From Miscanthus floridulus (Eukaryota > Streptophyta > Magnoliopsida > Poales > Poaceae): DNA of 64,000 bases. Below, piece by piece: positions 1-64,000 of the stretch. A program made the translations under genes and the position numbers. Under the pieces are notes generated by a model, which had not been told where the DNA came from, ran no database searches, and worked only from the letters and a program-made list of their open reading frames with translations. Within the stretch, counting starts at the first letter, position 1. Every line of letters begins with the position of its first letter. The DNA lies in NCBI RefSeq assembly GCF_019320115.1, contig NC_089584.1, forward strand, positions 108,765,799 to 108,829,798, in the 5' to 3' direction.

Positions 1-1563
1 CAACAAAAGCATCAGATGAGATGTAAGGAATGACCATGCCCATGTCCTAAGCATCACCCATCGCAGGATAAAGGCAGTTGATACAGTAGCCGTAATACAT
101 CTGCCCATCTGCAACAAGTGGGAATAAAACCCTGAGTACGAGAAGGTACTCAGCTAGACTTACCCGACATAACCAAAAATAAGTGACACCAAGGATTATG
201 AAGGGCTTTATAGTAGGGTAGCTGACTCATTTGCAAAAAGAAGCATTTTTAGCATTTCAAGACCCTTTTCAAAAGCATTATTGTCAAGTTAATTGTTATT
301 AACCTATCGACTAGATTTGCACCTATACTAGAGCAAACATGTGATTAAGCAGATAATGATAACCAATGATCATTAAACAACTTTCATAATGTCATATTCA
401 TTATAACTGTCCAAGTGTTCCATCAATATTACTACGATGAAGTCACTCAAGTCAAGTGCTCACTATCCAGGAGCGATGGTGATTCGAATCGATTCCTAAC
501 CAGCTGGTGATTTATTCCTTACACAAACCTCACTCACCCGCTAAAGTGAGATATTGATCACCGAGTCAACTATCTAGGAATCTCGAGTTTGCCAGGAACC
601 ACATGTACCCGGGGGCCGACCGACTGCACTTTGGTCTTATCATCTCGCCCCCATATCCTACCACACCTGCTCCAGCACAGTGCGCTACGGGCAATCTACT
701 CGGCCTGAATAATCTCCCAGCTTTGTGGTCGGAAGGTACTTTATCCGGCCAGCTAAATGTAAGGCATGCATTCAACATGACTCGAGGCCCAACAACGGTC
801 GGTCCTTAATCGACACAGACGGAAAGCACTACAGTCCAAAACTCTGCAAGTCTTTGTCTAGTCTCAACTTCATTTAACACTTAGTTATACCATGACTTCA
901 TAGTCATCCAAGCAGATCTAGGTAACCACCTATAGCTCGCAGGTGACAGGAAATCACCTGACTTCTACCGGTCTAAGCCAGCTAAGCATTGACTTGACTG
1001 CGGATACCAGGGTAACAAGGATATAGTATAACAAAGGTAAACAAGGTATAATGCAGCAACGTTTGCAAACAACTCCTGAACGTAATGCATCAATTAAAGT
1101 AAAGCTTTTAATTAATAATTGCAAACCGGGAGAAAATGCTCCAGGGCTTGCCTCTCTCGAAGGAGCTCGGGTGGTGATCGGGGCACTCTAGAAGTTCCTC
1201 AACGTCCTCCTCATTGGCTTCGGGCACTTCCTACGGCTGCACCTCAAGCTTTTCCTTAGGCTCCTTGGGTATGACGACTGGGTTCTTGATTTGTGATCCT
1301 GTATGATGCAATGTGCGTAAGCGCGTATGCAATCGGTGCATCGAATGAGATGAATACAATGAATATATATTTGAATGCAAGGTAGTCAACATCATCCAAG
1401 AACATATACTATAAGCACATGTCATCTACTCCATTCTCTTCTACTACTACTATGCTAAATCAACACATCTTATTAAATGCTTCAAAGATACACCAAAGCT
1501 TCACTAATTTCTTAATCACACATAAAGCAACACTTGATTAAACCTTAATTAATAATAGGTTTG
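1..1563 (-). mobile_element. 3' part of minus-strand Tekay-type LTR (T), left half of a split LTR
   Basis: This stretch reads as the reverse complement of the 3' portion of element A's own LTR: base 1 pairs with about 5261 and base 1563 with about 3698. It contains no gene; open frames here are shadows. It ends exactly where element A starts with TGTAACACC, and the last five bases before A (GTTTG, 1559-1563) would be A's target duplication. The other half of the same LTR resumes at 15624. So this is the target LTR into which A jumped, in the opposite orientation. The LTR's 3' end lies left of the window. Confidence 0.85.
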
Positions 1564-4500
1564 TGTAACACCCCGGTGTTATGCCTACATTTAGGCACTG
1601 CAAATCATGCATAGCATGCATCATAAAGCATACTAATCATACATGCCTAATCATGTAAATAACAACTGAAACACTGTTTCGAAACATATGAAACATGCTC
1701 GTGAAACATGAATGTTGCATATACTTGTTTAGAGTTGTGTTTGCCCGAATTTCTTGCTAGATTAGTAAAACATGGTTGGCTACTATTGTAAATCATCTAG
1801 CAATGTTTAGTTCAATTTTTGGAGCAATGTTTGTATTCAAATTAATTCAAAATTTGACTTAAAAAAATAAATTCCCAAAATTAGGGTTTGGAGTTAAACA
1901 TGGACTTTGATTTTTCAATTCAAAATCTAGAAAGAATTTGGCTTTGGTCATAAAAGCAAAGTTGTAGAAAATTAAATTCTAATCAACTTTCATTTTTGGT
2001 ACATTTGCAAAAGATGTCATTTTCTTGCTCAAAATAATATTTGAAAGCTGGCATTTAAAAATTTCTTGAAAATATAAATGAAAAAGGGTTTTTCTCATTC
2101 GTGGGCCGCCGCCTCGCTTTCGGCCCAGCCGCACAGGCGGCCCGGCCTGCCTCCGCGCCACGCCTTTGCTCCCGCAGCGCTTCGCCCTGGCCCAGCAACC
2201 GCCTCATCGGCCCAGGCCCACGCCACGCCTCCCGCTCACCCGCACTCGCACGCCTGCGTCCTGACGCCGGCAGAAGCCGACCGCCGCGTGGCGCCACCCG
2301 TCGCTGGGCTCCTGACTACGCGGCCACGCGCCGCGGCCGTCCTGGCACTGCTGGCCATGACTTGAATCCCCACGCGCCCACCGCATTCCAGCGCTCCTCA
2401 CTTCTCCTCTCCCGCGCTGCCTCTCTGCCTCTCACCGCGCGCCCGCAATAGCCACCGCGCGCCGTGCCTCGCCGGAGCTCGCTCACCCAGCCGTCCTAGC
2501 TCGCCATTGAACCCTCCATCTCGCTCGCATCTCTGACTCATCATCGCGCACCTCGTGCTCGCCTCGGTAAGCCGTGAGAAGCTCCCTCTTCCTAGGAATC
2601 TCTCACCAGAGTTGTGGCCGAGCTCACCGGAGCGCTTCGCTCCGTGGACCTCGCCCTCCGTCCTTCTTCTAGCTACCTTTTCGCGCGCACGACCACCGCA
2701 CGAGCTCGGTGAAGCTCCCGCACCACCTTTCGCGCCCCTTCCCAGCCGGAGATGGCCGGCCGTCGGGAGCAGCGCCGCCGCTCCGCCATGCGCGCCGTCG
2801 AGCCCTATCCCGAGCTCCTCCTGTGCCTTCTCTTGGTGCACCGTGTTCGCCTCGTCGCGGGTGAGCTACTGGTGGTGACCACACCGCCGGCTGGCTCGCC
2901 GTCGGCGAGAGCTGGCCGGTTAGCGCCGCCCCTGTCTCGGTCTGACCGACAGGTGGGGGCCGTTGACCGTGGGGGCCCGCTCGTCAGCGCCCTGGAACGG
3001 ATCCGGGTGCACAGCACCGGGTGCACCTAGTATTTTGTCGTCTGACTTTTAAAAGGGATTTCAAAAATGATTTTTTCAGAATTCTATTTAAATGCTTTGG
3101 AAAATGTTTGTGTACTCCTTTTAGCTCCAAATCTGTTGGAACAAATTTTGCTAGGTTCCTTATCATCAGATCTACTTGGGAAAATTATTGCATGTCATTT
3201 TTGGGATACTTTTCCGTAGGATTTTATTTAATCACGTATGTTGCTGATAACTTGAAAAATGTGTAGAAAAATCTATAGGCTTCAGAAAAATATGATTTCA
3301 AGTTTGTTAATCTTCTTATGTCATTTACTTCCTAGGAAAAATATGTTTCATGCATGTGCTGTGGAAAACTTTGGAGGTGTAGTTCAAGTGCCTTTAATGG
3401 CTGATTTTTGTTATTTTTACTAGAGAGCAAACTTTGTATAAAACATGCATGTGATAATTTTTGGACAGTCATTATATGCTATGAAGAACCTAGGAAAAAT
3501 ATTAATTCTGTTGTTTGACACTTTTCATAGTACAAAGTAATTTCATGCTCATTTTTATGCTATAGCTTGTCATTTTTGTGTAGGATAGTTTACTTATCCA
3601 AATGCCATGAATTTTTTATGGTAGTCTGTTTAGGATAGTATTATGCTACTGTAATTTTCTCAGATTTTTAGGAGCATCAGAGATATATGTTGCTATTCAA
3701 ACCTATTATTAATTAGGGTTTAAGCAAGTGTTGCTTTATGTATAATTAAGAAATTAGTAAAGCTTTGGTGTATCTTTGAAGCATTTCATAAGATATGTTG
3801 ACTTAACATATTAGAAGTAGAAGAGAATGCAGTAGATGACATGTGCTTGTAGTATAGTTTCTTGAATGATGTTGACTACCTTGCATTTAAACATATCCAT
3901 TGCATTCATCTCCTTCGATGCACCGTTTGCATAATCACTTACGCGCATTGCATCATACAGGATCACAAACTGAGAACCCAGTCATCATACCCGAGGAGCC
4001 CGAGGAGCAGCTCGAGGTGCAGCCGCAGGAAGTGCTAGAAGCCGACGAGGAGGACGTTGAGGAACTCCCGGAGTGCCCCAATCACCGTCCGAGCTCCTTC
4101 GAGAGAGGCAAGCCCCAGAGCATTTTTCTCCCGGTTTGCGATTATTTAATTAAATGCTTTACTTTAATTGATGCATTACGTTCAGGAGTTGTTTGCAACC
4201 GTTGCTGCATTATACCTTGTCTACCTTTGTTATACTATATCCTTGTTACCCTGGTATCCGCAGTCAAGTTAATGCTTAGCTGGCTTAGACCGGTAGAAGT
4301 CAGGTGATTTCCTGTCACCTGCGAGCTATAGGTGGTTACCTAGATCTACTTGGATGACTATGAAGTCATGGTATAACTAAGTGTTAAATGAAGTTGAGAC
4401 CAGACGGAGACTTGCAGAGTTTTGGACTGTAGTGTTTCCGTCTGTGTCGATTAAGGACCGACCGTTGTTGGGCCTTGAGTCATGTTGAACGCATGCCTTA

Positions 4501-5579
4501 CATTTAGCTGGCCGGATAAAGTACCTTCCGACCGCGAAGCTGGGAGATTTTTTGGGCCGAGTAGATTGCCCGCAACGCACTGTGCCGAAGCAGGTGTGGT
4601 AGGACACGGGGGCGGGATGATAAGACCAAAGTGCAGTCGGTCGGCCCCCGGGTACATGTGGTTCCTGGCAAACTCGAGATACCTGGAAAGTTGACTCGGT
4701 GATCAATATCTCACTTTAGCGGGTGAGTGAGGTTTGTGTAAGGAATAAATCACCAGCTGGTTAGGAATCGATTCGAATCACCATCGCTCCTGGATAGTGA
4801 GCACTTGACTTGAGTTACTTCATCGTAGTAAATGTTTATGGAACACTTGGACAGTTTTAATGAATATGACAGTATGGAAGTTATTTAATGATCGTTGGTT
4901 ATCATGATTTGCTTAATCACATGTTCACTCTAGTATTGGTGCAAATCTGGTCGACAGGTTAATAATAATTAACTTGGCAAAAATGATTTTCTAAAGGTTC
5001 TCGGAATGCTAAAAATGCTTCTTTTTGCAAATGAGTCAGCTACCCTACTATAAAGCCCTTCATAATCCTTGGTGTCATTTATTTTTGGTTATGTCGGGTA
5101 AGTCTAACTAAGTACCTTCTCGTACTCAGGGTTTTATTCCCACTTGTTGCAGATGGGCAGATGTATTACGGCTACTGTATCAACTACCTTTATCCTGCGA
5201 TGGGTGATGCTTAGGACCATGGGCATGGTCATTCCTTACGTCTCATCTAATGCTTTTGTTGGAGATGATCATTCGCTGGCACTATATTTAAACTCCGCGT
5301 GAGTGTGTGTGGTTTGAACAAATGGCTTCTGCTACTTTTATTCGAACTGGTTTTGTAATAACTATGTTGAAACTCTGATGTATCTGAGGTCGCGAACTTT
5401 TATGTAATTTGTGATGGTGACCGCTAAACTTATTACGATCTTGGCTGGAATGGAAGTTGGTTTGAAATCCTTCGTGATTTCATGGACTACCGGGTTATAC
5501 GGGCTTAAGTTTGCTAAATCGTCTGCTCTGGCGGATGATTTTCTTACTTAATTTCGTATAATTGGTCGGTTCTGTTACA
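1564..5579 (+). repeat. 5' LTR of element A (4,016 bp)
   Basis: It starts TGTAACACC and ends TGTTACA, followed two bases later by a tRNA-Met-type primer site. The first bases form a 16-bp palindrome (TAACACC-CC-GGTGTTA). The LTR has AT-rich ends and a GC/CpG-rich island at about 2100-3030. Many long open frames in that island on both strands are composition artefacts, although they recur in the 3' LTR. It contains no supportable gene. Confidence 0.95.
5049..5054 (+). promoter_or_regulatory. Possible TATA box in LTR A
   Basis: TATAAA lies in the context CTACTATAAAGCC about 530 bases before the LTR end. That would leave a plausible R-U5 before the PBS at 5582. It is a single motif match; the equivalent part of the 3' LTR is deleted, so no second copy can be compared. 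Confidence 0.3.
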
Positions 5580-5581
5580 GC

Positions 5582-5593
5582 TGGTATCAGAGC
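5582..5593 (+). other. Primer binding site of element A
   Basis: TGGTATCAGAGC follows the LTR end after two bases. This is the usual plant initiator-tRNA-Met complement used by chromoviruses. It fixes the 5' LTR boundary at 5579 and the plus orientation of the element. Confidence 0.93.
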
Positions 5594-6369
5594 ATGGTTT
5601 AGTGTGTTACTGTTCATAAGTGTATTTAAAACAAAAAGGTATTTGGAAAACGTGATTTTAAAACTATAAAGTGTGCCAGTGATCATATCCGTTATGCCCA
5701 GTTAAGGACTTTAGGTGGCTTAATTAAGTACTGACTTGGGGTTCTTGCATCATATTTCTCTTTCGTCGCTCATACGGCGTGCTATTGTATGAGTGCCACT
5801 TGTTTGAGTGGTAATGTATGGATCATTTGCCTCTACGCCTCGGTAAGTGTGAGTTGTGAGAGCATGATCGGATACACCGCCGATCTAGGGTGAATGCTTA
5901 TATGATGCTGGAGTAATTATATGTTCTACGCATGTTTTACAAAGGTATCTCATGAATGGGTCTTCCGTCTGTGGAGGCGATGCCGTCAATAGGACGATGG
6001 TTCGGGTAGTTACTACCGTTGTACACGTATCTAGGGATTCGTGTAGAGCGTGTAGATAAAACTTTATTGCTTTTATGCATTCATTGGGAATTGGGCTAAA
6101 ATGAATCTTCTGTAGGTACATAACAATGCTATCGTGTAGAACGTATTAGTTACGTATTTGAGAGATCGTTGTATGCCACCGAATTCGTCGTTAGAAATTA
6201 TTTATTTCCTAAGTTTGTGAGAACGTACGACACGTACATACATCATGTTACTTGTGCATTTCATTCATGTCATGCATTCCTCCCCTTATAAATTGATTAT
6301 CTCATTTTGATAAAAGTTGTATCACCAAAAATATGTTTCCCCGAGGTAATAAAAGAACTTTTGCTACAG
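5594..6369 (+). other. Untranslated leader of element A
   Basis: About 780 bases lie between the PBS and the first element-encoded ATG that makes sense. I find no convincing coding signal on either strand. This would be the packaging/leader region of the genomic RNA. Confidence 0.6.
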
Positions 6370-7359
6370 ATGGCCCGCACGAAGCAGACCGCCCGTAAGT
6401 CCACCGGAGGAAGAGCACCTCGACGTCCATTGGCCCTGAGGGAGCACCGCACCACGGACACCTTCTTGAGCGAGTTTGGCATGCCGACCTTGCTTTGGAG
6501 AGTGCTCCATGATGTGGGGTACCCAGAGGGTCAAGAGCCGGTGTACTCATAGAATGAGAGCCAGTTAGCAGAGGATGGACTTGCAGTGGTGGAGATCACG
6601 GTTCCTGCTCTCGGTGATGCTCTAGATTGGGATGGTTGGCATTTGGAGTTTGAGGGTCGCACTCTAGCTAAGGGTGCAGAGGGAGCAGCCTTCCGTGTCA
6701 TCAGGGACATTATGAGCAGATTTCCCAATGAGCTTGTAGCAGCTCTAGCTGATACTTTTCCTAGGGATGATCCTTGTGATGCCGTTTGGGTTCAGCCTCA
6801 GGGAAGTGCATTGGTTAGAGGTCCAGCTGAAGGACAGGCTAGCGACAACCAGGCAATGAGTGCTATGTTCGCCGCCATCAGAGCGTATGAAGGTCTTGAG
6901 AGTACCTACTGGACTTTGACTGGCTTGTGTAGTGAGGATAAGCTAAAAGGGAAGAGGCAGAAGAAGAGACAGGCATGTGCTATAGCTAGCTTGCAGGAGC
7001 AGTTGGCTGATATGAACTTACAGAGAGATCAGGCGGTTGAGAGAGGTGATAGAGCTATGCAGCGAGTGCATACGTTGACTCGAGCCAACAACAATGCAGA
7101 CCGCATGATTGGACAGCTGATTCAGGAAAGGAATGAAGCCTAGAACGCAAGAAACCTTCTGCTGCAGAGGGTCGATGAGCTAGAGGAATATAATGGCTAC
7201 CTGCACGAGGAGTTTCACGCGCTCTACAATGGGGTTGGCCCATATGCTCCACCAGTCGCTGCTGGCATGGACGTTGACAACGACAATGAGGATGAGCCTG
7301 CAGTTTCACCTAGGGGCGATGGTGACGTCTCCGATCCCGACGATGGCCCCGAGGAGTAG
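6370..7359 (+). pseudogene. Extra ORF upstream of gag with histone H3-tail-like N-terminus (329 codons, two in-frame TAG)
   Basis: Seen: from the ATG the frame reads MARTKQTARKSTGGRAPRR, so after Met 18 of the first 21 residues equal the canonical histone H3 tail. R2, K4, R8, K9, S10 and T11 are kept, while K14, K18 and K23 are all Arg. There is no histone fold; the rest is unlike H3. Next come a unique segment (about 25-190), a basic stretch KLKGKRQKKRQ (191-201, nuclear-signal-like), a predicted coiled coil (about 205-290) and an acidic tail rich in D/E (300-329). The frame stays open from 6370 to TAG at 7357 except for TAG at 6550 and 7141; both are probably former CAG codons. The start was chosen because the H3 match begins exactly at this ATG; the frame is open upstream to 6307. 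It lies between leader and gag, so it would be expressed from the same LTR. Known: H3 K4 and K9 are methylation sites; K14, K18 and K23 are acetylation sites. Inferred: captured or mimicked histone tail; function unknown. Confidence 0.8.
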
Positions 7360-7720
7360 GCTAGTTGCCTTGCGCTAGTATCTAGGTCTTGTCACGATGA
7401 CCTTTCTTTTGTTGGCATGTAATCTATCGTATGTTGCTTCGAACATATGGGACTTGGCATGTGGTTGGAACTTGATTTTCGAATGCGATATCTGAACGCA
7501 TAAAAAGTCCAGTGTATGTATGCTGGCAATGTGATTGTATGGACGCGATGTTTGCCGTTGAAGTAATTCGATTAAGTGCTGTTGTTTTAATTGGAATGCG
7601 ATTGTTGTGCCTCTGTTTTGTTGTATGAGTTTATTCTCTCCAGTAAATTCAGTACGGCATAAATTTTTCCTTCACTCACAATTATTACAGCTTCACTCAA
7701 TTGTTACTTATTGCTAAAAT
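7360..7720 (+). other. Spacer between H3-tail ORF and gag
   Basis: This is 361 bases with no coding signal that I can support. It separates the upstream ORF from gag, so gag translation would need reinitiation, a separate transcript or splicing; none of these can be decided from sequence. Confidence 0.5.
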
Positions 7721-10700
7721 ATGCAGATGACAAACACTCGCCAAACCACATATGAGGCCGCTGAGCCCGGTGCTAATGGTGCGGGGACCGGTGGTGGTGG
7801 TGGTGGTGGAAACCATGGCAATGACAATGAACCTCCCCACGAACCACATTTGCCACCTCCTCCCCCGTTTACCCCCGAGATGTTCCTCGCACAGCTGCTC
7901 GGGAGTCAGCGCAACGCGGAACAATCCCAGAAGAACATGGAGAATCTTCTTCGAACCATCGCCAACAATGTTCAACGTGGTAACAATCAAGGTGGTGGCA
8001 TGGGAGTGAACCAATATAGCAGCTTCAAAGATTTCATGGACACCAGGCCGCCAGTATTCAAGGAAGCAACAGAGCCACTCGATGCTGAGGAATGGATCAA
8101 CACGATGGAAGATAAATTCCGTGTGTTGAGGATGACGGAGGTTCTAAAAACGGAGTATGTTGCACTTCAATTGCAAGGACCGGCGGGAATGTGGTGGAAG
8201 CACCATCACACCACCTTCCCTCCAAATGCTCAGATTTCTTGGAGAGAGTTTGCTGAGGCCTTCCGTGGAGCCTATATTCCACCAGGGCTGACCGAGATGA
8301 AGTTGGGAGAGTTTCTAGCGTTGAATCAGGGCACCAAGACCGTGACGCAATACCTACATGCCTTCAACAACTTGTGTCGCTATGCTCCCGACATGGTTGA
8401 CACAGATGCTAAAAGAATAGCTAGTTTTAAGAGGGGTCTCAATCCAAAAATGATGAAGCATGTTGGTACCAACAACCGTGTCAGATTCAATGACTTCATC
8501 AGCGACTGTCTGAAGTAGGAGAAGAATAACAACGCCAGCACCGCAGCCAAGACACGCAAGAGAGCCTTTGAAGGTGGTCCGTCTCAAACTAGAGCACCTA
8601 TGGGAGGTCGTCCTCCATATCGCCCATTGGCACCTGGCGCTAGATTCAGGCCACCTCAGCCAAGAAGTTAGAATTTCCGTGGACCTCAAAAGCCGTACAA
8701 GATGGCAGTACAGCCCAACAAAGCAGCCGCAACTGCGGTACAAGGCAGTTCCAAGGGAGCTGTGGGATCTGCCAGGACAGTAAGAGGACCCTGCTATAAC
8801 TGTGATCAGCCCGGTCATTTCTCGAGGTTTTGTCCATACCCGCCCAAGAAGAAGCAGCAGACTTATAATGCTAGAGTGCATAGTACGACAGTGGATGAAA
8901 TTCCAGAGGGAGAGCCCGTCACTGCTGGTAAGTTTCCTGTCAATGAAAACCCTGCAGTTGTTCTATTTGATTCTAGATCATCGCATTCTTTTATGAGTCA
9001 AGCATTTGCACAGAAACATGGACAACGATGCACAGAATTGGGTTATGGGTACCGTATAAGCTCAGCAGGGGCTGATGTTTTGACCAACCAGATGGTTCGA
9101 GGGGCAACCCTTGAATTAGGTAGCAGGAAGTTCTGAGTGAACTTGATAGTTATGCCTGGGTTAGTCTTGGATGTCATTATAGGGATGAATTGGATGAAGG
9201 ATTGGGGAGCAGTCATAGATACTAGAAGTCGAGTACTTACCCTTAAGGATCCCCTAGGTGAGGGTACTTTCCAAGTACCATTGCCTCAGAGAACAGATCT
9301 GATAAGTGTTACATGTGCTACGGCAGTCATTCCTATTCATCAGATTCTGGTAGTGTGTGAATTTCCGGATGTATTCCTGGATGAGCTACCTGGTCTTCCG
9401 CCAGATAGGGAGATTGAGTTTGGAATTGAGTTAGTCCCCGGAACGGCTCCGATTTCAAGGAGGCCCTATCGGATGCCTCTAGATGAGTTAGCTGAGCTGA
9501 AGAAGCAATTAGAAGATTTATCAAAAAAGGGGTTTATTCGGCCAAGCAAGTCTGAATGAGTATGTCCCGCTTTGTTTGTGAAAAAGAAGAAAGAGGGCAC
9601 ATTGAGAATGTGCGTAGATTATAGGCCACTCAATGCTGTGACCATCAAGAATAAATATCCCTTGCCACATATTGATGTTCTGTTTGACCAATTATCTAAG
9701 GCCAAGGTGTTCTCAAAAATAGATTTGAGATCCGGTTATCATCAGATCAAGATTAGGCCACAGGATATACCAAAAACTGCATTTTCCACCAGATACGGGT
9801 TGTATGAGTATCTTGTCATGTCTTTTGGCTTGACAAATGCTCCTGCATACTTTATGTTTTTTATGAATACAGTTTTCATGCCAGAATTGGATAAGTTTGT
9901 GGTGGTGTTCATCGATGACATTCTGGTGTACTCCGAGAACGAGAAAGATCATGAAGAGCATCTGAGAACTGTCTTGACAGACTTAGAGATCATCAATTGT
10001 ATGCTAAGTTTAGCAAATGCGAATTCTGGTTGAAGGAAGTTCCTTTCCTTGGTCACATTCTGTCAGAGAATGGAGTTTTAGTCGATCCAAGTAAGGTGCA
10101 AGAAGTTATGAATTGGAAAGCACCGACCACAGTTCCTGAGATTAGAAGTTTCTTAGGACTAGCTGGTTATTACCGTCGCTTTATACCAGATTTCTCGAAG
10201 ATCGCCAAACCGATGACAAGCCTCCTACAGAAGGATCACAAGTTTGTGTGGACAGAGGAGTGTGAAGCAGCTTTCCACACTTTGTGGAAACTATTGACCA
10301 CTGCTCCTGTTCTAGCACAACCAGATATCGAGAAACCATTTGATGTGTTTTGCGATGCATCGAAGACTGGATTGGGTTGTGTTCTTATGCAAGAAAGGAG
10401 AGTCATAGCTTATGCATCACGTCAATTGAGAAAGCACGAGGTCAACTATCCAACACATGATCTTGAACTTGCTGCAGTTGTGCACGCCCTAAAAATTTAG
10501 AGACATTATCTACTTGGTAATGTGTGCAATATTTTCACGGATCACAAGAGTCTTAAGTATATCTTTACCCAACCAGAGCTAAACATGAGATAGCACAGAT
10601 GGTTGGAATTAATAAAGGATTACAACTTGAATGTGCAATATCATCCTGGTAAAGCCAATGTAGTGGCAGATGCTTTGAGCAGAAAGTCACATTATTTAAA

Positions 10701-12255
10701 TGTGCAGCCATTACTTGAAGATGGGTTCGATCCAATGCATCCTACTGTGTTACATAGTATTCAGATTAGTTGCTCTTTGGAGAGTAAGATAATAGAAGGC
10801 CAGAAAACCAACAAGGGAATATTCCATATCAAAGAGAAAATAAAAGAAAAGCCGTCTCAACACTTTAAAGTGGATAAACAGGGCATGTTGTGGTTTGACA
10901 ACCGTCTTGTGGTTCCCAAGGATCGAGAGCTTAGGAATAAACTCATGGATGAAGCTCACTTTTCTAAGCTATCTATCCATCCTAGAAGTAGTAAGATGTA
11001 TCAAGAACTAAGATCTCGCTATTGGTGGACCAAAATGAAGAAAGAAATTATAGCATATGTTGTCAGATGTGACACATGTTGTCGAGTGAAAGCAATTCAC
11101 ATGAAACCTGCTGGTATGTTGCAACCCTTGTCCGTTCCTAGTTGGAAGTGGGACGATATAAGTATGGATTTTATCACGGGTTTGCCCACTACTCAAAAAG
11201 GACATGATTCGATTTGGGTAATTGTGGACCGTCTTACCAAGACCGCTCATTTCTTGCCTATCAAAATAGATTATCGACCACCTCAATATGCCGAGAAGTA
11301 TATCGCAGAAATTGTGAGGTTGCATGGTATACCAAAGACCATAGTATCTGATAGAGGCTCATAGTTCACGACCCACTTTTGGGAACATTTACACAAAGGC
11401 TTGGGAACTAGTTTGATTCGCAGTACCGCTTATCATCCTCAGACAGATGGTCAGACTGAACGAGTAAATGCTATTTTGGAGGATATGTTAAGAGCCTATG
11501 TATTATCTTCTAAGGGATCATGGGAGTCATGGTTACCATTAGCTGAGTTCTCTTATAATAATAGTTATCAAGAAAGCATCAAGATGGCCCCATTCGAAGC
11601 TTTATATGGCAGAAAATGTAGAACACCATTGAATTGGATCGAGCCTGGTGATAGAAGGTATTATGGCATTGACTTTGTAGAAGAAGCCGAGAAGAAAGTT
11701 CATATTATTCAGCAGAATATGAAAGCGGCCCAATCACGTCAGAAGAGCTATGCAGACAGAAGAAGGAGACCCCTTATGTTTGAAGTTGGTGACTATGTTT
11801 ATCTGAAAGTCACGCCAATGAAGAAGAAAAGGTTTGGAATCCGAAGAAAGCTTGCCACGAGATTCGTAGGACCATACAAGATCTTGGAACGAAGAGGTCC
11901 GGTAGCCTACAAGTTAGAGTTACCTGAAACAATGAGTACCGTTTTCCTAGTTTTCCATGTATCACATCTCAAGAAATGTTTGCGTGTTCCGAAGGAAAGA
12001 ATAGAACCTCGAGGTATTCAACTCAAATCAGATTTGGTGTATCGTGAACAGCCAGTCCGGGTGTTAGACACTAAGGAACATGCTACTCAGAATAGTGTGG
12101 TGAAAACATACAAGATACAGTGGGATCATCATGATGAGGGAGATGCAACTTGGGAAACAGGAGAGTATCTACAAAAAGCTTATGAAGAATTTTATAACAA
12201 ATGGTTCGTAACCCAAATCTTGGGACGAGATTTTTATAAGGGGGGAGGGCTGTAA
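7721..12255 (+). pseudogene. gag-pol: gag-pol polyprotein of element A (Tekay chromovirus), inactivated
   Basis: One reading frame carries Gag (capsid-type region about 8070-8430), a CCHC knuckle CYNCDQPGHFSRFC (8792-8833), aspartic protease (about 8945-9200), RT with FIDD (9908-9919), RNase H (about 10330-10600), the integrase zinc-binding region (about 10960-11110), the integrase core and a C-terminal chromodomain (about 12040-12190). The integrase triad is present as D 11167, D 11350, E 11458, with 35 residues between the last two. Breaks: stops at 8516, 8669, 9134, 9557, 10498, 10591 and 11362, and a one-base shift near 9980-9996. At least four stops are TAG in place of family Gln (CAG). 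The protease motif reads D-S-R (8969-8977) instead of D-S-G, via CTGG to CTAG. The stop TAA at 12253 lies in the first bases of the 3' LTR. ATG 7727 is an alternative start. Confidence 0.93.
12238..12250 (+). other. Polypurine tract of element A
   Basis: AAGGGGGGAGGGC directly precedes the 3' LTR start TGTAACACC. It is the plus-strand primer for reverse transcription and also encodes the last Gly-rich residues of pol. Confidence 0.9.
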
Positions 12256-15200
12256 CACCCCGGTGTTATGCCTACATTTAGGCACTGCAAATCATGCATA
12301 GCATGCATCATAAAGCATACTAATCATACATGCCTAATCATGTAAATAACAACTGAAACACTGTTTCGAAACATATGAAACATGCTCGTGAAACATGAAT
12401 GTTGCATATACTTGTTTAGAGTTGTGTTTGCCCGAACTTCTTGCTAGATTAGTAAAACATGGTTGGCTACTATTGTAAATCATCTAGCAATGTTTAGTTC
12501 AATTTTTGGAGCAATGTTTGTATTCAAATTAATTCAAAATTTGGCTTAAAAAAATAAATTCCCAAAATTAGGGTTTGGAGTTAAACATGGACTTTGATTT
12601 TTCAATTCAAAATCTAGAAAGAATTTGGCTTTGGTCATAAAAGCAAAGTTGTAGAAAATTAAATTCTAATCAACTTTCATTTTTGGTACATTTGCAAAAG
12701 ATGTCATTTTCTTGCTCAAAATAATATTTGAAAGCTGGCATTTAAAAATTTCTTGAAAATATAAATGAAAAAGGGTTTTTCTCATTCACGGGCCGCCGCC
12801 TCGCTTTCGGCCCAGCCGCACAGGCGGCCCGGCCTGCCTCCGCGCCGCGCCTTTGCTCCCGCAGCGCTTCGCCCTGTCCCAGCAGCCGCCTCGTCGGCCC
12901 AGGCCCACGCCGTGCCTCCCGCTCGCCCACACTCGCGCGCCTGCGTCCTGACGCCGGCAGAAGCCGACCGCCGTGTGGTGCCACCCGTCGCCGGGCTCCT
13001 AACCGCGTGGCCAAGCGCCACGGCCGTCCTGGCACTGCTGGCCATGACTTGAATCCCCACGCGCCCACCGCATTCCAGCGCTCCTCACTTCTCCTCTCCC
13101 GCGCTGCCTCTCTGCCTCTCACTGCGCGCCCACAATAGCCACCACGCGCCGTGCCTCGCCGGAGCTCGCTCGCCCAGCCGTCCTAGCTCGCCATTGAACC
13201 CTCCATCTCGCCCGCATCTCCGACTCATCATCGCGCACCACGTGCTTGCCTCGGTAAGCCGTGAGAAGCTCCCTCTTCCTGGGAATCTCTCGCCGGAGTT
13301 GTGGCCGAGCTCACCGGAGCGGTCCGCTCCGTGGACCTCGCCCTTCGTCCTTCTTCTAGCTACCTTTTCGCGCGCACGACCACCGCACGAGCTCGGTGAA
13401 GCTCCCGCACCACCTTTCGCGCCCCTTCTCGGCCGGAGATGGCCGGCCGTCGGGAGCAGCGCCGCCGCTCCGCCATGTGCGCCATCAAGCCCTATCCCGA
13501 GCTCCTCTTGTGCCTTCTCTTGGTGCACCGTGTTCGCCTCGTCGCGGGTGAGCTACTGGTGGTGACCACACCACCGGCTGGCTCGCCGTCGGCGAGAGCT
13601 GGCCGGTCAGCGCCGCCCCTGTCTCGGTCTGACCGACAGGTGGGGGCCGTTGACCATGGGGGCCCGCTCATCAGTGCCCTGGAACGGATCCCGGTGCACA
13701 GCACCGGGTGCACCCAGTATTTTGTCGTCTGACTTTTAAAAGGGATTTCAAAAATGATTTTTTCAGAATTCTATTTAAATGCTTTGGAAAATGTTTGTGT
13801 ACTCCTTTTAGCTCCAAATCTGTTGGAACAAATTTTGCTAGGTTCCTTATCATCAGATCTACTTGGGAAAATTATTGCATGTCATTTTTGGGATACTTTT
13901 CCGTAGGATTTTATTTAATCATGTATGTTGCTGATAACTTGAAAAATGTGTAGAAAAATCTATAGGCTTCAGAAAAATATGATTTCAAGTTTGTTAATCT
14001 TCTTATGTCATTTACTTCCTAGGAAAAATATGTTTCATGCATGTGCTGTGGAAAACTTTGGAGGTGTAGTTCAAGTGCCTTTAATGGCTGATTTTTGTTA
14101 TTTTTACTAGAGAGCAAACTTTGTATAAAACATGCATGTGATAATTTTTGGACAGTCATTATATGCTATGAAGAACCTAGGAAAAATATTAATTCTGTTG
14201 TTTGACACTTTTCATAGTACAAAGTAATTTCATGCTCATTTTTATGCTATAGCTTGTCATTTTTGTATAGGATAGTTTACTTATCCAAATGCCATGAAAT
14301 TTTTATGGTAGTCTGTTTAGGATAGTATTATGCTACTGTAATTTTCTCAGATTTTTAGGAGCATCATAAATATATGTTGCTATTCAAACCTATTATTAAT
14401 TAGGGTTTAAGCAAGTGTTGCTTTAAGTATAATTAAGAAATTGGTAAAGCTTTGGTGTATCTTTGAAGCATTTCATAAGATATGTTGACTTAACATATTA
14501 GAAGTAGAAGAGAATGCAGTAGATGACATGTGCTTGTAGTATAGTTTCTTGAATGATGTTGACTACCTTGCATTTAAACATATCCATTGCATTCATCTCC
14601 TTCGATGCACCATTTGCATAATCACTTACGTGCATTGCATCATACAGGATCGCAAACCGAGAACCCAGTCGTCATATCCGAGGAGCCCGAGAAGCAGCTC
14701 GAGGTGCAGCCGCAGGAAGTGCCAGAAGCCGACGAGGAGGATGTTGAGGAACTCCCGGAGTGCCCCGATCACCGTCCGAGCTCCTTCGAGAGAGGCAAGC
14801 CCCGGAGCATTTTTCTCCCGGTTTGTGATTATTTAATTAAATACTTTACTTTAATTGATGCATTACGTTCAGGAGTTGTTTGCAACCGTTGCTGCATTAT
14901 ACCTTGTCTACCTTTGTTATACTATATCCTTGTTACCCTGGTATCCGCAGTCAAGTCAATGCTTAGCTGGCTTAGACCGGTAGAAGTCAGGTGATTTCCT
15001 GTCACCTGCGAGCTATAGGTGGTTACCTAGATCTGCTTGGATGACTATGAAGTCATGGTATAACTAAGTGTTAAATGAAGTTGAGACCGGACGGAGACTT
15101 GCAGAGTTTTGGACTGTAGTGTTTCCGTCTGTGTCGATTAAGGACCGACCGTTGTTGGGCCTCGAGTCATGTTGAACGCATGCCTTACATTTAGCTGGCC

Positions 15201-15623
15201 AGATAAAGTACCTTTCGACCATGAAGCTGGGAGATTTTTTGGGCCGAGTAGATTGCCCGCAACGCACTGTGCCGAAGCAGGTGTGGTAGGACACAGGGGC
15301 GGGATGATAAGACCAAAGTGCAGTCGGTCGGCCCCTGGGTACATGTGGTTCCTGGAAAACTCGAGATACCTGGAAAGTTGACTCGGTGATCAATATCTCA
15401 CTTTAGCGGGTGAGTGAGGTTTGTGTAAGGAATAAATCACCAGCTGGTTAGGAATCGATTCGAATCACCATCGCTCCTGGATAGTGAGCACTTGACTTGA
15501 GTTACTTCATCGTAGTAAATGTTTATGGAACACTTGAACAGTTTTAATGAATATGACAGTATGGAAGTTATTTAATGATCGTTGGTTATCATTATCTGCT
15601 TAATCACATGTTCACTCTAGTAT
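12251..15623 (+). repeat. 3' LTR of element A, truncated (3,373 of 4,016 bp)
   Basis: It is collinear with 1564-4936 with no net indel at the points checked; the differences I see are mainly C/T or G/A transitions, concentrated in the CpG-rich island (about 12790-13720). After ...CACTCTAGTAT (15623) the sequence switches abruptly to reverse-complement LTR. The missing last 643 bp include the TGTTACA end and A's right target duplication. Confidence 0.93.
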
Positions 15624-17275
15624 AAGTACATTACATAAGAAGATTAACAATCTTGGAAATCATATTTTTCTGAAGCTTATAGGTTTTTCTACACATTTTT
15701 CAAGTTATCAGCAATATACATGATTAAATAAAGTTCTATAGAAAAGTATCCCAAAAATGACATGCAATAATTTTCCCAAGAAGATCTGGTGATAAGGAAC
15801 CTAGAAAAAATTATTTCAACAGATTTGGAGCAAATTTGAGTATCCAAACATTTTCCAAACCATTTCTCTTTTCAAATAATAAAGAAAAATTGAAAACAAA
15901 CACCCTATTGCTATTGGGCCGGCCCTCGGGAATCAGCCGGCCCACGGCCACACTTGGCCTGCGTGGCCCGTGCGACGAGAAAGGGAGGTGGCCTGGCCGG
16001 GCATCGGCCCATGGCCTCTCGGCCCAGCTCGGCCGAGGCGAAGGCCATGCCGGCGCCGTGACGTCGCGGTAGCGTGGCTCGGCCAACAAGGCCGGCGGCC
16101 ATTACCAGCCGTGCCAGAGCAAGTGAGCAAGCGCATGCAGTTCGCGAGAAGCTAGCGAATGCGAGCAGGTAGCCAGGTAGGGAGGAGAAAGGGAGGAAGA
16201 GTGCCTTCCACGGCGGCCGAGCACGGCGGCGCCATGGCCGACGGTGGCAAGGCGCGAGAAGGCGCTACCTAGGCTCAACAGTCGGCACAAGCGTGAGCAC
16301 CAAGTGCTAGAGAGAGAGGCGGAGCTGCTGGCGCTCAATTGCTGGCCGGGGTGGAGGAGAGGCGGCGAATTTGCCCGGTGGGCTGTGGTGGCTGCGGCGA
16401 GGGGGGAGAGAGCGAGCTCAGCGCGGGCGGAGAAGAGAGGCAGCGCGGGAGAGTGAAGGCGAGCGCAGCGGCTTCAGCAGAAGTAGGCGGGCACATGGGA
16501 GCGGGCGCAGGCCGGCTGCGATGCGCGGCGACATCGACGGCACAGGGCCGCCATGCGGCGGGCGTGCTCTGCCGCTGGTTGGGACGCGACGCGGCGCGTC
16601 AGTGAGCGGGCGAGCGTGGTGGCAGGCCAGGCGTGGCGTTGGGCTGGGCTAGGCCAAGGTGAGGTGCACGGCGCTAGCGTAGGAGGCTCGCTGCTGTAGG
16701 CCAGGCCGGCTTCGGCCGTGGGCCGGAAACGAGGCGGCGGCCCACGAAATGAGGGAAGCCTTTTTTGATTTATATTTTCAAGAAATTTTTAAATGCCAGC
16801 TTTCAAATATCATTTTGAGCAAGAAAATGACATCTTTTGAAAATGTACCAAAAATGAAAATTGATTAGAATGTAATTCTCTACAACTTTGCTTTTATGAC
16901 CAAAGCCAAATTCTTGATAGATTTTGAATTCTAAAATTAAAGTCAATTTTAACTCAAAACCCTAATTTTGGAGAATTATTTTTAAAAGCAAAATTTGGCA
17001 ATAATTCAAATACAAACCTTGCTCCAAAAATTGTGCTAAACAGTTCTAGATGATTTACCATGATAGCCAAACATGTTTTACTAGTCTAGCAAACATAATC
17101 AGGGCAAAATAACTCTTAAACAGGTGTATGCAACATTGATGTTTCACGAACATGTTTCATATGTTTCGAAGCAGTGTTTCAGTTGTTATTTACATGGTTA
17201 GGCATGTATGATTAGGATGCTTTATGATGCATGATTTGCAGGGCCTAAATGCTGGCATAACACCGGGGTGTTACA
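15624..17275 (-). mobile_element. 5' part of minus-strand Tekay-type LTR (T), right half of the split LTR
   Basis: It reads as the reverse complement of LTR coordinates 3330 down to 1564 of element A's family, but more diverged than A's two LTRs are from each other. It ends with TAACACCGGGGTGTTACA, so on the minus strand the LTR begins at 17275. With 1-1563 it makes up most of one LTR, interrupted by A. The GC-rich part (15920-16750) has open frames in all phases; none is credible as a gene. No polypurine tract lies at 17276-17301, so it is not certain that this LTR belongs to the pol relic next door. Confidence 0.85.
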
Positions 17276-17301
17276 ATAGGAAGTACATTTCAACGTAACA
17301 A

Positions 17302-20300
17302 CTACTCATCAGAACCAGAGAGAAGGTGGGGGTAATGCTTCAATATATAGCTCTCTTGTTCCCATGTGGCCTCATCCTCTAAATGGTTTTGCCACTGCAC
17401 CTTGTAGAACTTTACCACATTGTTCCTTATCACTCTTTCTTTTTCATCCAAGATTTTGATAGGGTGCTCAACATAAGTCAAATCTAGCTAGAGGGGAAGT
17501 CCTTCAATTTCCACAGCTTCATCAGGAACCCACAAATATTTCTTCAATTGAGATACATGAAACACATTATGTACTATAGATGAAATATCGGGAAGCTATA
17601 GATGGTAAGCACCTAGGCCACACTACTTCAAAACTTTGTAAGGACCCATGTATCGGGGAGCTAGCTTGCCATGGATACCAAACCGATGTACCCCACTCAT
17701 AGGAGACACCTTGAGGTACACATAATCCCCAACTTCAAACTCCAATGGCCTTCTTCGCTTGTCCATATAGGCTTTCTATTGGCTCTAAGCTGCCTTCAAA
17801 TGACTCTAAATAATGACGACTTGCTCTCGAGCCTCCTTGATGAATTCTGGCCCAAAGTATCCATGGTCTCCCACTTCAACCTAGTTAAGTGGTGTCCTAC
17901 ACTTTCTTCCATATAGAGCTTCAAATGGTGCCATGTGGATGCTTTATTGATAGCTATTATTGTAAGAAAAATCAGCTAGCTTCAGGCATTCATCCCACTT
18001 CTCAGGAAAACAAATGGCACATGCTCTTAACATATCCTCGAGCACCTGGTTCACCCTTTCTGTTTGGCCATCAGTCTAGGGGTGATAGGATAAACTACGG
18101 AGGAGACTAGTTCCAAGACACTCCTAGAGTTGCTCCCAGAAGCGAGAGATAAAAACTGATCCCCTATCAAAGATGATAGTAAGGGGAACTCTATGTAGGG
18201 TCATAATCCGGTCCAAGTACAACTTGGCATACTTTCTGGTAGAATATGTGGAATTCACTGGGAGAAAATGAGTTGACTTGGTAAGGCGATCCACAATGAC
18301 CCAGATAGAGTTATAGCCCTTGGATGTCTGGGGTAAACCCACAATGAAGTCCATGGAAATATCCTCCCATTTCCAAACAGGAATGGGCAAGGGTTGCAGA
18401 TATCCTAGAGTACACATATGATCTACCTTAACTATACCACAAGTGTCGCACTCCATGACATGTCGGGTGATGTCCTACTTCATGTAGGATCACTAGTACA
18501 AGTGGCGCAATTCATGATACATCTTGTTGCTGCCAAGATGAATAGACAACTTTGAATGATGAGCTTCATTCAAAATCTTTCTTTTTAGCTCCTCATTGGA
18601 TGGAACCACCAACCTATCCTTATACCTCACTACATCTTGATCATCAATACTAAAGTGAGGGCCACACCCTTTGGCAATCCATTTCCTAATGTGAGGAATT
18701 CCTTTAGTGTCTTGCCTCTGCTCTAGAATAATCTACTCAAGCAACTCTAAGGTCAAAGCAATGTGAGCCAACACCTCTGCATGGTTGAGCGACAAAGGTA
18801 TTTCCTCAGCTTGATGTGACTTTTGGCTCAAAGAATCAGCCACTACATTGGCCTTTCCTGGGTGGTAATGTACCTCTAAGTTATAAGCCTTAATCAATTC
18901 CAACCATCTCCTTTGCCTCATGTTCAACTCAGACTAAGTGAAAATATACTTGAGGCTCTTATGGTCTGTAGAAATATGCACTTTGTTGCCCAATAGATAG
19001 TGCCTCCAAATCTTTAGAGCGTGGACCACAGTAGCCAGCTCTAAGTCATGAGTGGGGTAATTTACTTTGTGCTTTTTCAGTTGGCGTGAAGCACAAGCTA
19101 TCACACACCCATCCTGCATAAGCACACATCCCAACCCCATCTTCGAAGCATCACAGTATACATCAAAGGGTCTGTCAATATCTGGTTGGGCCAACACTAG
19201 AGCAGTGGTTAGAAATGTCTTCAAAGCTTGGAAGGCTTCTTCACAGGCTAGGCTCCAATCAAACTTGACTTTTTTGGAGTAGCTTGGTCATTGGCTATGC
19301 TATCTTGGAGAAATCTGAGATGAAACGACGATAGTACCTAGCTAGACCAAGGAATTGACGAATCTAATGCACAGACTTAGGAGACTTCCAATTCAACACA
19401 TCTTGTACCTTGCTGGGATCTACTGAATGTCATCAGGTGTCAACACATGCCCCAAAAACTACACTCGATCTAACTAGAACTCACACTTGCTAAATTTAGC
19501 ATACAGCTTGTGTTCCCTCAACCAAGCTAGTAATATCTAAAGGTGTTGGGCATGCTCTTTATCATTCTTGAAATATATCAGGATATCATTAATGAATACC
19601 ACCACAAACTTGTCTAGCTCTATCACAAAGACTGAATTCATCAGGTAAGGCAGGAGCGTTGGTGAGACCAAAAGACATCACTAGGTACTCATACAGCCCA
19701 TACCTAGTAGAAAAAGATGCCTTTAGTATATCATATGGTCTGATCTTGATCTGATGATAGCCTGAATGGAGATCAATCTTCGAACAAAGTATCTCTGAGG
19801 GGCAAAGGATACTTGTTCTTAATTATTACCACATTAAGAGGGTGGTAATCCACGCACATTCAAAAAGTGCCATCCTTCTTCTTCACAAAAATGGTTGGAC
19901 AACCCCATGGTGAAGAGCTAGGACGGATGAAGCATTTTTCCATCAATTCTTTCAACTGCATCTTCATCTTAGCCAATTCCTTTAGATCCATGCGGTATGG
20001 GTGTCGAGAGATAGGAGCAGTATCAGGCTCTAGCTCAATGGAGAATTCCATCTCTTGGTCTGATGGCAACCCTGGTAGATCTTTAGGAAATACATCTAGG
20101 AACTCGCATACCACAGGAATGGAGGTTAGATCAGGAGAGGCTTCAGCATGGGCAGCAACAGGTAAGACTAGATCTGAGGGTACAAAAAGAGATATCCTAT
20201 CCTCAGAAGAAGGAAGCCATAACTCCACACTTCTCCTCTTTATATTCAAGACTACCCCATATACCCACAACTAGTTCATTCCAAGAAAAGCATCAATGCC

Positions 20301-20345
20301 TTACCCATGCAGTACCATGAACTATAGGCAATAAGTGTGGGTGGC
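17302..20345 (-). pseudogene. pol: Tekay-lineage pol relic (protease end to chromodomain)
   Basis: On the minus strand, from high to low coordinate: the end of the protease (G-x-D-x-F-L-G-M-N motif, near 20290), the RT start with the VKKKDGTF motif (about 19860), heavily broken RT, RNase H with [14 protein letters not shown] (19224-18934), integrase DISMDF...IVDRLTK (18456-18124), then the integrase tail and a chromodomain ending in SDE-TAG at 17302-17304. It is split into many short frames by stops and shifts; examples such as the HPxTDGQTE motif have TAG at the Gln position. The protease N-terminus and gag are missing because element E starts at 20346. It could be the 3' half of element D (47277-53149), but D's LTR is a different family from the LTR at 17275, so this join is unproven. 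Confidence 0.85.
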
Positions 20346-20818
20346 TGTTGATAGAATATCGTCGGTAGTCCTTCGTTGGATATCCCACAAAGGTAGATTG
20401 ATCGGTAGAGATGCGTGTAATCAAGAACAAGAAGGCAACAAAGATACACGAGTTAGATAGGTTCAGGCTGTCAGTATAATGTAATACCTTACTCCTATGG
20501 TCTGTTGGTTTGTATTAGCTATCCTATGATATTACGTGAGTTTGGAGGGGGTCCCTGCCCGCCTTATATAGTCCGGGGGGTAGTGTTACAAGTCTGTTAG
20601 ATCTAAGAGATAACTGGAAAGTAATAATAGATTATAGGAATCATGGGATCATATGTATCCTAACAGATCTTGTAGTATCTTCAGGATATCTTTCTAGTAT
20701 CTTGCGGGAGGCGCCGTGCAGAGTCGTGCCCCACAAGGCTTCATCTCGTGGGCTGGGCCGCCCCTAGGGGCGCAACCCATGTGGTCTGCCATGGGTATCC
20801 GAGGTCGTACCCCCCATA
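20346..20818 (-). repeat. 3' LTR of element E (473 bp)
   Basis: It matches 46806-47276 throughout. On the minus strand it starts TATGGGGGGTACGACC (TG mutated to TA) and ends CTATCAACA. Internal TATA and CCCCGGACTATATAAGG motifs are shared by both copies. Confidence 0.9.
20563..20571 (-). promoter_or_regulatory. TATA box in 3' LTR of E
   Basis: On the minus strand the sequence is CTATATAAG within GGACTATATAAGGCGGG. The same motif occurs at 47023-47031 in the other LTR. It is a credible retrotransposon core promoter. Confidence 0.6.
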
Positions 20819-21914
20819 GCTAGCCCTGAGTGCCTTGTACCCATTGTGCAATGCCGTCTTGAGCTTGTTTGAGCAGGTGCGAACAAAGCTGAGTAGTCAA
20901 ACTCATGGTCTGACCACCATGATGAGTTGCCGAGCAGTTGTGAGCAGTCATCGAGCAGCATGAACCATCGTCGAGCAGTGTGAACTATCACCGAGCAGCG
21001 TGAGCCATCGTTGAGCAGTGTGAACCGTCACCAAGTAGTGTAACCCAAGTATGGCTTGCCATAAGGGTGTAAGGAGCTCAAGTTCATAATCAAAATTTTC
21101 TTTGCAGTGGACCAAGTGTGCCCACTTAGTGTCCAACCATGAGAAAGGGAGATAGTCTTCTTCAGCTTCAAGAGGCATGGAGTGTTCTAGATTAAAGCAA
21201 ACACACTCACCATAAGGTGAAGTGTGCCCACTTAGTCCCTGAGCCTAAGAGTAGATGACGTAGTCATGTTGTGCCAGGGTCCAAATTAGAAAAATAGTAG
21301 AAGACCTGTCGAGCAGGCAGCCAGTCCCCGAGCATAGCCTCAAAATGAGAAAAAGCACATTCACCGCAAGGTGAAGTGTGCCCACTTAGTCCCCAAGCCT
21401 GACAGTAGGTGATGTGGTCACGTGGTGTCAGGGTCAGAAACAGTGGTCAATAGGAGAAAGTCCCTAGTGCAGTGAGGAACCAAGACATAGTGCTGATGCA
21501 GTCCCCGAGCCATAAGAGGAAATCTTGGAGAAATTAAATCGTGGAGAAAATACCAGAGTAATGGTTGTATAGTAGTAATTACTGAGCCATAGCAGATGAC
21601 AGAGAACTCGGCGAATATTCAGTGAGCCATAACAAATTGTGGAGATAAATGGGCGATACGGGCCACGGTTGCATGAAAGCCCAGGTCATGGCCCACCTTG
21701 TTGTTATGGAGAATTTGGAGAGGCACCAATCGTGGGAGCAATTCCCCAAAAACCCTCAAATGCGAAAAGGTGGGGGAGTGCTTTATAACTACGCCGCCAC
21801 ACCTCGTGCTCCCATGTTTGCCACTTTGCCATTTCATCTTCTTCCTTAGCCCTCGCATTTCCAGATTCACATCCACACGTGCTTCCATCACCAGTCCCCA
21901 TCCAAATCTGAGAG
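20819..21914 (+). other. Repeat-rich 3' noncoding region of E, upstream of its antisense ORF
   Basis: No gene is seen. Many copies of the short phrase CCCCGAGC occur, with two diverged copies of a block of about 80 bp (GGTGAAGTGTGCCCACTTAGT..., near 21211-21290 and 21370-21440) and a 20-bp tandem array (next entry). Because the antisense ORF starts at 21915, this is where its promoter would lie. Confidence 0.6.
20931..21045 (+). repeat. 20-bp minisatellite, about five and a half units
   Basis: The unit resembles CGAGCAGTGTGAACCATCGT. Units begin at 20931, 20952, 20972, 20992, 21012 and 21032, the first 21 bp and the next four 20 bp. It lies in the 3' region of element E. Confidence 0.8.
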
Positions 21915-22421
21915 ATGGCACCGAAGAGGGGAGCTGTGAACCTAAAGAAGGCGAGCCCAAAGAAGGTGAGCATCGGATCCAGTCATGACGAAGAGTTGGT
22001 GCCATTGGGGGAGGTGGAGCTCAACAGATTGGTGGAGGTGGGCATTCTTCCCAACCACGTCACCACCGGATGGCGGCTGGCCCTCAGTGAGCCCTTCCCC
22101 ATGCCTCATACCAATGAAGCTATGGTATTTGAGGACTACTTTTGGCATGGATTAGGTTTTCCTGTTCACCCGTTCTTAAGGGATTTGTTGGAGTTCTCGA
22201 GAGTCAGTCTGTGCAACCTCCACCCAAACACCATATTGCACATATCTCTCTTCATCCATTTCTATGAGGCATATCTCAGGATCCTTCCCCACTTCAACCT
22301 CTTCCATCACCTATTCTGGCTAAAGAAGAGAGGCGGCGGTGGTTCCAAGGTGGTCGGTGGAGTGTATCTTTAGCTGCACAATGGAATGGCAGGCTAGTAC
22401 CTTACTATGCCGTGAAACACG
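21915..22421 (+). pseudogene. Antisense ORF of TAT element E, first coding segment (putative gypsy-type/Transposase_28-like domain)
   Basis: Starts MAPKRGAVNLKKASPKKV, then a region with V-G-I-L-P, F-P-M-P, V-F-E-D-Y-F and H-P-F-L-R-D-L-L motifs. This pattern is typical of the grass 'putative gypsy-type transposon' family (Pfam Transposase_28), recalled from family knowledge rather than searched. The frame is open to TAG at 22371 (a likely former CAG) and then remains recognisable until solo LTR S cuts it at 22422; it resumes at about 24926. It runs opposite to E's gag-pol, as reported for TAT elements. Role unknown. Confidence 0.75.
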
Positions 22422-24920
22422 TGTGGCAGAACCTCCTAAATTATAGGACCCACATGCACTTGTCACTGTCCAACGACCTTTGACAACTATGCATATGTTC
22501 CTGGTAACTTAAAAATCTATCGGGTGTCCTCGGGGAACCCCGAATCATCCATGATTTTCGAGCAGGATCACATTATAGAGTCATTGTAGTATTACAACAT
22601 TTATTCAAATATATACATCAGAGTAAAATAGCGGAAGTCTTATGATAACTTAATTTACAAACCAGTTGTTTCAAACCTTACAAATTAAGTTCGATAATTA
22701 TTACAAACCATAGTTGTAGTGGAGTGGCATAATTAACATAAACATATCACACAAAATAAGCATCCTGCCCAAGGATCACACATTCACTTATCGTCATCGA
22801 CGGGAACAATAGTCATGCAGCAAGGTCCAAAATAGACCTGCTCATGAGGCTCACCTGCAACAAGGGTCAACGAACCTTGAGTACAAAAGTACTCAACAAG
22901 ACTTAACCAAAATAAAAACTGAGAAGACTCAGGAATGCAGGCTCAGGGATTCAAGGGTTGGCTTTAGCAATAATCAAAGTTCTTTTGCGTAAAAGCTCTT
23001 TAGCAAAATTCTTTATATCAACATTTTTATCTACAAAAGATCATATACAAAACTAACATGATCCGTAATGAGATCATGAAACTTCATATCCAACACTTTC
23101 TTAATCCTTACTCAAGTTCCAGTTATTCACTACGATGATGAACAGAGAGTTGAGTCTCCATAATAGAGGAGCAACGACGATTTGAACCGATTAAAAACCC
23201 AGCTGGGAATTCTAGACCACATGACATATGCAGGTCCTCGACCTACATATACCAACCTACCCTTAGGTCCTCTAAAACAAGAACGGGTCCACGCCACCCG
23301 AGAACATAGTACTCCACCAATCCAGCCTATTACCACGTGGGTACATGCTATTCTTGCCATCTCTCCACTCCTAGTGCACGAGTAGTCATTCTCGTAATAG
23401 GATCACCAAGTTAAGGCTTACTGGAGTATGTGGTTAGTACTACAAAGTCTTATCTCACACAGTTCAACAACGGACGGACCTTAATTGACACAGGCGGAAA
23501 GAAGCCACTCACAAGACCTCCATGTCTTGTGGCTCTCACACACTGAGTCCGTCCGGTCTAGGTTTATTACTCCACATGCTCATATTTCATGAGAACATAA
23601 GTAACCAAACATAATTAAAAATCCATTTAAAATTCACAGGTGATAGGTAATCACCCGGCTAAGCATGACTAAGCATAACTAGGCATTTATGAATGTAAAC
23701 TGGTAACAAGGTAGATATAGAAAAACAAGGTTGGTAATGCACCAATTAGGTTTCCACTCAACTCCTAATCACTTAATGCAGTATTAAAAAGCAAAAGCGA
23801 AAAAAACTTGTAAAACACAAGGTAGGTTTAAATGCATCCGGGGCTTGCCTTGGTTCACAGAAAAGTAGCGGTGTTCCGACGACTGTGATGAATAAAAGGA
23901 ACAAATAACTAGTCATGGAGCATCATGGGATCAAGGCGAATTAGAAACAACACCGAGCAAGGACAGTGGCTCACCGTAGAGCTCTAGCCACGGCGACGCG
24001 CACACCACGGTGAGGCTGCCGGCCGCGGGGAAGAAAGATGCGCACAGTGGGTTCCCAGCGAAATCAGGCAACCAAAGCTAGTTGGATGGATGCACAAGGA
24101 GACAGAGCTGGAACTGGCTTGGCTATGATGGTGGAGGCACTACAGCGATTGTGGAAGCTCGCCGAAGTTGAACAATGGCGACGAGAAAAGCAGAGCAAGG
24201 GAAAACGGAAACGAACGGCGACGACGGCGGCTGGCTTTATAGGGCGGCCAAGGCTCAAGGAGGCGACATGCAGTGGCCAGCTTGTGCCGGCACGAAGCCG
24301 AGGGTGGCCACAGGCATGACTGGAAGCTAGGAGAAGGACGCCGGCGGTGGGGCGGTGGTCATGGCACTATTCCACTTAATTATAGAATTGCCATTCATTT
24401 TAAAATCCAAATTACTCCCAAATTTGTATAACAACTCAAAAATCTCCAAAAATAAAAGTTGCTCAAAATCCAAAGTTCTACAACTTTGCTTTTATAACCA
24501 CCCCCTAATTCGGTCTACATTTTGAAATGAAATTTTGAATTCAAATAGGGGACATTTAAAGAATTTCGCCTTTTCAAATTACTTCAAATTTTTCATAACA
24601 ACTTTGAAAACTCTAAAAATAAACTTTGTATAACTTGCTAAGCTCTACACTTTTTCTTTAAGGCTCAACCCCAAAATGTGCTTAGATTTTGAAATGGGTT
24701 TTCAGGGTAGGATTTAAATACTAAAAATCAGGGTTTTCTTAAAAATTCAATTCCAAACCAAATTTTAAACTTGATTCAAACAATACAATTCAACACATAC
24801 CACATAAAGGTAAACTTGTTTTAGTGTAAGCATATAAAAGTTTTTACTAAATGCCAAATGCTTTGCAATGCATATGATGACATGGCAGGTTTTAGTATTT
24901 TAAACACCCGAGGTGTTACA
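22422..24920 (-). mobile_element. Solo LTR S (Tekay-type, about 2.5 kb), minus orientation
   Basis: On the minus strand it runs from TGTAACACCTCGGGTGTT (24920) to GGTTCTGCCACA (22422), the same terminal style as the LTR at 48946-53149, which is oriented by its PBS. No internal region or second LTR is present. Flanks are ACACG (22417-22421) and ATACA (24921-24925), a five-base duplication differing only by two transitions. It has AT-rich ends and a more GC-rich centre (about 23860-24360), with no gene. It interrupts the antisense ORF of E. Confidence 0.85.
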
Positions 24921-24925
24921 ATACA

Positions 24926-27564
24926 TCGCTGAAGGGGTGGAACACCAGGTGGTTCTACATGAAGCAGAGCCACCCTGCCGTTCGCTGTAACGCCGACCAC
25001 ATCTTGGAGAGCCAGAAGAGCTAGTCGAAGATGCCAAGTAGCGCTGATATGGAGCATGTGAGGGAGCTCCATGGCTTAATAAAGGGCATAAAGACCAATG
25101 GTGGATTGGTGGTGGCAAGCTTTATAGTGCGCTGCGTCTAGCCCTTCAAGGAGAGGGCTCATGTAGCCTTTGATTTCAAGGGGGAGACTGATGGTACCTG
25201 AGAGAGGACAGAGATGTTGTCGAGGGACGTAGTGCAAGAGCGAGCATTAGAGCTATTCGCTCCATTTGCGTCATTCAATTTGCCAGGGCAGACGATACCC
25301 TTTCACTGCAAAAATCTACCTCCTCAGATAAATATCTCAATTGTGTGTTCCTAATACTTTTTATCTTCTGTCGTTGCCGAGCAGTGGACTGATTCACTTA
25401 TGCGAAGATCCATTCATAGGAAAGAGCGGTGTACTTCTCAAGCACGCCGAGGGGCAATTGGCTACAGGCAATAGATGCACGGCCACTGATGTAGTCTAAG
25501 GAGGAAGCCGTCAGCATCTTGTTGGAAAGTCCATCCCTAGTGTCAAAGAAAGTCTGGGGGAAGAGGGCAGTGGCTGATGAGTCGGCCTGGAAGAATAGAA
25601 AGATGGTGGGTGCCGCTCCCCTCAAGCCGGATGGCATCTCGCTTGGCGGTGACTAGACCACTCAGGCACGGAGTACCACGATGTTTGAGTGGTTGGATGA
25701 CGATGAAGTTCCAGTTGCTCCTCCACCGAGCACGATGGCACCTTCGCGCAGCACGCACGTGGAGGAACAATCGAGGGGGGGAGGAAATCCCCCAACAGCA
25801 GGCGATGGGAGCCCCTGAGCAGTAGGCAAAGGGAGTCCCCGAGCAATAGGCAAGGGGAGTTTTAGAGCGGCAGTTAGAGGGAGTCCCCGAGCAGCAGGCG
25901 AGGGAAGCCCCAGAGCGGCGGGCGGAGGAGAGGCCAACGGTGGAGATCGTAGAACCTCCATCCTAAGATGCAGGCATTGACCCCAAGGCCACGGCTGGGG
26001 GCTTAGGTAGGCAGCATTAGTTCAGAAAAATCTACCGTAAAGCCGCTACGTAAGTACCCTTGTCCTAGAGTTTTTTTGGCGATTGACGAGCTAATTTGAT
26101 GTAGAGCGAGGTGTGCGGAGGATCTGACCCCGCCCGTCTAGGCTGATGAGCAGCCAGGGGCTGGTCTCGAGGCGGAGGCAATGCCAGCGGCTCCCGTATC
26201 GGAGTCCCCGGGTGCTCGGCAGTCGGCGGAAGAGTTAGCCGCCACTGCTGATGGACTTGGTGGCGGTGAGAGGTTGGCGTCAATGGTGGACGGATTGGTG
26301 ATGGTGCCTGGGGCAATGGCAGAAGCTGCTAGGTCTTTAACTGTGGATGTAGGAGATGTCAGTGCCACACCTAAGTCTAGGGCGGTGAAGCCGATGGCAC
26401 CCGAGGAGCAAATAGCGCCTCCTGAGGTGGATGCAGGAGATGCCGGTGCCACGCCTGAGTCTGGGGCGGTGAACTCGGTGGCCCCTAAGGCGCAAATAGT
26501 GCCTCCCGAGGCATCATAGGGGGTGGTTGGACCCGTTGTCCGGTCACAGAGCCCTCCGGTGGTGCCTTTAGCCGCGGCGAAGGAGGACGAGGTGAAAGAG
26601 ATCGATCGTGATGAATCTCAACCCCAAGCTGTCCAAATTCTCCACAGACGCGATGATGAGGTGGTGGTTGTTGAGGAGGAGGACACCACTAGGGAGCTGC
26701 GGAGACTGGAGTCTTCGCTTGCTAGAGTGATGAAACAAATCAAGGTCAGTACTACATCTGTAATGTTCATCTTTGACATTGGAGATTGTTCTTGTTCATA
26801 ATCTTAGTGTTTTTGCAGGGGATAACTCAGACTACCGAGCAGCGCGCCAGCTGATAAAGAGGATGGAGCCCCTCACCGAGGAAAATGAAAAACTCAAAGA
26901 GGTGATGAACCTTATGGAGAGAAACATCCATAGGGCCCAGCGTGAGCGAGACCTTGCTGAGTCCAACACGGGGGACCTGGAGTACCAAAAGGGCGTCCTA
27001 TCCGAGTAGCTGGCGATCGTCTCTAAGCAGCTGTGTGGCAAGTTTGAGCAGCTGGCCACTATCTTTGAGCAGCTATCAAGTGCTTTCGAGTAGCTAGAGT
27101 GGAAATCCAAGCAGCTTAGGAACATACCCAAGCTGAAAGCAGGTATGGCGTATCGATGAATGTGTTTTGTATTGTTGAATAGCCATATTTTTTCTAATGA
27201 CTTTTATGCTTGTAGAGCAAGATGGGAGCATGGCCAGCTACGCTAGGCCATCGAACAACTCTAAGAGGAGAAGGCGAAGGAGTTAGGGCGAGCAGACAAA
27301 CTGGCCGAGGAGCTGAAAGGTGAGTACTTCCTGGTTGGAGTTACTGTTGAAGTAGTTTCCTCTAATTGATGGAACCTTGTAATGCTTGTAGATTATCGTC
27401 AGAGGGTCAAGGCATAGTTTGATGTGCAGGTGTAGGAGGCTAGGACCCAAAGGGATAAGTTCAATGCTGTAGTCATCAGAGTCAAACTGGTGCTCAACTG
27501 CATCGACCTAGAGGCAGCTCCTCAGCCCGAAGGTAGGCCACCATGTTCGAACACCATCATCAAG
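24926..27564 (+). pseudogene. Antisense ORF of element E, middle segments (domain end, low-complexity linker, coiled coils, introns)
   Basis: The frame picks up directly after S with G-W-N-T-R-W-F-Y-M-K (about 24935), the typical end of the Transposase_28-like domain. Then come a Ser/Pro/Gly-rich linker, repetitive GAGCAG-rich sequence (25800-25930), an Ala/Pro-rich stretch with two internal repeats (26340-26515), and heptad-type coiled-coil exons (about 26600-27530: L-R-R-L-E-S-S-L-A-R-V-M-K, then K-R-M-E-P-L-T-E-E-N-E-K-L). Likely introns start at GTCAGTAC (about 26745) and GTGAGTAC (27320) and end at TTTTTGCAG (about 26818) and TGCTTGTAG (about 27392). Several TAG codons replace Gln. It continues in frame at 31722 across the Sirevirus insertion. 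Confidence 0.65.
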
Positions 27565-27569
27565 AGGTG

Positions 27570-28911
27570 TGTAAGGATAATGGACGCTAGGCCCATTTAC
27601 TTTGTATTTTGGTGTTTGATGACCAACACAACCAAATTGGACTAATGAATTTGCAAGTGATTGTTTTGTAGTTCAATAGGATGCAAGACGTGACTTGGAC
27701 AAAGGTGACATGATGATCTGATGATCAACACCTTAAGTTAGACCTTAGGAGCACAAGAGAAGACCCAAGATATTAAGCAAAGTCCAAGCATAAAGATAGA
27801 AACCAAGCCACATGTAAGATCACAAAGGAACGAGATTGCAGCAGCGACCGGACACTGGACCGGACGCTGGTGGCAAACCGATCGGACACAAGGCAGCAGC
27901 ATCCAATCGAGTACAGAGAGGTTCTAGAGCGGCGAACTTGTGACCGGACACATCCGGTGGCAAGTGACCGGACGCTGGCAGCGTCCGATCAGTTGTTCGT
28001 GGCTCCAACGGTTAGGACAACCGGACGTGTCCGGTCAGGACGTGATCAGCGTCCGGTCAGTAGCAGAAAAGCAGGACTTCATCTCTAATGGCTACTTTCT
28101 CAGTGGGGCTTATAAATACAACCCCCAACCGGCCAAATGATGATAGTGGAGCTGAGAAAATATATCAAGTGTGTTGATACACCATTTTAGTGATCTCCAC
28201 TTGCATAGTGCTTAGTGTTTTATTAGGTGATTAGCGTAGGTGCTTTGCGAAGTGCTTAGCTTGATTAGACCACCGCTTATGCACTTGCTCTAGGTTTAGG
28301 ACTAGTGTTTAGTGAGGTTTGCATACCTCTTACCACTCAGTGCTTGCACACACCATTGTTGTACATCGGAGGGGCTTGTAGTCTTGCGAGATCACACCAA
28401 CCGCATTTGTGGTGTGGCCGCCACCGTGTACCGGAGGGAACAAGGCCCATGGTGTTTTGGCCAAAAGCTTGATAGTGAAGACGGCGGGGAGCATCTGGGA
28501 GAGGCTTGTTGGAAGGCACGTTGGAGACCCACTTGCGCTTGGGGAAGGCCTGAGGCTATCCATGGAGTTACTCGACTAGGAGCTTGGCCCTTGCGAGGGA
28601 TTCCTTGTGAGGGGCTCCAACGAGGACTAGGGGGAAGCTTGCATGCTTCTCGATACCTCAGTAAAAATACCAGAGTCATCGACGGGAGTTTGCATATCTC
28701 TACCTTGCTCTTTAACTTCCGCATTTACATTATTTGTATTAGTCTTTTTGCGGTAGATATAGCAACACACTAGCAAAACCATAGTTGCACATTTAGATAT
28801 TTTATCTATTGCATAAGTTTTGCTAGGGTTAGAACAAGAGGCCATAGTTTAGAAGTTGAATTTTAAGTTGCCTAATTCAACCCCCCTCTTAGGCGTCACA
28901 TTCCCCTTACA
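27570..28911 (+). repeat. 5' LTR of V (1,342 bp)
   Basis: Starts TGTAAGGATAA and ends TTACA. Between 27845 and 28065 there are many CCGGAC / GTCCGG motifs in both orientations, just upstream of a TATA box. This resembles the palindromic CCGGAC...GTCCGG signals described for Sirevirus LTRs. Confidence 0.92.
28111..28118 (+). promoter_or_regulatory. TATA box of V 5' LTR
   Basis: TATAAATA lies within GGGGCTTATAAATACAACCC, and the equivalent is conserved at 30930-30937 in the 3' LTR. It is a strong core promoter match. Confidence 0.75.
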
Positions 28912-29409
28912 ATTGGTAGTAGAGCTTTTCCTTTTAGATGCCTTAGTGGGAGTTGTACTAACGGCTTCAAGATTAGCAACTTTATTAGTTAGCTCATCAC
29001 AATGTTTTGCACATGGTTTCCATTTTAGCAAGCAAACTTTTATAAGCATCTTGTGAGCTAGCTAATTTTTCTTTTAATTTTTCATTTTTCTTTACAAGTT
29101 GCTCATCATTGATTGTGCATGCATTGGTTGTTGCACTAATCTCAAGTTGCTCAATTTTAGTAGAAGTTGAACATTAAGATTAGCAAAGTTCTCATATTGT
29201 TCAAGCAAAGTTTTGTAAGCTTCTTGTGAACTATCTAGCTTTTTGTTAATCTTTCTGAGCTTCTTTTGTTGACTAGTGCAAACTTTAGCATAATTAAGAT
29301 TTTTATTGCACAATTTCTTCATAAGAAGGCATTTCAAGTTGTGAAAGTTTGTGTTGAGACTCATCCTTACTTCTTGTAAAGATTTATGTTTATACTCATC
29401 CTTGTGCAA
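28849..29409 (-). pseudogene. Inverted coiled-coil fragment inside V (Gag C-terminal-like)
   Basis: On the minus strand two adjacent open stretches read as Lys/Leu/Asn-rich coiled coil (for example K-L-R-K-I-N-K-K-L-D-S-S-Q-E-A-Y-K-T-L-L-E-Q). Such sequence resembles the coiled-coil tail after the zinc knuckle in Sirevirus Gag, but it runs opposite to the LTR/PBS/PPT orientation. The first open stretch overlaps the LTR end. It is interpreted as an inverted leftover of gag; it could also be chance AT-rich coil. Confidence 0.4.
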
Positions 29410-30312
29410 CTAAGTTTGTGTTGAGAAAGTTATTATAGATAATTTCTCCTGAATATCGCCTTCGAAAATGACTCTCACATTCATGTGATGTCATCTTTCA
29501 AGTGGTATTTTTTATTCTAAAATCAATGTGCATGTTTCCTACAAGTATTGCATACTTGTGTGCACAAATTTAGGGGAAGGTTACTCTACAAGTTGGATGA
29601 TTTGAGACTAACACCTTTTTCAAGCTTATCATGTGTGTAGTAGTTCATTGCAAGGAAAATGGAGTCCCTGGAGTTAAGCATCATGCTTCAAATATCCACC
29701 ACCGATTGCAAGTGGTAGAAATCAAATTGATTTCTACATGTGGTATTTCTAAACCAATATCATCATGTTGATTTCATTTTGATATTTATATGCTTTCTCC
29801 ATGCATTATATAGATTAAATTCCCTTGTGCAATACTTTGTCAATTATGCATATGCTTTGCCTTCTATCATATGTATGCATATATTTAGGGGAGCTTAGTC
29901 TATATAATGTGAGAGTCAAATTTTGTGATCTATTTCACTCTACACACAAAGGATCACAAAGTTTGACCCTTCCTTGTGCTACTAATGTCTTCCTTTTTAG
30001 TGTTTGATTCTAAAGGGGGGGAATTTAGAGGACCAAAAGCAAGCATTAATTTGTAGTAATGGTCTGAGAAAGGGAGGATAGTGGATTATGGATTAACCTA
30101 TGTAATGGAGAGAATTTGTAGGAAGCAAGGCTTAAATCCATAATACCACATAGAGACATTTGCAAGGGCAAGATAAGTTTTTATGTAGTCTTACAAGTAG
30201 TATTTTTAGCATCATATAACCTTTCCCCTTGCATTGCATCCTAGCAAGTAGATAGGTTTTAAATTCAAAAATTTTATTATTTGCTTGCTTTGGTCGTGTT
30301 GTCATCAATCAC
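29410..30312 (+). other. 3' noncoding region of V
   Basis: AT-rich and without a supportable ORF. It contains GGGG-type purine runs (for example AAATTTAGGGGAAGG, ATTTAGGGGAGC, TCTAAAGGGGGGGAATT) before the true PPT. Repeated PPT-like tracts are a Sirevirus habit. Read plus, it looks like the usual 3' segment of these elements. Confidence 0.5.
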
Positions 30313-30327
30313 CAAAAAGGGGGAGAT
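30313..30327 (+). other. Polypurine tract of V
   Basis: The purine run AAAAAGGGGGAGAT abuts the 3' LTR start TGTAAGG at 30328. Confidence 0.85.
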
Positions 30328-31716
30328 TGTAAGGATAATGGACCCTAGGCCCATTTACTTTGTATTTTGGTGTTTGACGACCAACACAACCAAATTGGAC
30401 TAATGAATTTGCAAGTGATTGTTTTGTAGTTCAATAGGATGCAAGATGTGACTTGGACAAAGACGACGTGATGATTCGATGATCAACACCTTAAGCAAGA
30501 CCTTAGGAGCACAAGAGAAGACCCAAGATATCAAGCAAAGCCCAAGGATGAAGATAGGAACCAAGCCGCACGCAAGATCATGAAGAAACGAGCTCACAGC
30601 AGTGACCAGACACTGACGAAAAGCGACCAGACGCTCTAATCAGAGGCTCGGTAATAGCAGCAGCGACCGAACACTGGACCGAACACTAGCAGCAAACTAG
30701 CCGATCATAGGACAGCAGCGTCCGATCGAGTACAGAGAGATTCCAGAGCTATGAACTTGCGACCGGACACATTCGGTGGCAAGTGACCGGACGCTGGCAG
30801 CATTTGATCAGTTGTTCGTGGCTCCAATGGTTGGGATGACCGGATGCGTCCGGTCAGGACGTGATCAGCATTCGATCAATAGCAGAAAAGAGGGACTTCG
30901 TTCCCAATGGCTACTTTCTCAGTGGGGCTTATAAATATAACCCCCAACCGGCCAAATGATGATAGTGGAGCTGAAAAAAACATATCGAGGGTGTTGATAC
31001 ACTATTTTAGTGATCTCCACTTGCATAGTGCTTAGTGTTTTATTAGGTGATTAGCGTAGATGATTTGCGAAGTGCTTAGGTTGATTAGACCACCGCTTAT
31101 GCGCTTGCTCTAGGTTTAGGCCTAGTGTTTAGTGAGGTTTGCATACCTCTTACCACTCGGTGCTTGCGCGCACCATTGTTGTACATCGGAGGGGCTTGTA
31201 GTCTTGTGAGATCACACCAACCGTGTTTGTAGTGTGGCCGCCACCGTGTACCAGAGGGAACAAGGCCCGTGGCGTTTCAACCGAAAGATTGATAGTGAAG
31301 ACGATGGGGAGCATCTGGGAGAGGCTTGCTAGAAGGCACGTCAGAGACCCACTTGCATGTGGGGAAGGCCCAAGGCTATCCACGGAGTTACCCGAACGGG
31401 AGCTTGGCCCTTGCGAGGGGCTCCAATGAGGACTAGGGGGAAGCTTGCGCGCTTCATGATACCTCAGTAAAAATACCGGAGTCATCGACAGGAGTTTGCA
31501 TATCTCTACCTCGCTCTTTAACTTTTGCATTTACATTATTTGTATTACTCCTTTTGCGGTAGAGATAACAACACACTAGTAAAACCGTAGTTGCACATTT
31601 AGATAGTTTATCTATTGCATAAGTTTTGCTAAGGTTAGAACAAGAGGCCATAGTTTAGAAGTTGAATTTTATGTTGCCTAATTCACCCCCCTCTTAGGCG
31701 TCACATTCCCCTTACA
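30328..31716 (+). repeat. 3' LTR of V (1,389 bp)
   Basis: It matches 27570-28911 along its length, with one extra stretch of about 50 bp near 30600-30660 (additional CAGACACTGACG-type motif). It is followed by target duplication AGGTG. Confidence 0.92.
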
Positions 31717-31721
31717 AGGTG

Positions 31722-31971
31722 CAAGGCAGCATGGGAGAACTTCAAGAGCTTTAACCATGACACCATTGTTACCACCGTTACTCATGCCCTTGTAGTGGTC
31801 CGATCGTACTATCTAGTCATTGACCTTCAGGTTATAGGGGCCAAATTCACTGAAGGGATGGGTGAGGCAGAGCACCAGCAGTCGGAGGATGAGGTGCAGG
31901 ACACGGCGAAGAAGCTGGCCGGCGACATCGACCTATTCGAGGACACGGACGGTGATGGCGAAGCTCGGTGA
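31722..31971 (+). pseudogene. Antisense ORF of element E, C-terminal coding segment
   Basis: Joining the codon across V's target duplication gives ...T-I-I-K-R then C-K-A-A-W-E-N-F-K-S-F, followed by T-H-A-L-V-V-V-R-S-Y-Y and a very acidic end (D-I-D-L-F-E-D-T-D-G-D-G-E-A-R), stop TGA at 31969. This segment is free of stops. The reading across the insertion shows that the ORF predates V. Confidence 0.7.
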
Positions 31972-32829
31972 CCTGCTCAGAGAGTTATGCTGTATTGACT
32001 GGAGAGAGTAGTTAGAATGCACAAGGGCGCAAAAAGACATTTATGTATATTTATAAATGTTGATATGTGCATGTTTATGAAGTTTACTGATATTGTGGTG
32101 AAAAAATCATTGCAGTATTAACCCTAACACAATTATATGTAGTATAATTAGCGTTTGAGTAGTTAGTTCATTACTAAACTCTTTGGCCTTAGCTAGCCCA
32201 TAGTCCATAGCGTCGAGCGTAGATCCCATGCACATGTAGGAGGAACAGGAATGACCAAGGAACCATAGCCGACCACCCATAACGCAAAGCGCGGAGCCCG
32301 TAGCACGTGTAGGGAGAGATCAGAGACTAGGTCTTCTCCATAGAGAACAAAGCAGGACGTGTGCTGCTTAGCGGTTGGCAAAATAACTTGGAGATAACGT
32401 AGTATAAGTGGCATCCGAGCAGTTTGTTCTTCACTGAGCTCTCGGCCTTGGCTAGCCCATAGTCTATAATGTCAAGCGCGGAGCCCATGCACGTGTAGGA
32501 GGAATAGGCATGACCAAGGAACCACAGCTGACCACACATAACGCAGAGCGTGGAGCCCATAGCACGTGTAGGGAGAGATTGAAGACTGGGTCTTCTCCAT
32601 AGAGAATAGAACAGAACGTGTGCTGCTCAGTGGTCGGCGAAACATGTCGGAGATATGGAGAAACACGGCGGAGTGTTTACGGTGATTTCGTATTGGAGTT
32701 CGTTATGGAGTAACTTAGAGCTCGGCGACCGTAAGTGGAGATTAAATCATAATGGAGAAATAATGGAGACAAATTATGGCGACCAAAACTTTATTCATCA
32801 TGAAGTGGAGAATACATATCTAGAGCATT
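31972..32829 (+). repeat. Tandem duplicated 260-bp unit between antisense ORF and pol of E
   Basis: Two diverged copies begin at 32161 and 32421 (phrases GGCCTTAGCTAGCCCATAG and GGCCTTGGCTAGCCCATAG; each ends near TCTTCTCCATAGAGAA). Between 31972 and 32160 and from about 32680 to 32829 I see nothing recognisable. This is the intergenic space where E's pol and its antisense ORF converge tail to tail. Confidence 0.7.
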
Positions 32830-33858
32830 TCAAGGATAGAAACGTATAAGGTGCTCGATGTGCCATGAATTGGGGATATTGATTCCATCCAAGTCACGTA
32901 GGCGATAAGACCCTGGTCGGGTAACCTCTTTGACAATGTAAGGCCCTTCCTAGGGCGAGGAGAGCTTGTGCATCCCTTTGGTTTTTTGTTTTCTATGAAG
33001 AACGAGGTCGTCGACAGCAAATGAACGACCTTTGATGTTGCGGTTGTAGTATCTCTACAACCCTTCTAGATATTTGGCTATGCGGACGTAGGTGATCAGG
33101 TGTTCCTCCTCGGCCCTATCGACATCCTCTATCCAAACAGCTATGGCTTGCTCTTCATCGTAATGTTCCACCCTAGGTGCTCAGAAGGCAATGTCCGCTG
33201 GTAGTATGGCTTCTGAGCCATAGACCAAGAAATATGGAGCCACACCGGTGCTACCACTAGCTTGAGTGCGCAGTCCCCAGACCATAGCTGGTAGCTTTTT
33301 GAGCCATCTGCCCAGATGCTTTTCTTCTTTCTGATATAACCTCTTCTTGAGGGCATCAAGGATCATGCTGTTCGTTCATTCGACCTGGTCGTTGGCTATG
33401 GGATAGGCAACAGAAACGTATTTGATGGAGATACATCAGTCTTCACAAAAGTCCCAAAAATGATGACAAGTAAATGTGGTTCTGAGGTTGGTGATAATGT
33501 TGTTCGGGAGACTGAATCTATGGATGATATCTTTGAAGAGCTCGACTGCTTTCTTTGCAGTAGCTGAGACAAGCGGTTTATACTCGATCCACTTGGAGAA
33601 CTTGTCGATGGCGACGTATACGTACCGAAAACCACCTGGCGCTAGCTTGAAAGACCCGATCATATCTAGTCCCTAGCATGCGAAGGGCTTGGAGGTTGGG
33701 ATGGTCTACAGTTCTTATGCCGGCACGTGTATTTGCTTGGCGAAAAATTGGCATCCTTCACAACGTCGGACAAGGTCTTCTGCATCGGAGATGGCCATGG
33801 GCTAGTAAAAACTAGCTCGAAAAGCTTTGCTGATTAGGTTTCTTGGGGCCGTGTGGTT
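32830..33858 (-). pseudogene. pol: Integrase end of E pol (3' part, cut by CRM insertion)
   Basis: On the minus strand it continues the integrase from the CRM site: C-E-G-C-Q-F-F-A zinc region (about 33780), core D-M-I-G-S-F-K-L-A-P-G-G-F...V-A-I-D-K-F-S-K-W-I-E-Y (33663-33560), ...V-Y-G-S-E-A-I-L-P-A-D-I (about 33200), and the C-terminus W-H-I-E-H-L-I-R-F-Y-P with stop at 32830-32832. It is interrupted by several stops. The ending is the usual TAT/Cinful-type pol terminus, with no chromodomain. Confidence 0.88.
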
Positions 33859-34770
33859 TGATGAGGACATCACTTCTTTAGAGATACCCGCTGATCCTCC
33901 AACCATCATGCAAGGTCCAATGACCCGGGCTCGAAAGCGACAACTCAATTTAAAGGTGAGCTCGTTCTTAAGCGATACTTTTCATATTTTTGAGAATAGA
34001 CTACTACCTAATGATGTTATCTTGCTTAGGAACATTGGAGAGGGTCATGAAGGACTTAGAGGAAGTGGTGGAGGTGATGATGACCAGCAAAGACGTCCAA
34101 CACAAGCCAGAGGCCCAGTCCAATATGAATTCGAGTCTGCCTCGGCCTCTAGGACCAGTCTGCCTTAAACTGGTCATCCAAGATGCATCCGGACTCCGTT
34201 TTCGATGATCCACATATGGATGAAAAGCTAATTTGATAAGGAAGCCAATGCAAGTAGTTTCACATAAAAACCTCTTAGTAATCAATGGGAATAGTCAAAA
34301 CAAGTTAGTATCCAGAATCTGCCAGGGTGCTGCGACACCTTCTTTTGGTCTATTGGACCGTGTATCGTGTTTGGGCCCATTAGGGGCGCGTCCAGGGGTC
34401 TTGCATGACCCTAGAGTCTTCATAAACAGCCGCTGCTCCTACATTAGGGTTTAGGTTTTGCTTAGATTATTCTGTCAAGAATAGTTTCTCCGTTCATCGG
34501 TTTGTGAGACCCCAACTTCGTGAGATAATCATTCATCTGCAATTTGGTTGTGTTCTTTCTTGTTCTTACTTGTATTCTTCATTGCATAGGCAAGGATTAG
34601 CCTTCTTGGAGAGGTCAACCTGGTCTGTGACTTGGTTGATAACCAGAGGAGCTATGGTGCTAAGATTACAGGGTTCGATCTTTCGATCTGAAGCCAGATC
34701 GGTGTGTCACTCTCCACCACAACGATAGTTACCATCACCTGATGGAAGATCGGGATCCTCGTCTCCATTA
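33859..34770 (+). repeat. 5' LTR of CRM element R
   Basis: TGATGAGGACATCAC...GTCTCCATTA. It is the same length as the 3' copy, with scattered mainly transition differences. It encodes the end of the pol frame at its left edge (about 33859-34168). Confidence 0.93.
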
Positions 34771-34772
34771 AG

Positions 34773-34785
34773 TGGTAATCAGAGC
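34773..34785 (+). other. Primer binding site of R
   Basis: TGGTAATCAGAGC lies two bases after the LTR, an initiator-tRNA-Met-type site with one extra A. Confidence 0.75.
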
Positions 34786-35914
34786 TAAGGTAAACTGTTA
34801 GGTTCACATTTATTCCCTAGTTTGAGTGTTTCGCATTCGTTCCATAGTCCAGTGCCATACTCGTTTTTCCTGTCCTAGAACCTTCCGCACCATAGCCTTT
34901 GCATATTTTAGTTTTAGAGTCTGTCATGTTGAGTTTGTGTTCTGGTTGAGGTCTTGTTGCTAGTTAGGTCATGTTAGAGTCTAGTTCGTGTGTTTTCCCC
35001 CATCGTTTCCATCAAATCTTTGCTGTTGTGACCAGTTTTGCACACATTCTTCCCGTTTTGTCCTCTAATTCGGAGTCAATTCTTAAAACTGGTCTAGTTT
35101 TCGCATACGAGCTCTGATTTCGACGTTCCATATATCAAAATTGATCAGAAAAAAAATTGGATCCGTCCATCCCCTGCATTATCAAGGTTCAAAAATTTTA
35201 AATTGGTCAAAAAGTGGTCACAAGATCCTCTTTTCATGGTCACAAGGTTTTGGTTGATTTTGAGCAAGTTTTTTGAAAATTCCACAGGCCACGTCTTTCA
35301 CTTGTTTCAGTTCATATTTTATGTGGTTACTTCTTTTGTGCTCCTAAGTAAAGGAAAAATATCAAAATAAAATAAAATAAAAAAGTCAAAATTTCCCAAA
35401 AAACAACGACAGCCCAAAAAATAGAAAAAAAGAGAGGGGCAAAAGAGGAACAATATTTAGAGGAGCACATAGAGAAGACCAAAGTGAGTTGTGTTAGCGT
35501 GTGTTGTCTGGCTCCTTGTTTGTATTGCTGTTTCCATCCACCATACTTTTGTCACACACCTGGTACTTGGAACATTTTAGATCAGCAATGAGAACAAGTA
35601 CTTTGGACTATAATTCAGCATTACTTTCTGTTACTGACTTGTGTGCTAGATATACATATTACTCTTTGTGTGCCTTCCAAGCTCCATAAACTCTTCAGAT
35701 CAGTACAGACAAAGGGCCTTGCAATCTTAGTACCACTGCCTCACATGTATCACGAACCAGCCGCTAGTTGTACCGCCCACTGCTGGTGTTGGTAAGAACT
35801 TTGTAAAAGCTTGGTAAGACGCTTCCACTTGCTGTGAAAAGTGACACCATTGCAACCACATAGTCATTTGGTAGGGATAACTTTCACCTGTTTGTTCCTA
35901 TTTTTGTGTTTTCA
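34786..35914 (+). other. Leader of CRM element R
   Basis: About 1.1 kb with no coding signal; T-rich, with an A-rich stretch at 35350-35430. It precedes the gag ATG at 35915. Confidence 0.6.
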
Positions 35915-38900
35915 ATGGCAGGAGGTGAATAGACTGGAGATAACAATCCTAAGGGTTTCAATGAATGTGTCAGTCAAGAGCATCTACAAGCTATTGTAGA
36001 GGATGCCCAAAAAAGGATGAATGAGGCCATTAGGAAGGCCGTCACTAACGCACTCATTGAACTCAACATTAGCAATAGCATGGAGAGATTGGACAAGCGA
36101 ATTTCCACGCTAACCGACAAGGTTACTGAGTTAGAAACCTTTGTGGCGAGCAACAACGACGTCTCCGACAGCAACACCGATGGTCAAGACATGGTGTATG
36201 ATGCCAACGAGAACATAGGTCGAGTAGCTTTCCAACAAAGGAGATCATGACAACGTCTTCGCTGCAACATGACAGGTATGGGTCGTGTCCACCACCACCG
36301 TCAAGGTAATAATCACCGTGTGCCCGATGATCCTTATGCTAAAATTAAGTTCACAATACCATCTTTTTCGGGTCATTATGATGCTGAGGGATATCTTGAT
36401 TGGGAGATGATGGTAGAACAAAAGTTTAGTGCCCACCTTGTACCTAAGCAGCATAGAGTTAGACAAGCTACTAGTGTGTTTAAGGATTTTGCCATTATTT
36501 GGTGGAATGGGCTAGCTGCACAGAATGCTTTACCTAGTACATGGGAAGAACTTAAGGTAGCTGTGCGTGATCGTTTTGTTCCTCCTTATCATAGAGACTT
36601 GTGTAAGAAATTGATGCATTTAGAACAAGGAGATAAATCTGTACAGGATTACTATGGTGAGCTCCAAAAGGGATTGATGCACTGTAGTGTTGTGGAGGGA
36701 AACAAAGATGCCATTTGTCATTTTTATTCGGGTTTGAGGCATGAGATTCAGGACATTGTTGATTATAAAGAATTTAACACTGTCAACCAGTTGTTTCAGT
36801 TTGCTATGCTTGCAGAAAAGGAATTGCAGGGGCATGAACAGCAGGGCAAGAGCAAGGTCAGCACCAGCACATACACACCACGCTCGGCACCATCTTTGGA
36901 GCTGACCAAGCCAACCACTTTTTGGGCGCCTCCAACAGCGAACAAGCGACCAGCAGCCTCTAGAGTTTCTGCTACACCTAAGGCGCCTCCCGCATGACTT
37001 TCAGATTTAGGTAAAAATTCTTTGCAGGTGCCTACCAAGAGTTCCTCATCCTTTGCATCGATGGGACGCACTTCGAGTATTCAGTGCCACCACTGCCATG
37101 GCATTGGCCATGTGTAGAAGAACTACCCAAGTCAGCAGGCATATATTGCTATAGAAGATGGTTACATTAGCACCTCTGACATTGAGAATGAAGAAGACCA
37201 AGATGCAGATGAGGATGACAGTGAAGTCCTTGGTGACGAGGCCACGGCATCCTATAGGAGCATCATTGTATAGCGGGTGCTCAGCTCACAAGTCTAGCAA
37301 CCTGAGAAGCTACAACGCCATAACTTGTTCCAGATTTCCTTCATCATCAGCGACCGTCGAGCACGTGTCATTATTGATGGAGGTAGCAGCAACAATTTGG
37401 TGAGTTCTGATTTGGTCAAGAAGCTTGGCTTGACCATGCACCCACACCCACATCCATACCATATTTAGTGGCTAAATGATTCTGGTAAAGCAAATGTAAC
37501 ACAAACTTACAGAGTTTTATTTTTCATTGATTCTTATGCTAATTCTGTTGATTGTGATGTGGTACCTATGCAAGCTTGTTCACTCTTATTGGGTCATCCT
37601 TGGGAACATGATAATGATGCTACACACCATGGTAGAAGTAATAAATACACTTTTGTGCATAAAGGAAAGAAAATTACTTTGGTACCTTTGACCCCTGCTC
37701 AAATTGTATAAGCTGATAGAGAACGCGATGCTAGTTTCAATGATGTTCAATCTGAAAATCAGCAAGTTGCTAATTCTATTTTCCCACCTAAAAAAGATAA
37801 GTCTACATGTATTTCTAAGGCTGAGAGGATTAAATTGAAGGGTGGTGTTATGCTTGCAACAAAATGTGACTTTGCTGAAATTTCTGATGATGATATTTGC
37901 TATGCTTTGGTATGCAAACGAGCTATATTTTCGCTTGATGATATTCTTAGTTTGGTACCTCCTGCTGTCACTAACCTTTTGCAGGAGTATGAGGACATTT
38001 TTCCAGCTGAGATACCCCCGGGGCTGCCACCTATAAGAGGAATAGAGCATCAAATTGATTTGATTCCGGGAGCAACCTTGCCCAACCATGCTGCCTATCG
38101 AACCAATCCCGAGGAGACTAAGGAAATTCAGCGGCAAGTCCAAGATCTTTTGGACTACGGGTATGTACGTGAAAGCCTTAGTCCTTGTGCCATTCCTATA
38201 CTTTTGGTTCCTAAGAAAGATGAAACTTGGCGTATGTGTGTTGATTGTAGAGCCATCAATAATATTACTATTCGGTATCTTCATCCTATTCCTAGGCTAG
38301 ACGACATGCTTGATGAGTTGTGTGGTTCTATAATTTTCACTAAGATTGACTTGCGAAGTGGCTACCACCAGATTAGAATAAAACTCGGAGATGAATGGAA
38401 AACTGCGTTTAAAACCAAATTCGGGTTGTATGAGTGGTTAGTTATGCCTTTTGGTTTAACAAATGCACCTAGCACTTTCATGCGCTTAATGAATGAGGTT
38501 TTAAGAGCTTTTATTGGTCATTTTGTGATAGTTTACTTTGATGATATATTGATTTATAGCAAGTCTTTTAATGAACATATGGATCACTTACGTGTTGTTT
38601 TTAATGCTTTACATGATGCACGTTTATTTGGTAGCCTTGAGAAGTGCATCTTTTGCATAGATCGAGTTTCTTTTCTTGGCTATGTTGTAACTCCATAGGG
38701 AATTGAGGTGGACGAGATGAAAATTGAAGCCATAAAGAGCTGGCCGGTTCCCCAAACCATCACACAGGTGAGGAGTTTTCTTGGTCTTGCAGGATTCTAC
38801 CGCCGCTTATCATAGATTTTAGCACCATTGCTGCCCCATTGCATGAGTTGACGAAGAAAGGAGTGGTGTTTCATTGGGGAAAGGCACAAGAGGAGTCCTT

Positions 38901-40913
38901 TGACACTTTGAAGGACAAGCTTACACACGCACCATTACTGCAACTTTCAAATTTTGGAAAGACTTTTGAGCTAGAATGTGATGCTAGTGGAGTTGGCATT
39001 GGTGGTGTTTTGATGCAAGATGGTAAACCAGTTGCTTACATTAGTGAAAATTGCATGGTCCTGTTCTTAATTATTCTATGTATGATAAAAAATTGTATGC
39101 ACTTGTTCATTCTTTAGAGACATGGCATCATTATTTATGGCCTAAAGAATTTGTTATTCATTCTGATCATGAATCGCTTAAGTATCTTCGCTCTCAAAAT
39201 AATCTGAATCATAGGCATGCTAAATGGGTTGAATTTATTGAATCTTTTCCTTATATTATCAAACACAAGAAAAGGAAGGATAATGCGATTGCTGATGCTT
39301 TGTCTAGAAGATATACATTATTGTCCCAACTTGATTGTCAGATTTTTGGTCTTCAATCCATTAAAGAACAATATGCGCTTGATCCTGATTTTAAGGATGT
39401 GTTGCTTAATTGTAGAGAGGGACGCACATGGAATAAGTTTATGATCAGTGATGGGTTTTTATTTAGAGCTAACCGCCTATGCATTTTAGTTGGTTCTGTT
39501 CGTCTTTTGTTGTTGTAGGAGGCATATGGAGGTGGATTGATGGGACATTTTGGTGCCAAGAAGACGGAGGAGGTGCTATCCACACACTTCTTTTGGCCAA
39601 GGATGAGGCGAGATGTAGAGCGATACATGGCTCGGTGTGCCACATGTCAAAAAGCTAAGTCACAGTTGAACCCACATGGTTTGTATATGCCTCTTCTTGT
39701 TCCTTCTACTCCTTGGGCAGATATATCTATGGATTTTGTGTTAGGATTGCCAAAGACTAAGAGGGGGAGGGATAGTATTTTTGTGGTGGTTGATCGTTTT
39801 TCTAAGATGGCATATTTTATTCCTTGTCATAAGAGCAATGATGTTGTTCATATTGCTGACCTTTTCTTTTAAGAAATCATTCGCTTGCATGGTATGCCTT
39901 CTACTATTGTTTTAGATCGTGATGCAAAATTCTTGAGTTATTTTTGGCGCACGTTGTGGAATAAATTGGGGACCAAGCTGCTGTTTTCTACAACATATCA
40001 TCCCCAAACTGATGGGCAAACTGAGGTTGTGAATCAAACGTTGTCCACCATGTTGAGAGCAATTTTGAAGTGCAATTTAAAGATGTGGGAAGAGTGTTTG
40101 CCACATGTGGAGTTTGCATATAATAGGGCGGAACATTCCACCACCAAGGTAAGTCCTTTTCAGGTAGTGTATGGTTTTAACCCCCATGCTCCTATTGATC
40201 TTTTGCCTTTACCTACCACTGAGAGAATACATAGTGATGCTAGAGAGCATGCTGATTTTATTCGTAAGTTGCACGAAACAACTAAAGCAAATATTGAAAG
40301 AATAAATAAAAAGTATAGAATTGCTGGTAGTAAAGGTAGAAAAGAGATTAAACTTGAACCGGGTGATTTAGTTCGGTTACATTTGAGAAAAGATAGATTT
40401 CCTGAGCTGCGTAAGTCTAAATTAATGCCAAGAGCAACTGGTCCTTATAAGATCATTGAGAAAATAAATGATAATGCCTACAAACTTGAATTGCCACCCA
40501 AGTTCGGGGTTAGTCCCACCTTTAACATTGCAGATTTGAAACCTTATTTGGGAGAAGAAGATGAGATTGAGTCGAGGATGACTCCAATTCAAGAGGGGGA
40601 GGATGATGAGGACATCACTTCTTTAGAGGTACCCGCTGATCCTCCAACCGTCATGCAAGGTCCAATGACCCGGGCTCGAAAGCGACAACTCAATTTAGAG
40701 GTGAGCTCGTTCTTAAGCTATACTTTTCATATTTTTGAGAATAGACTACTACCTAATGATGTTATCTTGCTTAGGAACATTGGAGAGGGTCATGAAGGAC
40801 TTAGAGGAAGTGGTGTAGGTGATGATGACCAGCAAGGACGGCCAACACAAGTCGGAGGCCCAGTCCAACATGAATTCCAGTCTGCCTCGGCCTCTAGGAC
40901 CAGTTTGCCTTAA
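35915..40913 (+). pseudogene. gag-pol: gag-pol of CRM element R, inactivated; C-terminus encoded in the 3' LTR
   Basis: Gag begins MAGGE-TAG-TGDNN at 35915; the capsid-like region is about 36330-36830; a degraded knuckle CHHCHGIGHV lies near 37085 (final Cys lost). Protease V-I-I-D-G-G-S-S-N-N is near 37370; RT Y-F-D-D at 38534-38545; RNase H near 38970-39300. The integrase zinc region is near 39540-39655, and the core triad D 39732, D 39915, E 40023 has 35 residues between the last two. The end (40604-40913) lies in the LTR and includes GPMTRARKRQLN, the conserved CRM C-terminal (CR-like) motif. Lesions: TAG at Gln positions (about 35930, 37117, 37275, 37295, 37468, 38696, 39517), other stops at 36248, 36995, 37709 and 39870, and one-base losses near 38808 and 39046. 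Confidence 0.92.
40591..40603 (+). other. Polypurine tract of R
   Basis: AAGAGGGGGAGGA directly precedes the 3' LTR start and at the same time encodes Glu/Gly/Asp residues of pol. Confidence 0.88.
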
Positions 40914-41515
40914 ACTGGTCACCCAAGACGCATCCGGACTCCGTTTTTGATGATCCACATATGGATGGAAAGCTAATTTGATAAGGAAGCCAATCCAAGT
41001 GGTTTAATGTCAAAACCACTTCGGAATCAATGGGAATAATTGAAACAAGTCAGCATCCAGAATCTGGCAGGGTGCTGCGACACCTTCTTTTGGTCCGTTG
41101 GACCATGTATCATGTTTGGGCCCATTAGGGGCATGTCCAGGGGTCTTGCACAACCTTAGAGTCTTCATAAACAGCCGCCGCTCCTCTATTAGGGTTCGGG
41201 TTTTGCTTAGATTATTCTGTCAAGAACAGTTTCGCCGTTCATCAGTTTGTGAGACCCCAACTTCATGAGATAATCATTCATCTATAATTTGGTTGTGTTC
41301 TTTCTTGTTCTTGCTTGTATTCTTTGTTGCCTAGGCAAGGATTAGCCTTCTTGGCAAGGTCAACCTGGTCCATGACTTGGTTGATAACCAGAGGAGCTAT
41401 GGTGCTAAGATTGCAGGGTTCAATCTTTCGATCTGAAGCCGGATCTGTGTGTTATTCTCCGCCACAACGATAGTTACCACCACCTGATGGAAGATCAGGA
41501 TCCCTATCTCCACTA
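40604..41515 (+). repeat. 3' LTR of CRM element R
   Basis: A 912-bp partner of 33859-34770, ending CTCCACTA and followed by target duplication TGGTT. Confidence 0.93.
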
Positions 41516-44500
41516 TGGTTGCCGTAGGAACCAGAGTGAATTTTGAGAAGTAGCTTCACTCCCTCTTCTTGGGTGATGCATTTCTGCAGTATCCCTTCCT
41601 TGACACTTTTCCTTATCAAGTTGTCGTCCACCAGCACGTAATGCTTGCTTTAACAGATTAGGCATTCAGTTTCAGTCTTGTCAGTGGGTACATCAGCGCT
41701 GGTGAGGTACTTGATGAACTGTTCCCTCTAATCGGCTACCGATGAAGGTACCATAAGTACCAGCTGCTCGGCAGGGGGAATTTCCTGAACTTCCTTCTCT
41801 TCCATAATGGATGGCGCTAGAAGATCTTGAATGAAGACCCCTAGCAGAATCACGGCACGAGAGGAGCCTAACTTGGATAGGTGGTCGGCGAGCTGATTTT
41901 GATCTCGTACCACATGGTGGTACTCGATACTGTAGAATTTCCCTTCAAGCTTCCTGATTTCAGTGCAATATGCATCCATCTTGTCACTGGAGTAGGACTA
42001 GTCTTTGTTGAGCTAGTTGATGACTAGTGCAGAGTCCCCATACACCATGAGGCATTTGATGCCAACCTCAACGACTATACGGAGTCTGTGGAGACATGCT
42101 TCATATTCGGCGGCGTTGTTGGAGGCCAAAAAATATATTTGAAGAACGTAACAGAGCTTATCCTTGGTCAACATGATGAACAGAATGCTCGCACCAGCAC
42201 CATTGATGTTGAGAGCGCCATCAAAGTACATCATCCAGTGCTCGGGGCAAGTAGCGGTGATGGGCTCTTGAATTTCGGTCCGCTCAGCGATGAAATCAGT
42301 GAGCGCCTAAGACTTGATGGTAGGCATGCTTCTAAATTCGACAAAGTAAGTGCCGAGCTCGATAGCCCACTTGATGATGCGGACGTTGGCCTCTTTGCTG
42401 CGGAGAATGTCCCCTAGAGGGAACTCGGTGACTACGGTGATCTTCTAATACTCTAAGTAATGGCAGAGCTTGCGTGACATGATCATAATAGTATATAGCA
42501 GTTTCTAAACTTGAGGATAACGAGTTTTGGGCTTGTTAAGGACCTCGCTAATGAAGTAGACCGGACGTTGCACCTTATAGGCGTGCCCGGCCTCCTTGCG
42601 TTCAATGATGATAGTTGTGCTAACAACGCGAGAAGTGGCGGTGATGTAGATCAAGAGAGTTTCATCTAGCCATGACGCCGTCATGATCAGAGGCTTTGTT
42701 AGGAACAACTTGAGCTGCTCGAAAGCTATGTCTACCTCCTTCGATCAGGAAAAGCGCTCGGAGGCCTTGAGGAGTTTAAAGAAAGGTAGTCTCTTTTTGC
42801 CGAGGCACGATATGAAGCGGCTTAGAGCAGCCATGCAGCCTGTAAGCTTCTGTATATCCTTAACGCATGTTGGCCGTTTCATGTTGGTGATGGCGGAGAC
42901 CTTGTCGGGGTTGGGTTAAATGCCACATGTGCTGACGATGTAGCCTAGGAGTATATCGGATGGAACTCCAAAGATGCACTTTGAAGGGTTTAGGTTCCAT
43001 TGGTACCTTTTTAGGTTCGCGAATGTTTCCTCAAGGTCAGCAATAAGATTGTCGGCGGTCTTAGACTTGACGACCACATTATCGATGTAAGCTCTGACAT
43101 TGCGGTCGATCTGTTGATCGAGGCACATCTGGATGGCCGTTTGATAGGTCACCCTGGTGTTCTTGAGCCCAAAGGACATGGTGGTGTAGCAGTATGCACC
43201 GAAGGGCATGATGAATGACATCTTGATTAGGTCTTCTTCCTTGAGGGAGATCTAGTGATAGATAGACTAACAGTCGAGGAAGGAGAGCAGTTCATAGCCG
43301 GCGGTGGAGTCTACAACCTCATCTATCTGAGGCAGACCAAAGGGGTCTTTAGGGTAGTGTTTGTTAAGATCAGTGTAAGCAACACACATTCTCCATTCTT
43401 TATTCTTTTTTTGAACAAGAATAGGGTTTGCTAACTCAGGACGATACACTTCTTTTATGAATCTAATAGCTAGGAGCAGTTTTATTTCTACCCTAATAGC
43501 CTCCTTCTTGTCTGGCGCAAATCGGTGGAGTTTCTGCTTGATCGGTTTGGCGGTCGGCGAGACATTCAAGGAGTGCTTGATCTTCTCCTGTGGCACCCTT
43601 GGCACGTCTGTAGGTTTTCAAGCAATCACATTGGCATTGGCACATAGGAAGGAGATGAGCACGCTTTCCTATTTGTGGTCGAGGTGAGCCCCAATCTTCA
43701 TGGTCTTGGAGGGGTCATCGAGGCCGAGGCCAACCTCCTTGGTTTCCTTGGACTTGGCGGAGGCATGAGGAGGCTCCAGCGATGGGATCTCCAGGTCATC
43801 GGCGGGCACCGTCTTGGCATCAGTGACCACACTAGCCATCTAGATGGAGACATCGGTGGCTTCGATGAGGTCGAGACTCTCTATCTCATAGGCATAGGCG
43901 ATGGAGAGGTTGGCCTACAAGGCCAGGACTCCTATAGGCAAGGGCATCTTCAGCACCAGATAGGCGTAGTGTGGTACAGCCATGAACTTGGCCAGACCTA
44001 GCTAACCAAGTATGGCGTGATAGGCAGTGTTGAAGTTGGTGACGTAGAAGTTGATGTGCTTGACGTGGTAGTTGTTTGCCATGGCAAACTATACTGGTCG
44101 GGTGATCTCTCCAAGCAGTTTGGATAGAAGGAGTCTGAGGGTGTGAGATCTATTATCTCGAGGCCCAACTCCTTTAGGGCTCTGACAAAGAGGAGATTCA
44201 GAGCGCTCCTACCATCGATGAGCACTTTTCTAAAAACCTCTTTCTAGACGGTTGCATTGAGGACGAGGGGGAAACACCCTATGTAGGGGATGTCCACCCA
44301 CTAGTCGGCCCTGATAAAGGTGATGGGGACCTCAAACCAAGGGCGATAGCTAGGGCTGGTGGTGATGTCTTCCATAGTCACGGTGAGCACCCGCTAGGTG
44401 GTGAGCTTTTGTTCTCTTCTGCTCTCGGTGGAGGTGAGGGCCCCAAAGATGGTGGCGACCACCTTGTCGTGATCTTAGAAGGCATTGTCATTGCCCCTAG

Positions 44501-46320
44501 GAGGTCGGCAGCCTCTGGCTCTATCGTTGGTGTCGTCATCTGGCTTTTTGTCCTAGAAGTCCTTAGCCAAGCTAAGGCAGTCCTTCATCTTATGCTTGGC
44601 GTTCTTATGGAGAGGGCATAGGCCATTGAGGATCTTCTTGTACTACTCATTATAGTAGCGCTTAGCGCGAGGTTCATTAATAGCGACGACGATGTGGTCT
44701 GGCCGACGGTGGCGATTTTGACCAGACTTGGATCCTTTTGGCCAATCACGATCGCTATCCTGATGGTAACTACGGTCGTCTTAGCAGTGGTCATTGTGGC
44801 ATTGGTCATCGGGGCAGTCGTCATAGCGGTGAGTTGGGCGATGAGTGCCCGCATCCTCGGTGAAGCGCACCTTGGCTTCCTCGGTGTCAGCGTACTGGTT
44901 GGCGGTTGTGATCATCTCACCAATCCCTGTGGGTGGCTTGCGGTTGAACTTGGAGCGGAGCTCATGGTGATGGAGTCCTCGGATGAAGGCGGTGATGACC
45001 TCAGCTTCCGTGGTGTTGGGAATAGAATTCCTCATCTCAAAAAAGCATCTAATGTAGCTATGGAGGAGCTCGAACAGCTTCTAGAAGATGCGGTTGAGAT
45101 CATGCTTGGTGTCCGGCCGAGTACACGTAGCCATATAATTGTCGGTGAAGACTTTTTTTAGCTCTTCCCTTGATTCGATGGAATCTAGGGTGAGGCTTGT
45201 GAACCAGTTCATGGCGATTGGCATTAGCATGATGGAAAGATCATTTGCCATGACACTGGTATGTCCTTTGATGGCACGAACAGCAGTGGCGTAAGCCTAT
45301 AGCCACTATGTTCGGTTCAACCTTCCCTCGTAGGGCTTGACCCCAGTGATTTTCAAAACTTGGGGCCATTGAAGTGTTCAGAGTGCCCTTGTGAATGCTA
45401 GGGGCCCTTCGGGGTTGTTGGTGCCATCGTCTGCAGCGTTGCCAATGTTGAGCGGCTCAAGAGCTGAGTCCAAGTTACCGTACTCTTGCTCGTACTCCTA
45501 GCGGTGGTGTACTTCTTCATGGTGACCGAAGCAGCATTCGTTGATATGTCATCGCATATCTTAGAGATTGTTGAGGTGCACTCAGACGTCCTAGTTGACC
45601 TCCGGGTCATGTTGGCGGTGATGTTCGATGCAGTTGCCCCAAGCTCCACCTAGAGGGGTTGCCTATCATCACGGTGTTGGTCAGTGAAGTGACTTGGGTG
45701 GTGATCGGATCTTGGCATGACTGATCGGTGAATCAAGCTTGTGGAGTACGAAGGCCTCTGATCATAGCGGATCTCGTTGACCTGGTAGTGCATCGCTTTC
45801 AGCATGGCAGCGACCTTGGTGACCTCCGATGTCTGCGAGAGCTGGGCGAGCTTGTTGGTGGCCATGGCTAGGTTGGCACTTGGGGTTTTGTAGACATCAT
45901 GGCCATCAACACTAACAAACTCATCATCGAGGATGCGTTGGAGTCGGTGTGGTCTTCCTTGTGAGTCAAGCTACTGCTCGGCCATCGGAAGGGTAGCCTT
46001 GTTTGCTTGGTGCTATGCCCGGTTGACATTCTGGTTCTTGCGAGTGGTGTGTTCCTCTATTTTGCCGTTCCGAAGGGGCTATCGACGCTAACATTGAAGA
46101 TTGCGCCACCATGGAAAAGAGGGAGAGGAAGTAGTTCGGTTGTGGTTTCAATGATGGTTTTCATAGAGCCCTGGGACTCGAAGTCTGGATTCTCCTCTAG
46201 GATGGTTTGGAGGGATGCTCCAGGGCATCAGCCAACATGCAGCATGTGGACGGTCGGTGAAAGCTGGTCAGCGGGAGGATGGACATCTCCAATCTAGTCA
46301 GTGAATTTCCCCCGTAGGGC
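41516..46320 (-). pseudogene. gag-pol: gag-pol of TAT element E, 5' part up to integrase
   Basis: On the minus strand Gag runs from about 46260 (F-N-V-S-V-D-S-P motif, D-D-E-F-V-S-V-D-G-H-D) to a C-x2-H-x4-H-x4-C knuckle CPLHKNAKHKMKDC near 44600. Protease has I-D-G-R-S-A (44202-44219; the family has D-G-G-S). RT runs from about 43605 to 42916; the catalytic Y-I-D-D is Y-I-D-N at 43078-43089. RNase H follows (about 42710-42540), then a second archaeal-type RNase H with Y-F-D-G-A-L-N and N-N-A-A-E-Y-E-A (42234-42013), then the linker and integrase start (41637-41516), where CRM element R cuts the frame. There are many stops and shifts. The gag start is approximate. Confidence 0.88.
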
Positions 46321-46805
46321 ATCTTGGTAAGCGGTAGTGACATTGGTGAACCCAAAGGGTAGGGTCATAACCCCTGGAGTTTCCTAAACAACCTTTGATA
46401 GATTTGGATCGGAGGGTGGTCGACGCTAAACCAGAGTGTCTAGAGCTAATTCAACGATGGAGAGGCAATCGGCGAGCTTCAGACCAACCTGATCGATGGA
46501 TGCGATTAGATCATCATTGTTGATCTGCCTCCTCTAGTAGCAAGGAAGTGGGCGGTGAGTTGTCGATGAAGGCGACCTCAGAGGTGGTTTTGAGATTAGA
46601 TCTACAGTCACAGGTGTTGGGATGATCGGCGCAGAATCGATCTACACCGGCTCCATGAGCTCTCTGACTCTGTCAGCGTTGATGACCCACGAGATCGATC
46701 TGACCATGAATATCTAGCTAGGCTACGGGAGACATGAAGAGCCTACGGAACATTCCATCTTGTTCGATATAGAAACAGCATGATACCCCTACCTAGCATG
46801 TCAAC
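46321..46805 (-). other. Leader of element E
   Basis: Sequence between the 5' LTR end and gag. The bases after the LTR (GTTGACATGC on the minus strand) are not an obvious tRNA complement, so I cannot name the primer site. No gene is supported here. Confidence 0.5.
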
Positions 46806-47276
46806 TGTCGATAGAATATCATCGGTAGTCCTCCGAGGGGTATCCCACGAAGGTAGATTGATCGGCAGAGATGCATATAATCAAGAACAAGAAGGCAACA
46901 GAGACACACGAGTTAGATAGGTTTAGGTTGCCAGTATGACATAATACCTTACTTATATGGTCTGTTGGTTTGTATTGGCTATCGTATGATATTGCGTAAG
47001 TTTGGAGGGGGTCCCAGCCCACCTTATATAGTCCGGGGGCAGGGTTATAAGTCAGTTAGATCTGAGAGATAACCAGAAAGTAATAACATATTACAGGAAT
47101 TATGGGATCATACGTATCCTAACAAATCTCGTAGTATCTTTAGGATATCTTCCTAGTATCTTGCGGGAGGCGTCGAGCAGAGTTGTGCCCCACAAGGCTT
47201 CATCTCATGGGCTGGGCCGCCCCTGGGGGTGCAGCCCATGTGGTCTGCCATGGGTATCCGGGGTCATACCCCCACA
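46806..47276 (-). repeat. 5' LTR of element E (471 bp)
   Basis: On the minus strand it runs from TGTGGGGGTATGACCCC (47276) to CTATCGACA (46806) and matches 20346-20818. The TATA motif is at 47023-47031. Confidence 0.92.
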
Positions 47277-47449
47277 CTAACCATGTTTTTTTAATTAATC
47301 ATGAATTTAAACCAGCTGCAAGATGAACTAAAAAAGTATTATCTAATTGTCCACCGTCCAACACAAAGGAGCAGGAAGTAAGAAAGAGAAAGATAGCTCT
47401 TGTATCCACTGATCTGCTGAATGACAAGAGTATACAGAAACAAGCACCA
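47277..47449. other. Unassigned junction sequence between E and D gag
   Basis: AT-rich sequence with nothing recognisable. The Gag knuckle and protease start expected here, if D continued into the pol relic at 20345, are absent. Confidence 0.4.
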
Positions 47450-48471
47450 GGCTTGTTCCCCAATCCTTAGCAATGTGGGACCTACTATCCTAAGGGTTTT
47501 AACAAGTCTGAGAAGTATGCTGGGGCTGTCGAAACGAATGCCCGCATGATGATTGATAGGGCACCCATCGAACCACCTGTACCTTCTGAGTATGAGGGTG
47601 GCTAGAAGACCCCATGGCCACCCGCTTTCTCTTCCACTCTGCCTGGGAATCCCACTGCAAGCCCTCCATGGTGATGGTAGCATTCATCATTGCCCCGAAG
47701 GTCTGATAGTTCCCAGTATATAGTTTCTCCTGAAGGATGTAAGAGAGGCCACGATAGAAGTGGTCCTTCTCATTGGGGTCCACATGAATTCCAGCATACT
47801 AGGACAAGTGATTGAACTTATTGACGTAGTCCATCACTATCATACCCCCTTGTCGTAGTTCTAGGAACTTAGTCAGCTTCCTGTTGAGGACACCAGCAGG
47901 AATATAGAACTCTCTGAATGCTACGGTGAACTCCTACTAGGTCATCCGGTGATCTAGCTGCTGCATGGCATGGAAGGTATCCCACCATGCACTCATGGAC
48001 CCCAATAGCTGTTGCGCTACAAAGTGCACTTTCTGCTCATCGGCCATGTTGAGCTACAGAAACTTCTACTCCATAATACGAAGCTAGTGCTCTGCATCTA
48101 GGGGCTCAGCTGTCGGTGTGAAAGTGGGGCGGGTGGGTCTTGAGGAAATCCTAGTAAGAGGAGGGTCCCTTAGGATGGCGGGCACCACCCCCGTTCCCAC
48201 CATTTCCCCTATGGCCTCCACGGGTGAAGCCAGCGACCGCCTGTGCCATTAGCTCCATGGCACGGGCTGACTCCTGGCGAGTAGCCATCAATTCTGCCAT
48301 CATCTCCACATGAGTCATCAGAGGCGACGGTGACAGAGGAGGAGGAGCCAGAAGTGGAGCCTCATGGCTCTCCCTGTTGTGCTCATTGGCCTGGCCACTT
48401 TTCCCTTGGCCTTTACCATGACCGTGAGCCGCTCCAGCACTAGTGCTCCTGCGTCTCAACCTTAGATTCAT
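47450..48471 (-). pseudogene. gag: gag relic of minus-strand Tekay element D
   Basis: On the minus strand it starts MNLRLRRRSTSAG at 48471, with a Gly/Lys-rich then Pro-rich N-terminus, then the Tekay capsid region (A-E-P-L-D-A-E-H-W, M-S-A-W-W-D-T-F, F-Y-I-P-A-G-V) and H-F-Y-R-G-L-S-Y-I-L-Q-E-K-L at about 47760. Breaks: TAG for Gln at 48151, a one-base gain in a C run near 48130, and more stops. No zinc knuckle can be found. It follows D's PBS and leader. Confidence 0.8.
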
Positions 48472-48931
48472 CTATAAGAGATAGGAACCATCCATTTAGA
48501 ACAACCTTCTCGATCAGAAGCAAGGGATTAGAGAAATGATAGCACATTTATTAAAGCATCCTTTTAGTTAATCCTATCAATTTACTAATCCAATTATATG
48601 TGTAGGGGGATTTTAGTTTAAGCAAGATCCTATTATCATGATGAATGCTTTGGCCTATACGTTCACTCAAGCTAGAATATAGTGGCATTCGTAAAATTTT
48701 TGGCACATCGCACACTCACTTTCCGTATACTAAGCGATTTCTTACACAACGTTAGTCAGTGTACCTATAGAAAACTAATTAGATAAAACCAGTGCCGCTA
48801 TCCTAGATAGACCATATTGCTAGGGCTTATACTTATTTATATAATTTAATCACATCCTACTTTTTGCAAAACTTTTGTTGGTCAAATTTTTAAGTTTTGA
48901 AAAAGAGTGATGAACTCGTAACCCATTATTG
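48472..48931 (-). other. Leader of element D
   Basis: About 460 bases between the PBS and the gag ATG, with no coding signal. Confidence 0.55.
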
Positions 48932-48943
48932 GCTCTGGTACCA
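48932..48943 (-). other. Primer binding site of element D
   Basis: On the minus strand TGGTACCAGAGC lies two bases after the LTR end GCCACA. It is an initiator-tRNA-Met-type site and fixes D's minus orientation. Confidence 0.88.
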
Positions 48944-48945
48944 AC

Positions 48946-51900
48946 TGTGGCAGAACCGCCCAAAATAACACACTTACGGAGGCGCTCGTCTTCCACGAGA
49001 CACTAAACACCCCGAAAGCAAGCTACAACGAGCGGTATCCGTCGGGCACACCCCAAGGGAGAACCCGAAAGATCCATATTTTCCCCCAATGATCCAATAA
49101 TGAGAATGAGTTACAATACTTAATGCATTTAATACATCTAGAGTTCATAAAAGGTACATTATTACATTTCCAAAGTGAGAGTGTGGAATATTAAATAGTG
49201 GAATTTAAAAATATACATCTAGTGATAAGGAATGAGGATACGTCTGTGCCCATTAGAAGAATCCTCCACACAATGGTACTCTTCAAACATTACCTACAAC
49301 AGGGGTAAATAAACCCTGAGTACACAATGTACTAGCAAGACTTATCCAACGAGTGGGAATACTTTCCCAACTTTAAGGAATATGATAAGCTTTATGGTTT
49401 GATGGTTTCCTTTTTGGCAGAAAGCAATACTATTAGTGAGTCCTTACTTATGATATTATTAATAGTTGTATTAATTTATTATCTATCCATTCTATGTAAG
49501 CACCTATTCTACTTTCAAGCAAGAGTTGAGCAATCAGTTCCATTTCATCACCTTCCATCTTTTAGTTCTTACTACGATGCTAGAGTTAAGACAAGCCATA
49601 CCGACTTGGCGGCGATTCGTAAATCAATGTCCCCAGCTGGGTACCCCAAAAACACATGCCCTGCTTATACCCTAGGCACAAGCAGGACTAACCCATCACC
49701 CTCCTGCCTTAGGTGTCTAGGTCCCCGTCCAAACTTGGACTCCAAGCCCCCACTCCTGAGTCCCAGACTCAGTGCCGTGCAAGGACCTCCCCATCTCCAC
49801 CTCCAATCAGTCGGTTTGGAAAGAGCCAGATCCACAACAAGAGAGCAACGAGTCTTCCCTGTGCCTATACCCAAGTATGTGCTCAAGATAATAGATCTAT
49901 GACTTGCCTAGTGTCCATTGCAACGACTGGTCCTTAACCGACACAGATAGGGAAAAAGTGTAACCGAGCCATGCCCTATTGGCCGTAGGACACAACCCCT
50001 TACACCCACTAGTACCCAAACCATATCCCTGCCCGGTCACCACTTTTCCTTTCCACCATTTTATCATGAGTGGTCATAATTATCACCTATTGTGAGTAAC
50101 GGCAGGTTACTCACGCTACCAAAATCCTAAGCATAGCAGCTACTCGACCTGTACTAGTAGGACTCATAGGTAGATATATTTATGCATGTAGTTTCCATAA
50201 AATACTTGAAATGTAAATGCACATCATATATATATTCAATGATCAGTAAAAATAGGGGTTATGCACCGGGGCTTGCCTTGGGCAGATAGTGGGTCAACAA
50301 AGTCAGCAACAAAAGGCTTCAGGGCTCCCTCCTGCACGAGGATCTCCTCCTCATACTCCTCAATGACCACTTCATAATCCTATTTATCCATGGGCATGAA
50401 CTCTACCAACTCATGATCTACATGCATGAAATGATGATGCAACACTTAATAATATGACAACAGTAGCTCATAAAGTAACATACATCTACCAACCGACTAA
50501 GTGAGTTCAACCGACTAAGGTGCTACATTACCTACTATTACCATTAACAAGTATGAAGCACGACATACATTATCATAGCAACTAAAGGTATTCTTACCCC
50601 TAATACTGATTTACTCTATATATGATAAAACAATGATAATAGCTACTCTATTTGTCAACCTACTCTAGGGCTACAAAATTTATAGCTAGTACATAATAAT
50701 CTAATGAGCCTACTATAAAAGTTTCGGGGCTAAAGCTATCACGCATTTGCCACAAGAATTCCTACCAATATTAAGGTAAATAATACAAAGTTTTCTAATT
50801 TGATTTATGAACCTATTCTCATAGCTAACTATAAACTAACTGCACTAACAGATAGATGGCATTTTTGTGAACCTAACAAATTTTGTTTCACTATTTTTGG
50901 ACATCTACAGAATTTACTACAATTTATCAAAGTTCAGCTCAAAAACTAAATTGAATAAGCTTTTACTACTTTACTGGAAAATGAAAAACTAATTTCTATT
51001 GCATGGCCCAAACGCGCGCGGCTCGGCCCAACCAGCACAATGCACGTGCACGCGCACGGTGCGGCCCACGCGGGGGCGCGGCCTAGCCAAGCGACGTCAG
51101 CCCGAGACAGGGAGGCCCGCACGCGCCAGAACATTTGCTAAAATGTCCTCCTTCTCCTACCGAATCCAACCAAGGTCCATAGTACTATTTCTTCAGTCAA
51201 CTATCTTACAAATGTGACCCTCCCCTTTTCCTTCTTTACCATGGCCAAGTCCCTTAGGTACCCGCGCACGCACCGATGCGGCGGTGCTAGCATCGGTGGT
51301 TACGCCGATCACATTAGCCCTTCCCCGCCCTAACTACAGGGCTGATGCCTACCTAGGAGTGAATGTGAAGCACTGGGCGAAGGAAGCATGAGCTAGGATG
51401 CCACAGCAAGGCTGGACCATGGTGGCGGAGATCCTGCAACCATGGCGGTGGCATTTCGGTTAGCCACAACACTGCCGGAGAAATAGGGCTAGCTAGTGAG
51501 CTTAAGGAACTCACCACGGAACCAATCGAGGTGGTGGTTCGATCAAAGACGGCCTGAGCTGAGCTGGTCGCGTGCACACGGATGGTGCGGTGGAGCATGA
51601 CAATGGCAAGGGTGTGTCAGGGAAGATTGGGCGGTGGTAGCGATTCAGCAAGGGTGCGTAGGGTGACAAGCAGGTGGAGGCAAAGTTGATGGTGCCACTA
51701 ATTGGACGCGAGCAGCTCTGGAGAGGGGGCTAGCCTTTGACGCAGGCTGACTCAGTCTTATCAGCCCAGCGGATGGTAGCTCCAAATTGGAGCATTGTGT
51801 GGCAAGACTCACAGTAAGGTGGGGTCAAGTGGCTGGCTGTCTACTCAGCGGAGCCGAGGACGGGATTAATTTGATTGTGGTGCCTCCACCACGGTGAATT

Positions 51901-53149
51901 GAAGGGAGCGGGTCCATCGACCATGGCGACAGCGAAGACAGGGGAGGATAGGTGAGGCTTATCTCATTGCTGTCATGGCATGACATGGCTATCCACGTGG
52001 TGCTCAATCACGCACGGGCTACAGGGCGGTGGTGAACAGCGAAACATGCTCTAGATGGCTGGCCACACTGCCTAACACGCTAGCCGACGGCGGCTTGGTC
52101 CTTTGTGCCATAGTGGACAGCGTCGGCCTAGGAGAGGCTTCCATGTAGCATTGCATCAAGCTCAGATGTGATGGCAGAGGCAGGCAGGCAAGCTCACGCG
52201 TGTGTAGCTATGAAGGTCAATACTAGCAGTAGTCGCGCGGCAGCGGCAGCGGTAGTCAGAGCACAATGTGACTAGGCCATAGCGCGACGTGATGGTGGGC
52301 ATTAGTGGTTGGGCCCACTAGGTGCGATGTGCACGTGTGGTGTGAGATGCTTGGCAGAGCATGGCCACAGCGGTGCAGGTGACAGTGTCCATAGGCAGGC
52401 CTGGGAAGCGATTTGTGCGACACGTGCGTGTGTGCGTGGCGTGCCAGGTGCAGCAACGACGGCGTGGCCTTCAGCGTGGGGCTAGCGGCAGAGCCGGCCA
52501 ACACGGTGGCCCATGTGTGTCGCACGCGTTGGGCAGCAGGCGCGGCAATGACGAGTGCCGACATGGTGATTGCGCCTAGACATTGCAATCGGCCAAGAAA
52601 AGTGACTTGCACGCTTTGTAAAGCTGCCCAAAAACCCAACTCGACGATCCAGTTGCTAAACCAACTATTTTATGCTTGAGATGGTATATCAAGCGACTAG
52701 AACAAACCCTTAAACCATGCCACTACCTAACCTGATCTTCCTACAAAAATTGTCGAACTTGGCTTCGTCGACCCATTTTCTGACTTACGAAAATTGACTA
52801 AGTTTCAAACGGTTTCGCGTCGAATTCCATTTCCAAGCTATTAAGTAAGCTATCTAGCAAATCCCATTCTCGACCACACATATTTCATCATCACCTATGA
52901 AGTTCATGCTACAAACTTTAGTAAAGTTTTGCATATGTGTTCCATAGCATTTCCGTTCAATAAAACTTCATTTAGAACCCTAAGTAATACAACGCGACAT
53001 GAAATGTAACATGCGTTTCATGTTTCAAATGATCGTTTCAAGTTCCGTATATTGCTTTATACCCTATATTACACACATTTATGGACAAGTATGATGCTCA
53101 TGCAGTGTTTTAGCAAAAAGTTGTACAGTGTAACACCAAGGGTGTTACA
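48946..53149 (-). repeat. 5' LTR of Tekay-type element D (4,204 bp)
   Basis: On the minus strand it starts TGTAACACC-CTT-GGTGTTACA (53149), a perfect 9-bp-arm palindrome, and ends GGTTCTGCCACA (48946). It belongs to a different family from A's LTR, with the same design: AT-rich ends and a CpG-rich island (about 50990-52640). Open frames inside are shadows. It is inserted in the pol C-terminus of TAT element B; the flank at 53150-53154 is TACCA, and the matching copy is not visible. Confidence 0.9.
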
Positions 53150-53371
53150 TACCATAACCGTCGAGTACGAGGATGGGCCTTCAACGTCGGGGACCTGGTA
53201 CTTCACCTCATCTAGAACAACAAGAACTACCACAAGCTCTCTCTGCAGTGGGAGGGACCATATGTCATTGTGGAGGTGCTCTGACCAGGCACCTACAAGC
53301 TCAAGACCATCAACGGTGAAGTCTTCATCAATGCCTAGAATATCGAATAGCTACGTTGTTTTTACCCTTAA
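53150..53371 (+). pseudogene. pol: C-terminal end of pol of TAT element B
   Basis: The frame (with stops) reads Y-H-N-R-R-V-R-G-W-A-F-N-V-G-D-L-V-L, then K-L-S-L-Q-W-E-G-P-Y, P-G-T-Y-K-L-K and N-I-E-x-L-R-C-F-Y-P, stop TAA at 53369. This is the standard integrase tail of TAT/Cinful-type elements, with no chromodomain. TAG codons again stand at Trp/Gln positions. The upstream part was displaced by element D. Confidence 0.85.
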
Positions 53372-56300
53372 TATACGCACACTTTCCCTTATCAGTTTCG
53401 CTACCAACTCCCCGATCTTTAGTGACACCCAACACCAGCAATGGCAGGGGGTCGAGCCTCACTCAGGGGTTGATAAGAGCATATCTATTCGGTAGACATT
53501 CTCTATGACCGACCATTTCTCATGTTAAGACCTAGAAGCGAGGATTGCAAAAATAGGCACTGAGTAAAACTAGTTGGACTACAAGAAACCTACTCCCCAG
53601 CGGCCATGGTGTTTTTGCTCACCAGCATGATCCGAGTTTTTTTCACACCCTGAGCTTTTCTAGCCTTAACTATGGAAAGAGTTGGTACGTGTCTAAGAGT
53701 ATATCCACCTGGCCAACATCCTCTATGCCTGACCCTCTCTCACAATAAGATCTAGAAGCAAGGGTTGCAGAAACAAACGCTAAGTAAAACTGGTTGAATT
53801 GTAAGAAACCTACGCCCTAGAGGCTACAACGTTTTTGCTCATCAGCATGATCAAAGTTTTTTCTGCACCCTGAGCTTTTCTAGCCTTAATTGTGGAAAGA
53901 GTCGATACGCGTCTAACAATATATCCACCTGGCAAACATCCTCTATGCCTGACCCTCTCTCATGATAAGATCTAGAAGCAAGGGTTGTGCAAACAAATGC
54001 TGGGTAAAATTGGTCTGACTACAAGAAACCTATGCCCCAATGGCTATGGCATTTTTTGCTCCCCAGCATGATCAGAGTTTGTTCACCCGCACCCAAGGCT
54101 TTACAGCCTTAACAACGGAAGGGGTCGGAACACATTAACCTTTTTGTACAAAAAGGGGAGAACGTCTAAAAATCTATTTGGCTATAACAAAATTTAAGAG
54201 CTTGTCCATTTATTACAAGTTCGTCGCCTGGCTTATCTGCATAACTAATTTCTTGGGTGGGATGATCTCATCCTCTATCTCCACCGGTAAGTCCTATGCC
54301 AGTAGGTCACCATAGTCGATCGGATGGCTTGGGCCGCTACCAAGAGATGGGTCATCTCTAAGTGACACATGACCCTAGCAACGGTAACGGGTCAAGCCGC
54401 ACTCGGGGGCTGGCAAGACTGTCTATTCGGTAGACATTCTCTATGCCCGACCCCTTTCTCATGCTAAAACCTAGAGGTAAGGTGTGTGGAAACAAACACT
54501 GAGTAAAACTGGTTGAACCACAAGAAACCTATGCCCCAGTGGCTATGGCGTTTTTGCTCACTAGCGTGATCAGAGTTTTTGTCCCCACACCCTGAGCTTT
54601 AGACTCCGCCATCCCAGGAAGGGTTTAGAGGGGCCCACCAGTGGAATCTCTATTGAGGAGAGGCCAGCAGGTCACCTAAGTCGATCGGATAGCTCGGGAC
54701 ACTACCGAGAGACGGGTCATCTCTAAGTGACACCTGACCCTAGCAACGACAATGGGTCGAGGCTCACCTGGGGGATGGCAAAAGTATCTATTCGATAGAC
54801 ATTCTCTATGCCTGACCCCTTTCTCTTACTAAAAACCTAAAGGAAAGGTGTGAGGAAACAAACACTAAGTAAAACTGGTCGGACTACAAGAAACCTACAC
54901 CCCAGCGGCTACGGCATTTTTGCTCAGCAGCATTATCAGAGTTTGTTGCCCACACCTTGAGCTTTAGCCTTCACCTTCCTAGGAAGGGTTTGGAGGGGCC
55001 CACCCATGGACTCTCCATCGAGGAGAGGCCAGCAAGTCAACCAAGTCGATCAGACAGCTTAGGGCGTTGCCGAGAGATGGGTAGGGAGCAGCAGGATGCC
55101 CCATGTGGGTTAGGCAAACTCCATCATGAATGATGGACCCGGATTTCACTCAAACATATCTGGTAAGAGCTCCCCGAACCCGTCACTCGAGCCATCGAGG
55201 TAACTTTACCAACCCCCACTTTACTTTTCTAGTGCATGATCATCCATTCATCCATTCTCATGCATGCATTCATACATTCATCCCATACATCCAAGCATCA
55301 CATATGCAATTATTGCATCACAACTCTTCGTGTTGCATCACGAAGAGGTAGTCGTCTCATTCGATATGAGCGACAACTGACCGAGGTTCGAAGGCTAGCC
55401 CATGAAGGGCTCGAGGCCACCTTGCATCAAATAGAGCCAGGGGAGAAAACACAGATGAACCCCAGTGGCCTTTGCTCGACCCACTCAGAAGTAGAAAGGG
55501 TTATCTCGATCTTCTCGTTTGATCCTAATCTCTAGCCAAGCCCATAGAATCAACATCAAGGGGAGGCCAGTGGGCCACCTGAGTCGGTCTCTAGAATGAC
55601 TTAGGCATCTATCGAGAGGTGGGTTAAGGAGCGGTGGAATGCCACATGAGGGCTATGTTGACCCTGTCATGAACAATGGACCCATATTCCACTCGGACAT
55701 GCTCATTAGTGAGCTCGTCGAGCATGACACTTGAGCCATCGAGGCAAGTGCCATTAGCTCATCCCCTTTAGTTGTGGAAACCACGGGCAGGGTGACACAT
55801 AAAACATGGCCAACCCCTACCGAGCCCAATGGGGCTCGGGGGCTCGAGTCACCCAACCCCAACTCGAGAATCTGATCGACCGAGGTTCAAAGGCCGACCC
55901 ACGAAGGGATCAAGGCCACCTCATGTTAAACAGAGCTAGGGGAGAAAACACAGATGAGCCCCAGTGGTCGTTGCCCGACCCACTCAGAATCGGACAGGGT
56001 CATCTCGACCTTCTTGTTCGATCCTAACCTCGAGCCAAGCCCACAGAATCTCCGTCAAGGGGAGGCTAGTGGCCACTTGAGTCAGTCTTCGGAATGACTC
56101 GTGCATCTATCAAGAGGTAGGTTAAGGAGCAGTGGAATGCCACATGAGGGCTATGCTGACCTCGTCATGAACGATGAACCCGGATTCCACTCGGACATGC
56201 CCATTAGCGAGTTCACCAAGCGCTTCACTTGAGCCATTAAGGCAAGTGACGTTAGCTCAACCCCTCCGGTTGCGAAAACCACAGATGGGGTGACGATCAC

Positions 56301-56880
56301 AAAGATGAGTTGACCCTCAACCGGACCCTCGCTACACGCAGAGGCTCAAGGAAAGTTGGACTCGCAAGGAGACTGAATATGCGGTCGCAGAATGATGGCT
56401 CAGATCCTAGGGAGGGGATACGTGTGAAAACTAAGAATAACTTTCTAAAACAAGAGACGCTTTTTCCTACTAGTTTCGTTGTCCTCTCCTTGATCTTTAG
56501 TGACACCCGACCCTAGCAACGGCAGGGGGTCAGGCCTCACTCAGGGGCTAATAGGGGTATATATATACCCTTTCTAAAATAGTCTCCATACTCGACCCTT
56601 TCTCATGTTAAAAAACATAGTAGCAAGGTTTGTAGAAATGAATGACCGAGTAAGGCTGGTCGGACAGCAAGAAACCTTTGCCCTAGCGGCTACGGCACTC
56701 TTGCTTACCAGCATAATCAGAGTTTGTTCACCCACACCCTGAGCTCTATGGTCTTAACAAATGGAAGGGTCGGAATGCATTAGCCCCCTTTATACATAAA
56801 AAGGGAGAAGAAACAAATTTGTTCACATCGAAATAAAAGAACAGACTTGTTCGAACAAACACAAGGGTTAGAACTTGTCC
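53372..56880 (+). repeat. Repeat-rich 3' region of TAT element B
   Basis: At least six diverged copies of a roughly 220-360-bp module share GTAAAACTGGTTGAAC, CAAGAAACCTA, TTTTTGCTCACCAGC and CACCCTGAGCTTT (near 53570, 53790, 54010, 54500, 54880 and 56650). Four modules also begin with GTGACACC...GACCCTAGCAACG-type sequence. A second repeat of about 500 bp occurs twice (from about 55379 and about 55879: GACCGAGGTTCRAAGGC, GGGGAGAAAACACAGATGA). No gene is supported. Tandem repeats in this position are typical of TAT elements. Confidence 0.82.
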
Positions 56881-56889
56881 GATTATTAC

Positions 56890-57778
56890 AAAAATGATTG
56901 CCCAATCTATTTAACTAAGTAGCCCCTCTGAGGGAGAACTATGCCTTCTATCCTATCTGCCAGGTCCTACAAAAAGGGAGCCACCATCGTTTCCATCTCC
57001 TCCAGGTCGTGGACTTCATAACTAGGTGCATAGCTATGGCTCCTCGCCTCTAGATCGATGCTATCCCCATAACGAGAAGGAGCAATCATGAAGGATTGAT
57101 TGACCCCAGTGCGGAGGGCACTCCTCTCAAGCTAGCGCACCCGAGCCACGAGTGAGTTGATCCCCTCTAACCACACCACCTCAAGGTTGTCGCATACCAC
57201 TCTAAGGGGGGTGCTCAGGATACCAAGCTCGAGAGCCACATGGATGGGTACTCGCTGACCCAATTGCTCTGAAGTTGGATGCTAACGCACCCCATCGGCC
57301 TATGTAGCTCCTGCCTATCGCTTTTCTCCCTCTTCTTCTAGAGGTTGATGGCAAAGAAATGCCTCCACAAATTGAAGTGGGGGTGATCCCTAGGAATCCC
57401 TCACACAGCATGATGAATGCCACCATGTGCTGGATCCCATTGGGATTGAGATGCTGCAACTCAATCTTGTAGTAGTGCAGTAGCCCCCGAAAGAATTTAT
57501 AGGTGGGGGTCGTGAGCCCACGCTCATGGAAGTGGGTGAACAACACCACATAGCCATCGAGCGGCGATGGCAAATCCTCATTGTCGGGTAGCAAACACTC
57601 CTTCATCGAGGTTCACGTGTGGAGAAGACCACAATGGACAAGGCCCTTCTTGCGCTGGAAGGTGATGTCGAAATGGCACCATAGATCCATTGGAGGTGGG
57701 GGCGGATGGATGCGGGCTCAACGGTGGTGGAGATGCGGAGGTAGGAAACATAACCATTGGCGGCGGCGGCATGGCTGC
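56890..57778 (-). pseudogene. Antisense ORF of TAT element B (Transposase_28-like), truncated by element C
   Basis: On the minus strand: Pro-rich N-terminus (M-P-P-P-P-M-V-M-F, 57772 downward), then G-Y-V-V-L-F-T-H-F-H-E-R-G-L, F-F-R-G-L-L-H-Y-Y and L-N-P-N-G-I-Q-H-M-V-A-F (57560-57400), a frameshift near 57330, and a C-terminal part recognisable to about 56890 (R-V-R-x-L-E-R-S-A-L-R, D-L-E-A-R-S-H-S-Y, then an acidic stretch). The central coiled-coil and linker exons seen in E's version are missing. It is oriented opposite to B's pol, matching E's layout. LTR C joins at 57779, in the N-terminal part or 5' UTR. Confidence 0.68.
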
Positions 57779-60700
57779 TGTCACAGAACCGACCAATTTA
57801 TAAGAGCACAAGTACAAAAACTATCGCTGAAATGATCAAATTCTCGCACTTGAGCCCATATAAACCCAGTAGTCAACTGAAACCTCAAAGGATTTCAAAC
57901 CAACTTGCATACAACCAAGATCATAGTAATTCAACATAACATATCATACGTTACAACATTTCACAGATGGTTTGCAAATAGATTACATCACCTCAGAGTC
58001 ATCATTATTATAAAACAAGTCTTGTAAAGTACGTGGAAGCAAATAGTTTAACTTACACACCCGAGTTCAAATACAAATACTGGTTTGTTGATCACAACCC
58101 GCAAAAGCATTCGGATAAGAGAAACAGAGATCATGCCCATGATCTAGTCTTCGTCACCCGCCGGGTGGAGACAATACTTACAGAAGCCCTGATATAGAAG
58201 GTCATATGCAACAAGAGGGAATAAACCCTGAGTATGAGAATGTACTCAGCTAGACTTACCCGTCAGAAACCAAAACAAATGACACCAAGGATCATGCATA
58301 GCTTAATTTAGTGGATCTAGCTAACACTTTCTTTTTGCGGAAAAGCATAAGTAATAATGATCAACTCTTAACCTAAGCTAGCAGTGACTTTTAGCCATTA
58401 ACATGTCATCTATATTAGCACCTGTACTAAGCAATCATTTGATTAAGATGCAAACATTAATAACCATAGCAGGTATAAATCATGGCAACATTATCATCAT
58501 CATTCATTTAACCATATCGTTAAATTAATTGAATTTACATTGCCACTACTCAGTCAAATTCTCACTATCCGGGAGAGACGGCGATTCGAATCGATTCCTA
58601 TCCAGTTGGAGGGGTATTCCTAAACACAAACCCTGCTTCCCCCATTAGGGTCGCAACAAGTCACCTTTGGCACAATTCAGGAGTTGCGAGTCCAAACAGA
58701 TCGACATTCTTAGAGAACCACTCTGCCAAGGTTGTGCGGGACTCCAACCCGCCATGGACTTATGCCAATGGCTCTCCGCACATCCTTCCTACCTCCAGAA
58801 TGCACGCCACAGCTCACGTTCTTGGCCTGAGTCAAGCTACTAGGCTTCGCGGTTGGAACGAGTTATCCAGCCAGCTAAGTGTTAGGCTATGTTCAACAGA
58901 CATGAGGACATATAGTGTATCAGTCCTTAAACGACACAGATAGAGGCACTATGTCCAACCCTACACAAGACTCCGCCTGGTCTTAATTCATTATTAACAT
59001 GGTTCTTTTCTATGATAGCAAATATAGCCAACCGTGATCCACCTCATCCTAAAGCTCGTAGGTGACAGGAAATCACCTAAATTCAACCGCACTAAGCATG
59101 GCTAAGCATTTAACCCATTCCTAAACTTAAATAGAATTCAAACGCGATACCTAGACAAGGATGGATATATAATGCAACAATTGGTTCCAACTAATTCCTA
59201 TACTTAATGCATCATCAATGAATAAAAGATACTTAAGATATTTGTAAAAACATGGGAGACTTAATATGCTCCGGGGCTGGCCTTTCAGGAAAGAGGAAGA
59301 ACGGTGGTCAGGGCACTCGGGCAATTCCTCCTCGACGGCTGCTTCGTCGATTGCCTGCACCTCGGGCTCCTCCTCCTGGCTCGCTCCCTCGAATTCCAGC
59401 AGCGTCACTCCCTCCGACACACCTATTGCATGTATGCGCACGATATATATCATGAATGCACATGAACGAAGTTAGAAATGCTCGGGGAATGCACATGCTT
59501 ACTGCAGTCCGCATTTTCTGACTTAAGCTCTATTCAAATCACTTTAACTTACCAAGTTTATACAATCTAATGTACAATTGCTCATCTTCAGTTAAGGACC
59601 TAGCACCTGCACCTAAGCATGTTCTCAAGTTAGGCTAGCACCTAAACAATCAACAAGAACATCGCAACTGATCACACACAATTATTCGTATTTCAGCAAA
59701 ACAGAAACTTATATAGCGGTATAGTAAACTGACCAAAACTAGAGATCTACAAATTGAAATGTGAGGCAACAAGACAATTTGGAAAGCTTATGAAAGTGCC
59801 TACAATTCATTTTCAGACCTCAAGGCATGATTCCAAACTTTACCAGGTTAAATTTACAGAACCACATAATCAGGTCCAACAAGACAGAGAGCAAGCAAAA
59901 CCATGATCTAACTTTGAACGACTATAGCTCCTAAACTACTAGGCCAATTGCCACCAAATTTTGACACGAGCCAGATACATAAGTTAGATACAACTTTTGT
60001 ACTCACCACATTCCCAGCAAACCAAAATATCATGGGGAACTTTATAAAGTCCCAAGAACAGTCCAGAAAGACATAATGCCAAGAAATGTTTATTAACTTA
60101 TGTTGCAAACAAATAATTAGACAAAACCAACTCCACTCACTTATCACACATGTCACAAGAACACCAGAAAGTAAAGTGGTCACCACCAATTCATTTCTTT
60201 TAATGCCTTTCTTAATTTATTTAATTAATTAAGAGAAATGATAAACATATATGAGAACTACACCATTTAATCTAAAACAATTATAGTATGTACTACATGC
60301 TCAAAATAGACTACTATAAAAATTTCACATCATTTGAGCAAGTATAACATCTTACACAAAAATGATAAGCCATAAAAGCTTAAAATGACATAATTAGGAA
60401 ACCCTAGTTAAAAGTGTCAAGCAATAGATTTTATATTTTTCCTAGCATCCCTAAGGTACTAGGACATTCCCCACAAAATTTCATGGTCATTGGATTCCTA
60501 GATAAATTACAAAAATTCACTCAAGGATCATTCAATGATAAAAGGAAAATCTATAACTCAAAAACCATACATGGAATGACTCTCAAATTTTTACCAGAGC
60601 TTCTACTAAGCAAGAATAGCTCACCAACAAAATTTCATAATTTTTGTATTAAAGGAACTCAAGATATAATTTAAACAAATTTGCATGCATTTAAAAACAC

Positions 60701-62485
60701 ATTTCAAGTTCCTATTTAATACATCCAACAAATCCACTACAAGTGTTCATGTTATATTTTTTCTAAATACTAAACTTCACTATGATCCTAACAAAATTGG
60801 AACCACCCAATTTGGAGCTACCAAACTCTAGATATAGATTTTACAAAATAGCATCAAATCTGCATTTAAATCAATAAAACCTAAACATTGTTCACTAACG
60901 CGCGGGACCCGCGGGGTCAACGGTCCCACCAGTCAGAGACCACAGAACAGGGGAGAGGCGGTTGACCCATGCTTGCTCACCAGCGGCGAGGACTCAGGCG
61001 AGGTCGAGGGCACCAGCATGCTCGCCTCGATGAGCTGCACCTAACCATGCTCTTCCCTCAACCTCTACCGAACTCTAGCAAGGACGGCAACGTGCATGGC
61101 AGACGGCGGCGAAATCCGACGGTGCTCCGATGAGGTCTAGCCATGTAGGGCACGGCTAAGCTCGGTATGAGCTTCTAGGGCTCACGAGGAAGCTAAGGGA
61201 AGGAAGAAAGGGACATGAGAAGGCTCCGGTGGTGGTCGACCACGGTGAGCTCTGACTCTGGCGAGACCCAGTCATGGCGGACAGCGACGAAAATGGCCGA
61301 AGGCCCTCACCTAAGGTCGATTGACGTTGCAAGTTGGCGGAGATGGTGGAGCTAAGCAAGGTGGAGCTTCTGGCATGCAAGCTCAGGCAATGGCGGGGCT
61401 GCGGTGGCGCATGGGCTTGGCGGAGCAATGGCGATGACGGTGGTGTTGCTTTCTCAGCGCCTCGGACGCGTGCGAGATGGAGAGAGCAACTGAGAGTGAG
61501 CCGGAGCATAGACGGACGTGACCTCCTTGTAGTCGACTGCGGCTAGCGACGCTAGGCTAGTCATAGTGCATGGTGGCCACGTAGTGGCCGGTCTCTATTG
61601 CCGGTCGGCACTGTAGCGCTGATTCAGTTATGCCATCGACGTCTGACAGTGCATATTCAATGTGTTGAAACTACCAAGTCTTTGATCATTAGCGAAAACC
61701 GTCAAGACAAAAGTTGTACCCCTATGTGCCAACTACAACTTCTATTAAAAGATCAAGACCTAATTCTTCAAGAATCATGAGTAAACTCATCGCCAAGTCG
61801 AGCAAATAAAACTGAAATGGGCTTTGTGACTTAGAAATTTTTTAGAGCCTTCAAATGGACCTCAAAACTGACTTGTGGGTCCCTTTAGAGCATGTTCTGC
61901 ATATTTTCATGACTTGGCTCTTAAACAAAGTTTGTTCCTTATAAAATTTTCTACAACTTTGCTTTAGGTTGCTCAGACATGCAAACACTCTAAGATACAC
62001 CTTTTAAACAGTCAAACCCAGGAGCTCTAGGGGTCTAAAATAGTCAAACCATGACTTGGAAACCTAATTAGGCAAAATGATCAACATGAACATTGTTCCT
62101 AATGACATTCTAAGTATAACTAAGTTGCTTAAGAGGATAATTAGCCACACCATACATTGGTCACACCAAAATCAAGCATCACATGTACTGAAACAAGGAC
62201 AAACAAGTGACTTTGTGACTTCTATTTCAAAACCATGTTTCATATGTTTCATGAGTTGGTGGCATTGTACTAGCTAACCATGTTTCACTAAAGTGTGTTG
62301 CACATGTTGCACTTAAGTGTTACACACTATGCATTTCCTAAAACAATCACACATAGAATGTAACAACATGTTGCAATGTTTCAAAAGCATGTTTCGGACA
62401 ATTCTAAACTCATGAATGGATGAATGATGCTCATGTTTATGAAATGCAAGTGCAAATGTGGAAGCCAAACACCTAAGGTGTTACA
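57779..62485 (-). repeat. 3' LTR of Tekay-type element C (4,707 bp)
   Basis: On the minus strand it runs from TGTAACACCTTAGGTGTT (62485) to GGTCGGTTCTGTGACA (57779). The end matches A's LTR end (GGTCGGTTCTGTTACA), so the families are related. A CpG-rich island lies at about 60890-61640. No gene inside. The flank GCTGC (57774-57778) should recur beyond the window if the insertion is simple. Confidence 0.9.
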
Positions 62486-64000
62486 GCCTTCCCCCCTTAT
62501 AAAAATCTCATCCTGAGATTTGACAAGCGTACCATTGTTGATAGAATTCCTTATAACCATCCCTCAAATAATCTTCTCTTTCCCACGTTGCATCATGTTC
62601 ACTACCCTGATTACTCCACATGACCTTGTAAAACTTGACCACCTGACTCCGAGTCACTCGCTCATGAGTGTCAATTACTCAGACTAGCTTTTCTTCAAAG
62701 GTTAAATCAGATTTTAACTCGATATCCCCTAGTGGAACTCTCTCTTCAGGGATACGAAGACATTTCTTCAATTGGGATACATGAAAGACATTGAAGATAG
62801 CACTCATCTTAGGAGGTAATTGGATCTTGTATGCTACCTTACCACTTTGTCCAATGATTTCAAACGGACCGACATATCTCAGCGCAAGCTTTCGCTTCAC
62901 ACCAAAGCGTTGGACACTCTTCATGGGTGAGACTTTCAGATAAACGAAGCCTCCAATTTCGAACTCAATATGTTTTCTACGACGATCAGCATAACTTTTC
63001 TACCTAGCTTGAGTTGTGGCCATATGGGTTTGGATAGTACAGACTTGTTCTTCAGCTTCTTGAACAAAATCAATTCCATAATATCTCCTTTCATCGGCTT
63101 CAACCCAATTCATTGGGGTTCTACACTTCCGGCCGTACAAAGCTTTAAATGGTGCCATCTTGATACTCTCTTGATAACTATTATTGTAAGAGAATTTAGC
63201 TAGGGGCAACCACTTTTCCCATAAACCCTTAGCCGAGATGACACATGCTCTCAGCATATCTTCTAAGATTTGATTCACTCGTTCGGTTTGCCCATTGGTT
63301 TGCGAATGATAGGCAGAGCTTCTTACTAACTTAGTTCCTAATAATCTATGTAAGTGCTCCCAAAAGTGAGTAGCGAACTATGGTCCTCTACCAAAGATAA
63401 TAGTGTGCGGTATCCCATGAAGTCGGACTATCTGATTAAAGTACAACTTCGCATAGTCAGTTGGACAAAAATCTATGTGAACAGGAATGAAGTGTGTAGA
63501 CTTGGTCAGACGGTCTAAATCACCCAAATGGAGTTAAAATTCCTCTGAGTAGTAGGGAGTCCAACAATAAAATCCATACTTATCTCCTCACATTTCCAAC
63601 CTAGAATAGAGAGTGGCTAAAGCAATCCAGCTTTCATGTGCACCGCTTTGACTCGACAACAAGTGTCACACCTAGCCACACAAGTGGCTATCTCTTTCTT
63701 CATTTTGGTCCACCAAAAATGAGGCTTCAAATCATGATACATTTTGCTACTACCAGGATGAATAGACAATTTTGAGGAATGTGCTTCGGATAGGATTTGA
63801 TTTCTAAGCTCTCTATCTTTCGAAACCACTAACCTATCCTTAAACCATAACACGTCATTCTCATCTACCCAAAAATGGTTGGTTTCTTGCTCTTTCATCT
63901 TGCGCTTGATGTGGAACACACCTGAATTCATCTTCTATAGCTCGATAATTCGACTCTTTAGAGTACAACTAATAGTGATGTTGTGAAGGACTGTAGGATG
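62481..64000 (-). pseudogene. pol: pol of Tekay element C, integrase to chromodomain, running off the window
   Basis: On the minus strand: RNase H/integrase linker and zinc region (W-F-K-D-R-L-V-V, H-P-G-S-S-K-M-Y, C-x2-C; 63931-63617), broken core (63616-63279), V-N/M-N-Q-I-L-E-D-M-L-R...A-L-Y-G-R-K-C-R-T-P (63278-63000), and K-R-K-L-A-L-R-Y-V-G-P-F-E-I...F-H-V-S-Q-L-K-K-C-L (62924-62740). A chromodomain end (A-T-W-E-R-E, about 62600) and S-G-TGA-D-F-Y-K-G-G follow, where TGA replaces Arg. The final stop TAA (62481-62483) lies in the LTR start. RT and gag are outside the window. Confidence 0.88.
62486..62499 (-). other. Polypurine tract of element C
   Basis: On the minus strand TAAGGGGGGAAGGC abuts the LTR start TGTAACACC. 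It confirms that 57779-62485 is the 3' LTR of a minus-strand element. Confidence 0.9.

Follow-up and report, generated by a model that had tools for sequence, protein, structure and literature searches.

What does the extra reading frame upstream of gag do in grass Tekay retrotransposons, and why does the one in an element of Miscanthus floridulus open with the tail of histone H3? An ORF0 upstream of gag is known in Retrosat2, RIRE3 and RIRE8 and in maize and sorghum homologs (PMC3485330). For grass Tekay elements, two papers describe the role of such 5' extra ORFs as unknown (PMC3485330, PMC11728184). The initial annotation of the DNA studied here knew of no named family for the frame, which nevertheless belongs to a known class, the 5' aORF/ORF0 of grass Tekay elements.

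The window, that is, the whole stretch of 64,000 nucleotides that was analysed, holds a Ty3/gypsy element in which ORF0 lies between leader and gag on the same strand (Table 1). This location had been proposed at the outset and was confirmed, as gag, protease, reverse transcriptase, integrase and a weak chromodomain match all lie downstream. The chromodomain match is to Pfam Chromo (E 0.0017, below the curated cut-off); by eye, its W is kept and Y24/Y48 are absent. The ORF0 of RIRE3, RIRE8, Retrosat2, FRetro3, maize Tekay and sorghum Sb7/Sorsat2 occupies the same position between leader and gag. Grass Tekay elements also have LTRs of more than 3 kb, as here (4,016 bp), their published ends TGTCACACCC agree with TGTAACACCC at 9 of 10 letters, and their integrase carries a type II chromodomain, which is likewise assigned here on the weak Chromo match. 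The LTR identity of 97.5% over 3,373 bp points to a fairly young insertion, though a dead one. In-frame TAGs at codons 61 and 258 make the window copy of ORF0 a pseudogene, and the frame had been wrongly taken as open and able to yield the protein.

Table 1. Features of the element in the window (positions are those of the window).
Feature	Position	Strand	Remarks
5' LTR	1564..5579	+	4,016 bp; starts TGTAACACCC, ends TGTTACA; 97.5% identity to 12251-15623 over 3,373 bp
Primer binding site TGGTATCAGAGC	5582..5593	+	Termini and PBS read from sequence; presumably of the initiator Met tRNA type
ORF0 / 5' additional ORF	6370..7359	+	329 codons; TAG at 6550-6552 and 7141-7143
H3-tail mimic	6370..6435	+	Met + H3 residues 1-21, 18/21
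dsRBD-like domain	6463..6729	+	Residues 32-120; by homology, AlphaFold models of P0009/P0015, Foldseek and VIA-align
Long helix / coiled coil	6850..7224	+	Approximate limits, homology with P0015 155-296
NLS-like basic patch KLKGKRQKKR	6940..6969	+	Residues 191-200, from translation; putative NLS
Acidic C-terminus	7270..7356	+	From translation/alignment
gag (Retrotrans_gag)	7727..8518	+	ATG after CAG; start in ORF list 7721
Zinc knuckle and protease part	8702..9136	+	Pfam scan
Reverse transcriptase part	9608..10033	+	Pfam scan
Integrase pieces, chromodomain at end (type II, without Y24/Y48)	10735..12255	+	
3' LTR, first 3,373 bp	12251..15623	+	Match to 5' LTR ends there

A splice-acceptor-like CAG stands directly before the ATG of both ORF0 (ctacag, 6364-6369) and gag (tgcag, 7722-7726), and a donor-like GTAAGT is found in the leader at 5843-5848. 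With such signals, alternative splicing could select which ORF stands first. The ctacag before the ORF0 ATG recurs in 10 of 12 loci of clade D, one of the ORF0 clades treated below, while a CAG directly before the gag ATG gave one unconvincing match among the 7 clade D loci inspected. A GT..AG stretch of 25-30 nt directly before the ORF0 ATG was dismissed as an intron because it is too short. Both LTRs contain a 129-codon ORF (3918-4307 and 14605-14994). The element is flanked by inverted copies of LTR parts at 1-1563, with some leader, and at 15624-17275, so a further family copy in opposite orientation seems to adjoin the left end of the window. ORFs of a second gypsy-type element (gag-, RT- and integrase-like, judged from translations alone) lie at 36269-40913, and a block of diverged tandem repeats (220- and 365-bp periods) occupies 53394-56766.

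The window frame begins MARTKQTARKSTGGRAPRRPLALREHRTTDTFLSEFGMPTLLW, and codons 2-22 counted from its ATG, ARTKQTARKSTGGRAPRRPLA, are identical to the H3 tail at 18 of 21 positions, just as had been noticed initially. Under the ORF's own composition, the probability of at least 18/21 identity is 1e-19 per given site, and histone H3 chains in the PDB were matched by the window ORF0 at E 4.5e-8. The claim that no histone fold follows the tail also held, in that neither the two pieces of the frame nor 17 relatives gave a histone match in Pfam scans. GC3 was considered as a sign of capture and rejected: codons 2-12 are GC3-rich (10/11), yet codons 21-35 are equally rich or richer, which makes the measure uninformative.

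The tail is not peculiar to the window. When the masked ORF was used as query against proteins, 23 matches were obtained. Of these, 17 are members of the family or fragments thereof (P0001-P0017), and the other six are rodent proteins that contain histone domains and resemble ORF0 solely in the tail. Searching by region with P0015 as query gave three matches, two of them new, and a profile search, in which scoring covered the best 7,998 candidates, gave the best 120 of 131 matches. After all protein searches, the family set comprised at least 121 proteins in addition to the six rodent ones; scans of viral and prokaryote contig collections yielded no relative. Most family proteins (113/121) stop short of residue 1, and many begin at Met38, an internal start that gene callers possibly prefer; the N-terminus of P0016 is an unrelated stretch. 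All eight proteins that reach residue 1 (P0009, P0062, P0093, P0102, P0017, P0015, P0024 and P0117) have the tail in frame, so that a search for relatives without it or with it out of frame found none among them. P0017 is clade D-like by sequence and is frameshifted later. The in-frame H3 tail, starting at the initiator Met, is common to the ORF0 of at least three diverged clades (A, B and D).

Conservation along the tail is uneven. Among these eight proteins and the window copy, A1, K9, S10, G12, P16, R17 and L20 are kept in 9/9, R2, T6, A7, T11 and G13 in 8/9, K4, Q19 and A21 in 7/9, and T3, Q5, R8 and A15 in 6/9, while K14 and K18 occur in none. The tails of P0062 and P0102 match H3 at 19 of 21 residues, above the window copy, as does that of the clade D locus L048; the poorest is that of P0117 (12/21). 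In clade B, T3 and Q5 are lost, and K4 is lost in two of three.

The host genome that was searched (2.68 Gb; contigs C1-C19 prevail among the matches) is rich in such tails. With the tail as query, the best 150 of 3,925 candidates, window included, were all 100% identical over 21 residues. Open frames of at least 329 codons occur at 46 of 149 tail-matching places, 31 of them with 355 codons, so long uninterrupted ORF0 frames do exist. A tail-blind query, the clade D protein P0042, which begins at Met38, yielded 126 matches among 13,274 candidates, and the H3 tail stood upstream of the match in all 12 clade D loci read first. Its frame is open in seven of these; of the others, L039 has its start Met in another frame, L047 carries a frameshift, and a stop falls within the tail in L043 and directly after it in L040 and L046. 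Among 63 aligned clade D copies, Met1 is present in all 60 that cover it, and the remaining three are gapped there. The residues A1 (59/60), K4 (60/60), K9 (60/60), S10 (58/60) and G13 (60/60) are nearly invariant; R8 (50/60), G12 (44/60, with R in 10 and E in 6) and R17 (37/60) vary as expected from CpG decay. At position 14, R occurs in 54 of 61 copies and K in five; all 61 copies have H at position 18. The clade D ORF0 further shows 22 stop changes common to at least four copies, from either recurrent C-to-T decay or the spread of broken copies.

Between clades, the tail is better conserved than any other segment of ORF0. The majority sequences of clades A and B are identical at 16/21 tail, 2/9 linker, 42/89 dsRBD-like, 36/130 coil and 10/21 acidic-end positions (Fisher, tail vs dsRBD p 0.027, tail vs rest p 0.0009). 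Single proteins were compared in 12 pairs, nine of which included the tail. In A-D pairs, the tail agrees at 20/21, 20/21, 19/21 and 16/21 and the dsRBD-like domain at 45/87, 49/88, 41/80 and 51/88. In the best pairs, 20/21 tail residues are identical, compared with about 52% of those in the domain behind it; the weakest tail has 16/21. The corresponding values are 15/21 and 14/21 against 41/87 and 36/89 in A-B pairs, and 16/21, 16/21 and 13/21 against 51/88, 49/88 and 41/88 in D-B pairs.

Purifying selection on the tail was supported between clades, and no signal of it appeared within one. By the Nei-Gojobori method, the tail of clade A vs D (9 A and 20 D copies, eight of the nine A copies having been picked by their tail) has pS 0.561, pN 0.095 and dN/dS 0.098. 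The pN is 0.321 in the dsRBD-like domain, where synonymous sites are saturated, and 0.401 in the coil; Fisher's test on rounded means, tail vs dsRBD, gave 0.0015, with the synonymous divergence also lowest in the tail. Within clade D, the tail has 12N/9S single-copy vs 8N/5S common changes (p=1), which gives no signal of purifying selection, and common nonsynonymous changes are fewer in the coil (p 0.0099) and the acidic end (p 0.023); the 'shared' changes in this test are unreliable owing to recurrent CpG decay. The neutral look of the tail within clade D would suit an R/K/S/T-rich start that resembles H3 by chance, or a functionless captured fragment under drift. We consider this very improbable in view of the chance value per site given above, of a tail that is up to 20/21 identical between clades whose synonymous sites differ at 56%, and of its recovery by a tail-blind query.

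Where did the tail come from? The initial annotation had offered capture of an H3 first exon or convergence. The host has both intronless and split H3 genes, and in nine split loci the H3 reading ends after codon 24 at a GT (AAG followed by GT). In three split genes (L051, L052 and L059), a splice-acceptor-like TGCAG adjoins the ATG; these exon limits are inferred from sequence. The likeness of ORF0 to H3 fades at codons 22-24, and CTACAG precedes the ATG of the window ORF0. The best of the 33 host H3 genes for both clades A and D are L057/L058, to which clade A is identical at 39 of 41 nt at the 5' end and at 52/66 overall and clade D at 55/66; the tail nucleotides of A and D themselves agree at 52/66. 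The alignment of the ORF0 start with host H3 genes thus speaks for kinship through nucleotide similarity, and the codon test alone is weak. Identical codons with host H3 exceed simulation under the codon use of the element (474 and 317 of 20,000 simulations reach the observed number) and are not significant under GC3-rich use (7,325 and 6,585 of 20,000), the latter being a further point for chance resemblance.

Two substitutions bear on the number of events. AGA at H3 position 14 is common to A and D, where host codons are AAG or AAA. At position 18, A and D have CGT and CAT, respectively, and host genes AAG, or AGG in L034, L035 and L037, so that loss of K18 is not unique to ORF0, R18 being found in these host H3-like genes too. 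Substitutions common to A and D point to one capture rather than several. The best supported origin is a single capture of the first coding exon of a split host H3 gene, which the sequences would place before clades A, B and D parted. Capture is thus probable, and convergence on H3 is unlikely given the shared derived codons and the nucleotide similarity to host H3. Compared with that exon, to which residues 1-21 are alike, ORF0 is without the histone fold and has K14 and K18 replaced.

The part behind the tail had been called a unique domain, a description that did not survive modelling. In AlphaFold models of the relatives P0009 and P0015, of moderate confidence (mean pLDDT 52.5 and 64.8; blocks within the domain 56-74), it adopts an alpha-beta-beta-beta-alpha, dsRBD-like fold, which spans residues 36-120. 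The models predict a long helix after it and then a disordered acidic end. The nearest folds by Foldseek and VIA-align are DRB7.2/DRB4, TRBP (TARBP2) and DCL4, with Foldseek E values never below 0.001. Pfam scans of the 17 relatives at E<=5 listed no dsRBD model, a BFVD fold search returned nothing under E 0.001, and the family profile gave eight weak matches in the PDB, mainly helical or ribosomal proteins. Identity to DRB7.2M, DRB4, DCL4 dsRBD2 and TARBP2 is 13-18% in the leading matches and, unlike the dsRBDs of plant DRB and DCL proteins and TARBP2, that of ORF0 occurs singly, joined to both an H3 tail and a coiled coil. The dsRNA-contact motif of dsRBDs is KKxAK, which is absent by alignment where the last helix of the domain begins; GRTPVEGAEGAA is found there instead.

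These fold matches leave room for a reading in which the dsRBD-like domain is the active part, as a suppressor acting on dsRNA or as a Dicer partner, and the tail only places the protein on heterochromatin-reading complexes. Passages on maize Tekay and sorghum Sb7 5' aORFs report for these, too, a DRBM-like predicted structure with a long C-terminal helix, which by published description resembles the models here (PMC11728184). As KKxAK is absent and the tail is more constrained than the domain, we regard this possibility as doubtful.

As a class, ORF0 is known; what appears to be new is the conservation of an H3 tail in it, together with the K9 pattern and the evidence for exon capture. Unlike the ORF0 here, published grass Tekay ORF0s come with no mention of an H3 tail: the word 'histone' is absent from the main texts of PMC3485330 and PMC11728184, and from the texts, as far as accessible, of a 2020 review (PMC7264820) and a survey of captured genes (PMC3726574). 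In the open-access literature, no report of an H3 tail on such ORFs was found; closed papers or supplements could hold one. A comparable arrangement exists in a virus. Influenza NS1, a histone-mimic protein, combines a domain of the dsRNA-binding type with a tail like that of H3 and blunts host defence. Its mimic is a short C-terminal motif, whereas ORF0 has the full N-terminal tail and belongs to a retrotransposon; the likeness is one of working and implies no kinship.

The standing of the tail as the best-kept part of ORF0 suggests that host chromatin is imitated to evade silencing. Non-CG methylation and Pol IV siRNAs are driven by H3K9 methylation, which SUVH4-6 deposit and which CMT3, CMT2 and SHH1 recognise, the last of them requiring unmethylated K4 (PMC7617993). 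The ORF0 product may act in the nucleus as an oligomeric decoy that offers H3 tails and counters silencing by H3K9 or small RNAs, a function we infer and hold to be evenly poised between right and wrong. Once translated, it would oligomerise through its coiled coil and enter the nucleus, and the oligomer would display several H3 tails, methylatable and acetylation-poor, with Ala1 freed by Met removal. With K9 kept and K14 and K18 lost, these tails would compete for writers and readers of the K9 region, i.e., SUVH4-6, CMT3/CMT2 or SHH1, the last as a reader of K4me0/K9me. The dsRBD-like domain would bind DCL/DRB proteins or dsRNA and disturb Dicer complexes, and both ends would jointly blunt the H3K9- and siRNA-directed silencing of the element.

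Two other uses of the tail leave silencing aside. As a chromatin tether, the tail would recruit an H3-binding host factor or the chromodomain of the element and so guide the pre-integration complex or Gag to chosen chromatin. The weak chromodomain match lies in the integrase of the same element, and in sunflower, Tekay groups that carry a 5' aORF are reported to be distributed differently in their insertions from groups that lack it (PMC11728184). ORF0 is, however, a frame separate from Gag and Pol, and the chromodomain is without the aromatic cage residues Y24/Y48, as in type II, which makes direct K9me reading by the element itself doubtful; its own chromodomain is thus disfavoured as the reader of the tail. 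We consider a tether unlikely. Still less probable is that the basic tail has been retained purely as a nuclear localisation signal of H3 type. H3 tails are importin substrates, which would fit such a role. The published grass aORFs are also predicted to be nuclear (PMC11728184). Against it, the non-basic A1, S10, G12, P16 and L20 are among the strictest residues, K14 and K18 are lost, and the window frame has a separate basic patch.

The decoy reading can be carried further, and we do so tentatively, with distinctly less assurance than for the decoy as such: a captured H3 exon would have become a K9 decoy on a coiled-coil multimer with a Dicer/DRB-type dsRBD, which would hit both arms of transposon silencing in plants (H3K9me with non-CG methylation, and siRNA production) and be the first transposon-encoded histone mimic. 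To our knowledge, no earlier one has been described. An H3 tail on a dsRBD-like protein offers a concrete, testable answer for the role of the Tekay 5' extra ORFs. If it is true, histone mimicry would reach transposons, beyond viruses and host enzymes, and an effect on H3K9me2 and small RNAs would be predicted in grasses rich in such elements.
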